Shown here: piece after piece, positions 1 to 51,350 of the stretch
How positions within the stretch are numbered: position 1 is the stretch's first letter
Layout: the number at the start of each line of letters is the position of its first letter
Assembly: GCA_005882895.1 (NCBI GenBank)
Contig: VBBD01000011.1
Location: 1 to 51,350, forward strand
Direction of reading: 5' to 3'
From: Candidatus Bathyarchaeota archaeon
GTDB lineage: Archaea; Thermoproteota; Bathyarchaeia; 40CM-2-53-6
DNA: 51,350 bases
Made by a program: the position numbers and the translations under genes
The notes under the pieces: model-generated
What the model saw: the letters and a program-made list of their open reading frames with translations, nothing else
What the model was told of the DNA's origin: nothing
The model's database searches: none

Positions 1-353
1 AATTGTTGTCCGAGGACCCGCCAACCGTTTCTACGGTGGGTGGAGAGAAGGTCACTATGAAAAAGTCTGAAGTTGAAGCTTTGAGTGCTGAGCTGCCCGA
101 GGCATTACATGACAAGGTCAAGCTTCCCATTGTTTTGTTGAGGAGGAGGGAGTTGGGAGCAGGCGCGTTTACCCTAATGGGCGACTCTTACGAAGAATAT
201 GCATTGTCCAAGGTCCTGGGTAATTACAAGGGAACTCTGGGAGACTTCAAGGGGTCAAGAGAATCTTCAACGATCTTTTACAAGCCGCAAGTCAGCGAGT
301 TGATGCGTCGTTTTCATTCCCTTATCGTAGTCGGATTTGGCCTTTCCGAATGA
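1..353 (+). CDS. UPF0216 (DUF61) family protein, 5'-truncated by the window edge
   Basis: The reading frame is open from the first base of the window and ends in TGA at 351-353, so the N-terminus lies outside. The visible 116 residues resemble the C-terminal two-thirds of the archaeal UPF0216 family. A KLPIVL motif is followed by an ELGAG turn, a conserved SKVLG segment and a final FYKPQVSELMRR block that matches the family's YRPEV region. The family is a small conserved archaeal protein of unknown function. No role can be inferred from context; the next gene starts about 115 nt downstream. Confidence 0.75.
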   Translation, partial: LLSEDPPTVSTVGGEKVTMKKSEVEALSAELPEALHDKVKLPIVLLRRRELGAGAFTLMGDSYEEYALSKVLGNYKGTLGDFKGSRESSTIFYKPQVSELMRRFHSLIVVGFGLSE

Positions 354-468
354 ACTAGGCCCGTAGCAATTTCTATGCCCAAGCGCCAGATCGTCTAGTG
401 ACGAGACTCCACGCGACCATTGAACGCTTATGTACGCATGGTTCCCAAGAACCTAGCCGATAACTCTC

Positions 469-1560
469 TTGCTTGAGGACAGCATCGCAAAGCGTGTCGT
501 TCACACTTGTCTGAGAGTACACGAAGACGACATGGTCCTCATCGAAACCTGGCAACACACGATCGACCTAGCCAGCGAAATAGCTCTTGAATGCTATCGA
601 ACAGGCGCCAAGCCCCTCATCACACTCAACACCGACCGGCTCTGGTGGGGAACGCTTGCCGAGATCCCAGAACAATACATGCGCAAGATCCCTCGCCACA
701 TACTCAGCGCTGTCGACAACGTAACAGTCTGGATTGCGCTAGGAGGTCCCGAAGATCCATCCAAGTTCCGGGATGTGCCTGCCTCAAGACTTGAGATCCT
801 CTTCGAAGGGGACAAACCTGTCCTCGACAAGACTTTCGAGAAGAAAGTTCGCACCGCCGAACTTCTTCTGGGACACGTTACACCGCAACGCGCCAAAGCT
901 TACGGCTTCGACTATGACCGCTGGTTGAAGATGACCGAGGAAGCGATCAAGGTCGACTATCCCAAGCTAGCTGAGCTGGGAAGAAAGGTGGCTCTCCGCT
1001 TGGAGCGCGGAAGTAAAGTGCACGTAACATCTAGAGGGGGAACCGATATCAGGTTCGAGATAACGAAGCGACCGGTTCATGTCCAGGATGGGATCGTTGA
1101 TCAGGCGGATGTAGAGCATGGACTTGTCTCAACACAATTGCCCTCAGGCAAAGTTGAGGTCGCGCCGCTAGAAGAATCAGCGCGAGGAACTGTAGTTTAT
1201 GATCTGCCGCGAGCTTTGAAGGGGAGGCTAATTCAAGAGCTTAGACTAGATTTTGAGAAGGGTCGGATCAAAGAATTTCGAGCCAAGAAGTATGAAGAAG
1301 TGTTCCGCGAGGTCTACGAAGCAACACAAGGAGACAGGGACAAGATAGCTCAGTTTACTCTAGGACTAAACCCCAAAGTGGATCTTATCGGATACACCAC
1401 CGACGAACTTTCTCTGGGTACCGTGACGATCGGAGTGGGAGCGAACAAGGGTATCGGTGGTAAGAACGACAGCAGCTTTTCCTTCTCCGGAACCGTTACG
1501 AAACCTACAGTCGAGATTGACGGGCAAACGATAATGGTTGATGGAAGAATAACGCTGTAA
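469..1560 (+). CDS. M29 aminopeptidase-fold protein with degenerate metal site
   Basis: The 363-residue protein has the overall pattern of the aminopeptidase T/PepS (M29) family: an N-terminal helical domain, then a beta-rich domain ending in the PTVEIDG strand. M29 enzymes use two metals held by two Glu, two His and one Asp. By eye the first Glu is kept (VEVAPLE). The second looks like Gln (IAQFTLGLNP), the first His like Thr (GTVTIGVG), and the final HxD is SxS (SFSFSG). It may therefore be catalytically dead or have another chemistry. The start used is TTG; an in-frame stop lies a few codons upstream. It lies 53 nt before hutI on the same strand and may be co-transcribed. The fold assignment is fairly secure, the function is not. 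Confidence 0.7.
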   Translation: MLEDSIAKRVVHTCLRVHEDDMVLIETWQHTIDLASEIALECYRTGAKPLITLNTDRLWWGTLAEIPEQYMRKIPRHILSAVDNVTVWIALGGPEDPSKFRDVPASRLEILFEGDKPVLDKTFEKKVRTAELLLGHVTPQRAKAYGFDYDRWLKMTEEAIKVDYPKLAELGRKVALRLERGSKVHVTSRGGTDIRFEITKRPVHVQDGIVDQADVEHGLVSTQLPSGKVEVAPLEESARGTVVYDLPRALKGRLIQELRLDFEKGRIKEFRAKKYEEVFREVYEATQGDRDKIAQFTLGLNPKVDLIGYTTDELSLGTVTIGVGANKGIGGKNDSSFSFSGTVTKPTVEIDGQTIMVDGRITL

Positions 1561-1613
1561 TACAAACAGCCCGTTTTTAATCAACACCCCGATAAGCGAG
1601 GCGGAGATCTCGC

Positions 1614-2861
1614 ATGGTCAAGAGCCGAGTCGACGTTCTAGTCCTGAACTCGAATGAGACCATAACCCTAGACTCTCGGGACGGCGAGACAGGACTTGGC
1701 ATAGTAGACAATGGAGGTGTCGCGATAAACCAAGGCAAGATCGTTCTGGCGGCTTCGACAGAACTGCTTGAACGAAAATTTCGAGCGAGAAGGACCATAG
1801 ATGCTGAGGACGAAGTCATTCTGCCCGGGTTCGTGGACCCACACACCCACTTGGTCTTTGCCGAAGCCCGTGAGGCAGAGTTTCAGCTTAGAATAGCGGG
1901 GGCCTCATATATGGACGTCCTACGCAAGGGCGGAGGAATAATCGAGACTGTGAATCGTACCCGTCAGGCTAGTTCAGAATCGCTGTTTCAATCTGGAATG
2001 GAAAGACTCGATACGTGTCTTGAATCTGGCTCGACCACGGTTGAGATAAAGAGCGGGTATGGACTCAGGGAAGATGACGAGTTCAAAATTCTCAGGACGG
2101 TTCAGCGTCTGAAGATGTATCATCCTTGCAATATCGTTCCCACGTTCATGGGTGCTCACGCGGTTCCGCCCGGAGAGAGCTCGTCGGAATATGTTCACGG
2201 TGTGATTAACGAGATGTTGCCGCAGGTTTCTCAAGTAGGACTAGCAGAATTTTGCGATGTATTTTGTGAACGGGGAGCATTCGATTCAATCGAGTCGAAG
2301 AAGATTCTCGGGAAAGCCGCGAAACTTGGTCTCAAGCTCAAGATACACGCGGATCAGTTCACAGATAGCGGAGGAGCTGAGGTTGCGAACGAGCTCCACG
2401 CCATATCGGCAGACCATCTGGTCCACTCTCCAACGAAACAGCTCGGAAAGATGACGAAGACGGAAGTTACCCCGGTCTTGCTACCTTCATCATCACAAAG
2501 TGTGCTAGCTGGGGAGAATGCGGATGCTCGAGGCATGCTTGCTTTGGGCCTCCCTGTGGCTTTGGGAACCGACTTCAGCCCTTCCAACTGGATGCTTGGG
2601 CAGTTGACCGTTGCGGCTCTTGCGTCTCGGGAGCTGAGAATGAGCGCTTCTGAAATCATTCGTGGGATAACGATCAACGCTGCTAGAGCGATTGGATTGG
2701 AGAAGAGGGTTGGAAGCCTCCACGCGGGCAAGCACGCGGATCTTGTGACCTTGCGAGCGCCTAACCACAGATGGATCGGATACACGTACGGTGAACGACT
2801 TGTTGACAATGTCCTTATCGAAGGTGAACTGGTGGTACAGGACGGTAGGAGGATTCTTTGA
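1614..2861 (+). CDS. hutI: Imidazolonepropionase
   Basis: This amidohydrolase opens 4-imidazolone-5-propionate to N-formimino-L-glutamate, the third step of histidine breakdown, in the cytosol. The 415-residue length is normal for HutI. The metal-binding HxH is at H77/H79 ([11 protein letters not shown]). It is followed by the family's [10 protein letters not shown] substrate loop, the central KIHADQF metal His and the [11 protein letters not shown] active-site Asp segment. It begins with ATG at 1614. Its TGA overlaps the TTG start of hutU in a TTGA junction, so the two are translationally coupled. Recognition is firm. Confidence 0.96.
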
Positions 2862-4549
2862 ATCAAAGACCAAAGCCTCGAGCCATCTCGGTGCAGAAAC
2901 ACCGAAGGAAGATCTCCGCGATAACTGGGACGGAGCTGCATTGCAAGAGCTGGCAGATAGAAGGAGCTTACCGGATGCTCCACAACGTTCTTGATCGCGA
3001 TGTCGCCAAAGACCCCGATCACCTGATCGTTTATGGAGGTACAGGACGAGCTGCCCGATCTTGGGACGCGCTAGAAGCAACGCTTGCCACCCTAGAGAAA
3101 CTTGAAGAGGATCAGACCCTTCTCATTCAGAGCGGCAAGCCGGTCGCGGTTTTCAAGACTCACAGACTGGCCCCTCGAGTACTGATCGTCAACAGTATGA
3201 TTGTTCCCAAGTGGGCCACGTGGGACTACTTCTACGAACTCGAGCAGAAGGGTCTCATAATGTACGGACAGATGACCGCTGGTTCGTGGGCATACATTGG
3301 AACCCAGGGGATACTTCAGGGGACGTACGAAACGCTCGCAGCAGTGGCCAAGGAACACTTCTGCGGAACGCTCGCTGGAAGACTCGTATTGACCGCAGGG
3401 CTAGGCGAGATGGGAGGCGCTCAGCCGTTGGCCGTAACGATGAATGATGGCATCGCCCTGGCTGTGGAGATCGACAAGAAGGCCATCGAGAAAAGAATCC
3501 GTCATGGATATCTGCAGACCTTCACTGACGAGCTGGACGAAGCGCTGGACCTCGTTCAACAAGCTAAGCAAGGCAGAGTTCCTCGCAGCGTTGGTCTGCT
3601 GGGAAACGCTGCCGAGGTGCACCCAGAACTCCTAAGGCGTCGCATAATCCCTGACGTCGTGACCGACCAAACATCCGCGCACGACCCTTTGAACGGGTAT
3701 TATCCATCTGGCCTTTCAAAAGAAGAGGCGGATTCCCTTCGTCGCTCTAATCCGGAAGAGTACATGAAGAGGGCCAGTCGAAGTATTCGTACGCATGTGA
3801 AAACTATGATTGCTATGTCTCGACAAGGCGCTGTGGCATTTGAATATGGAAACAATATCCGGCAACAGGCCTTCGACGGTGGATTGAAGAGCGCGTTTGA
3901 GTTCCCGGGATTTGTCCAGCGCTACATTAGACCAATGTTCTGCGAGGGCAGAGGACCGTTCAGATGGACTTCACTAGTTGGGGATCCAGAGGATATTCGC
4001 AAGATCGATGAGCTAGTTCTGTCTACCTTTCCTCAAGACCATGGTTTGTCTAGGTGGATTCGGAAAGCTCAGAAAGAAGTGAAATTCCAGGGGCTGCCGG
4101 CCAGAGTGTGCTGGCTCGGATTCGGAGAACGAGCGAAGTTTGGTGGACTGATAAACGAAATGGTGGCAAATGGAGAACTTGCTGGACCGATCTGGATTGG
4201 AAGAGACCACCTTGACTGTGGAAGCGTTGCCTCTCCGCGAAGAGAGACCGAAGGCATGCTTGATGGCAGTGATGCCATCGCGGACTGGCCTATACTCAAC
4301 GCTCTGCTAAACACGGCCGCCGGAGCAACTTGGGTGAGCGTACATCAAGGCGGCGGTGTCGGAATGGGCTACAGCATTCACGCCGGAATGTGTCTCGTCG
4401 CCGATGGGACACCCGAGGCTTCGGGCAAACTCGAACGGGTATTGACTACTGATCCAGGAATAGGAATCGTGAGACATGCGGATGCGGGGTATACAACAGC
4501 GAGGAAAATAGCCAGGGAGAAGGGCGTACAGATGCCGATGCTCAAGTAG
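2858..4549 (+). CDS. hutU: Urocanate hydratase
   Basis: Urocanase adds water to urocanate using a tightly bound NAD+ as electrophile and feeds HutI. The 563-residue protein starts at TTG 2858, overlapping the hutI stop, and quickly shows the family N-terminus ([10 protein letters not shown]). [12 protein letters not shown] marks the conserved N-terminal segment. The region around residue 415 ([11 protein letters not shown]) carries the Cys conserved next to the nicotinamide. The C-terminal [11 protein letters not shown] motif is intact. One deviation is Cys in [11 protein letters not shown] where Ser is usual. All domains are present, so the enzyme should be active. It converges on cofE1. Confidence 0.96.
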
Positions 4550-4836
4550 CAAGCGAAAAAGGAGACTCGGCAGGAATTTCGCCTTGAAGGGGTACGAATC
4601 TGAGACTTTGATAGTGTTTTCGTTTTACGGAAAGTGTGATCTGCGGTTTCCGCTCTCCTGCGGCGCGAGGTGCAGTCGCTAAGACCCCCTATTTTTCCTG
4701 GAACATTTCCCGTCTGGCAGTGATTCTGGGCGAGACAGGCTGATCAGAGCACACTCTGGGCTTAGGTCGGTCGGGAATTATCCGCGTCTACAGCGTGGAA
4801 TACCCCCTTTCTAATCGTGCTTGTTCAGATCTTGAG
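4550..4836. other. Convergent intergenic region between hutU and cofE1
   Basis: These 287 nt separate two converging transcription units. No reading frame with a recognisable product and no RNA gene was seen. The region holds short AT-rich stretches that could end transcription from both sides. Its right edge touches a 21-nt sequence (4838-4858, the last codons of cofE1) that recurs with one mismatch at 46032-46052. Confidence 0.5.
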
Positions 4837-5625
4837 TCAGGGCGGATAATGGGCGATTTTGGCTGGGAAAGAATGTGGTAGGGGAATCTGGCTCATATAG
4901 AGGCAGTCTTTGATGGGGAGCGTCATCGAGCCCGTTCTATCGCTGAGCTGGACTGGGGCTCCACGAACGAGCACGAAGGGTATCCTCTCCCGAGTTTCCC
5001 CCATCATTAGCTGCGCCGCTCCAGCGATCCCGTCTGCCAGAGCCTGAAAAGTTATTCGCGCCTTTCGTCCATACAAATCCTTCATTCCCCTGGAGTCCCG
5101 TATAGGTTGGATCCCCGAGCAAGCAATCGCTAGCCCTATTGTCCCTAGTCGGAGTGGCGTCACTCGACTGTCGACGATAACAACACCGACTCTCTTCCCT
5201 AGTTTTCGATTGAGAGTTCTTCGAAGCGTTTCCGCGGAACGTTGCGGATCTAAGGGCCACGGAATGACGCTGTCGCCAGGAGCATTCTTCCGGTCAACCC
5301 CTGAATTCGCTATAGCGTCTCCATTCTTGACGGTGAGAAGAACACCGGGAACCCCACCGTACACGGCGTCAGATTCGTCGAGCACAACCTGAGCAAACTC
5401 GGGAAGGATGCCAAACCTATGGCCAAGCCTTCGAGCCAAGACTGTGGGCTTGACCTTCGCGAGAGAAACAATATTCCTCTCCGACAGCGAGACAACCTTG
5501 CTCGCGACCGCAACGATGTCCCCGCTTTTGACTCTCAGTCTGGCGACCGAAAGCGCTTCAACGAACCTTGCGGCTACTGGATCACCGGGGAGGATTAGTT
5601 TGGACTTGATTGAGTAGAGTTGCAC
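4837..5625 (-). CDS. CofE-like gamma-glutamyl ligase paralogue linked to hutH
   Basis: The 262-residue protein belongs to the F420-0:gamma-glutamyl ligase (CofE) family, which makes an amide between a phosphorylated cofactor and glutamate using GTP. It shows the SGVDRKNAPGD motif, the PIRDSRGMKDLYG region and the GAAQLMMGE helix. The canonical SDTxGRPxR loop is replaced by VDSRVTPLRLG, so it is divergent. Its ATG lies one nucleotide after the hutH stop, so the two genes form a tight operon facing hutIU. A second, more canonical CofE lies at 50153-50926. Either this copy also serves F420 or it has been recruited to something tied to histidine or formiminoglutamate; the sequence cannot decide. 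Confidence 0.75.
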   Translation of the reverse strand: MQLYSIKSKLILPGDPVAARFVEALSVARLRVKSGDIVAVASKVVSLSERNIVSLAKVKPTVLARRLGHRFGILPEFAQVVLDESDAVYGGVPGVLLTVKNGDAIANSGVDRKNAPGDSVIPWPLDPQRSAETLRRTLNRKLGKRVGVVIVDSRVTPLRLGTIGLAIACSGIQPIRDSRGMKDLYGRKARITFQALADGIAGAAQLMMGETRERIPFVLVRGAPVQLSDRTGSMTLPIKDCLYMSQIPLPHSFPAKIAHYPP

Positions 5626-5626
5626 T

Positions 5627-7180
5627 CTAATCCGAGCCCTTGGTGAATCGCCTTACCACATCGCTAACTTGCCCGTCCCTCACTAGCTCGAACACCCGCT
5701 CGATATCATCGTGTGAAGACCTGTCCTGAGTCAGAGGCCGAACCACTCTCCGGATGGCCTGATAGACCCGCTTGGTACCCCTTCCCAGACCCGAGTCCCC
5801 CCTAAGATGAACTGCTTGAGCGGCGGCTAGGAGTTCTATCGCGACAACGTACCGGGAATTCTCGAGGATACCAGTTGACTTGTGGGCTGCGCCAGGTCCC
5901 ATGCTCACAAAGTCTTCGAAATTGCCAGAGGTGGGAATCGAGTCGCTGCTCGCTGGATGTGCCAGAATCTTGTTCTCAGCGACCAAAGCGGTTGCAGTGT
6001 ACTGAAGAGCCATCAAACCACTTGCAAGGCCAGGTTTGGATTCCTTCCCAACGAGGAAGGCAGTTAGACCGTTGTTCAGAGACGCGTCGAGCAGCGCGGA
6101 TATTCTTCGCTCCGAGATGTTCGCAAGGGTCGAGAGACCTAACCCCATTATGTCCAGAGCCATGGAAACTGGCTGCCCGTGAAAGTTACCACCCGATAAG
6201 CAGGTCTTGTCGTCTGGAAAAATAAGTGGGTTGTCAGTGGCGGAGTTCATTTCAATGTCAAGTGTTGACCTGACAAAACCCATCGCGTCGATCACCGCCC
6301 CCATTACCTGGGGTGCGCATCGGAAAGAGTACGGGTCTTGAGGGCGCCCACCAGCCAGATCGTCCTTGGTTATCGACCGGCATAACTTACTACCCCTTAC
6401 AAGGGCACGAATGTCCATAGCAACTTGGATCTGCCCTCCGTGCCGTCTGACCTTGTGTATTCGTTCATCGAACGGATCGATCCATCCCTTGATCGCCTCC
6501 AGAGAAAGGGCCAGAGCTGCTTCCGCTGTTTCTAACAGATTATAGGAATCATAGAGGTTGAGACAGCCTATCGAGGTCATCTGCTGGGTGCCGTTGTTGA
6601 GTGCGAGTCCTTCTTTGGCTTCTAATTGGACAGGATCGTGACCGATCTTCTGCAGGGCCTGTTTCCCTACGATCCATGCGCCCTTGTACTCGACTCTGCC
6701 TTCCCCCATTAGGACCAGCGCCATATGCGAGAGGGGCGAGAGATCGCCGCTAGCTCCGACGGATCCTTTTTGGGGAATGTAGGGATGTACTCGTTTGTTG
6801 AGCAATGCTACGATCAGTTGTGGGATTTCTGGCCTGATACCTGAATTGCCTTTGATCAGGGTATTCGCTCTCAACAGCATCATGGCCCTAACCACGTCCG
6901 TTGAGTGGGGTTTGCCTACGCTTGAGGCATGGCTTCGGAGCAGGTTCGCTTGAAGCTGCTTAAGATCTTCAGGAGCGACCTTCACGTTCGATAGCGCGCC
7001 GAAACCGGTATTGACACCGTAGATTACTTCGTCTTCTTGGAGCAACTTTTCAAGAACTGCCCTACCTCTCCTTGTTCTTTGCAGTGCCTTTCTGTCCACT
7101 TGGACCGTGCTATTACCGCGTGCCACCGACACCAGCTCTTGCAGAGTCAGGCTTGATCCGTCTATCGTTACCTCGGCCAA
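5627..7180 (-). CDS. hutH: Histidine ammonia-lyase
   Basis: HutH removes ammonia from histidine to give urocanate, using the self-formed MIO group. The triad Ala-Ser-Gly (KGSVGASGDLSPL) is present. The TTG at 7180 is chosen because it puts the triad at residues 143-145, as in characterised enzymes, and gives 517 residues, close to the usual 510. Longer frames reach back to 7456 but add about 92 residues without family resemblance and overlap the divergent SAHase gene. VNTGFG, ALNNGTQ and GNFHGQPV motifs are intact. It is followed after 1 nt by cofE1. The hut genes are thus split between two convergent units. Confidence 0.95.
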   Translation of the reverse strand: MAEVTIDGSSLTLQELVSVARGNSTVQVDRKALQRTRRGRAVLEKLLQEDEVIYGVNTGFGALSNVKVAPEDLKQLQANLLRSHASSVGKPHSTDVVRAMMLLRANTLIKGNSGIRPEIPQLIVALLNKRVHPYIPQKGSVGASGDLSPLSHMALVLMGEGRVEYKGAWIVGKQALQKIGHDPVQLEAKEGLALNNGTQQMTSIGCLNLYDSYNLLETAEAALALSLEAIKGWIDPFDERIHKVRRHGGQIQVAMDIRALVRGSKLCRSITKDDLAGGRPQDPYSFRCAPQVMGAVIDAMGFVRSTLDIEMNSATDNPLIFPDDKTCLSGGNFHGQPVSMALDIMGLGLSTLANISERRISALLDASLNNGLTAFLVGKESKPGLASGLMALQYTATALVAENKILAHPASSDSIPTSGNFEDFVSMGPGAAHKSTGILENSRYVVAIELLAAAQAVHLRGDSGLGRGTKRVYQAIRRVVRPLTQDRSSHDDIERVFELVRDGQVSDVVRRFTKGSD

Positions 7181-7387
7181 TCTTCCACGAGAGAGCGGCA
7201 CGCTAGGATTTGAGAGATAAGGTTGGTTGTCCGTCCGTCCAGACCCTTCTTTTCCGCTCGCAACTCGTCTATCATGACCACTCAATTCCTCTCCGTACAG
7301 GATTTGGGGCCCTATCTTTTCGAGGGGACCGATTGGCCTCGGCGTGTAACCCTGATATTCTCCCCCCTCGAAGGTCGAGGCTGGACC
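7181..7387. promoter_or_regulatory. Divergent hutH / ahcY promoter region
   Basis: This 207-nt region lies between the TTG start chosen for hutH and the TTG start chosen for the SAHase gene. It must hold both promoters if those starts are right. A TATA-like CCTTATC on the minus strand at about 7215-7221 is 35-40 nt from the hutH start. No clear element was assigned for the SAHase side. No conserved operator could be recognised. Confidence 0.4.
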
Positions 7388-8632
7388 TTGAGCCAAGTAA
7401 AGGATCTCAAACTTGCCCCTTCCGGCAGGATGAAGATGGAATGGGCTAGAGAACACATGCCCGTGCTTGCGAAGATAACGAAGAGACTAGTCGCTCACAA
7501 GACCTTCAAGAGCTACAAAATCGGAACATGCCTCCACCTTGAAGCAAAAACTGCGGTTCTAGCAGAGTCAATCCATCGAGCGGGTGCGGAAGTCGCAATA
7601 ACCGGCAGCAATCCTCTCTCGACTCAAGATGATGTGGCGGCGGCACTATCCGAAACGGGCGTCCGCGTGTACGCTTGGCACGGAGTGACCGAGGAAGAAC
7701 ACAAAAGGAACCTGAATCGGGTCCTGGACTTGCAACCAGACATTCTAATTGACGATGGTGCCGAACTCTCGATTCTTGCACACTTGAAAGGAGGGAAGCT
7801 TTTGCGCAGCATCATTGGCGCTTGCGAAGAAACCACCACAGGTGTGATGCGTCTCAAGGCTATGGAGCAACAGGGAAAACTCAGATTTCCAGTCATTGCC
7901 GTCAACGATGCCCTCACCAAGTATCTGTTCGACAGCCAGTATGGAACTGGCCAATCGGGTCTCGAAGGAATAATGCGGGCGACAAACCTGCTCCTCGCAG
8001 GCCGTCACGTGGTAGTAGCAGGCTATGGATGGGTAGGTAGGGGAGTGGCGGAACGCGCCCGTGGAATGGGATCAAAGGTCACCGTGACAGAAGTGAACCC
8101 TGTTAGAGCACTAGAAGCGCTCATGGAAGGTTTCGACGTTATGCCAATGTCCGAAGCCGCCGAGAAAGGAGACCTGTTCATCACCGCAACCGGAGACACC
8201 GACGTGATAACCGCGTCACACATGCTCAAGATGAAAGACAAAGCAATCCTATGCAACGTCGGCCACTACAACGTAGAGGTCAGTGTCGAAGACCTTGAAA
8301 GACTTGCAGTCAGACACAAGAGGGTACGCCCCGAAGTCGTCGAGTACACTCTGCCAAGTAAGAAGAGACTTTACTTGCTTTCCGAAGGACGCCTAGTTAA
8401 CCTAGCGGCCGCAGACGGACACCCTGCCGAGGTCATGGACATGAGCTTCGCCGACCAAGCCTTGTCGGCTGAGTATCTCTCCAAGAACAAGGGCAAGCTG
8501 CCGCCAAAGGTGGTCAAGGTTCCGGAAGAGCTTGATTTCGAAGTCGCTCGACAGAGACTCGAAGCTTTCGGGCGCAAGATCGACACCCTGTCCCGATTGC
8601 AACAAAAGTATCTCCGCTCGTGGCAAGCTTGA
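7388..8632 (+). CDS. ahcY: S-adenosyl-L-homocysteine hydrolase
   Basis: This NAD-dependent cytosolic enzyme splits S-adenosylhomocysteine into adenosine and homocysteine and so relieves inhibition of methyltransferases. The TTG at 7388 gives a 414-residue protein opening SQVKDLKLAPSGR, which matches the archaeal family N-terminus. Longer frames back to 7223 only add sequence overlapping hutH. Visible motifs are EWAREHMPVL, the substrate segment around VNDALTKYLFD, the NAD fold GYGWVGRG and the GHYNVEV region. The C-terminus is shorter than in bacterial or eukaryotic enzymes, as usual in archaea. Confidence 0.95.
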   Translation: MSQVKDLKLAPSGRMKMEWAREHMPVLAKITKRLVAHKTFKSYKIGTCLHLEAKTAVLAESIHRAGAEVAITGSNPLSTQDDVAAALSETGVRVYAWHGVTEEEHKRNLNRVLDLQPDILIDDGAELSILAHLKGGKLLRSIIGACEETTTGVMRLKAMEQQGKLRFPVIAVNDALTKYLFDSQYGTGQSGLEGIMRATNLLLAGRHVVVAGYGWVGRGVAERARGMGSKVTVTEVNPVRALEALMEGFDVMPMSEAAEKGDLFITATGDTDVITASHMLKMKDKAILCNVGHYNVEVSVEDLERLAVRHKRVRPEVVEYTLPSKKRLYLLSEGRLVNLAAADGHPAEVMDMSFADQALSAEYLSKNKGKLPPKVVKVPEELDFEVARQRLEAFGRKIDTLSRLQQKYLRSWQA

Positions 8633-8901
8633 GCCCCCACTCGCACAGGTACGTGCACAAATCCGCACAGCAGCGTCCCACTCGGGCACGGGCGCATTAT
8701 GAACTGCTCTGAGTCAAACCTTCGCCTCAAACCACCGACTTCTTTCCTTAGAACCGATAAGCCCGCCGCGATAAGAGTTCAGACCTCTAACCCATTAAGC
8801 ACAGAATTCTGCAGATTAGTCGTCCAAAGCTAATTAGTTCTCGGAGGGGACTTTCGGGTTCCCGGTGTATCGAGCTGCGTTTCTGGCCACTCAGTCCCAA
8901 A

Positions 8902-9684
8902 GTGTTCCATCGAGTACGGGACACTGGCCGGAAAAAAACCCGACTCCCACCGTGGATGATCACGTTAGTCGCGATTTTCTCTGTCTGGGAGGCTGTTGCC
9001 CTTCTTGGGATCGTCTCCAGCAATCAGCTTCCTCCTCTTCACAATGTCCTGCTCACACTGGTCCAACTCGGAGGAACACCATTTTTCTTGGCTCGCGTCG
9101 GCCAGAGCTTCGTCAACGTAGCCGCGGGGGTTTCTCTTGCCCTGGTGGTCGTTATGCCCCTAGCATTACTAGTAGGTCTTAGAAACCGGCTAGACGAAGC
9201 GATAACGCCGATCGTCATGCTGGTTGGGGCGTTGCCCGACTTGGCAATACTCACTCTCCTCGTTACTGTAATCGGAAGAGGAAATGTAGCAGCAGTAGCG
9301 ATCTCTGCCTTCAGTGCCTTTTTCCCAATCTACTTCACAATCAGACAGGGAGTTAAGGAGATTCCAATAGACTACTTTCACGTTGCATCAGTGTTCAAGG
9401 CGGGAAGGCTTGACACCTTCTCCAAGATCATTCTTCCCTCAATCTTCCCGAACTTCCTAACTGGACTAAGGCTTTCATTCGAGTTCAGCTGGAACGTACT
9501 TCTCGCGGTGGAAATCATTGCAAGCGTTGCTGGGGTTGGAAGTTTCATCTCTAACAGTATTCAGGGGTCAGCACACTCATTGACATACGGCCTAGCTGCA
9601 ATAATGACCGTTGGGTTTCTCACTATTCTAATGGATCGCGCATTCTTCGAGCGACTAGAGCAACGAATCAAGAGATGGAGGTAA
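8902..9684 (+). CDS. ABC transporter permease, SsuC/TauC/NitT type
   Basis: The 260-residue hydrophobic protein has about six membrane segments. Its cytoplasmic loop around residues 150-175 is of the EAA type (IPIDYFHVASVFKAG), the pattern of permeases for sulfonates, taurine, nitrate or thiamine precursors. The start is GTG 8902. The last codons overlap the ATPase gene at 9675-9684, so the two are coupled. No substrate-binding protein gene lies nearby, so the substrate is unknown. The preceding 269 nt (8633-8901) contain no recognisable gene. Confidence 0.85.
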   Translation: MFHRVRDTGRKKTRLPPWMITLVAIFSVWEAVALLGIVSSNQLPPLHNVLLTLVQLGGTPFFLARVGQSFVNVAAGVSLALVVVMPLALLVGLRNRLDEAITPIVMLVGALPDLAILTLLVTVIGRGNVAAVAISAFSAFFPIYFTIRQGVKEIPIDYFHVASVFKAGRLDTFSKIILPSIFPNFLTGLRLSFEFSWNVLLAVEIIASVAGVGSFISNSIQGSAHSLTYGLAAIMTVGFLTILMDRAFFERLEQRIKRWR

Positions 9685-10511
9685 ACAATCGTTTGCACGT
9701 GGAATTCTCTAACGTCACAAAAATTTACTCAGAACCGCCGCAAACCGTGACCGCACTGAATGACATATCTTTTCAAATCAATGAAGGAGAGTTCGTCTGC
9801 ATCGTCGGCCCGAGCGGTTGCGGGAAATCCACCCTTCTGAGAATGATCGCCGGGTTAGATCGGCCCTCCTCTGGAGAAATCCGTTTCAGAGGCGACCTCC
9901 TCACTGCTCCTCATCCGAAGATCAGTATGGTCTTCCAGACGTTCGCTCTTCTTCCTTGGAGAACAGTCCTGGAGAATGTCGCATTTGGGCTTGAGGTCCA
10001 GAACGTCTCGAAACACGAGAGGGAGAATACTGCCAGAGAACTTCTCGGAATGGTGGGGCTCAAGGACAGCGAAAATCTCTATCCGAAACAGCTCTCGGGT
10101 GGAATGAAACAACGGGTTGGTATAGCTAGGGCCCTTGCCATAGACCCTGAAGTTGTCTTGATGGACGAGGCCTTCAGCGCCATCGATGAGTTTACGGCAG
10201 AGGCGCTCCGGGAAGAGGTCGCAGAGATCCACGCTGAGACTCAGAAGACGTTTCTCCTCGTTACCCACAACCTTCCCGAGGCGATTGAACTTGCCGATAG
10301 GATATTGGTTCTCTCCGCTCGACCCGCCCGAGTGAAAAGCATAGTGCCTATTGAGTTGCTTCGGCCGAGAAGCCCGACCGCATCAGATTTCGTGAGCATC
10401 CACAAAGACATCTTTTCGTTGCTGCAGTCTGAGCTTGAGGCCAGCATAATGCGGCATCGGTTAGGCGAGATCAGGGAATTTCAGAAACTGCGGGACATGG
10501 AGGATCGTTAG
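9675..10511 (+). CDS. ABC transporter ATP-binding protein, SsuB/TauB type
   Basis: The 278-residue ATPase drives the permease encoded immediately upstream. All motifs are present: Walker A GPSGCGKST, Q-loop VFQTFALLPW, signature LSGGMKQR, Walker B VVLMDEAFSAID and the switch His in LVTHN. The family transports small oxyanions, sulfonates or similar nutrients, but this sequence does not fix the substrate. The gene begins at ATG 9675 inside the permease's last codons. It is followed after 1 nt by a two-TM protein that may be the third member of the unit. Confidence 0.9.
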   Translation: MEVNNRLHVEFSNVTKIYSEPPQTVTALNDISFQINEGEFVCIVGPSGCGKSTLLRMIAGLDRPSSGEIRFRGDLLTAPHPKISMVFQTFALLPWRTVLENVAFGLEVQNVSKHERENTARELLGMVGLKDSENLYPKQLSGGMKQRVGIARALAIDPEVVLMDEAFSAIDEFTAEALREEVAEIHAETQKTFLLVTHNLPEAIELADRILVLSARPARVKSIVPIELLRPRSPTASDFVSIHKDIFSLLQSELEASIMRHRLGEIREFQKLRDMEDR

Positions 10512-10512
10512 T

Positions 10513-11085
10513 ATGCAGTTCAAACTCGTAGCTTTCGGGATAGCTTTGCTGATAATCGGTCTCGTCACCTACGCGTCCATCCCCAGTGTCCACACAACTC
10601 CTGTTGTCAATGTACAGAACGTTTGGGTCCAACATGGGTTCCCTATTCAGGCACGTAGCCTCGTCGAGCAGCCTAGAAACATCACTATTTTTTCGGGTAT
10701 GAACAATGAACTGCGAGCTAATCTCACAATTTCGGAGTCCAGTGGAGCAGCCTCCTCTGTACACTTCGAGCTTTTGGGCATGAACAAGTCTCAATCATGT
10801 TCTCCATCGTCACGACCTCCTGCCGTTCTTATCGACCAACTTGTCTCCAACCAGTCGTTCAGTATTCCGTTGAATGCGACGGAGACTTACTGTTTCGTGT
10901 TCGACAACCAGAGTTCTCAAACATTGAAGAACATTGACATTTCAGTCCGCGCCTTCGGGACTACTGAGCAGGTATTGGTGACCAGAGATGGAAGCGCGAA
11001 CACAGCCGGTCTCGGGCTAGGAGCCCTTGGTCTCGCTGTCGCCATTTACGGATACTCCAGAAAGGGCATTATTCCTTGGGAGTGA
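10513..11085 (+). CDS. Two-TM protein with external domain, ABC-linked
   Basis: The product is not recognised. It is 190 residues long with an N-terminal hydrophobic helix (residues 5-25), an extracellular beta-rich region with several N-glycosylation sequons (NIT, NLT, NAT) and a C-terminal helix (about 160-182) ending in a short basic tail. The start lies 1 nt after the ABC ATPase stop, so it is probably in the same operon and may help substrate capture or complex assembly at the membrane; that is inference. Its last 69 nt overlap the convergent M6 protease gene. Confidence 0.7.
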   Translation: MQFKLVAFGIALLIIGLVTYASIPSVHTTPVVNVQNVWVQHGFPIQARSLVEQPRNITIFSGMNNELRANLTISESSGAASSVHFELLGMNKSQSCSPSSRPPAVLIDQLVSNQSFSIPLNATETYCFVFDNQSSQTLKNIDISVRAFGTTEQVLVTRDGSANTAGLGLGALGLAVAIYGYSRKGIIPWE

Positions 11086-12771
11086 GCCCTTGGGCTCGAA
11101 AGCATTCTGAGGTTGAGTAATACTCGGTTCCAGAGAGGAGGTCGTCGGACCCACATCGTTACTAACAACTTGATGTCGTCTTCGATGAATAGTCACGGCG
11201 AGTACAATGACTCCAAGGACGGTCGCTGCAGTAATTGCGGTAGCAAACGAGGGCTCAATGACAACTCGGTAGCTGGCGGTCAAAGTAGTATCCTTTACAA
11301 CTGAAACCCAACGCGGGTTTGCTGTGCTTCCGTCGTCCCACGCGGCAAAGCTGTTTGTCAGTCCAAGCTGAATTGTTGCAGATCCAATTGCCACTGGGAT
11401 CTGTGGCTGAATAGAGATCGAGTGCGGTCCATAACGGACTGCCAGCCTCAACTGGTCTGTAGAGTCTGAGGTCCCGTTGGCGCCGTCGACGGTGATTTCA
11501 ACGCCTTGAGAGGGAGCGTTTACTTGCAGGAGAAGGCGAGGAGCGCTTGTTCGGTCGACTAGAACGGAATATGACATTGTGCTGGTCGTAGTCACTATCA
11601 CTTTTACGAAGTTCGCTTGGTCCCAGAACGTGTTGTTGCTGACGCACGGAGAATTGCAGGGTCCGAACGCGGCATCACTGAGGTCTCCGCCTGGATGGGC
11701 GTCCATTAGACGAACACTACCATGGCCCGCGGGGATACTCTCATTTACTTTGTAAATCAGAATACCTGCTCCGGGATAATTCGATGGAAAAGGTAAGTAT
11801 TGGTCGTAAATGCCGATCTTCGCCCTCATCTCGACCAGGTAGTAGGTCAGAGAACCATCTTGGTTGGCCGCTATGGGAATCTTGACAGACTGGTTGCCGT
11901 TGGTCGGGGATTCTAGATTTTGCAGAGTGACATTGGCGCTTTGACCTGGTTGAACGATGGATACTCGTGAGCTTGGGACAAAGCCTAGTTCAATCTTCGA
12001 CCAGATCGAATGGTGAGATGGATATGTGCCAGGTTTAGGTTGGAGTGGGTTGCCATTGTTTGGGTTCCATTCTCCCAATGCCATTATTTCCCAGTAGCCC
12101 AAGAAGTTATTCGACGGGTCGATTTGACCGGTTAAGTCGTAAAGGTCAGGCAGTCCCAAGAGATGGCCCGCTTCGTGGCAGTAGACTCCTGTCGGGTCAG
12201 ATTCAGCCACCACCGACGTTGAAATTTTGTACGATATCAAGGGCGCGGGGTTGAAAACGTAGCCTGGAATCGTAAAGGAATGAATATCGGAGACTACATG
12301 AGTCATAGCTTCATCGTTGCCGGAATGAACTATGATTGCAAACTTGTAGTTCGCGAGGTCGATTCCCACATTGTATGCGGCCTGAAGAGAATCAGAAACC
12401 AGTTGGTCATCACTCGACACGGTATCTGCTCCATAATACGTCATAGCTTTCGGCAGAGTATACCAAGAAGAGCTGGCAGCTGGCGTCGTCCCCGTTTGAA
12501 ATGAGACGGTTCCGTAGGAGTCTTCGTTGTAATAATTGTTCAGATGTGAGAGCATCGTCAGAATCTGCCCAGGAGAAGAGGTGTTTGCTTTATCGGGAAA
12601 CTGGACCGTAATTACGATGGTTCGCTGAGGACCATTCACCGCTGCAAGGGGTAAATGATTTAGGGCAAGCCCCTTATTGGTCTCCTCGTAGTGAAGAACA
12701 TTCACCGCTCCTGCTGAGAAGGATAGGATAATCATTGCAAGAATCGCACTCGTTGTAAAGCGAAATACCAT
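11017..12771 (-). CDS. Secreted, membrane-anchored M6-type metalloprotease
   Basis: The 584-residue protein starts with a signal peptide (hydrophobic residues 7-22). The zinc motif is HEAGHLLGLPDLYD, with the aspartate-containing Met-turn-like segment GYWEIMALGEW, typical of the immune-inhibitor-A (M6) family. A beta-rich region follows. A hydrophobic helix near residues 510-530 with a basic RRRRH-like flank anchors the enzyme, leaving a short cytoplasmic tail. It probably degrades extracellular proteins or peptides. The peptidase identity is good; the physiological substrate is unknown. Its 3' end overlaps the convergent gene by 69 nt. Confidence 0.85.
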   Translation of the reverse strand: MVFRFTTSAILAMIILSFSAGAVNVLHYEETNKGLALNHLPLAAVNGPQRTIVITVQFPDKANTSSPGQILTMLSHLNNYYNEDSYGTVSFQTGTTPAASSSWYTLPKAMTYYGADTVSSDDQLVSDSLQAAYNVGIDLANYKFAIIVHSGNDEAMTHVVSDIHSFTIPGYVFNPAPLISYKISTSVVAESDPTGVYCHEAGHLLGLPDLYDLTGQIDPSNNFLGYWEIMALGEWNPNNGNPLQPKPGTYPSHHSIWSKIELGFVPSSRVSIVQPGQSANVTLQNLESPTNGNQSVKIPIAANQDGSLTYYLVEMRAKIGIYDQYLPFPSNYPGAGILIYKVNESIPAGHGSVRLMDAHPGGDLSDAAFGPCNSPCVSNNTFWDQANFVKVIVTTTSTMSYSVLVDRTSAPRLLLQVNAPSQGVEITVDGANGTSDSTDQLRLAVRYGPHSISIQPQIPVAIGSATIQLGLTNSFAAWDDGSTANPRWVSVVKDTTLTASYRVVIEPSFATAITAATVLGVIVLAVTIHRRRHQVVSNDVGPTTSSLEPSITQPQNAFEPKGSLPRNNALSGVSVNGDSETKGS

Positions 12772-12969
12772 CTCGGATCCTTCGAGAAGCTATTACTGAA
12801 CCGGGGCTGGTTTCTAGCGCCAAAAGCAGACTGTAACCAAGCGACTACTCTCCCAGTTTCAGAAGGATTGAAAAAACTGCTATGGGAGGGGCGAGGGACG
12901 GAAGAGTCCTTTCTTGCGACTAACGATGGAAATGATTGGCTCGGGTCGTCGAAGCGTGTTCTACGTAGT

Positions 12970-12978
12970 CTTAAATAC
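12970..12978 (+). promoter_or_regulatory. TATA box for the HMG-CoA synthase gene
   Basis: The sequence CTTAAATAC lies 55 nt upstream of the ATG at 13033. An archaeal TATA box places the transcription start about 25 nt downstream, near 13000, which leaves a short leader of about 30 nt. No strong Shine-Dalgarno sequence is seen before the ATG. Confidence 0.5.
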
Positions 12979-13032
12979 CGTGTTTGCTAAGAAAAGCTTC
13001 TTCACATATCGGATGTCTCCGAGAGTCTTCGC

Positions 13033-14616
13033 ATGAGTCACAGTAAAGTTGGAATCGTTGGCTACGGGGTTTACATCCCCCGAGAGCGAATTGAGACCGC
13101 GAAGATCGTCAGGGAGCGAGAAAAGAAGCGAGGGAAGGAACTCGAAAAGGTTCTGGAGAAAGTTAGGCATGGACTTCTTCTCCGTGAGAAAGCGGTTGCG
13201 GGGCACACCGAAGACACGATGACCATCGCCACGGAGGCGGCGGAGAACGCCATTCGCATGGCCGGGATTTCTCCTGGAGAGATAGGGAGCGTTACTGCCG
13301 GGTCGGAGTCTAAGCCTTACGCAGTCGGCACGATAGCACGACACGTCGCATCATTCATCGGTGTCGGCGAAAACGTATTCATTGCCGACCTCGAAGGGGC
13401 TTGCAATTCTGGAATGCAGGGAGTCAGCTTCATAGACGCTGAGATTCGTAGCGGACGAATAAGATACGGCCTTGCAATTGGGTCGGATGTTGCTCAGGCT
13501 GAACGCGGGGACCCCTTAGAATACTCAGCCGGAGCAGGTGCCGGGGCATTCGTCTTGGGGAAGAGCGATTTGATAGCTAGTATTGAGGACATTGCTCCGT
13601 ATTCTAGCCTCTTCATGGATTTTTGGAGACGCGAGGAATCCGCGGTTCCCAAGCACTTCGGCAGGACAACTGTTGAAGCTTACAAATCGCATATTATTGG
13701 TGCGATTGCCAACCTGTTTCGTAAGCACCCCGATCTTTCTTTATCCGATTTTGACTGGATAACGTTTCACCAGCCATCAGGCTACCTCCCCATGAAGACA
13801 TGCAATGCGCTCACTCAGGACGAGATTCCATACGTTGGCGATTCGTCGATAGCTGAACGGATGAGGCTCACCGAGCATGACATTGAGAAGAAGATCAAAC
13901 CGTGGCTTCGAGTTCTGGATACTGGAAACACCTATGCCGCCTCTACTATGATCTCTCTCGCATCACTCTTTGACAAGGCTAAGCCCGGCGACCAAGTTCT
14001 GGCAGTGTCCTACGGATCAGGAGCTTATTCAAACGCAACTTGGTTTGAAGTCCAGGACGGGATCGAGGAAAAGAGAGGAAGAACCCCTACTGTCATGGAT
14101 TACGTACAACGGAAGTCTGAGATCAGAATAGACACCTACCACGACTTGATCCGTGAACGGCTATCAAGAATCAAGAGAAGATTGGAGATTCCGCGAATGG
14201 TCGGCGAAATTGAACCCGTCAACGGGAGCTACTTCTCACTCTCTCTTTGCAAGGGGTGCAGCAGAATATACTATCCCGCGAGAGAGACCTGTCTAGCCTC
14301 CGACTGTTCAGGGCCGATGGAGAAGAAACGTTTTCCGAGATTTGCCAAGCTGAAGAACGTTTCAAAGCTTCCCTTCAAGAAGAGATGGACCTCAAACTTT
14401 GAGCTCCTTGAAAACAACAAGATGCTGTTCGTCGATGCGGATGTCTCCGATTTGAAACCGGGAGTCCGACTGGAGGGGGTTATCCGAAGGCTCGACTACG
14501 AGGGAAAGGACGGACTGATCCTCTATGGAATCGCTTACCGGCCGGTATTCAGAGAGGCAGTGGCGGTAGTTTCCAAGCCGAAGCCAATCGCCGTCGCGCC
14601 AACGCAGTATGCTTAA
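13033..14616 (+). CDS. HMG-CoA synthase fused to a DUF35-type zinc ribbon/OB domain
   Basis: Residues 1-370 are an archaeal hydroxymethylglutaryl-CoA synthase, which condenses acetoacetyl-CoA and acetyl-CoA for the mevalonate pathway to membrane lipids. Nucleophile Cys124 (EGACNSGMQ), His246 (FHQPSG) and Glu92 (GSESKPY) are in place. Residues 385-527 form a second unit: a zinc ribbon with Cys406, Cys409, Cys420 and Cys425, then an OB-like beta domain, the DUF35 arrangement. In methanogens DUF35 is a separate protein bridging thiolase and HMG-CoA synthase. Here it is on the same chain, giving 527 residues against the usual 350. No thiolase gene lies in the window. Confidence 0.88.
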   Translation: MSHSKVGIVGYGVYIPRERIETAKIVREREKKRGKELEKVLEKVRHGLLLREKAVAGHTEDTMTIATEAAENAIRMAGISPGEIGSVTAGSESKPYAVGTIARHVASFIGVGENVFIADLEGACNSGMQGVSFIDAEIRSGRIRYGLAIGSDVAQAERGDPLEYSAGAGAGAFVLGKSDLIASIEDIAPYSSLFMDFWRREESAVPKHFGRTTVEAYKSHIIGAIANLFRKHPDLSLSDFDWITFHQPSGYLPMKTCNALTQDEIPYVGDSSIAERMRLTEHDIEKKIKPWLRVLDTGNTYAASTMISLASLFDKAKPGDQVLAVSYGSGAYSNATWFEVQDGIEEKRGRTPTVMDYVQRKSEIRIDTYHDLIRERLSRIKRRLEIPRMVGEIEPVNGSYFSLSLCKGCSRIYYPARETCLASDCSGPMEKKRFPRFAKLKNVSKLPFKKRWTSNFELLENNKMLFVDADVSDLKPGVRLEGVIRRLDYEGKDGLILYGIAYRPVFREAVAVVSKPKPIAVAPTQYA

Positions 14617-14672
14617 GCTGATGGTAACTTTACCGGACTAGCTTAAACAAGTAGTTTCTCACGAGACTCGTT

Positions 14673-15831
14673 ATGAGTCTGGCTCTTACCGGGCAAGAGC
14701 TGAGCTTTCAAAAAGGGTAAAGGCGTTTACCGAAAAACACCTCAAACCATTGGCTGCCAATATAGAAGCCGAGGAATATTTCCCTAGGGACTTCCTTCGC
14801 GCGCTCGGCAGAAGCAGGTTTCTGGGGGCTCCCTTCTCGAGATCTGACGGCGGTCTCGGCCTAGGCTGGGTTTGCGAGACAATAGTGGCCGAGGAGGTTT
14901 CCGCCCTCAGCGGCGCCGCGGAAATGGTTAGACTTAGCTTCGGCTGCGCTGTACTCTGCGCCGCTCGCATATTTCGGAAATAGCGTCCAGAAAAAGGAGT
15001 TCCTCCGCCCAGTTCTTTTAGGTGAGAAAGTGGGTGCTCTAGCCCTGACGGAGCCTCAAGCAGGTTCTGACGCAGGCTCAATCAAGACCCGAGCAAGGCG
15101 GGAAGGCAGAGACTTCATTCTGAGCGGAGAGAAGCGGTTCATAACCAATGGAGGCGTTGCAGACTATCTCTTTCTTCTCGCTGTCACTGACCCCAGCAAA
15201 CCTGCTCGTTCCGCCATCAGCGGGTTCGTGATTCCAAGGAATTCAAAGGGCCTTGAGGTCGTGAAGGCCTACAGTCTTCTAGGCATGAGGGGCGCGAATG
15301 TTGCCCATCTGCGGTTTCGAGACGTCGATGTCCCAAGAGAAAATCTCGTAGGCGGTCTCAACCGTGGTTTCTCGATTATCCTGGACGAACTGGACAGGGA
15401 GCGTCCGGCTGTTGCCGCCGGGATGATGGGAATCGCTCGCTCATCCTTTGAGCAAGCGTCAGGTACTCATCTACCAGGCAGCAGTTGGACGTCCGATCAG
15501 ACACTTTGAAGGAGTGAGTTTCAAAATCGCTGATATGGCTGTTAAACTTGCGGCTTCTCGACTCCTCATTCTGGATGCGGCTCGGGCGCTTGATCGGGGA
15601 GAAACAGCCAGGAAGGAGGGGGCTGTCGCCAAACTATACTCGACTGAAGCCGCGTTTGAGGTTGCCCACGAGTCTTTGCAAGTCCATGGAGGTATCGGCT
15701 ATACGAAGGATCTTCCGGTAGAACGCTACTTCAGGGATGCGAGGTTCATGATGATCGGAGGAGGTACCAGCGAGATCATGAGATACATCATCCAAAGAGA
15801 GGTCTACAAGGAAATGGGCCGACCTTCATGA
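14673..15831 (+). pseudogene. Acyl-CoA dehydrogenase, disrupted by about four frameshifts
   Basis: The translated pieces together cover a whole acyl-CoA dehydrogenase, a flavoenzyme of fatty or branched acyl-CoA oxidation, but three frames are used. The ATG at 14673 opens MSLALTGQELSFQK. A missing A in the A5 run at 14710-14714 shifts to the frame giving RVKAFTEKHLKPL. An extra base near 14965 shifts to AYFGNSVQKKE and the ALTEPQAGSDAGS motif. Missing bases near 15460 and 15485 lead to GRPIRHFEGVSFKIADMA and the C-terminal YSTEAAFEVAHES and QVHGGIGYT motifs. Neighbours are intact, so decay is more likely than poor sequence, but sequencing error is not excluded. Confidence 0.85.
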
Positions 15832-15915
15832 TGTTACCGCTTGCTTTTGCGTGAAGTTACGCGATACTTTAGTCGATTTCAGGCCGTAGGGCCGATCGGC
15901 AAAGGCTCCACTTGT

Positions 15916-16107
15916 ATGTCCACCGTTGAGATAGAGAACTATCGCTGGAAGTGCGAGAACTTTCTAAAAGGGTATTGTCCGGGTAAGGACTGTGATGTCT
16001 GCGCGAAGATAACTAATCGGCTCCTCCTCAAGGGGCTGGTCAAGATCACTCACGCGGACGAGGTCTTGAAGCCAGTACAGGCTACTCCACCAACTAGTCA
16101 GCCCTAA
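15916..16107 (+). CDS. Small cysteine-rich protein
   Basis: The product is not recognised. From the ATG at 15916 it is 63 residues long, with four cysteines in the order C-x7-C-x4-C-x2-C between residues 14 and 31 (a CENFLKGYC then CDVC pattern). This could bind zinc or an iron-sulfur cluster. The C-terminal tail is Pro/Thr-rich. An in-frame upstream extension to 15841 is possible but adds sequence without Cys or obvious structure. It follows the acyl-CoA dehydrogenase remnant on the same strand. Confidence 0.55.
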   Translation: MSTVEIENYRWKCENFLKGYCPGKDCDVCAKITNRLLLKGLVKITHADEVLKPVQATPPTSQP

Positions 16108-16334
16108 CCATCGCTCGCAACGTTCCAACCGTCCCTAAATTAGCAGGGTATACTTTTCAATAAACAGATATCTCTTGCTTCAATCTGCGCGCTTTCATCT
16201 GAGGTAGGTTTATACCATCAGTTTCGCAATATAGCGTATGCGCGCTAAATCTTGTCCACTCCTCTGTCCACACCTCGCTCGCGCCGTGTTGAGGGTCCGC
16301 TGAATTGGTCGACATTCATTATTTCATCTTCATC

Positions 16335-16526
16335 ATGAACATTGACTCCGCTATCGCGTCGGCTGTTGCAGGGATCGTTGTTTTCGCTTTGACCTACGTT
16401 GGGCTCAAGCTAATCTACCGCATGTGGAGAAGGAGTCTCAAATGTCCACACTGTGGGGAGACCTACCGCGATCATCAGGTTTCTCCACCGGTGGAGAAGG
16501 CTCTGCCCAGCGCTTTATGGACGTAG
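16335..16526 (+). CDS. Small single-TM protein with CxxC knuckle
   Basis: The product is not recognised. From the ATG at 16335 the 63-residue chain has one membrane helix (about residues 8-30), a basic stop-transfer patch (YRMWRRSLK) and a lone zinc-knuckle half (CPHCGETY) just inside the membrane. A TTG start at 16305 would add ten residues. The upstream region 16108-16304 contains a possible TATA element (TTTATACC, 16209-16216) but no other gene. It is small and lacks a clear family, so it is a tentative call. Confidence 0.4.
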   Translation: MNIDSAIASAVAGIVVFALTYVGLKLIYRMWRRSLKCPHCGETYRDHQVSPPVEKALPSALWT

Positions 16527-16552
16527 TTCAAGATTTTGCTTTTTTGGATCTT

Positions 16553-17755
16553 CTAGATGGTCAATTCTTCCAGGCTACGGGGGTAATGAGTTATGAAGTC
16601 CATACCATGTTTAGTGACCTCTATCGTGTCTGAATGTCGGAAACCGGCAAAGCGAGGAACGTAGAGCCCTGGCTCGCACGAAAACACCATCCCAGTCTTC
16701 ATGATTGTCTTCTCTCCTGGGTCGAGCCATGGCGGTTCGTGGCCATCAATCCCAACGCCGTGGCCCACGTGGTGACGAAGATCGCCCGCCAAACCTGCAC
16801 CTTCAACTGTCTTCCTTGCCGCAGCATCAACCTGAAAACAGGGTGTACCCGCCTTGAATGATCCTAATGCAGCGTCCTGAGCTCTCAGCATAGCATCGAA
16901 GTATTTCTTCTCTCTCGGCCCGGCCCTTCCGACGATAACTGTTCGCTCCAGCTCGCTGGTGTACCCTCCAACCTCAACTGCGGCCTCCGTAACCAATACG
17001 TCCCCCCTCCGGATTTTGCGCTTTGAGAAGACGGCGTGTGGCACGGCCGACCCGGGTCCGACCTGTCCCCTGCAGCCGACAACTACCGGCGAAAGGCCCC
17101 ACTTTAGTTGGTGATATTTGGCCCCAAGCTTCTTCATCATTCTTGTCAAAGCTTCATAGCTAGCCCTCATTCCAATTAGTGCGTCATGTACTCCTGGTGC
17201 GATGTTTTCTACCAGAATGTCGTGAGCCTTCTCCGCCCAACGAGCGCTCTCTCTCAACAGGCGTATCTCCTGTTCAGATTTTACCCATCTCAGGCTGTCC
17301 ACCAGATCTTTCCCATCAACCATCCTGGATTGCTGGAGCAAGTCTCGCAATGAAGGACCTCGGTAGCCCCAGCCTCCGGCTGCTCCTTCAACAGAATCCG
17401 TCGCGATTTTCGATCCTGCTAGTCCTTTTTGTCTCAGTACCTTAACAAAATGTCGAATCGGGTGGGTTGTGCCTGGGTAATCAGGATAGCTGAAGAACTC
17501 CTCTATGAGGGTGGAATCCTGTTCCACGTGGTTCTCTTCCAGACGAGGGCCCATCATGAAGATAGTACCGTCTAGGGGGATGACTAGCGCTAGAGGTCTT
17601 TCCGTAGAGATGTGGCTAAATCCGGTAGCGTAGAGAATTCGGGTGGGATTCGTAAGATAGAGCGCCGCACACCTAGACCTCTTCAATTGATCCCGGATTC
17701 TTTTGATCCTAGACTTGTGCTCTAGCTGGCTGATAATCAAATCGCCTGAGACCAT
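16553..17755 (-). CDS. M24/creatinase-family hydrolase
   Basis: The 400-residue protein has the N-terminal creatinase domain and the C-terminal pita-bread domain of Xaa-Pro peptidases. Family metallopeptidases use Asp, Asp, His, Glu, Glu. Here the two Asp positions look like Glu (VTEAAVEVGGY and SELERT). The His (HHVGHGVG) and one Glu (FSCEPGLYVP) are kept, and the last Glu of the usual RxEDT is Ser (FRHSDT). This matches the metal-free creatinase-like branch better than a true prolidase, so amidinohydrolase-type chemistry should be considered. It starts at ATG 17755 and stands alone. Confidence 0.75.
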   Translation of the reverse strand: MVSGDLIISQLEHKSRIKRIRDQLKRSRCAALYLTNPTRILYATGFSHISTERPLALVIPLDGTIFMMGPRLEENHVEQDSTLIEEFFSYPDYPGTTHPIRHFVKVLRQKGLAGSKIATDSVEGAAGGWGYRGPSLRDLLQQSRMVDGKDLVDSLRWVKSEQEIRLLRESARWAEKAHDILVENIAPGVHDALIGMRASYEALTRMMKKLGAKYHQLKWGLSPVVVGCRGQVGPGSAVPHAVFSKRKIRRGDVLVTEAAVEVGGYTSELERTVIVGRAGPREKKYFDAMLRAQDAALGSFKAGTPCFQVDAAARKTVEGAGLAGDLRHHVGHGVGIDGHEPPWLDPGEKTIMKTGMVFSCEPGLYVPRFAGFRHSDTIEVTKHGMDFITHYPRSLEELTI

Positions 17756-17863
17756 GAGATTGGATTGCGATTATCAGTGATTAAGACTTGGGTCCGTGCC
17801 TGACGGTCTCACTCGCGCACCAAAACTATTCTTTACTCTGAAGGATTGAGGGGAGTCTCGCCT

Positions 17864-17893
17864 GAAAAAAAGGCGGGTGGGAGTAGTACTCCC
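17864..17893 (-). terminator. Hairpin plus T-tract after hsp20
   Basis: Just downstream of the hsp20 stop, the minus strand reads a GGGAG/CTCCC hairpin (17879-17893), then GCC and seven T (17865-17871). Archaeal RNA polymerase stops at T-runs. The hairpin plus T7 at the end of the regulator-hsp20 unit is a convincing terminator. Confidence 0.65.
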
Positions 17894-17896
17894 AGG

Positions 17897-18484
17897 TCAG
17901 TCGATGGCTATCTGCTTGGCCTTGGACCCCGACTTCCTCCTCGTTAGGAGTAGCTCCAGCACGCCGTTCTTGTAGGACGCTTTTGACGTATCAGGATCTA
18001 CTTCGACCGGAAGTTCTAGCTCCTTGTAGTAGCGCCGTTTGTCCGTGTCCACCTTCAGCGTCAGCTTTTGTCCGTCACATTCGAGGGATATGTCCGGCTT
18101 TTCGACACCTGGAAGTTCAGCCACGACCTTCACTGTGTCGGGATTGACGATAGTGTCAACTAGAGGCTCTCGATCTTCTTTCACGTCAAGCCGAGGCTTA
18201 ATCGCGCCTAAGGGTCCTCCTTTCAGGGAGGGTTTGACATTGCCGAATTCTCTGATCACTGGTTTCCCGTCGGGACCCATGCTGAACGAGTATCCGTAGA
18301 CGAATGGACCCATTTCTCTCACGGTGCCGCCGTCAGGAAGCTTTCGCTCTCGGATGAGATCCTTTGGAAGCTCCAGGTCTTTGAACATCTCCTCAAAGTC
18401 CTGCTCGAGCTCGTCAAAGAGGTTGGCTGTCGGGAATCGCCATCGACGCCGCAGCCAATTGGAAAAGAATTCATCTTCACTCAA
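17897..18484 (-). CDS. hsp20: Small heat-shock protein (Hsp20/alpha-crystallin family)
   Basis: The 195-residue chaperone holds unfolding proteins in large cytosolic oligomers. The alpha-crystallin domain occupies about residues 105-190. It contains the PGVEKPDISLECDG strand region and the consensus SYKNGVLELLLTR, ending with a short tail. The long N-terminal region is rich in Asp, Glu, Phe and Gly. The start TTG overlaps the stop of the upstream regulator (TTGA), so both come from one message. Operators at 19257-19303 are therefore expected to control it. Confidence 0.92.
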   Translation of the reverse strand: MSEDEFFSNWLRRRWRFPTANLFDELEQDFEEMFKDLELPKDLIRERKLPDGGTVREMGPFVYGYSFSMGPDGKPVIREFGNVKPSLKGGPLGAIKPRLDVKEDREPLVDTIVNPDTVKVVAELPGVEKPDISLECDGQKLTLKVDTDKRRYYKELELPVEVDPDTSKASYKNGVLELLLTRRKSGSKAKQIAID

Positions 18485-19221
18485 TCATTTTTCACCTCCT
18501 TTGTCTTCGACTCACCAAGGGTCTTCCTAGTCTTCTCAAGAAAGGTGATGAATTCCGCGAGGACTGTCTTTCCGAATTGACTCAATTCATATGTTCCTTC
18601 GTTGTTCTCGTCGAGCAGACCAGCGTCGGAAAGCGCGGATATGTTGTGGTAGACGAGCTTCGGGTTTATCCGGGTCCGATAGTCTCTTTTTGCCCCTGAC
18701 TTCTCAAGGAGTGGCGCTAGCATTCGCATTCTGGTTTCATTTCCCAAGAGTTCTATGAGCCCTAGTGTTTCCCGAAACGTCTCTTCAAACGTGTCGCCGA
18801 ACCAGCCGAGAATCTCCAGTGTAGCCTTCCCTCTCTCAAAGGCAACGCGCATCGATTCCTTCAGAGCGGGCTGATCCAATTCCCGCGGCAGAAGAATTAC
18901 AGCGCTTGCATTCTGGGATTCGTTGATTGTCTCAATGGATTTCGCAAGGAGCTCGTCTAGACCTGCAGTCTGACAAAACACCGCTGTCAGGATTCCGTTC
19001 TTGACTCCGCATACATCGACAGTCAGAGCACTGGAGGGGTCGTCGGCCGTAAGCCTTGCATCGAGGTATGTGTCCATTTCTTGGGAAATCAGATGTCTTG
19101 CGGCATGAAATCGTTCGAATTGCCTGAGCTCATTCTTTTCCGTTGGATTTTGGTGCTTGCGAGCGAAGATCTTGTAGTCAAGAATGTCTTGAGGGGATAC
19201 GCGTTGAGTTTCTGGGGACAT
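18481..19221 (-). CDS. Winged-helix regulator upstream of hsp20
   Basis: From ATG 19221 the protein has 246 residues (a TTG at 19239 would add six). The C-terminal part, about residues 155-235, is an ArsR-like winged helix (LLGNETRMRMLAPLL, then KLVYHNISALSDAGLL). The N-terminal 150 residues have no domain I recognise. The gene is directly upstream of and overlapping hsp20. Its own promoter carries two 15-bp GTTAC-N5-GTAAC sites around a TATA box, so autoregulation and control of hsp20 is the simplest reading. Heat or stress control is inferred. Confidence 0.75.
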   Translation of the reverse strand: MSPETQRVSPQDILDYKIFARKHQNPTEKNELRQFERFHAARHLISQEMDTYLDARLTADDPSSALTVDVCGVKNGILTAVFCQTAGLDELLAKSIETINESQNASAVILLPRELDQPALKESMRVAFERGKATLEILGWFGDTFEETFRETLGLIELLGNETRMRMLAPLLEKSGAKRDYRTRINPKLVYHNISALSDAGLLDENNEGTYELSQFGKTVLAEFITFLEKTRKTLGESKTKEVKND

Positions 19222-19256
19222 GCTTAGCCGTAGGTTCAATTGAAAGACCCCTTTTC

Positions 19257-19271
19257 GTTACTTTAGGTAAC
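19257..19271. promoter_or_regulatory. Operator site 1, GTTAC-N5-GTAAC
   Basis: The 15-bp sequence GTTACTTTAGGTAAC is an interrupted palindrome with arms GTTAC/GTAAC. It lies at the expected transcription start of the regulator-hsp20 unit, downstream of the minus-strand TATA box at 19281-19288. A protein bound here would block initiation. Its centre is 32 bp, about three helical turns, from site 2. Confidence 0.7.
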
Positions 19272-19280
19272 AGAATTAGG

Positions 19281-19288
19281 CTATAAAT
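19281..19288 (-). promoter_or_regulatory. TATA box of the regulator-hsp20 operon
   Basis: On the minus strand the sequence is ATTTATAG. It sits between the two GTTAC-N5-GTAAC operators, about 60 nt before the ATG at 19221. The predicted start of transcription, about 25 nt downstream, falls inside operator site 1. Confidence 0.6.
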
Positions 19289-19303
19289 GTTACCTTTAGT
19301 AAC
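19289..19303. promoter_or_regulatory. Operator site 2, GTTAC-N5-GTAAC
   Basis: The sequence GTTACCTTTAGTAAC repeats the same arms as site 1 with a different 5-bp spacer. It covers the TFB-recognition side of the TATA box. A third half site (GGTAAC) is at 19315-19320, reaching the stop codon of the neighbouring ACT-domain gene. Confidence 0.7.
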
Positions 19304-19319
19304 ATACGAGTATAGGTAA

Positions 19320-19688
19320 CTAGTAGACTGACACCTTCGCGACTCCTGGAATCTTCAAAATTAGCGGAATGGCCTTTCCGGGGACAACTCTGCTCCCAAT
19401 TAGAGTAAGCTTGGGTTCGGGGTTCAGGTCAGGGTCGTCAACCAATACCTGGTTAATACTAATCCCATGATCAGCCAGGATTCCGGACGCTTTGGCAAGA
19501 ATCCCAACCTCGTTCGGGTCGTCTGCTATTATCTCAACGACTCCCAATCCCATCTCCTTGGCTACGGCCCGGAGCGATGGTCCAGCTGACTCTATCTTCG
19601 AAAAAATCACCTTGATTTCCCGGTCAATGCTCATCGCGCGAATCGTCTCCTTTACAGTCCGGCGATCAACTCTGACTGCTCCGGCCAA
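19320..19688 (-). CDS. ACT-domain regulator of amino-acid metabolism, start uncertain
   Basis: The C-terminal part is an ACT domain of about 75 residues (VVEIIADDPNEVGILAKASG, then HGISINQVLVDD), which binds amino acids. An HTH-like part (RVDRRTVKETIRAM) precedes it. This matches the archaeal family of ACT-domain regulators. The TTG at 19688 is the first normal start in frame. However, the family-like sequence continues upstream (APPERLQVARLLRWNGL) to an in-frame stop at 19824-19826 without any ATG, GTG or TTG. A one-base deletion in the G6 run at 19815-19820 would explain this, because one extra G would join a GTG at 19822. Confidence 0.7.
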   Translation of the reverse strand: MAGAVRVDRRTVKETIRAMSIDREIKVIFSKIESAGPSLRAVAKEMGLGVVEIIADDPNEVGILAKASGILADHGISINQVLVDDPDLNPEPKLTLIGSRVVPGKAIPLILKIPGVAKVSVY

Positions 19689-19939
19689 TTTGAGAGTCGG
19701 GATTTCTACTTCATTGACGTAAATATTGTCCCCATTGATTGAGAGACCGTTCCATCGCAGGAGCCTAGCAACTTGCAGCCTTTCGGGGGGAGCTTCAAAG
19801 AGTACCCGGATTCTCCCCCCACGTTAAAGGTAGAGAGCCCTCTTTTCGAAGAACCTTAAAGAGTTGCATTGGGAAAACATCGATGACTTTGGCACTAACA
19901 CGTGGGGTAAGAGTCGTTATGGGTAGCAGTTGACGGGTT

Positions 19940-20329
19940 TTGAGCCCATCACAACCAGGGCCAAGAAATGGGTTAGACGAGGCCAACTTCCAGGGAAAGA
20001 TTGTACGCCTTATCGCAATGGAGAGGAGGCCTGAGGAAGCGCTCGACGCGCTTTGCGCACATTACCGCGTAGAGAGACCTGCTCTGAGGATCGGTCTACC
20101 GAAAGGCGAGAAAAGGGCGCTCGGATGCTATGTGCATAGGGAGCGGACTATCTACATGTCGAGTGAAGAATACATGTTTGATCCATACGTGTTGATCCAT
20201 GAATTTTACCATCACTTGAGACATGTGGGTGGGAAACACAGAGGGACCGAGCGACACGCGCGTGATTTCGCTCTTTCTTTCCTGAGGAATGCCCAGAGCA
20301 GCGATGGCCGATCTGATGGCTCGAGTTAG
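19940..20329 (+). CDS. Small HExxH zincin-like protein
   Basis: The 129-residue protein carries a minigluzincin-like motif, VLIHEFYHHLRH, followed about 10 residues later by a Glu (RGTERHARDFA) that could be the third zinc ligand. The N-terminal half has Arg/Glu-rich helices. Such small zincins resemble IrrE- or SprT-type peptidase cores. Substrate and pathway are unknown. The TTG start at 19940 is one option; an ATG a little downstream (MERRPEEAL) is another. The 3' end overlaps the convergent endA gene by 4 nt. About 120 nt upstream (19823-19939) hold no gene I can support. Confidence 0.65.
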   Translation: MSPSQPGPRNGLDEANFQGKIVRLIAMERRPEEALDALCAHYRVERPALRIGLPKGEKRALGCYVHRERTIYMSSEEYMFDPYVLIHEFYHHLRHVGGKHRGTERHARDFALSFLRNAQSSDGRSDGSS

Positions 20330-20895
20330 GCTTTGAACCAGCTAAAAACGAGATATCTGATGTCGTTCTGCTTTGTGTCTGGAATAGCAATGATGAATTG
20401 CTTCCTTACGGTTGTCGCTAGCCTTCCAGCTCGGACTACCTCGAAAGGCCCCATGATGGACTCTGGGTCTTCGACCGAGACGATGAAGGGCGCGTGATCT
20501 ATCCCAGGTCCGTGCTCATAGACTGCAAAGTCAGCACCGAATTTTATTCCGGGCGTGACTATGTAGCCCTTGTTTCTCAGGTCCTTGTATACTTGGTATG
20601 CTTGACTGAATCCACGATACGTCTCTCTCGCTTCTCTCAATAAGAGAGATTTGCGAACTGGTTCTTTGGTTCTTCCGTCGATTACTGATATCCTGCCATG
20701 CTCGAGAAGGTATAGCCCTTCCATAAGGTCGAGCAAGAGTGGAACGTCGAAGTCTTGGTCCGGCTTTGGTTTTGGTATCCCAACTGGTTTTCCGAAGAAA
20801 CCCGAGCGGTAAATGTCGAGCCCGGTCTTGGCATCCCATACAATGAGACGGGTTCCAATAAGTTCAGCTTCGCCTTGAAGGGTCGTGGACTTCAT
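20326..20895 (-). CDS. endA: tRNA-splicing endonuclease catalytic subunit
   Basis: EndA cuts bulge-helix-bulge structures to remove introns from tRNA. The 189-residue chain has the expected size of a homotetrameric or heterotetrameric subunit. It keeps the catalytic triad Tyr126 (ADFAVYEHG), His134 (DHAPFIV) and Lys165 (TVRKQFIIA). It is the last gene of a leftward row rpo12-glyS-phoU-endA, only 7 nt behind the PhoU-like gene. It is relevant to this window because a three-intron tRNA lies at 38056-38207. Cutting non-canonical sites usually needs a heteromeric enzyme, and a partner subunit is not in the window. Confidence 0.95.
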   Translation of the reverse strand: MKSTTLQGEAELIGTRLIVWDAKTGLDIYRSGFFGKPVGIPKPKPDQDFDVPLLLDLMEGLYLLEHGRISVIDGRTKEPVRKSLLLREARETYRGFSQAYQVYKDLRNKGYIVTPGIKFGADFAVYEHGPGIDHAPFIVSVEDPESIMGPFEVVRAGRLATTVRKQFIIAIPDTKQNDIRYLVFSWFKA

Positions 20896-20902
20896 GATTT
20901 TT

Positions 20903-21562
20903 CTAGGCCGTCAGGGCGATTACCCTGATCAGGTCTACAACGTCCACCCCTAGGTCGGCCATATTCTCCATGTGAGCACTAAGGTCCCTGACTAGAAGGA
21001 GAGTTCGTAACGGAATCTTCTCATCTAGTACTTCGAGGTCGAGAGATCGATAGGCCATGTCAACTTTCTTTTCTGTTTCCTCGACGCCTCTGGACAGCTC
21101 CATGGCTTTGGCTGGGTTGAACCCTAGGGACATTACGGTCTCTCTTATCTTGGACATCTCCTCAAGAACCAGGGCGTTCAGTTCCGCAAGCCGCTTGGTA
21201 TATTTCTTGTCGACTTTCCAGTTGCGGTCGATTACCGCAGATAGCCGGTAACCAATGCCCTGGGCATAGTCGGCAACTTCACCTATCTTGAAAATCAGCC
21301 TAATGAAATCCTCCCGGTTGCTGAGGAGGGTCCCGAACGAAGCGACCTCTTCTAGGAGTTTCTTCTTGGTTCCTTCGAAGTCTCCCAGAATCTTCAGCAT
21401 GTTCTGGTAGTGTTCCTTCGCTTCCTTGGCTTTTCCATCTGAAACGTTGTCGGTCATGAGGGCTAGTTCGCGGGTTATGTCTACCACGTTCCTAGTCTGT
21501 TCTCTACATATGTCGAGGATTCTCCGTCGTATGTTGGCTTCGGTTTCGACTGGAAAGGTCAT
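20903..21562 (-). CDS. PhoU-like DUF47 family protein
   Basis: The roughly 219-residue, wholly helical protein belongs to the DUF47/TIGR00153 relatives of PhoU, thought to act with phosphate transporters. The repeated helical bundles contain acidic patches suited to metal binding. The ATG at 21562 is preferred over an adjoining TTG at 21565. No phosphate transporter gene is nearby. The gene sits in a housekeeping row between glyS and endA. Confidence 0.8.
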   Translation of the reverse strand: MTFPVETEANIRRRILDICREQTRNVVDITRELALMTDNVSDGKAKEAKEHYQNMLKILGDFEGTKKKLLEEVASFGTLLSNREDFIRLIFKIGEVADYAQGIGYRLSAVIDRNWKVDKKYTKRLAELNALVLEEMSKIRETVMSLGFNPAKAMELSRGVEETEKKVDMAYRSLDLEVLDEKIPLRTLLLVRDLSAHMENMADLGVDVVDLIRVIALTA

Positions 21563-21602
21563 CAAGTAGCACCGTCTCGCAATGTGATGCTATCCTTGCC
21601 AT

Positions 21603-21608
21603 AAAAAA
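21603..21608 (-). terminator. T6 tract after glyS
   Basis: The minus strand has six T (TAGTTTTTTATGG) about 25 nt past the glyS stop. This is sufficient for archaeal termination, but the same AT-rich stretch could also serve as part of the promoter of the PhoU-like gene that starts at 21562. Confidence 0.4.
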
Positions 21609-21629
21609 CTAGCAGCAGTCTAATCTAGG

Positions 21630-23357
21630 TCATTTTGGGGCGTTGAACCCTTCTCTTACTATGGTGTGGATTGTTGATGCTAGCGTTCCGATAGGGGTTC
21701 TCTTTTGGCTCCAGCTATCGCGATCTCGAACAGTGACCGTGTCATCTTTGATGGTGTCATAATCGATGGTGATTCCTAGAGGTACGCCTGCTTCATCAGC
21801 CCTGGCGTATCTCCTTCCAATGGAGCCCGATTCATCATACTCCACCCTCAACCCGTCGGCGATGAGCGCTTCGTATACTTCTGTGCTCCTCTTTTGTAAC
21901 CCATCCTTGTTTACCAAGGGAAAGACCGACGCTTGAACCGGAGCAAGGTTGAACGGGAGACCTAAAATGAGTCTATCCTCCTTCATTGTAAGGTTGTATT
22001 CAAGGGTCGTGTAGAGAAGACGTTCCACTCCGAAACTCGGTTCGACTACGTGAGGTAGGAAACGTGCCCCAGTTTCCTTTACCTCATCTTCAACCATGTC
22101 GAAACAGTCTGGAGGAACATTGTACTGGCCAATTCTCACTGACTCTCCAGCTTTCTTGGCCCGGAGCAATCTTTCGGGGTCGTCCTTGGATATCAGAGCA
22201 GCGACTCTTCCCGTTTCTTCTCGAAATATTTTTCTGATGTTTTGGTGGTTTGGCCTGATCGATTTGACCTTTCGGAGGTGAGGTGTTTGATAAGGTTTGA
22301 ACACTCGCAAGTCCTCTCCTGTCGCTTCCATATGTTTTCGCAAGTCGTAGTCTGTTCTATACGCAAAACCCGCTACCTCAGTCCAGCCCCAGCGGTCCAG
22401 TTCAACTTCGTGGTCAAATGTCTGGGCCGAATAGTGAGCCCTTTCGGTTGGAAGTTTTTCGAAGAATCTTTGATGTCGCCCATCGACCCCGAGTTGATTT
22501 AGAAACCGTTTCGACAGTGCCATGAAGTAAGCTGCCCAAGGTGCCTTGATCACTTGTCTCTTGACAGCTTCGTCTACCTTGACCTTGGTTGCATTTTCCG
22601 TGCCTTCCTTTCTAGTTTCCTCTGTAACGATCGATAACTCGTCAGATGCGACTTCGTCTAGGTATGGGCAGTCGGGCTCTTCCGGGTTGAAGAAGAGTTC
22701 GAAATCCATTATCGTGAACTCTCGCAGTCGTATGGGACCCTGTCTAGGGGATATTTCGTTGCGAAGGACTGTTCCCACTTGGGCTATTCCTATTGGAAAC
22801 TTCTCCCTCATAGTCTCGAAGATTCGGCGGAAGTTGACGAATATCCCTTGAGCGGCTTCCGGGCGGCCGTAGGCAGGGTCCTCGCCGTATGGGCCTATGC
22901 TAGTCTTGAACATTGTCATGAAGTATTGGGGGGGCCCTAGTTCTCCGCCGCACTCAGGGCATTTCACGTGCTTCTCCTTCAGGAGCGTGCCAAGTTGCTC
23001 CAGACTCATGCCTTCGGTTTCGAGGCCGGTAGCTTCCTTAACCAGTTGGTCTGCTCGGAATCTTCTCTTGCAATTACTGCATTCCGTCATGGGGTCTTTG
23101 AAGTTCTCAACGTGACCTGAGGCTTCCAACACCTTGTGAGGGGTAATTATTGGCGTCGAGATCTCGACAAATCCATGACGTCGGAGGAAGAATTCTCGCC
23201 AAGTGTCTTCTATCTGTCTCTTGAGTCCGACGCCGAGAGGGCCTAGATCTAGGAATCCGCTGAGGCCTCCGTAGATTTCGAATGAGCCCCAGAAGAATCC
23301 TCTCCGCCGAGCGGTCTCGGACAAAAGCTTGTGTTTGTCTTTGATTTGTTGCTGCAA
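21630..23357 (-). CDS. glyS: Glycyl-tRNA synthetase, archaeal/eukaryotic alpha2 type
   Basis: The 575-residue class II synthetase charges tRNA-Gly. The N-terminal part has the FFWGSFEIYGGLSGFLDLGP motif 1 region. An insert with two CxxC pairs (MTECSNCKRRF, then KCPECGGEL) probably binds zinc. Motif 2 is near FRRIFETMREKFP and LRNEISPRQGPIRLREF. Motif 3 is FGVERLLYTTLE. The anticodon-binding domain is at the end (LAPVQASVFPLV). The start is TTG 23357. It follows rpo12 on the same strand with a 76-nt gap. Confidence 0.95.
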   Translation of the reverse strand: MQQQIKDKHKLLSETARRRGFFWGSFEIYGGLSGFLDLGPLGVGLKRQIEDTWREFFLRRHGFVEISTPIITPHKVLEASGHVENFKDPMTECSNCKRRFRADQLVKEATGLETEGMSLEQLGTLLKEKHVKCPECGGELGPPQYFMTMFKTSIGPYGEDPAYGRPEAAQGIFVNFRRIFETMREKFPIGIAQVGTVLRNEISPRQGPIRLREFTIMDFELFFNPEEPDCPYLDEVASDELSIVTEETRKEGTENATKVKVDEAVKRQVIKAPWAAYFMALSKRFLNQLGVDGRHQRFFEKLPTERAHYSAQTFDHEVELDRWGWTEVAGFAYRTDYDLRKHMEATGEDLRVFKPYQTPHLRKVKSIRPNHQNIRKIFREETGRVAALISKDDPERLLRAKKAGESVRIGQYNVPPDCFDMVEDEVKETGARFLPHVVEPSFGVERLLYTTLEYNLTMKEDRLILGLPFNLAPVQASVFPLVNKDGLQKRSTEVYEALIADGLRVEYDESGSIGRRYARADEAGVPLGITIDYDTIKDDTVTVRDRDSWSQKRTPIGTLASTIHTIVREGFNAPK

Positions 23358-23433
23358 GGGTTCCCGACTCAGGTTTCAACCATCGTAGAGCATTTCACTA
23401 TATCCGCTTTCCGAACGGACGCGGTTGGCCTTA

Positions 23434-23655
23434 TTATCTGGCCTTCACATGCTTTACGATTGGAGGTCTTACCTTTCGAAGTATCCTATAGCCGCAGAAG
23501 GGGCATTTGATCTCGGGCGTCATCGCAAGCTGATCGGCTGTTAGTTTCGATCCGCAGTTTATGCATTCGTAAATGAGCCCGCCCGGGTTTCGCTCTCGCG
23601 GCGGAGCTTCCGGTGCTAACGCTTCTCCCAGTGGTTCTTCAGGACCTGACTCCAT
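23434..23655 (-). CDS. rpo12: RNA polymerase subunit Rpo12 (RpoP)
   Basis: The 73-residue protein has the Rpo12/Rpb12 zinc ribbon. The first knuckle is YECINCGSKL, the second is KCPFCGYRIL, followed by RKVRPPIVKHVKAR, the conserved basic tail that contacts the polymerase core. The N-terminal 25 residues are acidic and Pro-rich, an extension not needed for the fold. The start is ATG 23655. It leads the rpo12-glyS-phoU-endA row. Confidence 0.93.
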   Translation of the reverse strand: MESGPEEPLGEALAPEAPPRERNPGGLIYECINCGSKLTADQLAMTPEIKCPFCGYRILRKVRPPIVKHVKAR

Positions 23656-23673
23656 AATTCTAGACCGAGACTC

Positions 23674-23680
23674 TCAAAAA
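23674..23680 (-). terminator. T6 tract after the large surface protein gene
   Basis: About 12 nt beyond the stop codon of the 897-residue protein, the minus strand has a run of six T (CACCTTTTTTGAG). It lies just before the rpo12 ATG. It would end the surface-protein message and keep it apart from the housekeeping genes. Confidence 0.4.
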
Positions 23681-23691
23681 AGGTGCTAGCT

Positions 23692-26385
23692 TCAAGTTAA
23701 GGATTTCGAGCTTGAAGATCCCGGATTCGGCTTCGTAGGCTTTCCTCCGGATGGCTTGTCCTTTGCCGAGGGTTCTGGCACCACCTGTGGTTTCCTTCGG
23801 AAGAGGAAGAACAGGAGTATGACGATCGCGGCCGCCAGTCCGATGATCGCGGGAATGATTACTTGAAGGCTGCTTTGGAGTATCGATACTTGAAGCGTGC
23901 CCGTAATCAGTGGAGCTCCATACTCAGCGGAAAAGAATGTGAAGGTGTGCACTCCGAGTCCAGATGGGGCATTGAAGTTGAAGGTGACGTCCTTCTTGGA
24001 GCGGTGCAAAATGTAGATACTGGTTTGGCTTTGAGTGAGCTGCCCGTCAATGTTCAAGCCTATTGTGATATTCATGTTGATTATTGTTGAATTGCTGGCC
24101 AAGTGCAGGGTTATTGCCACTGACTGCCCTTGGGTTGCCGTTGGAACGTTGTCGATGGTCGCTTGGAGAATCGTAGATTCTGGCGTCGACTTGTCTTGGG
24201 TCGTGACAGTTATTCCGTTGGGGTCCTGGCCTAAGATGAAAAAGACCAGTTTTTTCGCACCAAGTTCTCCGCCAGAAGTTATAGACGCTGTAAATGCTCC
24301 ACTCGACTGCGTCGCAATTAGAGCGGAGGCTAAGAGTCTGCTCGGCAAGGGTGGGTTGACAAGAATGTATGCGTAGGTCGGCGATTCAAGGCTGTTCGGG
24401 CACGTGGAGGTCCCACACACACTTGGCGCTGACAGTGTGTTGCTTGTTACAGTGATCTTGAAGAGTCCGGAATTTTGTCTCACACTGGTAACAGGAGGAG
24501 TCCCTGCAGGCACGTTTACTGTTATACTATTACCAGAGGTCAGGCTGGTTACGACTGCTCTAATGCCGCCTAGAGTCAGTGTCACATTCAGCCTGTAGAC
24601 GAACGTTGTGCTGGGATAGTAGGGTACATCACCTGATGGAGGTTTGAACGTTATGCTGGCACCATGCGTTTGTTGGCTGAGCCACTCGTGTTCGAGGGTG
24701 ATGGTTGCGTTCTCCCTGAGTCCGGTTGGGTTGACAAGTGTAAACGTCGCAATCAGCGGTTCACCCGAAGTGAACACCCCGTTTAGCAGGGTAACATTCG
24801 AGACGTACATTCCCTTGCCCAAGCCGCTGGACGACGCGGACGTTGTCAGTGGAGCGGGCACGGAGCCGCTGTCAACCGCGACAACGTTTCCAATAATGTT
24901 TCCGGGCTTGGTAGTAGAATTGGATCCGTAGGCGAGTGTGCCGCTTACCGTGAGGCGTCTGTTGTCGCCAGAGTATCCGAAGGAGCCTTGGCTCACTATG
25001 ACCTGTTCAAGTCTGAAAAGATGAGAGGCGATCCCGTAGTCGAAGTTGTTGAAAAAGACACTCGTGACATTCCAATTTGGCCCCAATGGGGCCTGCGGGA
25101 GAACGCTTGTAAAATTGAACAAGAAGATACCCTTTGAGGGGGCTGAAAATGTCTGGGTCAGATTGGTAATTGGGGCAGAAGGAGAAAGAATCGATATCAT
25201 GTTGGAACCGGTGACATTAACCCCTTGTGTATCATTGACCCTAACTTGGAGAGTGTCACCAGGGACCCAGAAGTCTGTGGGAACCCCTCCCAGAGTCGTC
25301 TGGACGGACCCTTCCCCACTGGCTCCTGTTGCAAGTATTACGGCTGTTCCTCTGAACCAAGGATACGACGTTGTAGAGCCAGGCGTGGTTGTGTCGTTAA
25401 GCGCGATAAATTGCATGTTTCTGAGGGCCGCAAACTGCGAGTTCGAGCAGGAGGAGGCAGAGCAGGAACCCTGGGCTATAGGATGGGCAAGTGACAAAGA
25501 AACGCTGTTATTGAGACTGATGCTGGTCAATGTATATGATTTCGGAAAATAATATGTGGTGACCGTTTGACCCCAAACGTGCTTCGCGTTTATCGCCGTG
25601 GCATTGTAAGTAACTGACGCGGTAGCGTTGTGTAATACTTGTGATGGAGGGATGAGCTTCATGGTGTGGAATGAGGATTCAGTTGGGGCATTCCCCACAG
25701 AGGCAACTTCAATGTTAGCAACTTGGATGTTTAACCCCTCACCAGTTGAGTTCGAGTTCAACATGAACTCAAGATTCAGCTTGGACCCAATGAGTCTAGT
25801 AACGTCATAGCATTCGTCGGCGGAGCCACAGGAAGCAGGAACGCTTCCAGTCGCGTTGAGCGGTGGTCCTCCGGTGAAATTAAACGAGAACGGTGGACCG
25901 GCTCTTGTTACATTTAGCAAGAGCACAGGCTGGAGAGGTTTGGTGGCGTTGAATATCAGGTAGCTGACACTTGTTCCCTTACCGAGCGTGCCGTTCCATT
26001 CGAATTTTAGAAATGTTGTCGGACCAGGGCCCTTGGGAACCGTGAGAGTGTAATTGATGGTCTGACTCACGACGTTGTTCGTTGCAATTGAGTACCTGAA
26101 CGCAGTATCGGGAACAGGCTGTCCTGTTTGAGTATTGTTTACGGTGCTGAAAAATGTGAGATTGGGTGGTGGTGAGGTCGCGTTCCTACTCGTGTAAAGG
26201 TCAAATTGGGAATAGGTGACGTTGAAGGCAGGGCATGGACAGATGGGGTTGTAGGGGTCGTTCAGAGGCGTCATTGAAGTGTGGGCGCTCGGGTTTGAGT
26301 TGCCTAGCTCGTACTGAGCAGATACGGGAAGGCTCAAGGAGAAGGAGAGAATTATCAGAAGGATGCCTAAGGAGCCCCGGATCAA
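23692..26385 (-). CDS. Large secreted, membrane-anchored beta-rich protein
   Basis: The product is not recognised. The 897-residue chain starts with a signal peptide (hydrophobic residues 5-22). It continues as a Ser/Thr/Asn-rich, beta-type extracellular region with dozens of N-glycosylation sequons. A single C-terminal helix (VIIPAIIGLAAAIVILLFFL) is followed by RRK and a Lys/Pro/Ser-rich cytoplasmic tail. Two short disulfide-like pairs occur (CSASSC, CGTSTC). This is the layout of an S-layer or cell-surface protein with Ig-like repeats. The start is TTG 26385, and a minus-strand TATA-like GGTTAAATAG is at about 26428-26437. Confidence 0.8.
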   Translation of the reverse strand: MIRGSLGILLIILSFSLSLPVSAQYELGNSNPSAHTSMTPLNDPYNPICPCPAFNVTYSQFDLYTSRNATSPPPNLTFFSTVNNTQTGQPVPDTAFRYSIATNNVVSQTINYTLTVPKGPGPTTFLKFEWNGTLGKGTSVSYLIFNATKPLQPVLLLNVTRAGPPFSFNFTGGPPLNATGSVPASCGSADECYDVTRLIGSKLNLEFMLNSNSTGEGLNIQVANIEVASVGNAPTESSFHTMKLIPPSQVLHNATASVTYNATAINAKHVWGQTVTTYYFPKSYTLTSISLNNSVSLSLAHPIAQGSCSASSCSNSQFAALRNMQFIALNDTTTPGSTTSYPWFRGTAVILATGASGEGSVQTTLGGVPTDFWVPGDTLQVRVNDTQGVNVTGSNMISILSPSAPITNLTQTFSAPSKGIFLFNFTSVLPQAPLGPNWNVTSVFFNNFDYGIASHLFRLEQVIVSQGSFGYSGDNRRLTVSGTLAYGSNSTTKPGNIIGNVVAVDSGSVPAPLTTSASSSGLGKGMYVSNVTLLNGVFTSGEPLIATFTLVNPTGLRENATITLEHEWLSQQTHGASITFKPPSGDVPYYPSTTFVYRLNVTLTLGGIRAVVTSLTSGNSITVNVPAGTPPVTSVRQNSGLFKITVTSNTLSAPSVCGTSTCPNSLESPTYAYILVNPPLPSRLLASALIATQSSGAFTASITSGGELGAKKLVFFILGQDPNGITVTTQDKSTPESTILQATIDNVPTATQGQSVAITLHLASNSTIINMNITIGLNIDGQLTQSQTSIYILHRSKKDVTFNFNAPSGLGVHTFTFFSAEYGAPLITGTLQVSILQSSLQVIIPAIIGLAAAIVILLFFLFRRKPQVVPEPSAKDKPSGGKPTKPNPGSSSSKSLT

Positions 26386-26683
26386 GTCGATTCACAGATT
26401 CGTTTCCGGCGACTCCCTGTCTGATTCTATTTAACCTTTGTAAAGTTGTATCTGACGATTTCAAGGAAAAATCGGTTATTCGAGAGATATGGTTACGGAG
26501 TAGCTAGAGATAAGCACCTGCCAACAAGCCGCATAACATTGTAGCTCGTTTTCATTGATCGTGCCTGAATCGACGAAAATTTCTATTATCAGGTCAAGAG
26601 TTACCCTGGGAGTTCAGGACCTCAAATCAGTTCGCCTACTGACGCCTAATGCGGGTTAACCGCAATTGGAGAAACCGTGGAGT
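26386..26683. other. Intergenic region upstream of the surface protein
   Basis: These 298 nt contain the presumed promoter of the leftward surface-protein gene (TATA-like GGTTAAATAG, minus strand, about 26428-26437) and the end of the LSm gene at the right edge. No open frame with a recognisable product and no structured RNA was seen. The ribosomal protein L37e gene that often accompanies archaeal LSm genes is absent here. Confidence 0.5.
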
Positions 26684-26914
26684 CTATCGTTTCGGTGGCG
26701 GGGATACGAGGACTACATTGTCTCCTCGAACTATGATAGTCCCAAGCTTCTTTGTCGATTCAGCGTTAGTGACGTCCTCGGCGTCCTCCAGTACTAGGTT
26801 CATGTGCTGGTCGAAGCTATAGAGTCTTCCTCGCACGCTTCGTCCGCCTTTAAGTTGGACGAGTACTACTTTGTTCAGGCTCTCTTCGAAGATCTTCGCT
26901 GCAACTTCAGACAT
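26684..26914 (-). CDS. Sm-like archaeal protein (LSm)
   Basis: The 76-residue protein is a complete Sm fold. Sm1 is seen in VLVQLKGGRSVRGRLYSFDQHMN and Sm2 in IIVRGDNVVLVSP. Archaeal LSm rings bind U-rich RNA and take part in RNA processing. The ATG is at 26914. The gene is divergent from the PUA gene, sharing an 82-nt promoter region (26915-26996) that has a TATA-like CTTTTAAAG at 26958-26966. Confidence 0.93.
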   Translation of the reverse strand: MSEVAAKIFEESLNKVVLVQLKGGRSVRGRLYSFDQHMNLVLEDAEDVTNAESTKKLGTIIVRGDNVVLVSPPPKR

Positions 26915-26996
26915 TCATCGTTCAACCGGAGAGTTGCGTTTGTCCGGCGAAGGTACTCTTTTAAAGATTGTCTCTCTTTGATGATCTCGAAAAGTC

Positions 26997-27500
26997 TTGA
27001 CAGTCAGAACTATACTCAAAGATCGGGATTCTAAGCCTCTGATTGAAGAGCTGCGACGTCTTCCGAACCAAGAACATCTCACCCACAAAGCTAGAGTAGA
27101 GGTAGAGACTGTCAAAGACTCAGAGATCGTATTTGTCGATGGCGTGGCGATTGCCTTTAGGCGGAAAGGCGAATTGGCACCAGTGTTAACCAATACCTCT
27201 GCTCTTGACGGCATGCCAAAAATCACTGTCGACATGGGCGCTGTCCCACACGTAGCAGGAGGAGCGGATATTATGGCTCCGGGAATCCGGAAGGTGAACG
27301 GAGAGTTTGCTGAAAGGCAAATCTTGGTGGTCGTGGACGAGAAGCACGGCAAATACCTCGCAGTGGGAAGAGCACTAACGGGATCTGGTCCAATGGCCGC
27401 GACCAAGAAGGGTAAGGTTGTTGAAAACATCCATTATGTTGGGGACCTGATCTGGGAAGTGATAAAGCCCAAGGGGCCAACTGCGCCAAGTTCGAGTTGA
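26997..27500 (+). CDS. PUA-domain RNA-binding protein (archaeal MCT-1-like)
   Basis: The 167-residue protein has an N-terminal alpha/beta part and a C-terminal PUA domain (PHVAGGADIMAPGI, then LAVGRALTGS). It matches the archaeal MCT-1/Tma20-like group, whose eukaryotic relatives assist translation initiation or recycling. The start is TTG 26997, about 35 nt behind a TATA-like CTTTTAAAG, so the leader is very short. It is divergent from LSm and followed by sepF. Confidence 0.85.
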   Translation: MTVRTILKDRDSKPLIEELRRLPNQEHLTHKARVEVETVKDSEIVFVDGVAIAFRRKGELAPVLTNTSALDGMPKITVDMGAVPHVAGGADIMAPGIRKVNGEFAERQILVVVDEKHGKYLAVGRALTGSGPMAATKKGKVVENIHYVGDLIWEVIKPKGPTAPSSS

Positions 27501-27529
27501 CTCTTTCTATCGAAAAATAGTCAGGGAAA

Positions 27530-27538
27530 TGTTTAAAG
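27530..27538 (+). promoter_or_regulatory. TATA box for sepF
   Basis: The sequence TGTTTAAAG lies about 60 nt before the sepF ATG at 27595. The predicted start is near 27560, leaving a leader of about 35 nt. A GATGATGA and a CTGA within that leader look like C and D boxes but are not accompanied by C' and D' boxes. Confidence 0.45.
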
Positions 27539-27594
27539 TTGAACCGGGTTCAAGCCCGATGATGAGCTCCCGGAGTCTAGCCTGATCTTTCCCC

Positions 27595-27921
27595 ATGCAG
27601 CATTCTACGATATACGTGAAAGCCGTCCCTCTTCAGGAGCTGGACGATGTAGAGACGATAAAGGGGGAAGTCCGGACAGGCAATATTCTCATCGTAAGAA
27701 TTACGCCCTTGGCGCGGAAAAGCGTAGAAGAGACAAAGCTGGCAATCACCGAGCTGACGGATTACACGAAATCGTTGGGCGGAGACATCGCTCGTCTGGG
27801 AGAAGAGCGGATCGTCATAACACCGGCGGGGGTGAGGGTTTGGAGGAAAGAAGCCGCCTCGTCCGAGGGAGCGATCCCTGCGGCTCCGATACAGAACGAA
27901 GCTGTTCCCGGAACCCGATGA
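27595..27921 (+). CDS. sepF: SepF-like cell-division protein
   Basis: The 108-residue protein is the archaeal SepF/DUF552 type: IYVKAVPLQELDDVETIKGE, then NILIVRITPLARKS and GGDIARLGEERIVITP. Archaeal SepF anchors FtsZ to the membrane at the division site. The usual N-terminal amphipathic helix is not obvious because the chain starts directly with the fold; the C-terminal 20 residues are disordered. No ftsZ gene lies in the window. It converges with the aCPSF1 gene, the stops being 12 nt apart. Confidence 0.88.
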   Translation: MQHSTIYVKAVPLQELDDVETIKGEVRTGNILIVRITPLARKSVEETKLAITELTDYTKSLGGDIARLGEERIVITPAGVRVWRKEAASSEGAIPAAPIQNEAVPGTR

Positions 27922-27933
27922 CGTTCTAGCTTG

Positions 27934-29853
27934 TTATCGCAGCCTTATTGATTCAAGAACGTCGGGGACGACTGTTTTGATTCCGAATATCCGGTTGACG
28001 TTCTGAGCGAAGAGGTCCGACTTCCTTCTCTCTCCGTGATTAACGATAATCTTAGTTGGCTTGGGAGACATTCTCTTGATGAACCCTAGGAGTTGATTCC
28101 TGTCTGAATGACCCGAAAATCCTTCGATGGATTCCACTCTCATGTTCACCTTTACCATTTCCATTTTGCCGTCGTGGGCGTAGAGAGAGACTTCCTTCAG
28201 ACCATTCTTGATTCTGTTTCCTAAAGTACCGTCCACCTGGTAGCTAACATAGGCAAGCGTATTTCTCGGGTCGGGTGCAAGGTGTCGGAAATAGTCTATG
28301 GCGGGTCCGCCTTCGAGCATTCCGGAGGTGGCGATGATTACGCAAGGTCCACCAGCGATGATTTCCTCTCTGTCGCTCGGGTGAGTTACCGGGTGGAAGT
28401 ATTCGGACTGGAACGGGTTGATGTCTTTGTGGAGGATCTGTTCCTTGATGTCGCGCACTAGGTATTCGGGGAATGCTGTGTGAATCGCAGTGGCCTCATT
28501 AACCATTCCCTCAATATAGATAGGCAATTCTCTGAGGGCGCCGTTCTTCATGTACGCGTCCAGGACCAGCATTATTTCTTGAGCTCGTCCAACAGCAGGG
28601 ACTGGTATCAACACCTTTCCGCCCTTTTCGACTGTGTCATTGACGATGCTGACGAGCTTGCCCTCTACTCCCTCTCTGTCGGGCATGATGTCGTCAGGAC
28701 CCCCATACGTGCTCTCGATGATGAGCGTTTCAGCTCTCGGGAAAAGTGCCGTCGCCGGGTCGAGCATCATCGTTCGTCCGAACTTGAAGTCGGCACTATA
28801 GACTATGTTATGCAGGCCCTCGCCAATGTGAAGATGGACCATCGAGCTTCCTAGGATATGGCCGGCGTTGTGAAAGGTGAGTTTGATGTCCGGAGCTACG
28901 TCAGTGACCACATTGTAGCGTAGAGGTATAGTGTGAGTCACGACTTCTCTGACGTCTTTTTGGTCGTAGGGAGAGTGTTCGCCTTCCCTGCTGTGAACAT
29001 CGAGGTAGTCTAACTGGTGAAGTGTCATTAGGGTTTGCGTGGGTTCTGAGCAGTACACCGGTCCATCGTAGCCGTACTTGTAGAGGAATGGGAGTATTCC
29101 GCAATGGTCGAGGTGGGCGTGAGATATGACAACTGCATCCAGCTTTTCCAGATCAAATTCGTCAGTATCAAATCGTGGGTACGCGGATGTAGGATCCTGT
29201 GCTCCTGGGTTGATCCCGCTGTCGAGCAGAACGCTGCTGGATCCTGCTTGGATGAGCATGGCTGCTCGTCCTACCTCGTGGAAAGCTCCGAGGGTGACGA
29301 GTCGAACGTAACCTGCTTTGCTAAATGTGGGGCGAAAGATTCTCTCGCCTACATCACGCAGGATCCTGCTGCGTTCTTCGCTCTCCGTGTGAAGGATGTG
29401 CCGAGTGCTCGTAATGATCTTAGAGTGTAAGGGTGGAGCCCTGAGTATTCGTGGTCGCCATCTCGTCTCCTTTACAAGTTGTTGGAGAACTGCCGCTTCT
29501 TTCCCTATTGCCACTCCGGGTTTGGTTGCCTCGACTACTACTTCGCCGAGGCTGGGGTCAAAGTTGATCGAGGAAATTTCAGCTTCTGCCGGGATGATTT
29601 TGCGAATGTAGGCTTCGGCTTCTCGCTCAGGGAGGCGTATGGATTGATCTGAGCGGATGACGATTCTCTTGTGAAGTAGGTTTACAATTTCTGTAACGAC
29701 ATAGCTCTGCTCGGCCAGTAGTCCGACGTTCTTTACGTAAATCGCGAGCCGTGGTCCTTCGAATTCTATCCTGGTTATCTCAGCGTCCTTCGGCATATGT
29801 TCTACGATTGTCTCGCGTATTTTGGCGTGTACATCGTTGTAGGTTCTAGTCAA
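27934..29853 (-). CDS. aCPSF1, KH-domain beta-CASP ribonuclease
   Basis: The 639-residue protein is the archaeal homologue of CPSF73, which cuts RNA 3' ends and ends transcription at U-rich sites. Residues 1-175 carry the KH-type domains. The metallo-beta-lactamase motif 2 is HAHLDHCG. The GHILGSSMVHLH, YSADFKFG and beta-CASP motifs (STYGG, SGMLEGGPA) follow, with the final FSGHSDRNQ and NHGE motifs. All metal ligands are visible, so it should be active. The start is TTG 29853, with 45 nt to the proteasome gene upstream. Confidence 0.95.
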   Translation of the reverse strand: MTRTYNDVHAKIRETIVEHMPKDAEITRIEFEGPRLAIYVKNVGLLAEQSYVVTEIVNLLHKRIVIRSDQSIRLPEREAEAYIRKIIPAEAEISSINFDPSLGEVVVEATKPGVAIGKEAAVLQQLVKETRWRPRILRAPPLHSKIITSTRHILHTESEERSRILRDVGERIFRPTFSKAGYVRLVTLGAFHEVGRAAMLIQAGSSSVLLDSGINPGAQDPTSAYPRFDTDEFDLEKLDAVVISHAHLDHCGILPFLYKYGYDGPVYCSEPTQTLMTLHQLDYLDVHSREGEHSPYDQKDVREVVTHTIPLRYNVVTDVAPDIKLTFHNAGHILGSSMVHLHIGEGLHNIVYSADFKFGRTMMLDPATALFPRAETLIIESTYGGPDDIMPDREGVEGKLVSIVNDTVEKGGKVLIPVPAVGRAQEIMLVLDAYMKNGALRELPIYIEGMVNEATAIHTAFPEYLVRDIKEQILHKDINPFQSEYFHPVTHPSDREEIIAGGPCVIIATSGMLEGGPAIDYFRHLAPDPRNTLAYVSYQVDGTLGNRIKNGLKEVSLYAHDGKMEMVKVNMRVESIEGFSGHSDRNQLLGFIKRMSPKPTKIIVNHGERRKSDLFAQNVNRIFGIKTVVPDVLESIRLR

Positions 29854-29898
29854 TTCTCTCTACGACTGTGATATCTGTGGAAGGTTTGAAAGAAGGGG

Positions 29899-30498
29899 TC
29901 AGGCGTGGAGGATGTGCTTCTTCTCGTCCTCTGAGAGTTCTCTGTATCCTTCCTTCGTGATTAGGGCAACGTCGAAACTGTCGCCGCTTGCCGAGTCTCT
30001 CTTCATGGCTGAATCGATTGCTCTCACGACTATGGGAACAGACTCCTTTACGTTCATAGAGTCTTTCCACTCCGATTCAAGGACACCATATGCGACTGGG
30101 GATCCGGATCCTGTTGAGACGTATTTCTCCTCCATCATGCTTCCGAGAGGATCGAGCGCGTAAATGTGTCCTCCACTGTCGTCTACTCCACCGATAAGTG
30201 CTTGAACCCCAAGGGGGTAGTACCTGGCGCCGAACAGAATGTTAGAAACCAGTCTAGCGGCGGAGTTCACTGGGATTGGCCTGGCTAGGTCAAGTCTGTA
30301 CAGCGAAGAATTCGCCCTAAGCATTTCCACCAATGCCTGCGCATCTCCTACCGTCCCCGCAATAGTCATTGCTAAATGGTGATCGATTCGGTAGACTTTC
30401 TTAGCATGCTTATGGGCGACAAAGGAACCCATCGTAGCCCTGGTGTCTGTCGTAAGGACAACTCCGTCCTTGCAAACAACACCGATTGTAGTGGTCAA
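29899..30498 (-). CDS. psmB: Proteasome beta subunit, catalytic type
   Basis: The 199-residue subunit begins at TTG 30498 and reads Met then TTTIGVVCKDG, so Met removal alone exposes Thr1 with no propeptide. The catalytic set is complete: Thr1, Asp17 (TTDTRAT) and Lys33 (HAKKVYRI). This would be the proteolytic beta subunit of the 20S particle. No alternative upstream ATG, GTG or TTG is found before an in-frame stop. It differs from the second beta gene at 44174-44794, which lacks Thr at position 1. Confidence 0.93.
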   Translation of the reverse strand: MTTTIGVVCKDGVVLTTDTRATMGSFVAHKHAKKVYRIDHHLAMTIAGTVGDAQALVEMLRANSSLYRLDLARPIPVNSAARLVSNILFGARYYPLGVQALIGGVDDSGGHIYALDPLGSMMEEKYVSTGSGSPVAYGVLESEWKDSMNVKESVPIVVRAIDSAMKRDSASGDSFDVALITKEGYRELSEDEKKHILHA

Positions 30499-30713
30499 TT
30501 CAAAACGCCCATCTTTAGTACTGTTAGGTTTTCCAACTTGTCGTATGTCCAGTTATTTTCATGTTAGATCGCGCTTTCCGAGAAACGGAAAGATTTGTGA
30601 TCAATCGGTTTCTGATAGCTTAAAAACGTTTTCAGCGACGATTGAGAGGTCTGACCACAGAGGCAAATACCTTCGATCATTCATTGTCACGCCAACAGTC
30701 CTTGACGCGCTTG

Positions 30714-31583
30714 TCAATGATTAGAGGTGTTAATGATTGGAAGGAGGTGATCCTGTCCGAGTGCTACTGTCTCTTGTCTGTTTGGGTATTTGCGCGGGCC
30801 GAGGGTTATGCTTGTGAACCCTATTAGCCTCAGCTTATTCTCAACTTGGTGCATCAAACCGTCTTGATGAAACAATCCCAGCTCTTCCGGGGATACTTCG
30901 ATTGCCGCAACTGCTCCATGATGTCTGACTCTTATGTCTCGCGCGCCACTCAGGCGCCTAACAATTGATTCCGCTTCTCCAACTTGAGATAGCTTCTCTA
31001 CAGTGATCTCCTCGCCGTGAGGTATCCTAGATGATAGACAGGGCATGGCTGGTTTGTCCCACACTTCAAGCTCAAGAAGTTGAGCGGTTTCTCGGACATC
31101 TTTCTTGGAGAAGCCCGCTTCTGCAAGAGGGCTTCTTACGCCAGCCTCCTTGGCCGCAAGAAGCCCAGGCCTGAGCTCCCCCAAATCGTCTAGCTGGGTT
31201 CCATCGAGAAGTGCCTCAAATCGGGAGTTGTCAGCTTGGCGTCTTAGTTCTCGGTAGAGGGTGTGCTTGCAGTAATAGCATCTGTTGGAGGGATTGGCTC
31301 TGTAACTTGCGTTATGCACCTCGTCAGTTGTGACCGTAACGTGTTTAATCCCTATCTGTCTCGCGGTTCTCTTCGCGATTTCAATCTCTCCTGGCGCGAG
31401 AGATTCGGAGACCGCTGTTACTGCGAGAACGCGATCCCCCAATGCCTTGCGTGCGAGCGCGGCGACCAGAGAGCTGTCCACCCCGGCGGATAGGGCAACG
31501 ACTGCCCCGTCGAACCGGCTGATAATATGAACCGCTTTCTCTATCTTCAACTGCAAACCTGCTATGGCAGGGCTAAGCATCAT
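30714..31583 (-). CDS. larE: LarE-type sacrificial sulfur transferase
   Basis: LarE donates sulfur to the pyridinium ring of the nickel-pincer nucleotide. The protein has the N-type PP-loop (ALSAGVDSSLVA), the RCYYCKHTLY cysteine motif and the sacrificial Cys in AMPCLSSRIPHG. From ATG 31583 it is 289 residues, and this start lies about 28 nt from a TTTAAA box (31609-31614), which fits leaderless transcription. A TTG at 31589 would add two residues. It is divergent from larB; larC is not in the window. Some relatives only share the fold, but the neighbour supports LarE. Confidence 0.88.
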   Translation of the reverse strand: MMLSPAIAGLQLKIEKAVHIISRFDGAVVALSAGVDSSLVAALARKALGDRVLAVTAVSESLAPGEIEIAKRTARQIGIKHVTVTTDEVHNASYRANPSNRCYYCKHTLYRELRRQADNSRFEALLDGTQLDDLGELRPGLLAAKEAGVRSPLAEAGFSKKDVRETAQLLELEVWDKPAMPCLSSRIPHGEEITVEKLSQVGEAESIVRRLSGARDIRVRHHGAVAAIEVSPEELGLFHQDGLMHQVENKLRLIGFTSITLGPRKYPNRQETVALGQDHLLPIINTSNH

Positions 31584-31608
31584 ATTCAAGACACGTCACT
31601 CTTGGCAA

Positions 31609-31625
31609 TTTAAACAGTATATGCA
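31609..31625. promoter_or_regulatory. Divergent larE/larB promoter
   Basis: TTTAAA at 31609-31614 lies about 28 nt from the larE ATG (minus strand). GTATATG at 31617-31623 lies about 26 nt before the larB TTG at 31646 (plus strand). Both distances equal the TATA-to-start spacing, so both messages could be leaderless and their promoters overlap head to head. Confidence 0.5.
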
Positions 31626-31645
31626 CAAAAAGAAGGAACGATAAA

Positions 31646-32416
31646 TTGTCCTCCCTCAAGAAGTTTGAGCGAAGCCGAAAACTGTTCGAAAGGAAGGACA
31701 GACTGCTTTCTATCGCAAGCCTTTCTCGGCTTGCGAAACTTGACGTTGGACGCGAAAAACGCAAGGGAATTCCCGAAGTGATTCTGGCGGAAGGCAAGCT
31801 TGCTCAAGATGTGGCGAGGATTAGTCAGGCAATGGTAAGACGAACTGGTCGTGCGATCATAAGTCGTTCGGATGGACCTCAAGTCAGGGCTGTTAGATCC
31901 CTCATGGGAAAGGGGTCAAAGGTTGAATACTTTTCGCGCTCTCGATTGATGATAGTAAAGTCGAAGAACTACAAGTCGAGGCGTAGCGGTGGCAGGGTGG
32001 GGATATTGACTGCGGGGACTTCAGATATACCGGTAGCTGAAGAAGCCGAGGTTATCGCTCGAGAGATGGGATGCAAGACTCGATCTTTCTATGATGTGGG
32101 GGTTGCGGGGATTCATCGTTTGTTCGAACCAGTTCGAGATCTTCTCAAGTGGGGCTCTGATGTTATCCTCGTAGTTGCAGGTCGCGAAGGGGCACTCCCG
32201 ACTGTCGTCGCGGGAATTGTGGATGTTCCGGTCATAGGAGTCCCCACCTCGAGAAGTTACGGGTTTGGAGAAAAAGGGCTCGCTGCCCTAGCTGCTATGT
32301 TGCAATCATGTTCTCTGGGAATGGCCGTAGTCAATATCGACGGAGGAGTCGGTGCTGGAGCTATCGCGGCACTGATCGCGAACCATGTCGGTGAATATCG
32401 GATGGGGACAGAATAG
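31646..32416 (+). CDS. larB: LarB-type pyridinium-3,5-biscarboxylate mononucleotide synthase
   Basis: LarB carboxylates and hydrolyses nicotinate adenine dinucleotide, the first step to the nickel-pincer nucleotide. The 256-residue chain has the N-terminal helical part, then the PurE-like domain: GRVGILTAGTSDIPVAEEA, DVGVAGIHRL, the VVAGREGALPTVVAGI core and VIGVPTSRSYG. The final VNIDGGVGAGAIAAL matches the family terminus. TTG 31646 is used. It is divergent from larE, which strengthens both calls. Confidence 0.93.
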   Translation: MSSLKKFERSRKLFERKDRLLSIASLSRLAKLDVGREKRKGIPEVILAEGKLAQDVARISQAMVRRTGRAIISRSDGPQVRAVRSLMGKGSKVEYFSRSRLMIVKSKNYKSRRSGGRVGILTAGTSDIPVAEEAEVIAREMGCKTRSFYDVGVAGIHRLFEPVRDLLKWGSDVILVVAGREGALPTVVAGIVDVPVIGVPTSRSYGFGEKGLAALAAMLQSCSLGMAVVNIDGGVGAGAIAALIANHVGEYRMGTE

Positions 32417-32445
32417 GTCTCGGCCGTCGGGAGTAATGCAAAGCT

Positions 32446-33483
32446 TTGGGCGTAGATCTGGGGGATATAGTCACTCGAACCAAGAGTTCCTTGGACGAGT
32501 TTTCAGGAAAGACTTTCGCGGTTGATGCCTACAATGCGCTCTATCAGTTTCTCGCAATAATTCGTGGGCCCACTGGCGAGCCCTTGATGGACCGGCAGAG
32601 TAGAGTTACGAGTCACTTGAGCGGTCTTCTTTATCGAACGACCAACTTGGCAGAGGGAGGCATCAGATTGGTGTATGTTTTCGACGGAAAGCCTCCAAGT
32701 CTCAAAGATACCGAGATTAAGCGAAGGCAGGTCATCAAAGTCGAAGCCACAACGAGATACGAATCCGCACTGTCAACGGGGAAGTTTGAGGAGGCGAAGC
32801 GGTACGCTCAGGCGACTTCCAGCCTCAAGGATTTGATGATTGATGATGTTCACAAACTTCTCCAGTACTTGGGCGTCCCGATCGTCCAAGCTCCATCTGA
32901 AGGAGAAGCTCAAGCCGCGTATATGGCGGCTCGGGGGGATGTTTGGGCTGCTGTCAGCCAGGATTATGATTCTCTACTATTTGGGGCTCGGAGGCTTGTC
33001 CGGAATCTAGCAATTAGCGGAAAAAGAAAGCTGCCAATGCGAGAGGCCTACGTACAGGTGGAACCGGAACTAGTAGACCTCGCATCAACTTTGCAGGCTC
33101 TCCAGCTTTCGCGAGAGCAACTCGTAGACTTGGGGATTCTCATTGGAACAGATTTCAACCCTGACGGGTTCAAGGGAATAGGGCCAAAGACGGCGCTGAA
33201 GCTAGTCAGAGAGTACGGCAGGATCGAGAAGATCGCTCAGTCGAATAAGGAGGTGGTCCCCCCGCCTGAGCTGGACAGGATTAGGGAGATATTTCTGAAG
33301 CCTGCGGTAACTTCGAACTACGCTTTGGAGTGGCGTGAGTCGGATGTTGAATCTCTTGTGCGGTTCCTCTGCGGAGAGAGAGACTTCAACGAGGAGAGAG
33401 TTCGGACTGCGGTAGAAAGGGCGAGGACTGCAATGGTGAAAGAGAGTGGGAAAAAGACACTTGAGTCTTTTTTCGGAAGCTAG
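32446..33483 (+). CDS. fen: Flap endonuclease 1
   Basis: FEN-1 removes 5' flaps in Okazaki-fragment maturation and repair. The 345-residue protein starts GVDLGDIV after the TTG at 32446. It shows the N-region FAVDAYNALYQFL (Asp27-type metal ligand), YVFDGKPPSLK, the I-region acidic cluster EGEAQAAYMA and SQDYDSLLFG, and the HhH segment GTDFNPDGFKGIGPKTAL. It ends with TLESFFGS, the PCNA-binding PIP box. The stop overlaps the pcm stop by 4 nt. Confidence 0.95.
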   Translation: MGVDLGDIVTRTKSSLDEFSGKTFAVDAYNALYQFLAIIRGPTGEPLMDRQSRVTSHLSGLLYRTTNLAEGGIRLVYVFDGKPPSLKDTEIKRRQVIKVEATTRYESALSTGKFEEAKRYAQATSSLKDLMIDDVHKLLQYLGVPIVQAPSEGEAQAAYMAARGDVWAAVSQDYDSLLFGARRLVRNLAISGKRKLPMREAYVQVEPELVDLASTLQALQLSREQLVDLGILIGTDFNPDGFKGIGPKTALKLVREYGRIEKIAQSNKEVVPPPELDRIREIFLKPAVTSNYALEWRESDVESLVRFLCGERDFNEERVRTAVERARTAMVKESGKKTLESFFGS

Positions 33484-34160
33484 CTGCTGAAGCCGTATTT
33501 CCCAACGAGAGGGACGAACGCGACTCCTCCCAGTGAGCTCCGGTCCAAGGTTCCATCAGGCCTTTTCCTGACCCGGACAAGTTCTTGGGGAAACATTCTT
33601 CCGCCTATGGGCACAACTAGGATTCCGTCCGGTTTCAATTGTTCCAGCAAGGTGGGCGGAATCTTGGGGGCTGCAGCTGTCACGAGTACTCTCTCGTATG
33701 GGGCACGTTCATCGTATCCTAGCGATCCATCGCCCTGGACGAGCGTGACTCGGTCGGAGTATCCTGCTCGAGTAAGGTTGTTCCGCGCGATCACAACCAG
33801 TTTGTCGAGGTATTCAACCGCAAAAACGTGTCCCTTGTCGCCGACTATTTCCCCGATCGTGGCTGCATGGTATCCGCTTCCAGCCCCCACTTCGAGAACC
33901 TTCATCCCTTGGAATAGCTCCAAGGCCTCGTTCATTATGGCCACCATGTAACGCCCGGCTGTTCAGCCGAGTGGCGCGCTGATTGTCTGGCCATATTCCG
34001 TTGGCAATGGAGTATCATTGTAGGCGTATTGGCGCATGTGGGTAGACACGAACAGTTCCCGGGGGACTCTACTCATTGAATTGATGACTTCGCGGGTCTT
34101 GAGGAGTCCTTCTGCGATGAGCGCTTGTACCATTCGTTCCCTTTCACGCGCGAAATCCAC
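33480..34160 (-). pseudogene. pcm: Protein-L-isoaspartate O-methyltransferase interrupted by an in-frame stop
   Basis: The frame reads MDFARERERMVQALIAEG up to GQTISAP. A TGA three codons later stops it, and the same frame resumes at YMVAIMNEALEL with the complete SAM-binding LEVGAGSGYHAATIG, VQGDGSLG and the C-terminal segments. Relatives read SAPHMVAIM. The extra material is a 21-nt in-frame insert (about 33951-33971) with the 14-bp palindrome CGGCTGAACAGCCG that holds the TGA. The ATG at 33947 might start a fragment without the N-terminal substrate domain. A real pseudogene, programmed reading past the stop, or an assembly artefact are all possible. Confidence 0.75.
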
Positions 34161-34237
34161 GGACCTAAGTCATCCCTCCGGCCCGTCATGAGTAGCTGAG
34201 CATATTAGACTCCTCTGGTTTGCATAGTGTACGTGTG

Positions 34238-34657
34238 ATGAACTTCACCTTCTACGCACATGGCCATCGGGCTGTTTTGTCAACGCACCTAACGACTCTG
34301 GAGCTTACAAAGGAGGATGTCCTTAGCAAGAAAGGAGACTGCATCGTTGCAGTCGGGTCTTCTGCGGGACTAAGAGACTTGCCTGAACCTATGAAAAACG
34401 CTCTCTCCAGCGAAGCCTGTAGAGCCTGCCTGACTCTGAAGCTTGACGCCCATCGATTCACGATCGAGGGCCGTGGCGCTCGGGGGTTGACGTTTTCCCA
34501 TCCGACGGACATCGTGGTTAGAAAGAGCAGCTTTGTCTCTGATAGGACGCTTATGGTGCGTGCTAATCGGGCGGCAGCAGATCTTCCAAGATCATTAGTG
34601 GATCTGCTTCAAGATCCTGGCCGAAAGGTTTTGGTTGAACTTGCTGTCGAGACCTAG
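34238..34657 (+). CDS. DUF371 family protein
   Basis: The 139-residue protein from ATG 34238 matches the archaeal DUF371 family: YAHGH, then TTLELTKED, KKGDCIVAVGSS and the diagnostic HPTDIVVRKSSFVSDRTLMV. Function is unknown; the core may be a small beta barrel. A GTG-like extension to 34220 would only add a few residues. It is convergent with trm5, with stops overlapping by 4 nt, and stands alone on its strand. Confidence 0.8.
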   Translation: MNFTFYAHGHRAVLSTHLTTLELTKEDVLSKKGDCIVAVGSSAGLRDLPEPMKNALSSEACRACLTLKLDAHRFTIEGRGARGLTFSHPTDIVVRKSSFVSDRTLMVRANRAAADLPRSLVDLLQDPGRKVLVELAVET

Positions 34658-35757
34658 GACGAGGTAAGTTTAGCATCTACCGCAACTTGCCACTTCATCG
34701 GAGCTACACCTCTTACTTTATGTGTCTCTATGGTTTTTTCGATTTTCCAACCTGAATTATCGAGGGCCGCTGCAAGTTCTTTCCTGGCATTTGACTCGCT
34801 GTCTAATCCTTCTGCGAACGTGTAGTAGTGTACGATTCCTCCGTCGCGCCTAAGCGCTTTGTAAGCGGGTTCGAGAAACTCCCTCGCCTGAGAGGGGTGG
34901 TTCATTATCACTCGCGTGGCTATGCCGGAGAGATTGTCCTGGACGACGACTCGCGCGTCGCCGGACCACACTTTTATCCTATCTTGGACCTTGTTCATCT
35001 TCGCGTTTTCTCCGATCAGCCTGGCAGCCTCAGGGTTGGCATCGATGGCATGGACTTGTACATCGTTCAATCGTTTTGCGATCATTATCGAGAACGGTCC
35101 CACTCCAGCGAACATGTCTACAACGCACTCACCGGGCCGGACCTGTTCGGCCACTCTCTTGTGCTCGGCAGATAGCCGTGGGGAGAAGAAGGCTCTCGAA
35201 ACATCGATCTTGAAGCGACATCCTAGCTCGTTGTGAATCGTCTCGGTTCGTTCGGCGCCAAGGAGGTGATGGAGAGGCCTCAATCGGAGGTTGTCAGTTA
35301 TTGGTCCCGCCTTTGAGTAGACCGTCTTGACGTTCTTGTGTAGTTTCATTAGTGCTTCAGCGATGCTCTCTTCGTAGGGTTCTGCTGTAGGGGATAGTTC
35401 TATGATGGCGATGTCCCCGATAATATCGAACGATTTTGATACGAGTTGAATGATACTCGAAGGCAGTTTCTGCGCTAGAACTTGTTGCAGCGAGCCAACG
35501 GTTTCTGATCTAGAAAGAAATTTTTCATGAGACAGACTCTGTTTGCCTAGGGCTCTGTCAAGCTGTTTCCGCTCTTCCGGCTGTGGCTCCCTCGATAGCG
35601 GCACATGAAGCGTATCGTCTATCATCTGAGGTGCAAGCTTTCTGTTTAGTAGTTTCAGTTTCGTGAGGACTTGGATCGCATTCTCTCCCTGTTTCTTAGG
35701 AATCTTGAGAGACACGCTTTCCTGTAGTCGGTCTGGGTCTTTTTCGTTGCGTATCAA
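34654..35757 (-). CDS. trm5: tRNA (guanine-37-N1)-methyltransferase
   Basis: Trm5 methylates G37 next to the anticodon and prevents frameshifts. The 367-residue protein has the D1-type N-terminal domain, the D2 linker, and a class I fold with the SAM motif VVDMFAGVGPFSI, the HAIDANPEAARLI strand and the NHPS motif (RVIMNHPSQA). The C-terminal strand (GVAPMKWQVAVDAK) fits. TTG 35757 is the start. Upstream on the same strand is the HEAT-repeat gene after 15 nt. Confidence 0.92.
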   Translation of the reverse strand: MIRNEKDPDRLQESVSLKIPKKQGENAIQVLTKLKLLNRKLAPQMIDDTLHVPLSREPQPEERKQLDRALGKQSLSHEKFLSRSETVGSLQQVLAQKLPSSIIQLVSKSFDIIGDIAIIELSPTAEPYEESIAEALMKLHKNVKTVYSKAGPITDNLRLRPLHHLLGAERTETIHNELGCRFKIDVSRAFFSPRLSAEHKRVAEQVRPGECVVDMFAGVGPFSIMIAKRLNDVQVHAIDANPEAARLIGENAKMNKVQDRIKVWSGDARVVVQDNLSGIATRVIMNHPSQAREFLEPAYKALRRDGGIVHYYTFAEGLDSESNARKELAAALDNSGWKIEKTIETHKVRGVAPMKWQVAVDAKLTSS

Positions 35758-35772
35758 CAGTGATACTCGGCA

Positions 35773-36306
35773 TTATCGCCTGCCGGTTCGTGCTCTGAGG
35801 CGTTGCAGAAAGTCTAGATCTGCCAGCGCAACCTCCGCGGACAATCGCACATCCTCATCCGGGTCTCGTAGTCTGTCGATTAGTCCCGAGCGAGCTGTCT
35901 CGTCTCCGATAGACCCTAGAGCCACCGCTGATTCATGCCTTACGAGGACGCTCTCGTCGTTCGCCATGGCTTCCAGGAGGGCCGGAACTGCGGACGTGAA
36001 TTCCAGTTGACCCAGAGAAAATGCGGCCTCATGTCTTACCAGCGGGCTTGGATCTGCCTTCAATGTCTCGCAGAGTGCCGGAACAGCCCTTTCATCTTTC
36101 ATATCCGCCAGCATGCATACTGCATGTATTCGAAGCAGCAGGCTCGGTCTACCGTCGAGGACTGACCTGAAAAAATCAACATCTCCTTTCGAAAACGCCC
36201 ATTCCATCTTCTCTAGAGTCTCAAAGTCCTTCGAGTAATCCGAAAGGATTCTTGCTGTCTCGTTCTGAGCGATTGTCTTCAATACACTCTCACTATCTCT
36301 TGCCAT
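35773..36306 (-). CDS. HEAT-repeat protein
   Basis: The 177-residue protein consists of about four PBS-lyase-type HEAT repeats, each with a VRHEAAFSLGQL-like helix pair (LVRHEAAFSLGQ, VLVRHESAVALGSIG, EDVRLSAEVALADL). Such solenoids bind proteins or, in deoxyhypusine hydroxylase-like forms, carry His-Glu metal ligands; the HE pairs are present here in two repeats. Too short for a deoxyhypusine hydroxylase, so an adaptor role is as likely. It starts with ATG 36306, directly before trm5. Confidence 0.8.
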   Translation of the reverse strand: MARDSESVLKTIAQNETARILSDYSKDFETLEKMEWAFSKGDVDFFRSVLDGRPSLLLRIHAVCMLADMKDERAVPALCETLKADPSPLVRHEAAFSLGQLEFTSAVPALLEAMANDESVLVRHESAVALGSIGDETARSGLIDRLRDPDEDVRLSAEVALADLDFLQRLRARTGRR

Positions 36307-36383
36307 GGCAAGTGTCGATGGTCAATTGAAGCTCCGTTTGTGGATGGACAATTCTGGGGGATGAGTTGAAGACCGGGATTATT

Positions 36384-36527
36384 TTAGCTCGATGGCACAG
36401 TCTCGTTGGTGGTGTCGCCGCTCATGGCGCGCTCATAGCACACAGGGCAGTAGGGTCCATCATATGCTCCGTGTTTGGAGCAAGAGGGTCGCCGTTGATC
36501 CTTCTCGACAGACTTGCGAAGTTTCAA
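36384..36527 (-). CDS. Tiny zinc-binding protein
   Basis: A 47-residue frame from TTG 36527 to TAA 36384 has a clean zinc-type arrangement: C-x2-H (RPSCSKHGAYDG) followed by C-x2-C (YCPVCYERA), separated by seven residues. The N-terminus is basic and the tail is polar. The frame is open further upstream, but no better start was seen. It lies between the ankyrin gene and the HEAT gene on their strand. Because it is small and has no recognised family, it remains tentative. Confidence 0.45.
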   Translation of the reverse strand: MKLRKSVEKDQRRPSCSKHGAYDGPYCPVCYERAMSGDTTNETVPSS

Positions 36528-36598
36528 CCGATTAGTCTGACCTCTGACATAACGCGCTGGAACGTGACTGGCTGCAACGTTTGAGATTGGGTGGCCAA

Positions 36599-37219
36599 CT
36601 ATTCCTTGGCGCCAAGCTCTCTTAGGAATTGAGCAACGGTTTCCTGCTTCGTTTCGATGGCCGCCAATAGTGGGGTCTTCCCCTGAAAGTTCTTCGAATT
36701 GAGGTCTGGACTCGCGTTTTCGACCAGCCAGACGACTAAGTCATAGTAACCTCTGGTAACTGCATTGTGTAGGGCGGAAGACGATCCGGTTTTTGCTCCG
36801 TTTCGGAACAAGTACTGAACAAGTTCGAGGTTGCGGCTCCAAGCCGCATGGGGCAAGAGCGGAATTCCGTGGGCTCCCGTCGAGTTGATGTTCTTACGGT
36901 CTTCTCTGATTCGCTTTTCCACTTCTTCTCTACGTCCGAGCATGGCCGCGGTACAGATTTCGAGAGGCGCTCCTCTTTCGAGTAGGTACGTCGCAACGGG
37001 AACGCTGCCCACTTGGGCGGCGGCTTGAATCGCGGTCTCATGATCGGTCTCGGTCCAAGCGTACGCTTCGTTAAGTAAATCCGGTTTCTCCCCAAGCATT
37101 TTTCGTACTTTCTCCAGATTTCCATGGCCTGCGATTACGAACTCGCGGACTAGGTCGGTTGAGAGAGGCGTGTTTGTCGTCTGCACGGGAGTGATTATGT
37201 CTTCGCGGTCTATAACCAT
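36599..37219 (-). CDS. Ankyrin-repeat protein
   Basis: The 206-residue protein has about four ankyrin repeats (ETAIQAAAQVGSVPVATYLL, GIPLLPHAAWSRNLELVQYL, SALHNAVTRGYYDLVVWLV, KTPLLAAIETKQETVAQFL). It has no signal peptide or membrane helix, so it is probably a cytosolic protein-binding module. Ankyrins are sparse in archaea, so it may be acquired. ATG 37219 is the start. It lies between an FkbM methyltransferase gene and the small zinc protein. Confidence 0.85.
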   Translation of the reverse strand: MVIDREDIITPVQTTNTPLSTDLVREFVIAGHGNLEKVRKMLGEKPDLLNEAYAWTETDHETAIQAAAQVGSVPVATYLLERGAPLEICTAAMLGRREEVEKRIREDRKNINSTGAHGIPLLPHAAWSRNLELVQYLFRNGAKTGSSSALHNAVTRGYYDLVVWLVENASPDLNSKNFQGKTPLLAAIETKQETVAQFLRELGAKE

Positions 37220-37267
37220 TCGGAAGAGAAGCCTTTCATGAAGGGCTCATGGTCATGTTGCTAGAGT

Positions 37268-37984
37268 CTAGACGCCTTTGGTCGCGATTAGGATTGGGTG
37301 GTCCGGTCGTAGAGAAACCGTGAACCCTCGTGTGCGCAAGAATCTTAGAAGATGAGGAAGCCGGTCCCTTAGGTCAGGGTTGCTGACATGATATTCTAGT
37401 GCTATCCTTTGCAACTTTTCCAGGTTCTCGTTCGTCATATGTTCGATGATTTCGTACTCGGAGCCCTCAGCATCTATCTTGAGTAGGACCGGCGGGTCGA
37501 CTTGCTTTAGTACGGTGTTAATTCCTATGCATCTTACCTTTTCGAAGCCCCCCGCGTGAAGCTTATCGGGAAAGAACCCATGAAAAGCTGACCCTCGAGA
37601 TGTAAAGAGTGTTCGTTCCTCTTCGCTAGACCAGACTGCCATGTTGAAGGAATGAATTCGCTCGTGGAGACGATTGGAGTGTAAGTTCTGGTGCAAGAGC
37701 TGGAAGTTGCGGGACTCGGGTTCGAAAGCCAAAACCTCCTTGGAACCGGAGAGAACAGAATACAGTGAGAAGATTCCGACATGCGCACCAACATCAACAA
37801 CTGAACATCCTCTTGGAACGTTTCCATAAATCCTTCTAATGAGGAGAGAATACATGACAACTGGATCGTATGAGAAAGGTCTGATCCTGATATTCAAACC
37901 TCGAAATCTGACGGGAATCACAAAATTGGATCGAATGTAGGAGTGGATTAGGCGTTGAACGAACGGGCTACTTTGAATTGACAT
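37268..37984 (-). CDS. FkbM-family methyltransferase
   Basis: The 238-residue protein has the SAM fold of the FkbM family: VVDVGAHVGIFSLY (motif I), EVLAFEPESRNFQLL, then DAEGSEYEIIEHM. The family O-methylates sugars and small molecules, often in cell-surface glycan genes. No glycosyltransferase lies next to it here. ATG 37984 is the start. It is the first gene in the leftward row that follows the tRNA. Confidence 0.85.
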   Translation of the reverse strand: MSIQSSPFVQRLIHSYIRSNFVIPVRFRGLNIRIRPFSYDPVVMYSLLIRRIYGNVPRGCSVVDVGAHVGIFSLYSVLSGSKEVLAFEPESRNFQLLHQNLHSNRLHERIHSFNMAVWSSEEERTLFTSRGSAFHGFFPDKLHAGGFEKVRCIGINTVLKQVDPPVLLKIDAEGSEYEIIEHMTNENLEKLQRIALEYHVSNPDLRDRLPHLLRFLRTRGFTVSLRPDHPILIATKGV

Positions 37985-38055
37985 CCCGAGTGCTCCCGGC
38001 TCCTTTGCTGTGCACTAGCAAACGCTGAGCGCCAAGTACAGAGCCTCTTTGCATG

Positions 38056-38207
38056 TGGCGGGCCCGGAGGGATTTGAACCCTCGACCATTCCCCGAACGA
38101 GTCGGATGGACTCGTCCTTCAGGTTAAGAGCTTCAGCCTTAGAGTCTGCTGCTCTACCTGGCTGAGCTGCCCGACTAGACCAGGATGTGTGTCCGGTTTA
38201 CGGGCCC
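38056..38207 (-). tRNA. tRNA-Lys(CUU) with three introns and encoded CCA
   Basis: The gene reads on the minus strand from 38207. Exons are 38207-38199, 38167-38146, 38131-38119 and 38088-38056; introns are 31, 14 and 30 nt. Joined, they give acceptor GGGCCCG with CGGGCCC, a 4-bp D stem, an anticodon loop CUCUUAA (anticodon 38128-38126), variable loop UGGUC, T arm GAGGG/CCCUC, discriminator G and CCA. Intron 1 (9/10) has a CCCG/CGGG helix and 3-nt bulges UA^A, CA^G. Intron 2 (30/31) has a CAGC/GCUG helix, bulges AG^A, AA^G and outer GAG/CUC. Intron 3 (43/44) has a 9-bp inner stem, but its central helix has a mismatch. The G27-A43 pair is mismatched. Confidence 0.85.
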
Positions 38208-38240
38208 ACGAACCCGCCGAAGGCTCGGTCGCGGCCGAAT

Positions 38241-38250
38241 TTCTAATAAG
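38241..38250 (-). promoter_or_regulatory. TATA box for the tRNA gene
   Basis: The minus strand has CTTATTAGAA, 34-43 nt before the mature 5' end at 38207. It fits an archaeal tRNA promoter with a short 5' leader trimmed by RNase P. Its position supports 38207, not the later internal GTCGGGC, as the true 5' end. Confidence 0.5.
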
Positions 38251-38272
38251 GGTTACCGTTTCTGAGAAGAAG

Positions 38273-38464
38273 TCAAATCGAAGTTAGAGGATTGATGGAC
38301 GAAATCCGTCCGCTTACTCCGTCAGAAACCAAGGCGCAGAGGGTCGTTTTCGTCTCGTCTCTGGCAGTAACCATAGCCTCGTAATCTTCTCGGCTTTTCA
38401 CGAGAAAGCACGATTGGTGTCCCTGACCCGCTTCCGTTTTGGTAACACAAGCCTTCCCCGACAC
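38273..38464 (-). CDS. Possible small protein, unrecognised
   Basis: A 63-residue frame with GTG start at 38464 lies alone between the tRNA and the divergent ATPase gene. It has three scattered cysteines and the stretch CFLVKSREDYEAMVTARD, with a codon pattern like the neighbours. No family is recognised. It would share the promoter region with the ATPase gene and would exclude an upstream start for that gene. Half of such frames in spacers are chance, so confidence is low. Confidence 0.3.
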   Translation of the reverse strand: MSGKACVTKTEAGQGHQSCFLVKSREDYEAMVTARDETKTTLCALVSDGVSGRISSINPLTSI

Positions 38465-38516
38465 GATTCGTAGCCGTTTCGTGGATGATGCCGCAAGCTG
38501 CCGAGGCTGGGTACTG

Positions 38517-40559
38517 ATGAGACCATACGTTATCCTCTTAGTGCTAGTTTTAGCCTCAGCCCTGACTCTCGTAGTCCAGGTGCACGGTATTGCTCCCTAC
38601 TCTTTGACAATAACTCCTACCACGACGAGCCTAGGTAAACCTGTCAATATCATGGTGGTCGTGACTAATGGCAATAGGAACACTTTCTACACGGTCACGA
38701 TTGGCGTGCAGAAGCCCAATGGTACTGGTTCAGCGGTCACTAGCCAAGGGATATCCACAGACAATAGAGGCTCGGGCAGCGTATCCGTCCAATATTCATC
38801 GACTTCAACTTCGTGGACCCAGTTGAACGGCACCGTCAACACGAACGTCGAAGGCGTCTACAATGTTGCTGTGAATCAGACATCGCCGACAAACATAGCG
38901 AACGTTGCCACAGGCCAATTCACGGTGACAGCCATGATGAGCGTCGTGGTGTCTCAACCAACTTCCGGGACAATTGTCCAAAGAGGGCAGGCTCTGACAA
39001 TCACAGCGACCGTGGCGAACTCTTTGGGTGCTGTAACCGGGGCGGTAGTGACTGCGGACACCCCTTTGAACGGCCAACTCACTCTCCCCGAAGTTAGCTC
39101 CACGAATGGGGTTTACTCTATTAGCTATCAGGTTTTGATGAATGACCCACTTGGTTCTTGGACGATAATAGTAAAGGCCAGGGACACCAACCAGAACTCT
39201 GGAGCAAGTCTCCCAGTAAATGTCACGATTGCGAAGAGCGACTTGTTCGTCGACGCTATGGTCACCTACAACTCCAAGGGCGTTCCAGCCGCCAGTTTTT
39301 CGACAGGGGACACGGTCTACCCTTACTTTCGGATAAAGTACTCAGGCTCCAGTGGAACTTTTCTGACGACCGGCCAGTACGTAGTCTCTGTCAAGAACCC
39401 CTCGGGAGCTACTGTTGCTAACCTCACGGCAGTTTATGACGCAAACCGTCTTGGATTCTATACCCCCACCGGTTACTCTGTCTCTACGTTCGATCCCGGA
39501 GGTGCGTGGACGATTGTAATCGACGCGAACAGCCTCAATGATGGTTTCGGGAACACTGGACCCAACTTCGACACGTCCGTAAGAGTGGACATCGTGACTT
39601 CCCCGTTAGGCTACCTCCCATTCGTAATCGGCGGAGTAGTCGCGCTGCTCGGGGGGGTCCTGGTGTTGAAGCGCTACGACACGTCCCTTGAGGGATTCGA
39701 GCATCTCGAACAGATGATCGGAGGGCCAATCCCACGAGGGTCCAGTCTGTTGCTACTCGGAGATCCGGGAAGCGGAAAAACCGTTCTATCCTACGAGCTG
39801 TTGCATGACGAGCTTGAGGCGGGAAGACCTTGTGCCCTGCTGTCATATGATGCCTTTCCAGAGGATGTTCAAGCTCGTATGGGTGAGTTCGGGTGGGACA
39901 TTATTTCCCACCTCCGAAAGGGGCGATTGAAGATAATCGACTGTTATTCCGGGCTCGCGGGGCAGGGCGAAGGCGCTCTTAGGGACCCGTCGGATCTCAC
40001 TGAGCTCAACATTCAGGTCACTTCGTTCATAACGAAGGCTAAGAATGCTCCTGTGACTCTGATTCTCGACTCGCTTACGCCGATCTTTAACGGGGTCGAA
40101 GCTAAGCAGGCTATCAACTTTTTGCAGACTGTCGGGGCGAAGGTGAAGAAGACTGGCGGTCTCTTTATCCTGACTGCGTCCAAGGGGGCTATACCGGAGG
40201 ATTCGATCGCGAAGATCAAGAGCATCGCAGACGGCGTTATCGAGCTCACATTGGTGCGGTCGGGAAGGAAGGGTGTTAGATATCTGTCGGTTTTGAAAAT
40301 GGAGCGGAGACGGATCGCGTCGGACACGGTTTCGTTTGAGATAGCTAGGGGGCGAGGTTTGGTCTTTCGGGTCTCGCGCTTCGGAATCCTGCGGGGGAAG
40401 CTGTTGCAGTTGAAACTCAGGCCCGGCCAGTCACCTGAAAAACAGGCTCCAAGTTCAGTGACACCGGCTAAGGCGGAGGGGAAGCACGTGGATGAGAAAG
40501 GCAAGGAGGGAAAGACCCCTGAGGTCTCGTCCAAGGGCGCTGGGACAAGACAACGCTAG
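38517..40559 (+). CDS. Membrane-anchored KaiC/RAD55-like ATPase with secreted domain
   Basis: From ATG 38517 the protein has 680 residues: a signal anchor (3-24), an Ig/Big-like extracellular part (25-360), one membrane helix (about 364-386), then a cytosolic RecA-like ATPase of the KaiC/RAD55 type. Walker A is GDPGSGKT (about 415-422) and Walker B is TLILDSLTP (about 512). A KaiC-like KSIADGVIEL segment follows, and a Lys/Glu-rich tail ends it. KaiC-like ATPases are usually soluble signalling or assembly proteins. Here sensing outside and ATPase inside sit on one chain. A longer start (38439) adds only non-secretory sequence. Confidence 0.85.
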   Translation: MRPYVILLVLVLASALTLVVQVHGIAPYSLTITPTTTSLGKPVNIMVVVTNGNRNTFYTVTIGVQKPNGTGSAVTSQGISTDNRGSGSVSVQYSSTSTSWTQLNGTVNTNVEGVYNVAVNQTSPTNIANVATGQFTVTAMMSVVVSQPTSGTIVQRGQALTITATVANSLGAVTGAVVTADTPLNGQLTLPEVSSTNGVYSISYQVLMNDPLGSWTIIVKARDTNQNSGASLPVNVTIAKSDLFVDAMVTYNSKGVPAASFSTGDTVYPYFRIKYSGSSGTFLTTGQYVVSVKNPSGATVANLTAVYDANRLGFYTPTGYSVSTFDPGGAWTIVIDANSLNDGFGNTGPNFDTSVRVDIVTSPLGYLPFVIGGVVALLGGVLVLKRYDTSLEGFEHLEQMIGGPIPRGSSLLLLGDPGSGKTVLSYELLHDELEAGRPCALLSYDAFPEDVQARMGEFGWDIISHLRKGRLKIIDCYSGLAGQGEGALRDPSDLTELNIQVTSFITKAKNAPVTLILDSLTPIFNGVEAKQAINFLQTVGAKVKKTGGLFILTASKGAIPEDSIAKIKSIADGVIELTLVRSGRKGVRYLSVLKMERRRIASDTVSFEIARGRGLVFRVSRFGILRGKLLQLKLRPGQSPEKQAPSSVTPAKAEGKHVDEKGKEGKTPEVSSKGAGTRQR

Positions 40560-40606
40560 GGTTTTTGAAAACGAGCTTTTAGCAAACGGTCCTTCTCTTT
40601 ATCGCT

Positions 40607-41383
40607 ATGAGTGTCGCGTTTATCGGTCTAGGCCTGAACAATGAGAGAGGTCTCACTATCGAAGGGCTAGAGGAGGCTCGACGTTCGAGCAACGTTTTCG
40701 CTGAGTTCTATACAAACATAATGCCCGGTTTGGACAGGAGGAAACTTGAGCTTCTACTCGGAAAGAGGATTGTCGTGTTGAATCGATTCGAGCTAGAAGA
40801 TGAGGGAGGCAAGCAGATTGTCGAGGCGGCTGAGAGGGGGAGAGTTGCGTTCCTGGTGCCCGGAGACCCCATGATCGCTACGACCCACATCTCTATCCGA
40901 CTGGAACTGGCGAAGAAAGGCATCCCTTCAAGGATCATCCATGGCCCGTCAATAGCGTCTGCGGTCTGCGGTGCTACGGGTCTTCAAAGCTACAAGTTCG
41001 GAAAGTCTGTAACCCTGCCGCAAGAGCCTGGCGTGCCAGGTTCCTTGCTGGACAGTGTTCGTGATAACAAGACGAGAGGGCTTCACACGCTCATACTTCT
41101 CGATGTTAAACCAGAGCTGTCGAAACAACTGGCGATAGGGGAAGCGGCGACGAAACTAGTAACTGCTGATCCAGCGCTCGGTAGCTGGCTGGGAATCGGT
41201 GTGGCACGGATAGGATCCGAAGACCAGTTCGTGCTATCAGCCAAGCTTGGAAAGCTTCAGAACCAAGACTTTGGGAAGATCCCTCATTCCCTCGTGATTC
41301 CGGGGAGGCTTCATTTCATGGAGGTTGAGTCTTTGAAGGCGTTTGGCGGGGCGAGTGACGCGGATTTGGAGGCGTTGAAATGA
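40607..41383 (+). CDS. dph5: Diphthine synthase
   Basis: Dph5 methylates the side chain on elongation factor 2 during diphthamide synthesis. The 258-residue protein is a tetrapyrrole-methylase-fold enzyme with VAFIGLGLNNERGLTIEG at the start, VPGDPMIATTHIS as the SAM loop, IHGPSIASAVCGATGLQSY and RIGSEDQFVLSAKL later. The ATG is 40607, with a TATA-like GCTTTTAGC at about 40575. It overlaps the DUF357 gene by 4 nt. Confidence 0.95.
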   Translation: MSVAFIGLGLNNERGLTIEGLEEARRSSNVFAEFYTNIMPGLDRRKLELLLGKRIVVLNRFELEDEGGKQIVEAAERGRVAFLVPGDPMIATTHISIRLELAKKGIPSRIIHGPSIASAVCGATGLQSYKFGKSVTLPQEPGVPGSLLDSVRDNKTRGLHTLILLDVKPELSKQLAIGEAATKLVTADPALGSWLGIGVARIGSEDQFVLSAKLGKLQNQDFGKIPHSLVIPGRLHFMEVESLKAFGGASDADLEALK

Positions 41384-41637
41384 GAGAGCGTGCGGGAGAG
41401 CGGGCCGCCAAGTATCTTGAGGCGACGTCCCAGTCACTGCGAATCTTGAAGAAAAAGAAGAGCGAAACACCTGTCCCATCTTCTCTGCTGGATCATGTGT
41501 TGGAACTTGCCAAGGGTTATGCACGAGACGCGAAACACTACGTGGGCGAGCGGAAACCAGTCACTGCGCTCGCGTGCATCGCCTACGCAGAGGGTCTTCT
41601 AGATGCGCTAAAATTTCTCGATTTGGCCGAGTTCTAG
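41380..41637 (+). CDS. DUF357 family protein
   Basis: The 85-residue helical protein fits the archaeal DUF357 family (LDHVLELAKGYARDAKHY, ALACIAYAEGLLDAL). The gene starts inside the last codons of dph5 (4-nt ATGA overlap), an arrangement that suggests translational coupling. Function is unknown; the pattern is that of a small two-helix tetratricopeptide-like unit. Confidence 0.85.
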   Translation: MRERAGERAAKYLEATSQSLRILKKKKSETPVPSSLLDHVLELAKGYARDAKHYVGERKPVTALACIAYAEGLLDALKFLDLAEF

Positions 41638-41704
41638 CGAGACTCGATTTGTTACGGTAACACTGACCTGATATCGCGGGCCAGTTCTATTATCGTCGAG
41701 ATTC

Positions 41705-42271
41705 ATGGAGAATTGCGCAGGCTGTGGCACGCCGATTCACAGGGACGAGCCTGTTTCGGCCTCTTTCAGCCAGGAAGGGCAGAGGAGCTTCTTCCACAAG
41801 ACTTGTGAGGACAGAGCCGAGCACGTGAACAAGTGGAAAGAGGAGGCGGCTTGGGCGTTCAGGGCTACGCGACTGACGATGTCCGAGTGGAACGAGTGCA
41901 GTCCCAGGAAACATCTCGGTGTTTGGCAGTCGATATTCATTGCTCGAAGAGACGAGGATGTCTGGTGTCCAGACTGCGGCCTCAAAATAGCAAGACAAGA
42001 GACACTTACCTGTCCAACTTGCGGTGGTCGAGTCATCATCACGGACGCTGAGACCACGAAGATGGTGTTCACCCACAGAGAGACTCTCTACAAACTCCAT
42101 CTACACTGTACGGAGAGAGGAGATGACTCCTTCGTCTATGCTGTCATAAGCGGGTACACTCCTGTCACCATCACAGCGAAGAAGGGTGAAGCTCCAGAGG
42201 CTTCATCGAAACAGGCGATGATGCTGAAGTATGAACCGAAAGGAGATCTCAAGAAGGGGCTAAGTGTCTAG
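41705..42271 (+). CDS. Zinc-ribbon protein of unknown function
   Basis: The product is not recognised. The 188-residue chain has an N-terminal zinc site (CAGCGTPI, then FHKTCEDRA), a helical middle (WKEEAAWAFRATRLTMSEW) and a central zinc ribbon (WCPDCGLKIA, then CPTCGGRVI). The C-terminal 70 residues are a mixed region with HLHC. Two zinc sites on one small chain suggest nucleic-acid or protein binding. ATG 41705 is the start, 67 nt after DUF357 and 56 nt before ribL. Confidence 0.6.
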   Translation: MENCAGCGTPIHRDEPVSASFSQEGQRSFFHKTCEDRAEHVNKWKEEAAWAFRATRLTMSEWNECSPRKHLGVWQSIFIARRDEDVWCPDCGLKIARQETLTCPTCGGRVIITDAETTKMVFTHRETLYKLHLHCTERGDDSFVYAVISGYTPVTITAKKGEAPEASSKQAMMLKYEPKGDLKKGLSV

Positions 42272-42327
42272 CCTCTTGCCTCGTCGAGAAGCGTTCTTAT
42301 TCTCTCTACTAGCAGGCTCATCCCGTT

Positions 42328-42786
42328 TTGGTCTTGCCCGCGGGAAAGACAGTGCTGGCCACTGGTGTCTTCGATCTTTTGCATCTTGGGCATCTTAGAT
42401 TCCTTGAGGAATCCAAGAGAAAGGGCGGTCCAAGGTCAAGGCTCGTAGTTATAGTTGCGCGCGACAAGACCGTGTTTCGAAGGAAAGGGAAGGGTCCGGT
42501 TATCCCTGAGGATCAAAGGAGGGAGCTCGTTGCAGCCCTCCGAGTGGTGGATCGGGCAATTCTGGGAAGGGAAGAAATTGATCTTCTCGGCATCCTCAAC
42601 GAGATCAAACCTGATATCGTCTGTGTTGGCTACGACCAAGATGAGATAAGAGCCGCTGTTACACGACTTATCCGGAAACAGGGATTGCCGATCCGAGTTA
42701 TCAGGATACCAAGGTTTGGACCCATCGGATTCAATAGTAGTACGAAGCTGAAGAATAGGGTTGCAAAAGCATTGTCGGTTGCTTAG
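42328..42786 (+). CDS. ribL: FAD synthase (FMN adenylyltransferase), archaeal type
   Basis: The 152-residue nucleotidyltransferase attaches AMP to FMN. The motif ATGVFDLLHLGHLRFL contains the HxGH signature, and the C-terminal part has the ISSTK-like site as SSTKLKNRV. The DKTVFRRKGKG loop is typical of archaeal RibL. The start is TTG. It is convergent and overlapping with ribK, its pathway partner. Confidence 0.9.
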   Translation: MVLPAGKTVLATGVFDLLHLGHLRFLEESKRKGGPRSRLVVIVARDKTVFRRKGKGPVIPEDQRRELVAALRVVDRAILGREEIDLLGILNEIKPDIVCVGYDQDEIRAAVTRLIRKQGLPIRVIRIPRFGPIGFNSSTKLKNRVAKALSVA

Positions 42787-43454
42787 GGTTTTATCGGGAC
42801 TCTGACGCGGACCTTGTCTCCATCAACGAGTTTGAATTGCTTTCTCAAAGATACAGGAGCGATCAACTCGACAACATCTTCACCGTAGTGAGCTCGGATC
42901 GGGAGGACTATAGCGCTCTTGACCTCGTCATTGGCAATTGCTCTGAAGCATTTTGCTGGTCCGTAAGTTCGCTTTTCATTGGCGAATCCTTCGATGTATA
43001 CGAACGGGTATGTGTCTAGGATTTTTCGATCGCTGAGATCTTCCTTGCTAACTCTGAGGTTTAGGGTGCCGGGAAAGGGGTCGAATCCTAGTTTCGATAT
43101 GAACTGTTTCCGGTAACCGTCGAGGCTCATGTAGTATGAACCCTCGGAGAGACCTGTGAAGACCGTTCCCGCGATGACTAGATCTTTCTTGGGCGCTTCG
43201 AAGACTCGCTTCAGGTTGAGGTACATGTCGGATAACTGGCGGAGTCCTTCGCCGGTTATTCTCACCTTCTGGTCTCGTCCGTTTCGAGTTCTCTCGATCA
43301 ATCCCAGCTTTTCCATCTCTATCAGGCGGCGGGAGGCGGTTTGTTGAGAGCTTCCAATTCCTTTTGCGACGACTGATGTGCTGCAGACGACTTCTTTGTC
43401 GGTGGCGCCCATCTCGGAAAGTTTGTAGAGAGCTAGAAGATGAGAGGGTTTCAA
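42783..43454 (-). CDS. ribK: CTP-dependent riboflavin kinase with N-terminal HTH
   Basis: The C-terminal half (about residues 95-223) is the archaeal riboflavin kinase barrel: GTVFTGLSEGSYYMSLDGY, the GFDPFPGTLNLRV motif, HYGEDVVELIAP. It makes FMN using CTP. The N-terminal 85 residues are a winged helix (GIGSSQQTASRRLIEMEKLGLI), so the protein may also regulate its own expression; such fusions are known. Its 3' end overlaps ribL by 4 nt, giving a two-gene flavin cluster. Confidence 0.93.
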   Translation of the reverse strand: MKPSHLLALYKLSEMGATDKEVVCSTSVVAKGIGSSQQTASRRLIEMEKLGLIERTRNGRDQKVRITGEGLRQLSDMYLNLKRVFEAPKKDLVIAGTVFTGLSEGSYYMSLDGYRKQFISKLGFDPFPGTLNLRVSKEDLSDRKILDTYPFVYIEGFANEKRTYGPAKCFRAIANDEVKSAIVLPIRAHYGEDVVELIAPVSLRKQFKLVDGDKVRVRVPIKP

Positions 43455-43492
43455 TTCCAGACGCGCCTTCTCAAGGAATGATCAGGAACCAC

Positions 43493-44122
43493 TCAGTGAT
43501 CTTCTATCTTTTTTCCGAGCCGGTCTAGGGCCTGTTCGAGTGAGAAGCGTCTGACTTCTGTAACCACGTCTCCTCTCGTGGTCTCGATGATTCGTCTCGC
43601 TGCGTCCATTTTGACTCTGAATGTGGGTACGATCGAAGTGTGTTCTAGGGTTTGGAGATCATCGTATACTCCTTCCATAGCGTCCAGAAGCTTCTCTGCT
43701 TTTCCGACGTCACCTTTTCGGAGAGAGTTCAGTGCCATTCTTCGGAATTCTCCAACTGCGTCCAGTAGTCCAAGCACGTAGCTTCGGTGGTCGGCGCCAG
43801 ACTCGGCCATCGACACTATCCCTTCGTCTCGCGCAACTTTCCGGAGAGTGACGGCTTCCACATATTCTTGGAACGCGACTATGACTCCATTGGAGCTCCG
43901 AAGCTCTGGAGCATCAGCGGACAACTTTTCTATTTCCTGAAGGGTCTTCTGGGCTTGTTCGAGTGTCGAGTTGGCTGTTTTCAGGTTTCCTCTGTGAATC
44001 TCGAGGATTGATGATGATGCCATTCTCGTGGCGGCTCTAGAGAGGTCGAGGACTCTTTCGCGGGCACGGTCGAATTGGGACAGGTCCTTCTGGATTGCGG
44101 TCAGGTCTTTCTTTGTTAGCAT
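43493..44122 (-). CDS. Translin-family protein
   Basis: The 209-residue helical protein has the translin pattern: RERVLDLSRAATRMASSSIL near the N-terminus, then VAFQEYVEAVTL, and SYVLGLLDAVGEFRRMALNSL. It ends with RRFSLEQAL. Translins bind or cut single-stranded nucleic acid, especially tRNA and small RNA; archaeal functions are not settled. Promoter: a minus-strand TATA (GTTATAATACT) at 44153-44163 places the start about 10 nt before the ATG at 44122. Confidence 0.85.
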   Translation of the reverse strand: MLTKKDLTAIQKDLSQFDRARERVLDLSRAATRMASSSILEIHRGNLKTANSTLEQAQKTLQEIEKLSADAPELRSSNGVIVAFQEYVEAVTLRKVARDEGIVSMAESGADHRSYVLGLLDAVGEFRRMALNSLRKGDVGKAEKLLDAMEGVYDDLQTLEHTSIVPTFRVKMDAARRIIETTRGDVVTEVRRFSLEQALDRLGKKIEDH

Positions 44123-44152
44123 GTCGTGAGCTTCTGCTCCGCTGGGTCTCTT

Positions 44153-44163
44153 AGTATTATAAC
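44153..44163 (-). promoter_or_regulatory. TATA box for the translin gene
   Basis: On the minus strand the sequence is GTTATAATACT. It is centred about 35 nt before the translin ATG at 44122, giving a leader of at most about 10 nt. Confidence 0.55.
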
Positions 44164-44173
44164 AGGGTTCTCG

Positions 44174-44794
44174 TTATTCGGATTTTGCCTTAACCAAACT
44201 GTGGGATTCTTCTTTTATCCCACCTTCGGTTATGACGAGCAGATCGACTCCATCTCCACTGGAGATGTCTCGAGCTAGAGCGGACCTTATGGCTCGTAGG
44301 ATAAGTGGGCGAGCTTCGTCAACCGATAATCCTTCTCTGTATTCTGATTCCAGGACTCCCATCGCGACTTCAGCGCCGGTGCCGACTGCGGCGAACTTGT
44401 CTTCGAGCACGGATCCGATTGGGTCCATGACGAATAGGCTTGGTGAGCCGTTGTCTACCCCTGCGATTATGGTCTGGGCGAGATAGGGGAAGAGGCGTCT
44501 CGCTGATAGGAGGTTGGCCATGAGTTTGGCCGCGTTCTTCACCGTTCCAGCTCGTCCTCGCTCGTACTCGTAGATGTTCATGTAGGCTAATGCCTCTCGC
44601 GATAGGACTTGCATGTCTCCTATTATTCCAGCGCAGCCTATTCCTATGTTGTCTGTTATCTTGAATACTTTCTTGGCTACTTTGCTCATGACGAATGTTC
44701 CGTACGCATATCTTCGTTCGGAGCCCAGGATGGCTCCTTCTTTGCACACGAGTCCAACGGTTGTCGCTCCAGGCATGTAGATGTCTTCGCTCAT
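44174..44794 (-). CDS. psmB: Proteasome beta subunit, probably non-catalytic
   Basis: The 206-residue subunit has the 20S beta fold (TTVGLVCKEG, GIGCAGIIGDMQV, AGVDNGSPSLFVMDPIGS, GTGAEVAMG). Aligned by the KKVF Lys33 and the SERR Glu17, position 1 is Ala: the junction reads PG-ATTVG, where catalytic subunits read G-TTTVG. Unless processing occurs one residue later, it would lack the catalytic Thr1 and serve a structural role beside the active beta at 29899-30498. ATG 44794 is the start, with a TATA box at 44829-44837. Confidence 0.88.
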   Translation of the reverse strand: MSEDIYMPGATTVGLVCKEGAILGSERRYAYGTFVMSKVAKKVFKITDNIGIGCAGIIGDMQVLSREALAYMNIYEYERGRAGTVKNAAKLMANLLSARRLFPYLAQTIIAGVDNGSPSLFVMDPIGSVLEDKFAAVGTGAEVAMGVLESEYREGLSVDEARPLILRAIRSALARDISSGDGVDLLVITEGGIKEESHSLVKAKSE

Positions 44795-44828
44795 AATCGG
44801 GTCAATCGTTCGACCTCATGCCGTTTTG

Positions 44829-44837
44829 CTATAAAGC
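44829..44837 (-). promoter_or_regulatory. TATA box for the second proteasome beta gene
   Basis: The minus strand has GCTTTATAG, centred about 39 nt before the ATG at 44794, which leaves a leader of about 12 nt. Confidence 0.55.
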
Positions 44838-44882
44838 TAGCGCTTGGTAGAGATTCGGGTTGGAGTGTTCCCGTAATCTGTC

Positions 44883-45422
44883 CTAGTGGGTTTCGACCGG
44901 GACGTGATCGCGGATTCGTTGTTCGCGTAGTCCGAGCCAGGCTGGGACGTAGGGTTTCGCCCAGTCGATGGGTCCGGAGGAGAATCTCTGCTGCATTCTC
45001 GCGAGATCCAGGTCCCATGCGCGGTCAAAGAACTCGTATGCTTCGTCCCATTCTTCTCCCCAATCCCAGCCGGAATGTGCGACGCGGACTTTGGTTAGGG
45101 CTTCGACTCTTTCGAAGTAGATGTCGACTTGGGTCTTTTGTCTTCGTACGTTGGGGAACTGGGGTGGGGCTTTCCACTCTACGGATAGCGTCTTCATCTG
45201 GTCGAGCCTGAGTATTTTGCAGCCTTCTGTTCCCCTGAAGCCTAACGGCGCTTCGGGGTCGAAGAATATCTCGTAGGGTCCCTGGTCTTCGAGCTTGATG
45301 TTCGCCTTCGGGGCGAGAAAGCTGGTGATTCCCTCGTTGGTTGTCCAGATTGTCCAGACGTCTGCGATTAGCGCTGATGTGATAGCCTCTTTTCGAAGTA
45401 TCTTTTGATCCACGAGACTCAC
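44883..45422 (-). CDS. SRPBCC/AHSA1-type ligand-binding protein
   Basis: The 179-residue protein is a START/SRPBCC (AHSA1-like) fold: an N-terminal IRKEAITSALIADVWTIWT-type strand-helix, then LEDQGPYEIFFDPEAP, TKVRVAHSGWDWGEEWDEAY and a long C-terminal helix. Relatives bind small hydrophobic ligands or Hsp90. No partner is encoded nearby. The start is near 45422; the next gene on the plus strand is divergent. Confidence 0.75.
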   Translation of the reverse strand: MSLVDQKILRKEAITSALIADVWTIWTTNEGITSFLAPKANIKLEDQGPYEIFFDPEAPLGFRGTEGCKILRLDQMKTLSVEWKAPPQFPNVRRQKTQVDIYFERVEALTKVRVAHSGWDWGEEWDEAYEFFDRAWDLDLARMQQRFSSGPIDWAKPYVPAWLGLREQRIRDHVPVETH

Positions 45423-45522
45423 TATTCTTGTATGGAAGGTATGGCTTCCATCTAACGGAGCGATTTAGCCTTGTTGTTGGACGATCGAAAAACCCATCTT
45501 CTAACCGTTCAGTTGTCTGCTT

Positions 45523-45786
45523 ATGCGGGAGCATCCTCTGAAAGCGATCCTTTCGAGGATCATGCACGGCGGAAGCGATGCCTCAGAGTTCAAGCTGGCC
45601 TACGTTCATCGAGGTGCGGTAGATGATCAGCTGATCATCAAGGTTTCCGAGATAGCTCGGCTGGGAAAGGGGTCCTTTCTATTGCGGGATGGGGAGACTC
45701 AGATTCCCTTTCACAGGGTCTTGTATGTGTTGGACATGAAGAGGACACTTCTGTGGGCGAAGAAACACCGGGAAACAACGGGATAA
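45523..45786 (+). CDS. UPF0248 (DUF504) family protein
   Basis: The 87-residue protein matches UPF0248: REHPLKAILSRIMHG at the N-terminus, KLAYVHRGA, the IARLGKGSFLL segment and IPFHRVLYVLDM at the end. It is a small archaeal protein of unknown function with an MJ1316-like RNA-binding look; the family is often near RNA genes. ATG 45523 is the start. Confidence 0.85.
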   Translation: MREHPLKAILSRIMHGGSDASEFKLAYVHRGAVDDQLIIKVSEIARLGKGSFLLRDGETQIPFHRVLYVLDMKRTLLWAKKHRETTG

Positions 45787-46162
45787 CGTGTCGTTCAATC
45801 GAGTTTAGTTTTGGAGTCCTGTCCGGACTGTCCCACTCTCGCACACGGGGGTCCCGCAAAAGTTATAGGAATTTCTTTTCGAGAGCCTCTTCCTGTCTGA
45901 ACCGGATTCGGGTTTGTTTCTTTGAGACTGGCGTGTTATCGGCTTGTCTCCGGTTTTTCGATCCCCGGGCATTCCCCTTGGGATCAGCGTGAAATATCGC
46001 GTTCCAGAAATCGCGGGCCTGGATTTCGGATCAGGGCTGATAATGGGCGATTCCTCTAACTCGCGGCGATTTTCCCACGAGATAGGTTGAGACTGAATTC
46101 AGTGTCTTCTTGTTTCTCATCTAACCTTTTTTAGTAGAATATGGATATCAGGCGTTCCAAGC
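45787..46162. other. Gene-free spacer, 376 nt
   Basis: No frame with recognisable product or conserved RNA was seen. It holds a GATCCC/GGGATC inverted repeat near 45960-45985 with a 14-nt loop. It also holds a 21-nt sequence at 46032-46052 that recurs with one mismatch at the end of cofE1 (4838-4858). An AT-rich stretch at 46120-46140 may be the promoter for the next gene. Confidence 0.5.
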
Positions 46163-46600
46163 TTGCCTCGGAAAGAAACTCTCGATCTTTCCATGATAGC
46201 AGACCGCGTCTATCCACAAACCTGGTCTCTCTTCCAAGCACTCAGAACCCGTATGCGACAATTGAAAGGCGTCTCTATGAAGGTCCTCTACGAGAAGCAC
46301 AGCAGCGAATCCACTCCAGCATTCTTCTATGAAGGCCGTCAACTCTACCATCTCCACCTGAGAGGGGGCGAGATGAGCGCAACATTCCATACCGACTTCA
46401 AGTCCAGGCTCCGTCTCACAGAAAACCAGGCAATCGACTGGCGTTTGCGTGACGAAATCAGGAAGCGGACTTGGGCAGGCTTCGCCTTCCAGTCTTCGAA
46501 GGATCTGGGACCCTTCATGGAACTCGTCAAGGCAAAATACCAGATCATCGCTGAAGAGGCTGGTGGCAAACCGCGAGAAGAACGACCAATCGCCTTCTAA
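46163..46600 (+). CDS. Hypothetical protein
   Basis: The product is not recognised. The 145-residue soluble protein is rich in basic and aromatic residues (LFQALRTRMRQLKGVSMKVL, then QLYHLHLRGGEMSATFHTDF), with a beta sheet and a C-terminal helix. It has no signal peptide, membrane segment or metal motif. TTG 46163 is used because no ATG exists in frame. The coding pattern and lack of stops support a real gene. Confidence 0.6.
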   Translation: MPRKETLDLSMIADRVYPQTWSLFQALRTRMRQLKGVSMKVLYEKHSSESTPAFFYEGRQLYHLHLRGGEMSATFHTDFKSRLRLTENQAIDWRLRDEIRKRTWAGFAFQSSKDLGPFMELVKAKYQIIAEEAGGKPREERPIAF

Positions 46601-46671
46601 ACATCCCAGCAACACAAACCGATGCCGGGCCCCCGTTACGTCAATGAATCCAGAAGTAGCGTGCTAGCCTT

Positions 46672-47256
46672 TTGCCCAACCCAGACCTGAGTCCAAACCT
46701 CCTCCATCTAAAGAACAAACTCGGGTCAATTAATCGATCAAACGACGGGGACCACGTTGAGGCTGTGGTTGCGATTCTTCTCTGGGACGAGCCTGGAAGA
46801 GGGCTGCAGACACTCCTAGTACAGAGGGCGGAAAGAGAGGGGGACCCGTGGTCGGGCCAGATTGGACTTCCAGGCGGTCGAGTCAAACAAGGCGCCGAAA
46901 CACCTAGAACCGCCCTTCATCGGGAGGTCGATGAAGAAGTTGGAATCAAGCTCGAAGAAGTCGGTGTGGAACTCGGCAGCCTCTCGGTCGGTCATCCTAT
47001 GAGGCGAATGGAAATGAGGGTTCAGCCCTGGGTCTACGGTTTGAGGATAATGCCTAGGATCAGTATCGGTTCGGAAATTGCCAGCTCTTTCTGGGCGAAC
47101 CTAGCACATCTACCTTCCACGAAGAAAATGAGCGAAATTACAATCAGAAACCAACCTTGGAGTGTGGAGTCCTTTGTTGTCGAAGGAAAGATCGTCTGGG
47201 GTTTTACATACCGGGTCCTTACTGAGCTGCTTCCAATTCTAGAAATCCCGCTCTAA
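46672..47256 (+). CDS. Nudix hydrolase, CoA pyrophosphatase-like
   Basis: The 194-residue enzyme has a full Nudix box (GRVKQGAETPRTALHREVDEEVG), giving metal-dependent cleavage of X-linked nucleoside diphosphates. The preceding TLLVQRAEREGDPWSGQIGL with SGQI before PGG is the mark of the CoA-specific subgroup, so CoA, acyl-CoA or similar is the likely substrate. The start is TTG 46672. Its 3' end overlaps the convergent ttuA-like gene by 4 nt. Confidence 0.88.
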   Translation: MPNPDLSPNLLHLKNKLGSINRSNDGDHVEAVVAILLWDEPGRGLQTLLVQRAEREGDPWSGQIGLPGGRVKQGAETPRTALHREVDEEVGIKLEEVGVELGSLSVGHPMRRMEMRVQPWVYGLRIMPRISIGSEIASSFWANLAHLPSTKKMSEITIRNQPWSVESFVVEGKIVWGFTYRVLTELLPILEIPL

Positions 47257-48200
47257 GCAGGAAGCTCAGGAATGACTGAGTTTATCCCCTGCATCTTGCA
47301 CGCCTCGCATGTTTCGAATGTCGTTGGCTCTCCGCAGGACTTGCAAGGTTGCAGATGAGATGGCGCGAGATTTGGTTCCGCGAGGGATCGAAGCCGGAGC
47401 ATCGCCCGGTAGGCAGAGAATGTCACACCTGGATGAGCCAGTTCCAGTTTGTTCAGAACGGAGCGGAGTTCGTTTCGCAAAGCTTCGGTCATGTAGGGAC
47501 ACGAGGCTGTTTGAAACTGCAGGTCCTCGGCATAGCCGTACATGACAATCTCTCTCTCAGGAATCTCGCACAACGGCTTCACCCGGGTTAGGAAGAGGCC
47601 GCGGGGATCTTTGAGAACTGGGCTGAACCGGACGAATCGCTCAGCATCGCCTTGGAACAAGTTCAGCATGTAGGTCTGCACAATATCATCAAGATTGTGG
47701 GCTGTAGCAATTTTGTTTGCTCCCACTTTCCTCGCGGCTAGGTTGATGGCTTTTCTGCGAAAAACACCGCAGTAGGAACAAGCGGTCATCCTCTCCTGCC
47801 TGCTCTTCAGAAAGTCATCTAGCCCGTACCCGTATAGATCTTCGAACGAAACGACCTCATGCTCAATCCCGAGATCTTTGCAGTACTTCGTCGCAAGATC
47901 AACTGCCTCCTCTCGGTAGCCCGCAATGCCCTCATCAACGGTGACCGCGGTAATACGGGTGCGGGGGAATCGCATCTCGAGCTTGTGGAGAATCATGAGA
48001 AGTGTGAGGCTGTCCTTGCCTCCCGACACCGCCACAGCAACATGGTCATCGGGGCTGAACATGTCCCAGTGACTGATAGTTCGACGGACTTTTCGTTCCA
48101 ACGAGTCTCTAAAGCAGCTCTTGCATAGAATCTTCCCCTCGTACTCTCTTCGGAAATACGCAGGGTTGCGTTTGCACACCGTGCAGGATCTGAGATCCAT
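47253..48200 (-). CDS. TtuA/Ncs6-family tRNA 2-thiolase
   Basis: The 315-residue enzyme makes 2-thiouridine in tRNA. The N-terminal zinc finger is CTVCKRNPAYF and CKSC, the PP-loop SGGKDS is at residues 59-64, TACSYCGVFRRKA holds the catalytic Cys pair, and a C-terminal zinc site is CKSCGEP and CEACKM. A third conserved Cys is in QTASCPYM. These mark the archaeal TtuA/CTU1 group that binds an iron-sulfur cluster. The start is ATG 48200, 5 nt behind the site-2 protease gene. Confidence 0.92.
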   Translation of the reverse strand: MDLRSCTVCKRNPAYFRREYEGKILCKSCFRDSLERKVRRTISHWDMFSPDDHVAVAVSGGKDSLTLLMILHKLEMRFPRTRITAVTVDEGIAGYREEAVDLATKYCKDLGIEHEVVSFEDLYGYGLDDFLKSRQERMTACSYCGVFRRKAINLAARKVGANKIATAHNLDDIVQTYMLNLFQGDAERFVRFSPVLKDPRGLFLTRVKPLCEIPEREIVMYGYAEDLQFQTASCPYMTEALRNELRSVLNKLELAHPGVTFSAYRAMLRLRSLAEPNLAPSHLQPCKSCGEPTTFETCEACKMQGINSVIPELPA

Positions 48201-48205
48201 CGGAT

Positions 48206-49363
48206 CTATCTCGGAAATATCGTACCGAACAAGATGTAGGACAGAATTATGTTGGAGCCTAAAAGACCGAGAGAGATAACACTGGCGACTGTCCGTACGT
48301 TCTTGGTATTCTTCAGTCCCAAAACTCCCAGCAGGGTATCCAGATATCGATCGCCGTCAAACGGAAAGAGAGGCAGCATATTGACCAGGGCAACTCCAAG
48401 CAGAATCAGCTGCATCCAGCTGAACGCAGTGAGAAGCTGGTATGTTGAGGTAACTGGTAGAAATTGGTATCTAAGCGGAACGTAGTTCGCTGTCTGCACC
48501 CCGAGTATTGCTCTGGTAGCGTTAGTATCCGACTTTCCCGTGGTCACGGTTAGGGTCTGTGAAGGATTGCTTACATGAACAGTAACGATCGCTCCAGGAG
48601 CTAGACTCGCCAAGTATGTCCCTAAGTGTTGAACATCAGGCGTCGTATTGTTGTTAACCTGAGTAATTATGGACCACTGCGGCATCCCCTGTGCTTGTGC
48701 TGGGCTTCCGCTCGTGAATCCGGTAACGAGGACACCAGTAGGGGAGGGCTGAAACAGAGCCACGAGCAGCAGCAACACTAGTGCCCAAGTGGCAACATTG
48801 GTGAATGATCCTGCCGCAAAGACTCTCAGCTTTGTTCTGGCCTTGCGTTTGGCCAGATTTTCCTCGTCAATTTCCACGAACCCCCCTGGGAGGAATATGG
48901 CCATGAAGACCCCCGAGGATTTCAGGGGAACTTTGTCGAGGACACTGGCTATTCCGTGGGCTAATTCGTGCGGAATGAGAAGAACGGCTATCGCGAGAAG
49001 GATATACGGAAAGATATCCCATCCGATTGTTAATCCAGGGAGCGGAATTATCAGAAGAGTCGGTCCAGCGCTTGAACTGTGCCTGAACAACCCAACAGCA
49101 TTGTTGATGAAACTGTAAATGACGAATACTAGGAGACCGATTCCCATTGCCGCACCAATGTCGAAGAAGGCGAGCCAGCCCCTCCGAAATCGGCTGCCTA
49201 TCCTCTCTATCCAGCTGTTGAAAACTACGGTTTTCAGCATGAGATAGTATGGCTTGGCTATGATCCCATGCTTGTCGGCCTTCAAGAGCACTGCCAGAGC
49301 GTAAATGACGACCCAAACGGCGAGGTAGAAGAGTAACGGGATGTAGGGGTCGAGTAGACTCAA
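48206..49363 (-). CDS. Site-2 protease family (M50) membrane protease
   Basis: The 385-residue integral membrane protease has about six helices. The zinc motif is HELAH (LIPHELAHGIAS) in one helix and the third ligand is in LPLFPFDGDRYLD. A PDZ-like region (GVLVTGFTSGSPAQAQGMP) lies between. Site-2 proteases cleave membrane-bound substrates, often regulators. The start is TTG 49363. It is the neighbour of the thiolase, spacing 5 nt, probably one message. Confidence 0.88.
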   Translation of the reverse strand: MSLLDPYIPLLFYLAVWVVIYALAVLLKADKHGIIAKPYYLMLKTVVFNSWIERIGSRFRRGWLAFFDIGAAMGIGLLVFVIYSFINNAVGLFRHSSSAGPTLLIIPLPGLTIGWDIFPYILLAIAVLLIPHELAHGIASVLDKVPLKSSGVFMAIFLPGGFVEIDEENLAKRKARTKLRVFAAGSFTNVATWALVLLLLVALFQPSPTGVLVTGFTSGSPAQAQGMPQWSIITQVNNNTTPDVQHLGTYLASLAPGAIVTVHVSNPSQTLTVTTGKSDTNATRAILGVQTANYVPLRYQFLPVTSTYQLLTAFSWMQLILLGVALVNMLPLFPFDGDRYLDTLLGVLGLKNTKNVRTVASVISLGLLGSNIILSYILFGTIFPR

Positions 49364-49424
49364 GAGGCTCTTCTCTCAGTGTCCGGGAATTAGGCTCGGC
49401 TCAAGCGGGTTTCATATTACCTTT

Positions 49425-50156
49425 TCAGCTTCTGCCTCGGAGCGTTCGTCGCAGAGCCGGATCTGAATCCGAACGTGTTCGAAGTACTTCATCGAAGGAT
49501 TCTCCCTCTCGGACAGGAATCCTGAGATACATTCCGGTTCTTCCTACGGTGTCTCTGCGAGTCAGGACCCGTACTCGTTCGACAACGATTGCGACACTTA
49601 CTCCCAGCAATCTGGCGACTTCGCTCTCTCTACCAACGACGGGAGATTCAAAATGGCCCTCGGGAATGGGCTCGATTAGGAGCAGTTTCTTGGTGCAACC
49701 TGGACTCCGAAATTTCTGGCCTAGTTGCGGGAGCGTTACTGTTCCTCCAAAGGAGTAGAACTCCAGCTCTAACGAACGGAAAGGCGTCAGCGGTACTGTG
49801 ACCGATGTTGTCTGTTCAGGGTCCAAATGCAGATGAGCCTTAGGAGAATGGGATGGGGTAGCTTGGGCGATTTCTTTTGAGAAGATGGTGAAGCCGGCGG
49901 TTTCTAGGGCGGCCTCTACGAGTTGCGTGTTGACATTGGATGGAATCAACACGTCGACATCGCTCTTGTCATCTACGTCTCCCCTGGCGACGCTACCATG
50001 GGTCAGAGCGATTTGGCTCCATGCAGCCAGAGCGTTGATGACGCGGACAGCCCTCACTCTTAGAGACTCCAGTTTTGCCCACTGGGAGATAGGATAGGTG
50101 ACTTCGACCTTGTCAGAGGTTCTGCTCGGCTTTGAACCCGAGCCCCGTCTTTTCAC
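49425..50156 (-). CDS. COG2413-type nucleotidyltransferase
   Basis: The 243-residue protein has a polymerase-beta-type nucleotidyltransferase core: HGSVARGDVDDKSDVDVLI, with the GS and DxD motif. A helix-turn-helix-like part (ESEVARLLGVSVAIVVERVRV) follows, with the family tail TRRDTVGRTGMYLRIP. It is probably a nucleotidyltransferase for an RNA or protein substrate. The GTG start at 50156 overlaps the stop of cofE2 (GTGA), so the two are coupled. Confidence 0.8.
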   Translation of the reverse strand: MKRRGSGSKPSRTSDKVEVTYPISQWAKLESLRVRAVRVINALAAWSQIALTHGSVARGDVDDKSDVDVLIPSNVNTQLVEAALETAGFTIFSKEIAQATPSHSPKAHLHLDPEQTTSVTVPLTPFRSLELEFYSFGGTVTLPQLGQKFRSPGCTKKLLLIEPIPEGHFESPVVGRESEVARLLGVSVAIVVERVRVLTRRDTVGRTGMYLRIPVREGESFDEVLRTRSDSDPALRRTLRGRS

Positions 50157-50926
50157 AATGTCCCCTTGAACAGGTCTTCTCCAGCGGGTCCCGTAAGGTC
50201 AGAACTCTTTGCTCGGTCCTGGAATCGAACTCTCTTTAATCCTCGGACAATAGCCGCAGGAATCGCTTCCCTTCCTTGTCCCATGACGAGTTCAGCCGCA
50301 CCGGCCACTTCGTCTGCTAAAGCTACGTTCTTGAATTTTAATTGATACCCGAAGAGATCTCTTTGGCCTCGGTAGTCAGCGTGAGGTTTGAGGCCCGCGA
50401 TTCCTATTGTCTCTTCAACTTGTCCCAGTCTGAACGGTCGACTGTGAGTATCGGTTATGATGACGCCAACTTCCTTACCCGTAAGCCGCCTTATTCTGCT
50501 TCTGATCCTCCTCGCGGAAGCGTCTGGGTTTGTGGGAAGTAGCGCGTAATTCTGGTCCCCTTTCACGTTCGACTTGTCAACGCCAGCGTTGAGACAGGTC
50601 CAGCCGTGTTTTGTTGTTACTATCAAGGCCATTTTGTCAGCTCTAACAACTCTCTTGGAGTCATTGAGGACTATCTGAACGAACTCGGGTTTCCGTCCAG
50701 TCTTTCGGGCAAGGACCAAGGCCTTCTTTGACGGGTGGACAGAGCCAAGGTTGACGAGACTGCCTTCGGCTTTCGAAACGGCCTTCTGACCCACAACAAG
50801 TAGGTCTTTTTCTCGAATCCCCCATCCAACTTTGCGGGCGCTATCAACTATCAACCGGGGCAAATCATCACCTGGCTTGATTAGAGGGAGTCCACTTAGG
50901 GGAAGTATCTGCACCGGGGCGGGCAT
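50153..50926 (-). CDS. cofE: F420-0:gamma-glutamyl ligase
   Basis: The ATG at 50926 gives 257 residues and opens MPAPVQILPLSGLPLIKPGD, the family N-terminus. It follows a TATA box (TTTGTATACC, minus strand, about 50946-50956) by 26 nt, so the message is leaderless. Earlier ATGs at 51007 and 50995 only add unrelated sequence. It has the near-canonical TDTHSRPFRLG loop, AGVDKSNV, the YRGQRDLFGY region and GAAELVMGQ. It would add glutamates to F420-0. A second, more divergent copy is beside hutH (4837-5625). Confidence 0.9.
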   Translation of the reverse strand: MPAPVQILPLSGLPLIKPGDDLPRLIVDSARKVGWGIREKDLLVVGQKAVSKAEGSLVNLGSVHPSKKALVLARKTGRKPEFVQIVLNDSKRVVRADKMALIVTTKHGWTCLNAGVDKSNVKGDQNYALLPTNPDASARRIRSRIRRLTGKEVGVIITDTHSRPFRLGQVEETIGIAGLKPHADYRGQRDLFGYQLKFKNVALADEVAGAAELVMGQGREAIPAAIVRGLKRVRFQDRAKSSDLTGPAGEDLFKGTL

Positions 50927-50945
50927 ACGAGCCGGCTTGTTGTAT

Positions 50946-50961
50946 GAGGTATACAAACCCG
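50946..50961 (-). promoter_or_regulatory. TATA box for cofE2
   Basis: The minus strand holds TTTGTATACC, centred about 26 nt before the ATG at 50926. The fit to TATA-to-start spacing is what decides the start codon and indicates leaderless transcription. Confidence 0.55.
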
Positions 50962-51131
50962 ATTTTAGGAGAGAATTACGTATCTTGTCGCCCATGGACG
51001 AAAGCATGTTTATATTCTGAAGTGTCCGCTTTCCTGATGTCAGGTTGACTGGCCGGAGATCGTCCGGTGGCCGTTAGTAACGACTGCTGCTTTCTCCCGT
51101 AGCAACCGAACGAACGGAAGAAACGATGAAC

Positions 51132-51138
51132 GGAGGTG
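51132..51138 (+). promoter_or_regulatory. Shine-Dalgarno sequence for the TRAM gene
   Basis: GGAGGTG lies 9-10 nt before the ATG at 51148. It is one of the few strong ribosome-binding sites in the window, where leaderless and TTG starts dominate. Confidence 0.6.
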
Positions 51139-51147
51139 GAAGATGCT

Positions 51148-51350
51148 ATGGGTTATGAAAGGAGAGGCTATGGCGGTGGTGGCGGTGCGAACAGATTCGG
51201 ACCGAAACCGGTCGAAGAAGGCAAAGAATACGATGTCGACATCAAGGAGATCAGTCGCCGCGGTGAAGGAATCGCGCGCGTAGAAGGTCTTGTTGTCTTC
51301 GTACCAAACACCAAACCCGGAGATCACATCAAGATAAAGATCACGCGGGT
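51148..51350 (+). CDS. TRAM-domain protein, 3'-truncated by the window edge
   Basis: The first 67 residues are visible. A Gly/Arg/Tyr-rich N-terminus (YERRGYGGGGGANR) is followed by the TRAM core: VDIKEISRRGEGIARVEGLV, then VFVPNTKPGDHIKIKITRV. Small archaeal TRAM proteins bind RNA and act as cold-shock-type RNA chaperones. The start has a good Shine-Dalgarno site. The stop is outside the window. Confidence 0.85.
   Translation, partial: MGYERRGYGGGGGANRFGPKPVEEGKEYDVDIKEISRRGEGIARVEGLVVFVPNTKPGDHIKIKITR

Follow-up and report, generated by a model that had tools for sequence, protein, structure and literature searches.

A tRNA-Lys(CUU) gene with three predicted introns in a soil archaeon of the Bathyarchaeia whose tRNA genes are rich in introns

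Background

The locus described here raises two questions: whether a lysine tRNA interrupted at three points can be a working gene, and whether such a gene is out of place in the archaeon that carries it. In archaea each bulge-helix-bulge (BHB) motif of a tRNA precursor is cut by the endonuclease EndA, and the exons are joined by the ligase RtcB. The stretch of DNA analysed (the window, 51,350 nt) belongs, as contig C14, to a soil Bathyarchaeia MAG whose assembly totals 1.97 Mb and is 86.6% complete, a placement that supports the Bathyarchaeia-like host suspected in an earlier note on this DNA. ARAGORN reports no tRNA when run over the window, and the unspliced gene reaches only 25.1 bits with the Rfam tRNA model against a cut-off of 29 bits, so that both tools, used alone, miss it. 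We find that the locus is very probably a functional tRNA-Lys(CUU) gene, from whose transcript a two-subunit EndA would cut three introns and whose exons RtcB would join.

Results

A splice parser was written that enumerates BHB introns (3-nt bulges cut after the second base, a 4-bp central helix, inner and outer pairs), takes out as many as three or four of these, whatever the order, and rates the product as a tRNA. The solution proposed in the earlier note, which places a 31-nt intron at 9/10, a 14-nt one at 30/31 and a 30-nt one at 43/44, is ranked first by this independent enumeration, which gives the following parts (below, L-numbers designate tRNA loci and f-numbers families of more distant relatives).

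38056..38207, minus strand: the whole tRNA-Lys(CUU) gene, with its three introns and the encoded CCA (splice parser, alignment of relatives)
38199..38207, minus strand: exon 1, acceptor 5' strand GGGCCCG with U8 and A9 (parser, alignment)
38168..38198, minus strand: intron 1, 31 nt, at 9/10, strict BHB
38146..38167, minus strand: exon 2, D arm, A26 and anticodon-stem bases 1-4 (parser, alignment)
38132..38145, minus strand: intron 2, 14 nt, at 30/31, strict BHB
38119..38131, minus strand: exon 3, G31, anticodon loop CUCUUAA and positions 39-43 (parser, alignment)
38089..38118, minus strand: intron 3, 30 nt, at 43/44, relaxed BHB
38059..38088, minus strand: exon 4, with the variable loop, the T arm, the 3' strand of the acceptor and G73 (parser, alignment)
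38056-38058, minus strand: encoded CCA (sequence)
38212..38218, minus strand: leader motif GGCGGGT, some 5-11 nt before the 5' end of the mature tRNA (family loci)
38240..38252, minus strand: TATA-like CCCTTATTAGAAA 5' of the tRNA, kept in same-genus loci, a putative promoter
20326..20895, minus strand: EndA alpha subunit, tRNA-splicing endonuclease (Pfam 4.4e-27)

Once spliced, the exons form a complete cloverleaf with the conserved residues: a mature tRNA of 74 nt with the GGGCCCG acceptor, a D arm, the CUU anticodon, a 5-nt variable loop and a T arm. Its one mismatch of note, G27-A43, is found in relatives too. A BHB motif is present at every junction, strict for the first two introns and relaxed for the third, as had been proposed. 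Intron 1 has a full central helix (CCCG/CGGG, 4/4), outer pairs GGG/CUC and bulges UA|A and CA|G; intron 2 likewise has CAGC/GCUG (4/4), outer pairs GAG/CUC and bulges AG|A and AA|G; intron 3 has three of four central pairs (CCU/GGG, the fourth an A-G mismatch), an inner stem of 9 bp and no outer helix. When the intron letters were shuffled with the sites held fixed, the BHB scores of introns 1, 2 and 3 were matched in 10, 2 and 23 of 20,000 trials respectively. At the level of sequence, a three-intron tRNA-Lys(CUU) gene is thus confirmed, and its earlier description agrees with each detail that we checked. We also considered a split or permuted tRNA and set it aside, all exons lying in order within 149 nt. 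In the leader, GGCGGGT is kept in family loci while the remaining leader diverges, and a TRM5/TYW2 tRNA methyltransferase gene (34654-35757; Pfam 1.1e-48) lies about 2.3 kb from the tRNA gene.

The layout is not peculiar to one assembly. It recurs in 16 congeners and, beyond the genus, in two other genera of the family, and the gene is intact across 19 related species. All 16 relatives that we re-parsed yield CTT, in agreement with the proposed Lys(CUU) identity, and place introns 1 and 2 at the same sites; the parser places the intron 3 boundary differently in 5 of the 16. An alignment of 18 orthologous loci from three genera has variable columns at only 1 of 77 exon positions compared with 44 of 75 intron positions (Fisher p = 1e-16), and all length changes are confined to the introns. 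Across the same 18 loci, 96.8% of the pair cells of the drawn precursor structure stay paired, against 25-53% when the structure is slid along the alignment. Introns 1 and 3 show compensatory two-sided changes in their inner stems; because the central and outer helix pairs do not vary among the aligned loci, the covariation supports the inner stems only.

Among more distant Bathyarchaeia, the same gene carries other combinations of introns:

f2 (L179, L180): D loop, 30/31 and 43/44
f3 (L181-L187): 9/10 and 30/31
f5 (L190, L191), f20 (L200) and f24 (L201): 30/31 alone
f8 (L192): 9/10 alone
f4 (L202): 30/31, 37/38 and 43/44
f13 (L177, L178): 9/10, 30/31 and 37/38
f25 (L197) and f15 (L205): 30/31, 37/38 and 44/45

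The intron at 9/10 is missing, with a contiguous exon, in f2, f5 and f20, that at 30/31 in L192 of f8, and that at 43/44 in f3, f5 and f8. Since for each of the three joins there is a relative in which it is naturally continuous, the exon boundaries are fixed, including the weaker one at 43/44. This bears directly on the alternative that survives best, in which intron 3 has other boundaries, with a strict 4-bp helix shifted inward by two bases and a variable loop of 9 nt. Locally that BHB is the stronger one, and in the 5 discordant relatives the parser prefers it or another boundary; the intron-less relatives of f3, f5 and f8, however, have a 5-nt variable loop, and in f2 (L179, L180) a strict 4-bp BHB falls exactly at 43/44, so that we regard a shifted boundary as improbable.

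A second alternative is that the locus is a decayed remnant, a lysine tRNA disrupted by insertions whose task is carried out by another gene. Its failure to reach the Rfam cut-off unspliced, and its invisibility to ARAGORN, would suit such a pseudogene, but decay is hard to reconcile with near-invariant exons and diverging introns over 18 loci and with a layout kept across three genera, nor does the assembly offer an intronless substitute of the kind that the earlier note had named as a test. The spliced sequence, with up to three mismatches allowed, occurs nowhere in the 86.6% complete assembly; the host-wide survey that had been called for returned no second Lys(CUU) among 39 parsed tRNA genes; and Lys(UUU) is a separate gene (L009) with two introns. 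The gene is apparently the host's only copy, and a pseudogene is very unlikely. In congeners, loci that resembled extra Lys copies (L210-L215, with exact T-arm and acceptor matches) proved to be tRNA-Arg(UCU).

Still less credible is a shorter reading with two introns, in which the tRNA would start at the internal GTCGGGC and what we call intron 1 would be no intron. The Rfam match does begin there (38172). A fold from that start, however, scores 7.4, and those from nearby starts at most 20.1, against 31.1 for the full mature tRNA, so the internal 5' end, also raised earlier as a possible refutation, gives no better fold. The internal segment moreover differs between relatives (GTCGGGC, GGCCGGGC, GTCGGGT), in contrast to the constant 3' acceptor strand, L192 has the 9/10 intron alone, and f2 and f5 have the contiguous exon. 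Processing to an amber-reading tRNA with a CUA anticodon, taken from the CTCTAAG loop in intron 2, can be dismissed with about equal assurance, such parses appearing only lower in the parser's list (total score 31.6 against 36.0) and the CUA being lost in several relatives (GCTCAACG, GCTCCAG).

Genes predicted to process its transcript accompany the three-intron tRNA-Lys(CUU) gene. The EndA gene that had been noticed in the window is indeed intact, and its product aligns over its full length with Aeropyrum pernix EndA (3p1z; 1.7e-43), the alignment placing the Tyr, His and Lys active-site residues and also matching A. pernix K44, in the crenarchaea-specific loop, with a lysine. This loop lysine is reported to confer broad substrate specificity (PMC6379350). 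A second, divergent EndA gene on contig C18 is without the Tyr and His, as expected of a structural beta subunit. With separate catalytic and structural genes and the loop lysine, the gene set fits a predicted (alpha-beta)2 heterotetramer of the type that cuts relaxed BHBs. The genome also encodes the RtcB ligase (3.2e-170).

From these genes and motifs we infer the steps of processing. The transcript, with its three introns, would be cut at the BHB sites by EndA alpha, with its crenarchaeal loop, assembled with beta, and RtcB would ligate the exons into the 74-nt tRNA, which would read AAG. Computed folds suggest an order. The central helix of intron 1 uses the acceptor 5' strand, and the outer helix of intron 2 borrows from the D stem. 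As the transcript grows, the acceptor 5' strand and the end of intron 1 are paired at a probability of 0.99 as far as base 144; with the 3' acceptor strand finished, this intron 1 helix falls to 0.00 and the acceptor stem takes its place. Four relatives show a similar switch, less complete in some, L034 being mixed at full length. As the acceptor 5' strand is held by intron 1 until the 3' strand has been made, intron 1 is probably removed first, during or soon after transcription. EndA is absent from the energy models and the central helix of intron 2 is favoured in none of the computed folds, and for both reasons the order of splicing is one that we infer rather than observe.

Set among the other tRNA genes of its genome, the lysine gene is typical. 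By the heuristic parser, about 36 of the 39 parsed host genes carry introns with a good BHB score, 28 carry two or more and 12 carry three, for a total of 76 introns or about 1.95 per gene; these totals are approximate because the parser failed or was unsure on L004, L007, L110 and L113. Spurious 10-nt "introns" in Leu variable arms are excluded from the counts, and the set contains near-duplicate Pro(GGG) and Arg(CCG) genes. The same heuristic finds 61 introns in 29 tRNA genes of a congener (G005). A check independent of the parser points the same way: a genome of the host family has only 12-18 tRNA genes above the Rfam cut-off, against 19-31 for the order's remaining families and 24-39 for the class's remaining orders. 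On this sequence evidence the host genome belongs to the small known class of intron-saturated archaea.

Introns are present in nearly all host tRNA loci (L001-L030, L107-L122); L016, for Asn(GUU), contains three, each with a strict BHB, and Phe, Ala(GGC), Pro(GGG), Ser(UGA), Gln(CUG) and Trp also parse with three. The tRNA-Asp(GUC) gene (L113, G000:C18:44630-45100; L155) has a long 5' insertion, kept in two congeners, and possibly more than three introns. In G005 an intronless, bacterial-looking tRNA-Ala (L216, G005:C19:1700-2150) stands beside a high-scoring tRNA on a short contig and is probably contamination. The Lys introns have no near-identical counterpart in other host tRNAs (best match 0.39 against a background of 0.35), high matches among host introns occurring only between duplicate genes.

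Discussion

In some dozen related families the tRNA-Lys(CUU) gene is interrupted between one and four times, the introns falling at a small number of fixed sites. The 30/31 intron is found in nearly all of them, while the other sites are gained or lost, as read from presence and absence. Four introns are predicted in three loci. L206 (G040:C3:102267-102433, plus strand) and L225 (G059:C1:85094-85254, minus strand) have them in the D loop and at 30/31, 37/38 and 43/44, a layout common to two genera of f9, and L195 of f13 (G044:C27:5405-5568, minus strand) has them at 9/10, 30/31, 37/38 and in the T loop at 59/60, its kin L177 and L178 having the first three introns and an intact T loop. Each yields a good mature tRNA, and in L206 and L225 a limit of three introns is clearly worse. 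The stated maximum per tRNA gene is three introns (PMC8450103, PMC3293823), which these Bathyarchaeia genes, as parsed from their sequences, exceed.

Several short BHB introns at non-canonical positions in one tRNA gene recall the Thermoproteales, in which Pyrobaculum calidifontis has 71 introns in 46 tRNA genes, up to three per gene (PMC8450103), and EndA has two subunits (PMC4090602). Unlike those organisms, the present host belongs to the Bathyarchaeia of soil, with its heuristic count of 76 introns in 39 parsed genes, and whereas intron transposition is reported in Thermoproteales, the host's Lys introns share no clear sequence with other tRNA introns; transposition of that type between host tRNAs was considered for them and not borne out. 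Caldiarchaeum subterraneum likewise has non-canonical introns outside Crenarchaeota, several in some genes, but only 13 of its 45 genes are interrupted (PMC3293823). A further likeness is to the Asgard Atabeyarchaeia and Freyarchaeia of wetland soil, described in 2024, in which 92-95% of tRNA genes have introns, over half of them several and often non-canonical, with 228 tRNA introns in three soil genomes (PMC11291895). Those sets are similarly intron-saturated, with multiple and non-canonical introns, and come from soil; they belong to a different archaeal lineage, and four introns per gene occur in other Bathyarchaeia.

The earlier note had thought a three-intron gene beside EndA unexpected in such a host. 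That judgement is not supported, given the intron load of the host's other tRNA genes, the one to four Lys(CUU) introns of other families, the Asgard precedent, and the presence of EndA in every genome tested, with two genes in most of the Bathyarchaeia genomes among them. The surprise is smaller for the Lys(CUU) gene than had been supposed and larger for the lineage as a whole. Our literature coverage, which was incomplete, turned up no published description of intron-saturated tRNAs in Bathyarchaeia. We put forward tentatively, as possible rather than probable, an undescribed class-wide system of intron-saturated tRNA genes with up to four introns, in which removal of intron 1 would be tied to transcription as the finished acceptor stem erases its splice site.

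Conclusions

Because standard tools miss the tRNA-Lys(CUU) gene, tRNA annotation in these soil archaea is probably incomplete. The lysine in the EndA loop agrees with the view that endonucleases of broad specificity and the load of introns evolve jointly, in this case within a lineage from soil. With one to four introns at fixed sites across families, and a known outcome at each site, this one gene makes the question of whether tRNA introns are ancient or late directly testable.
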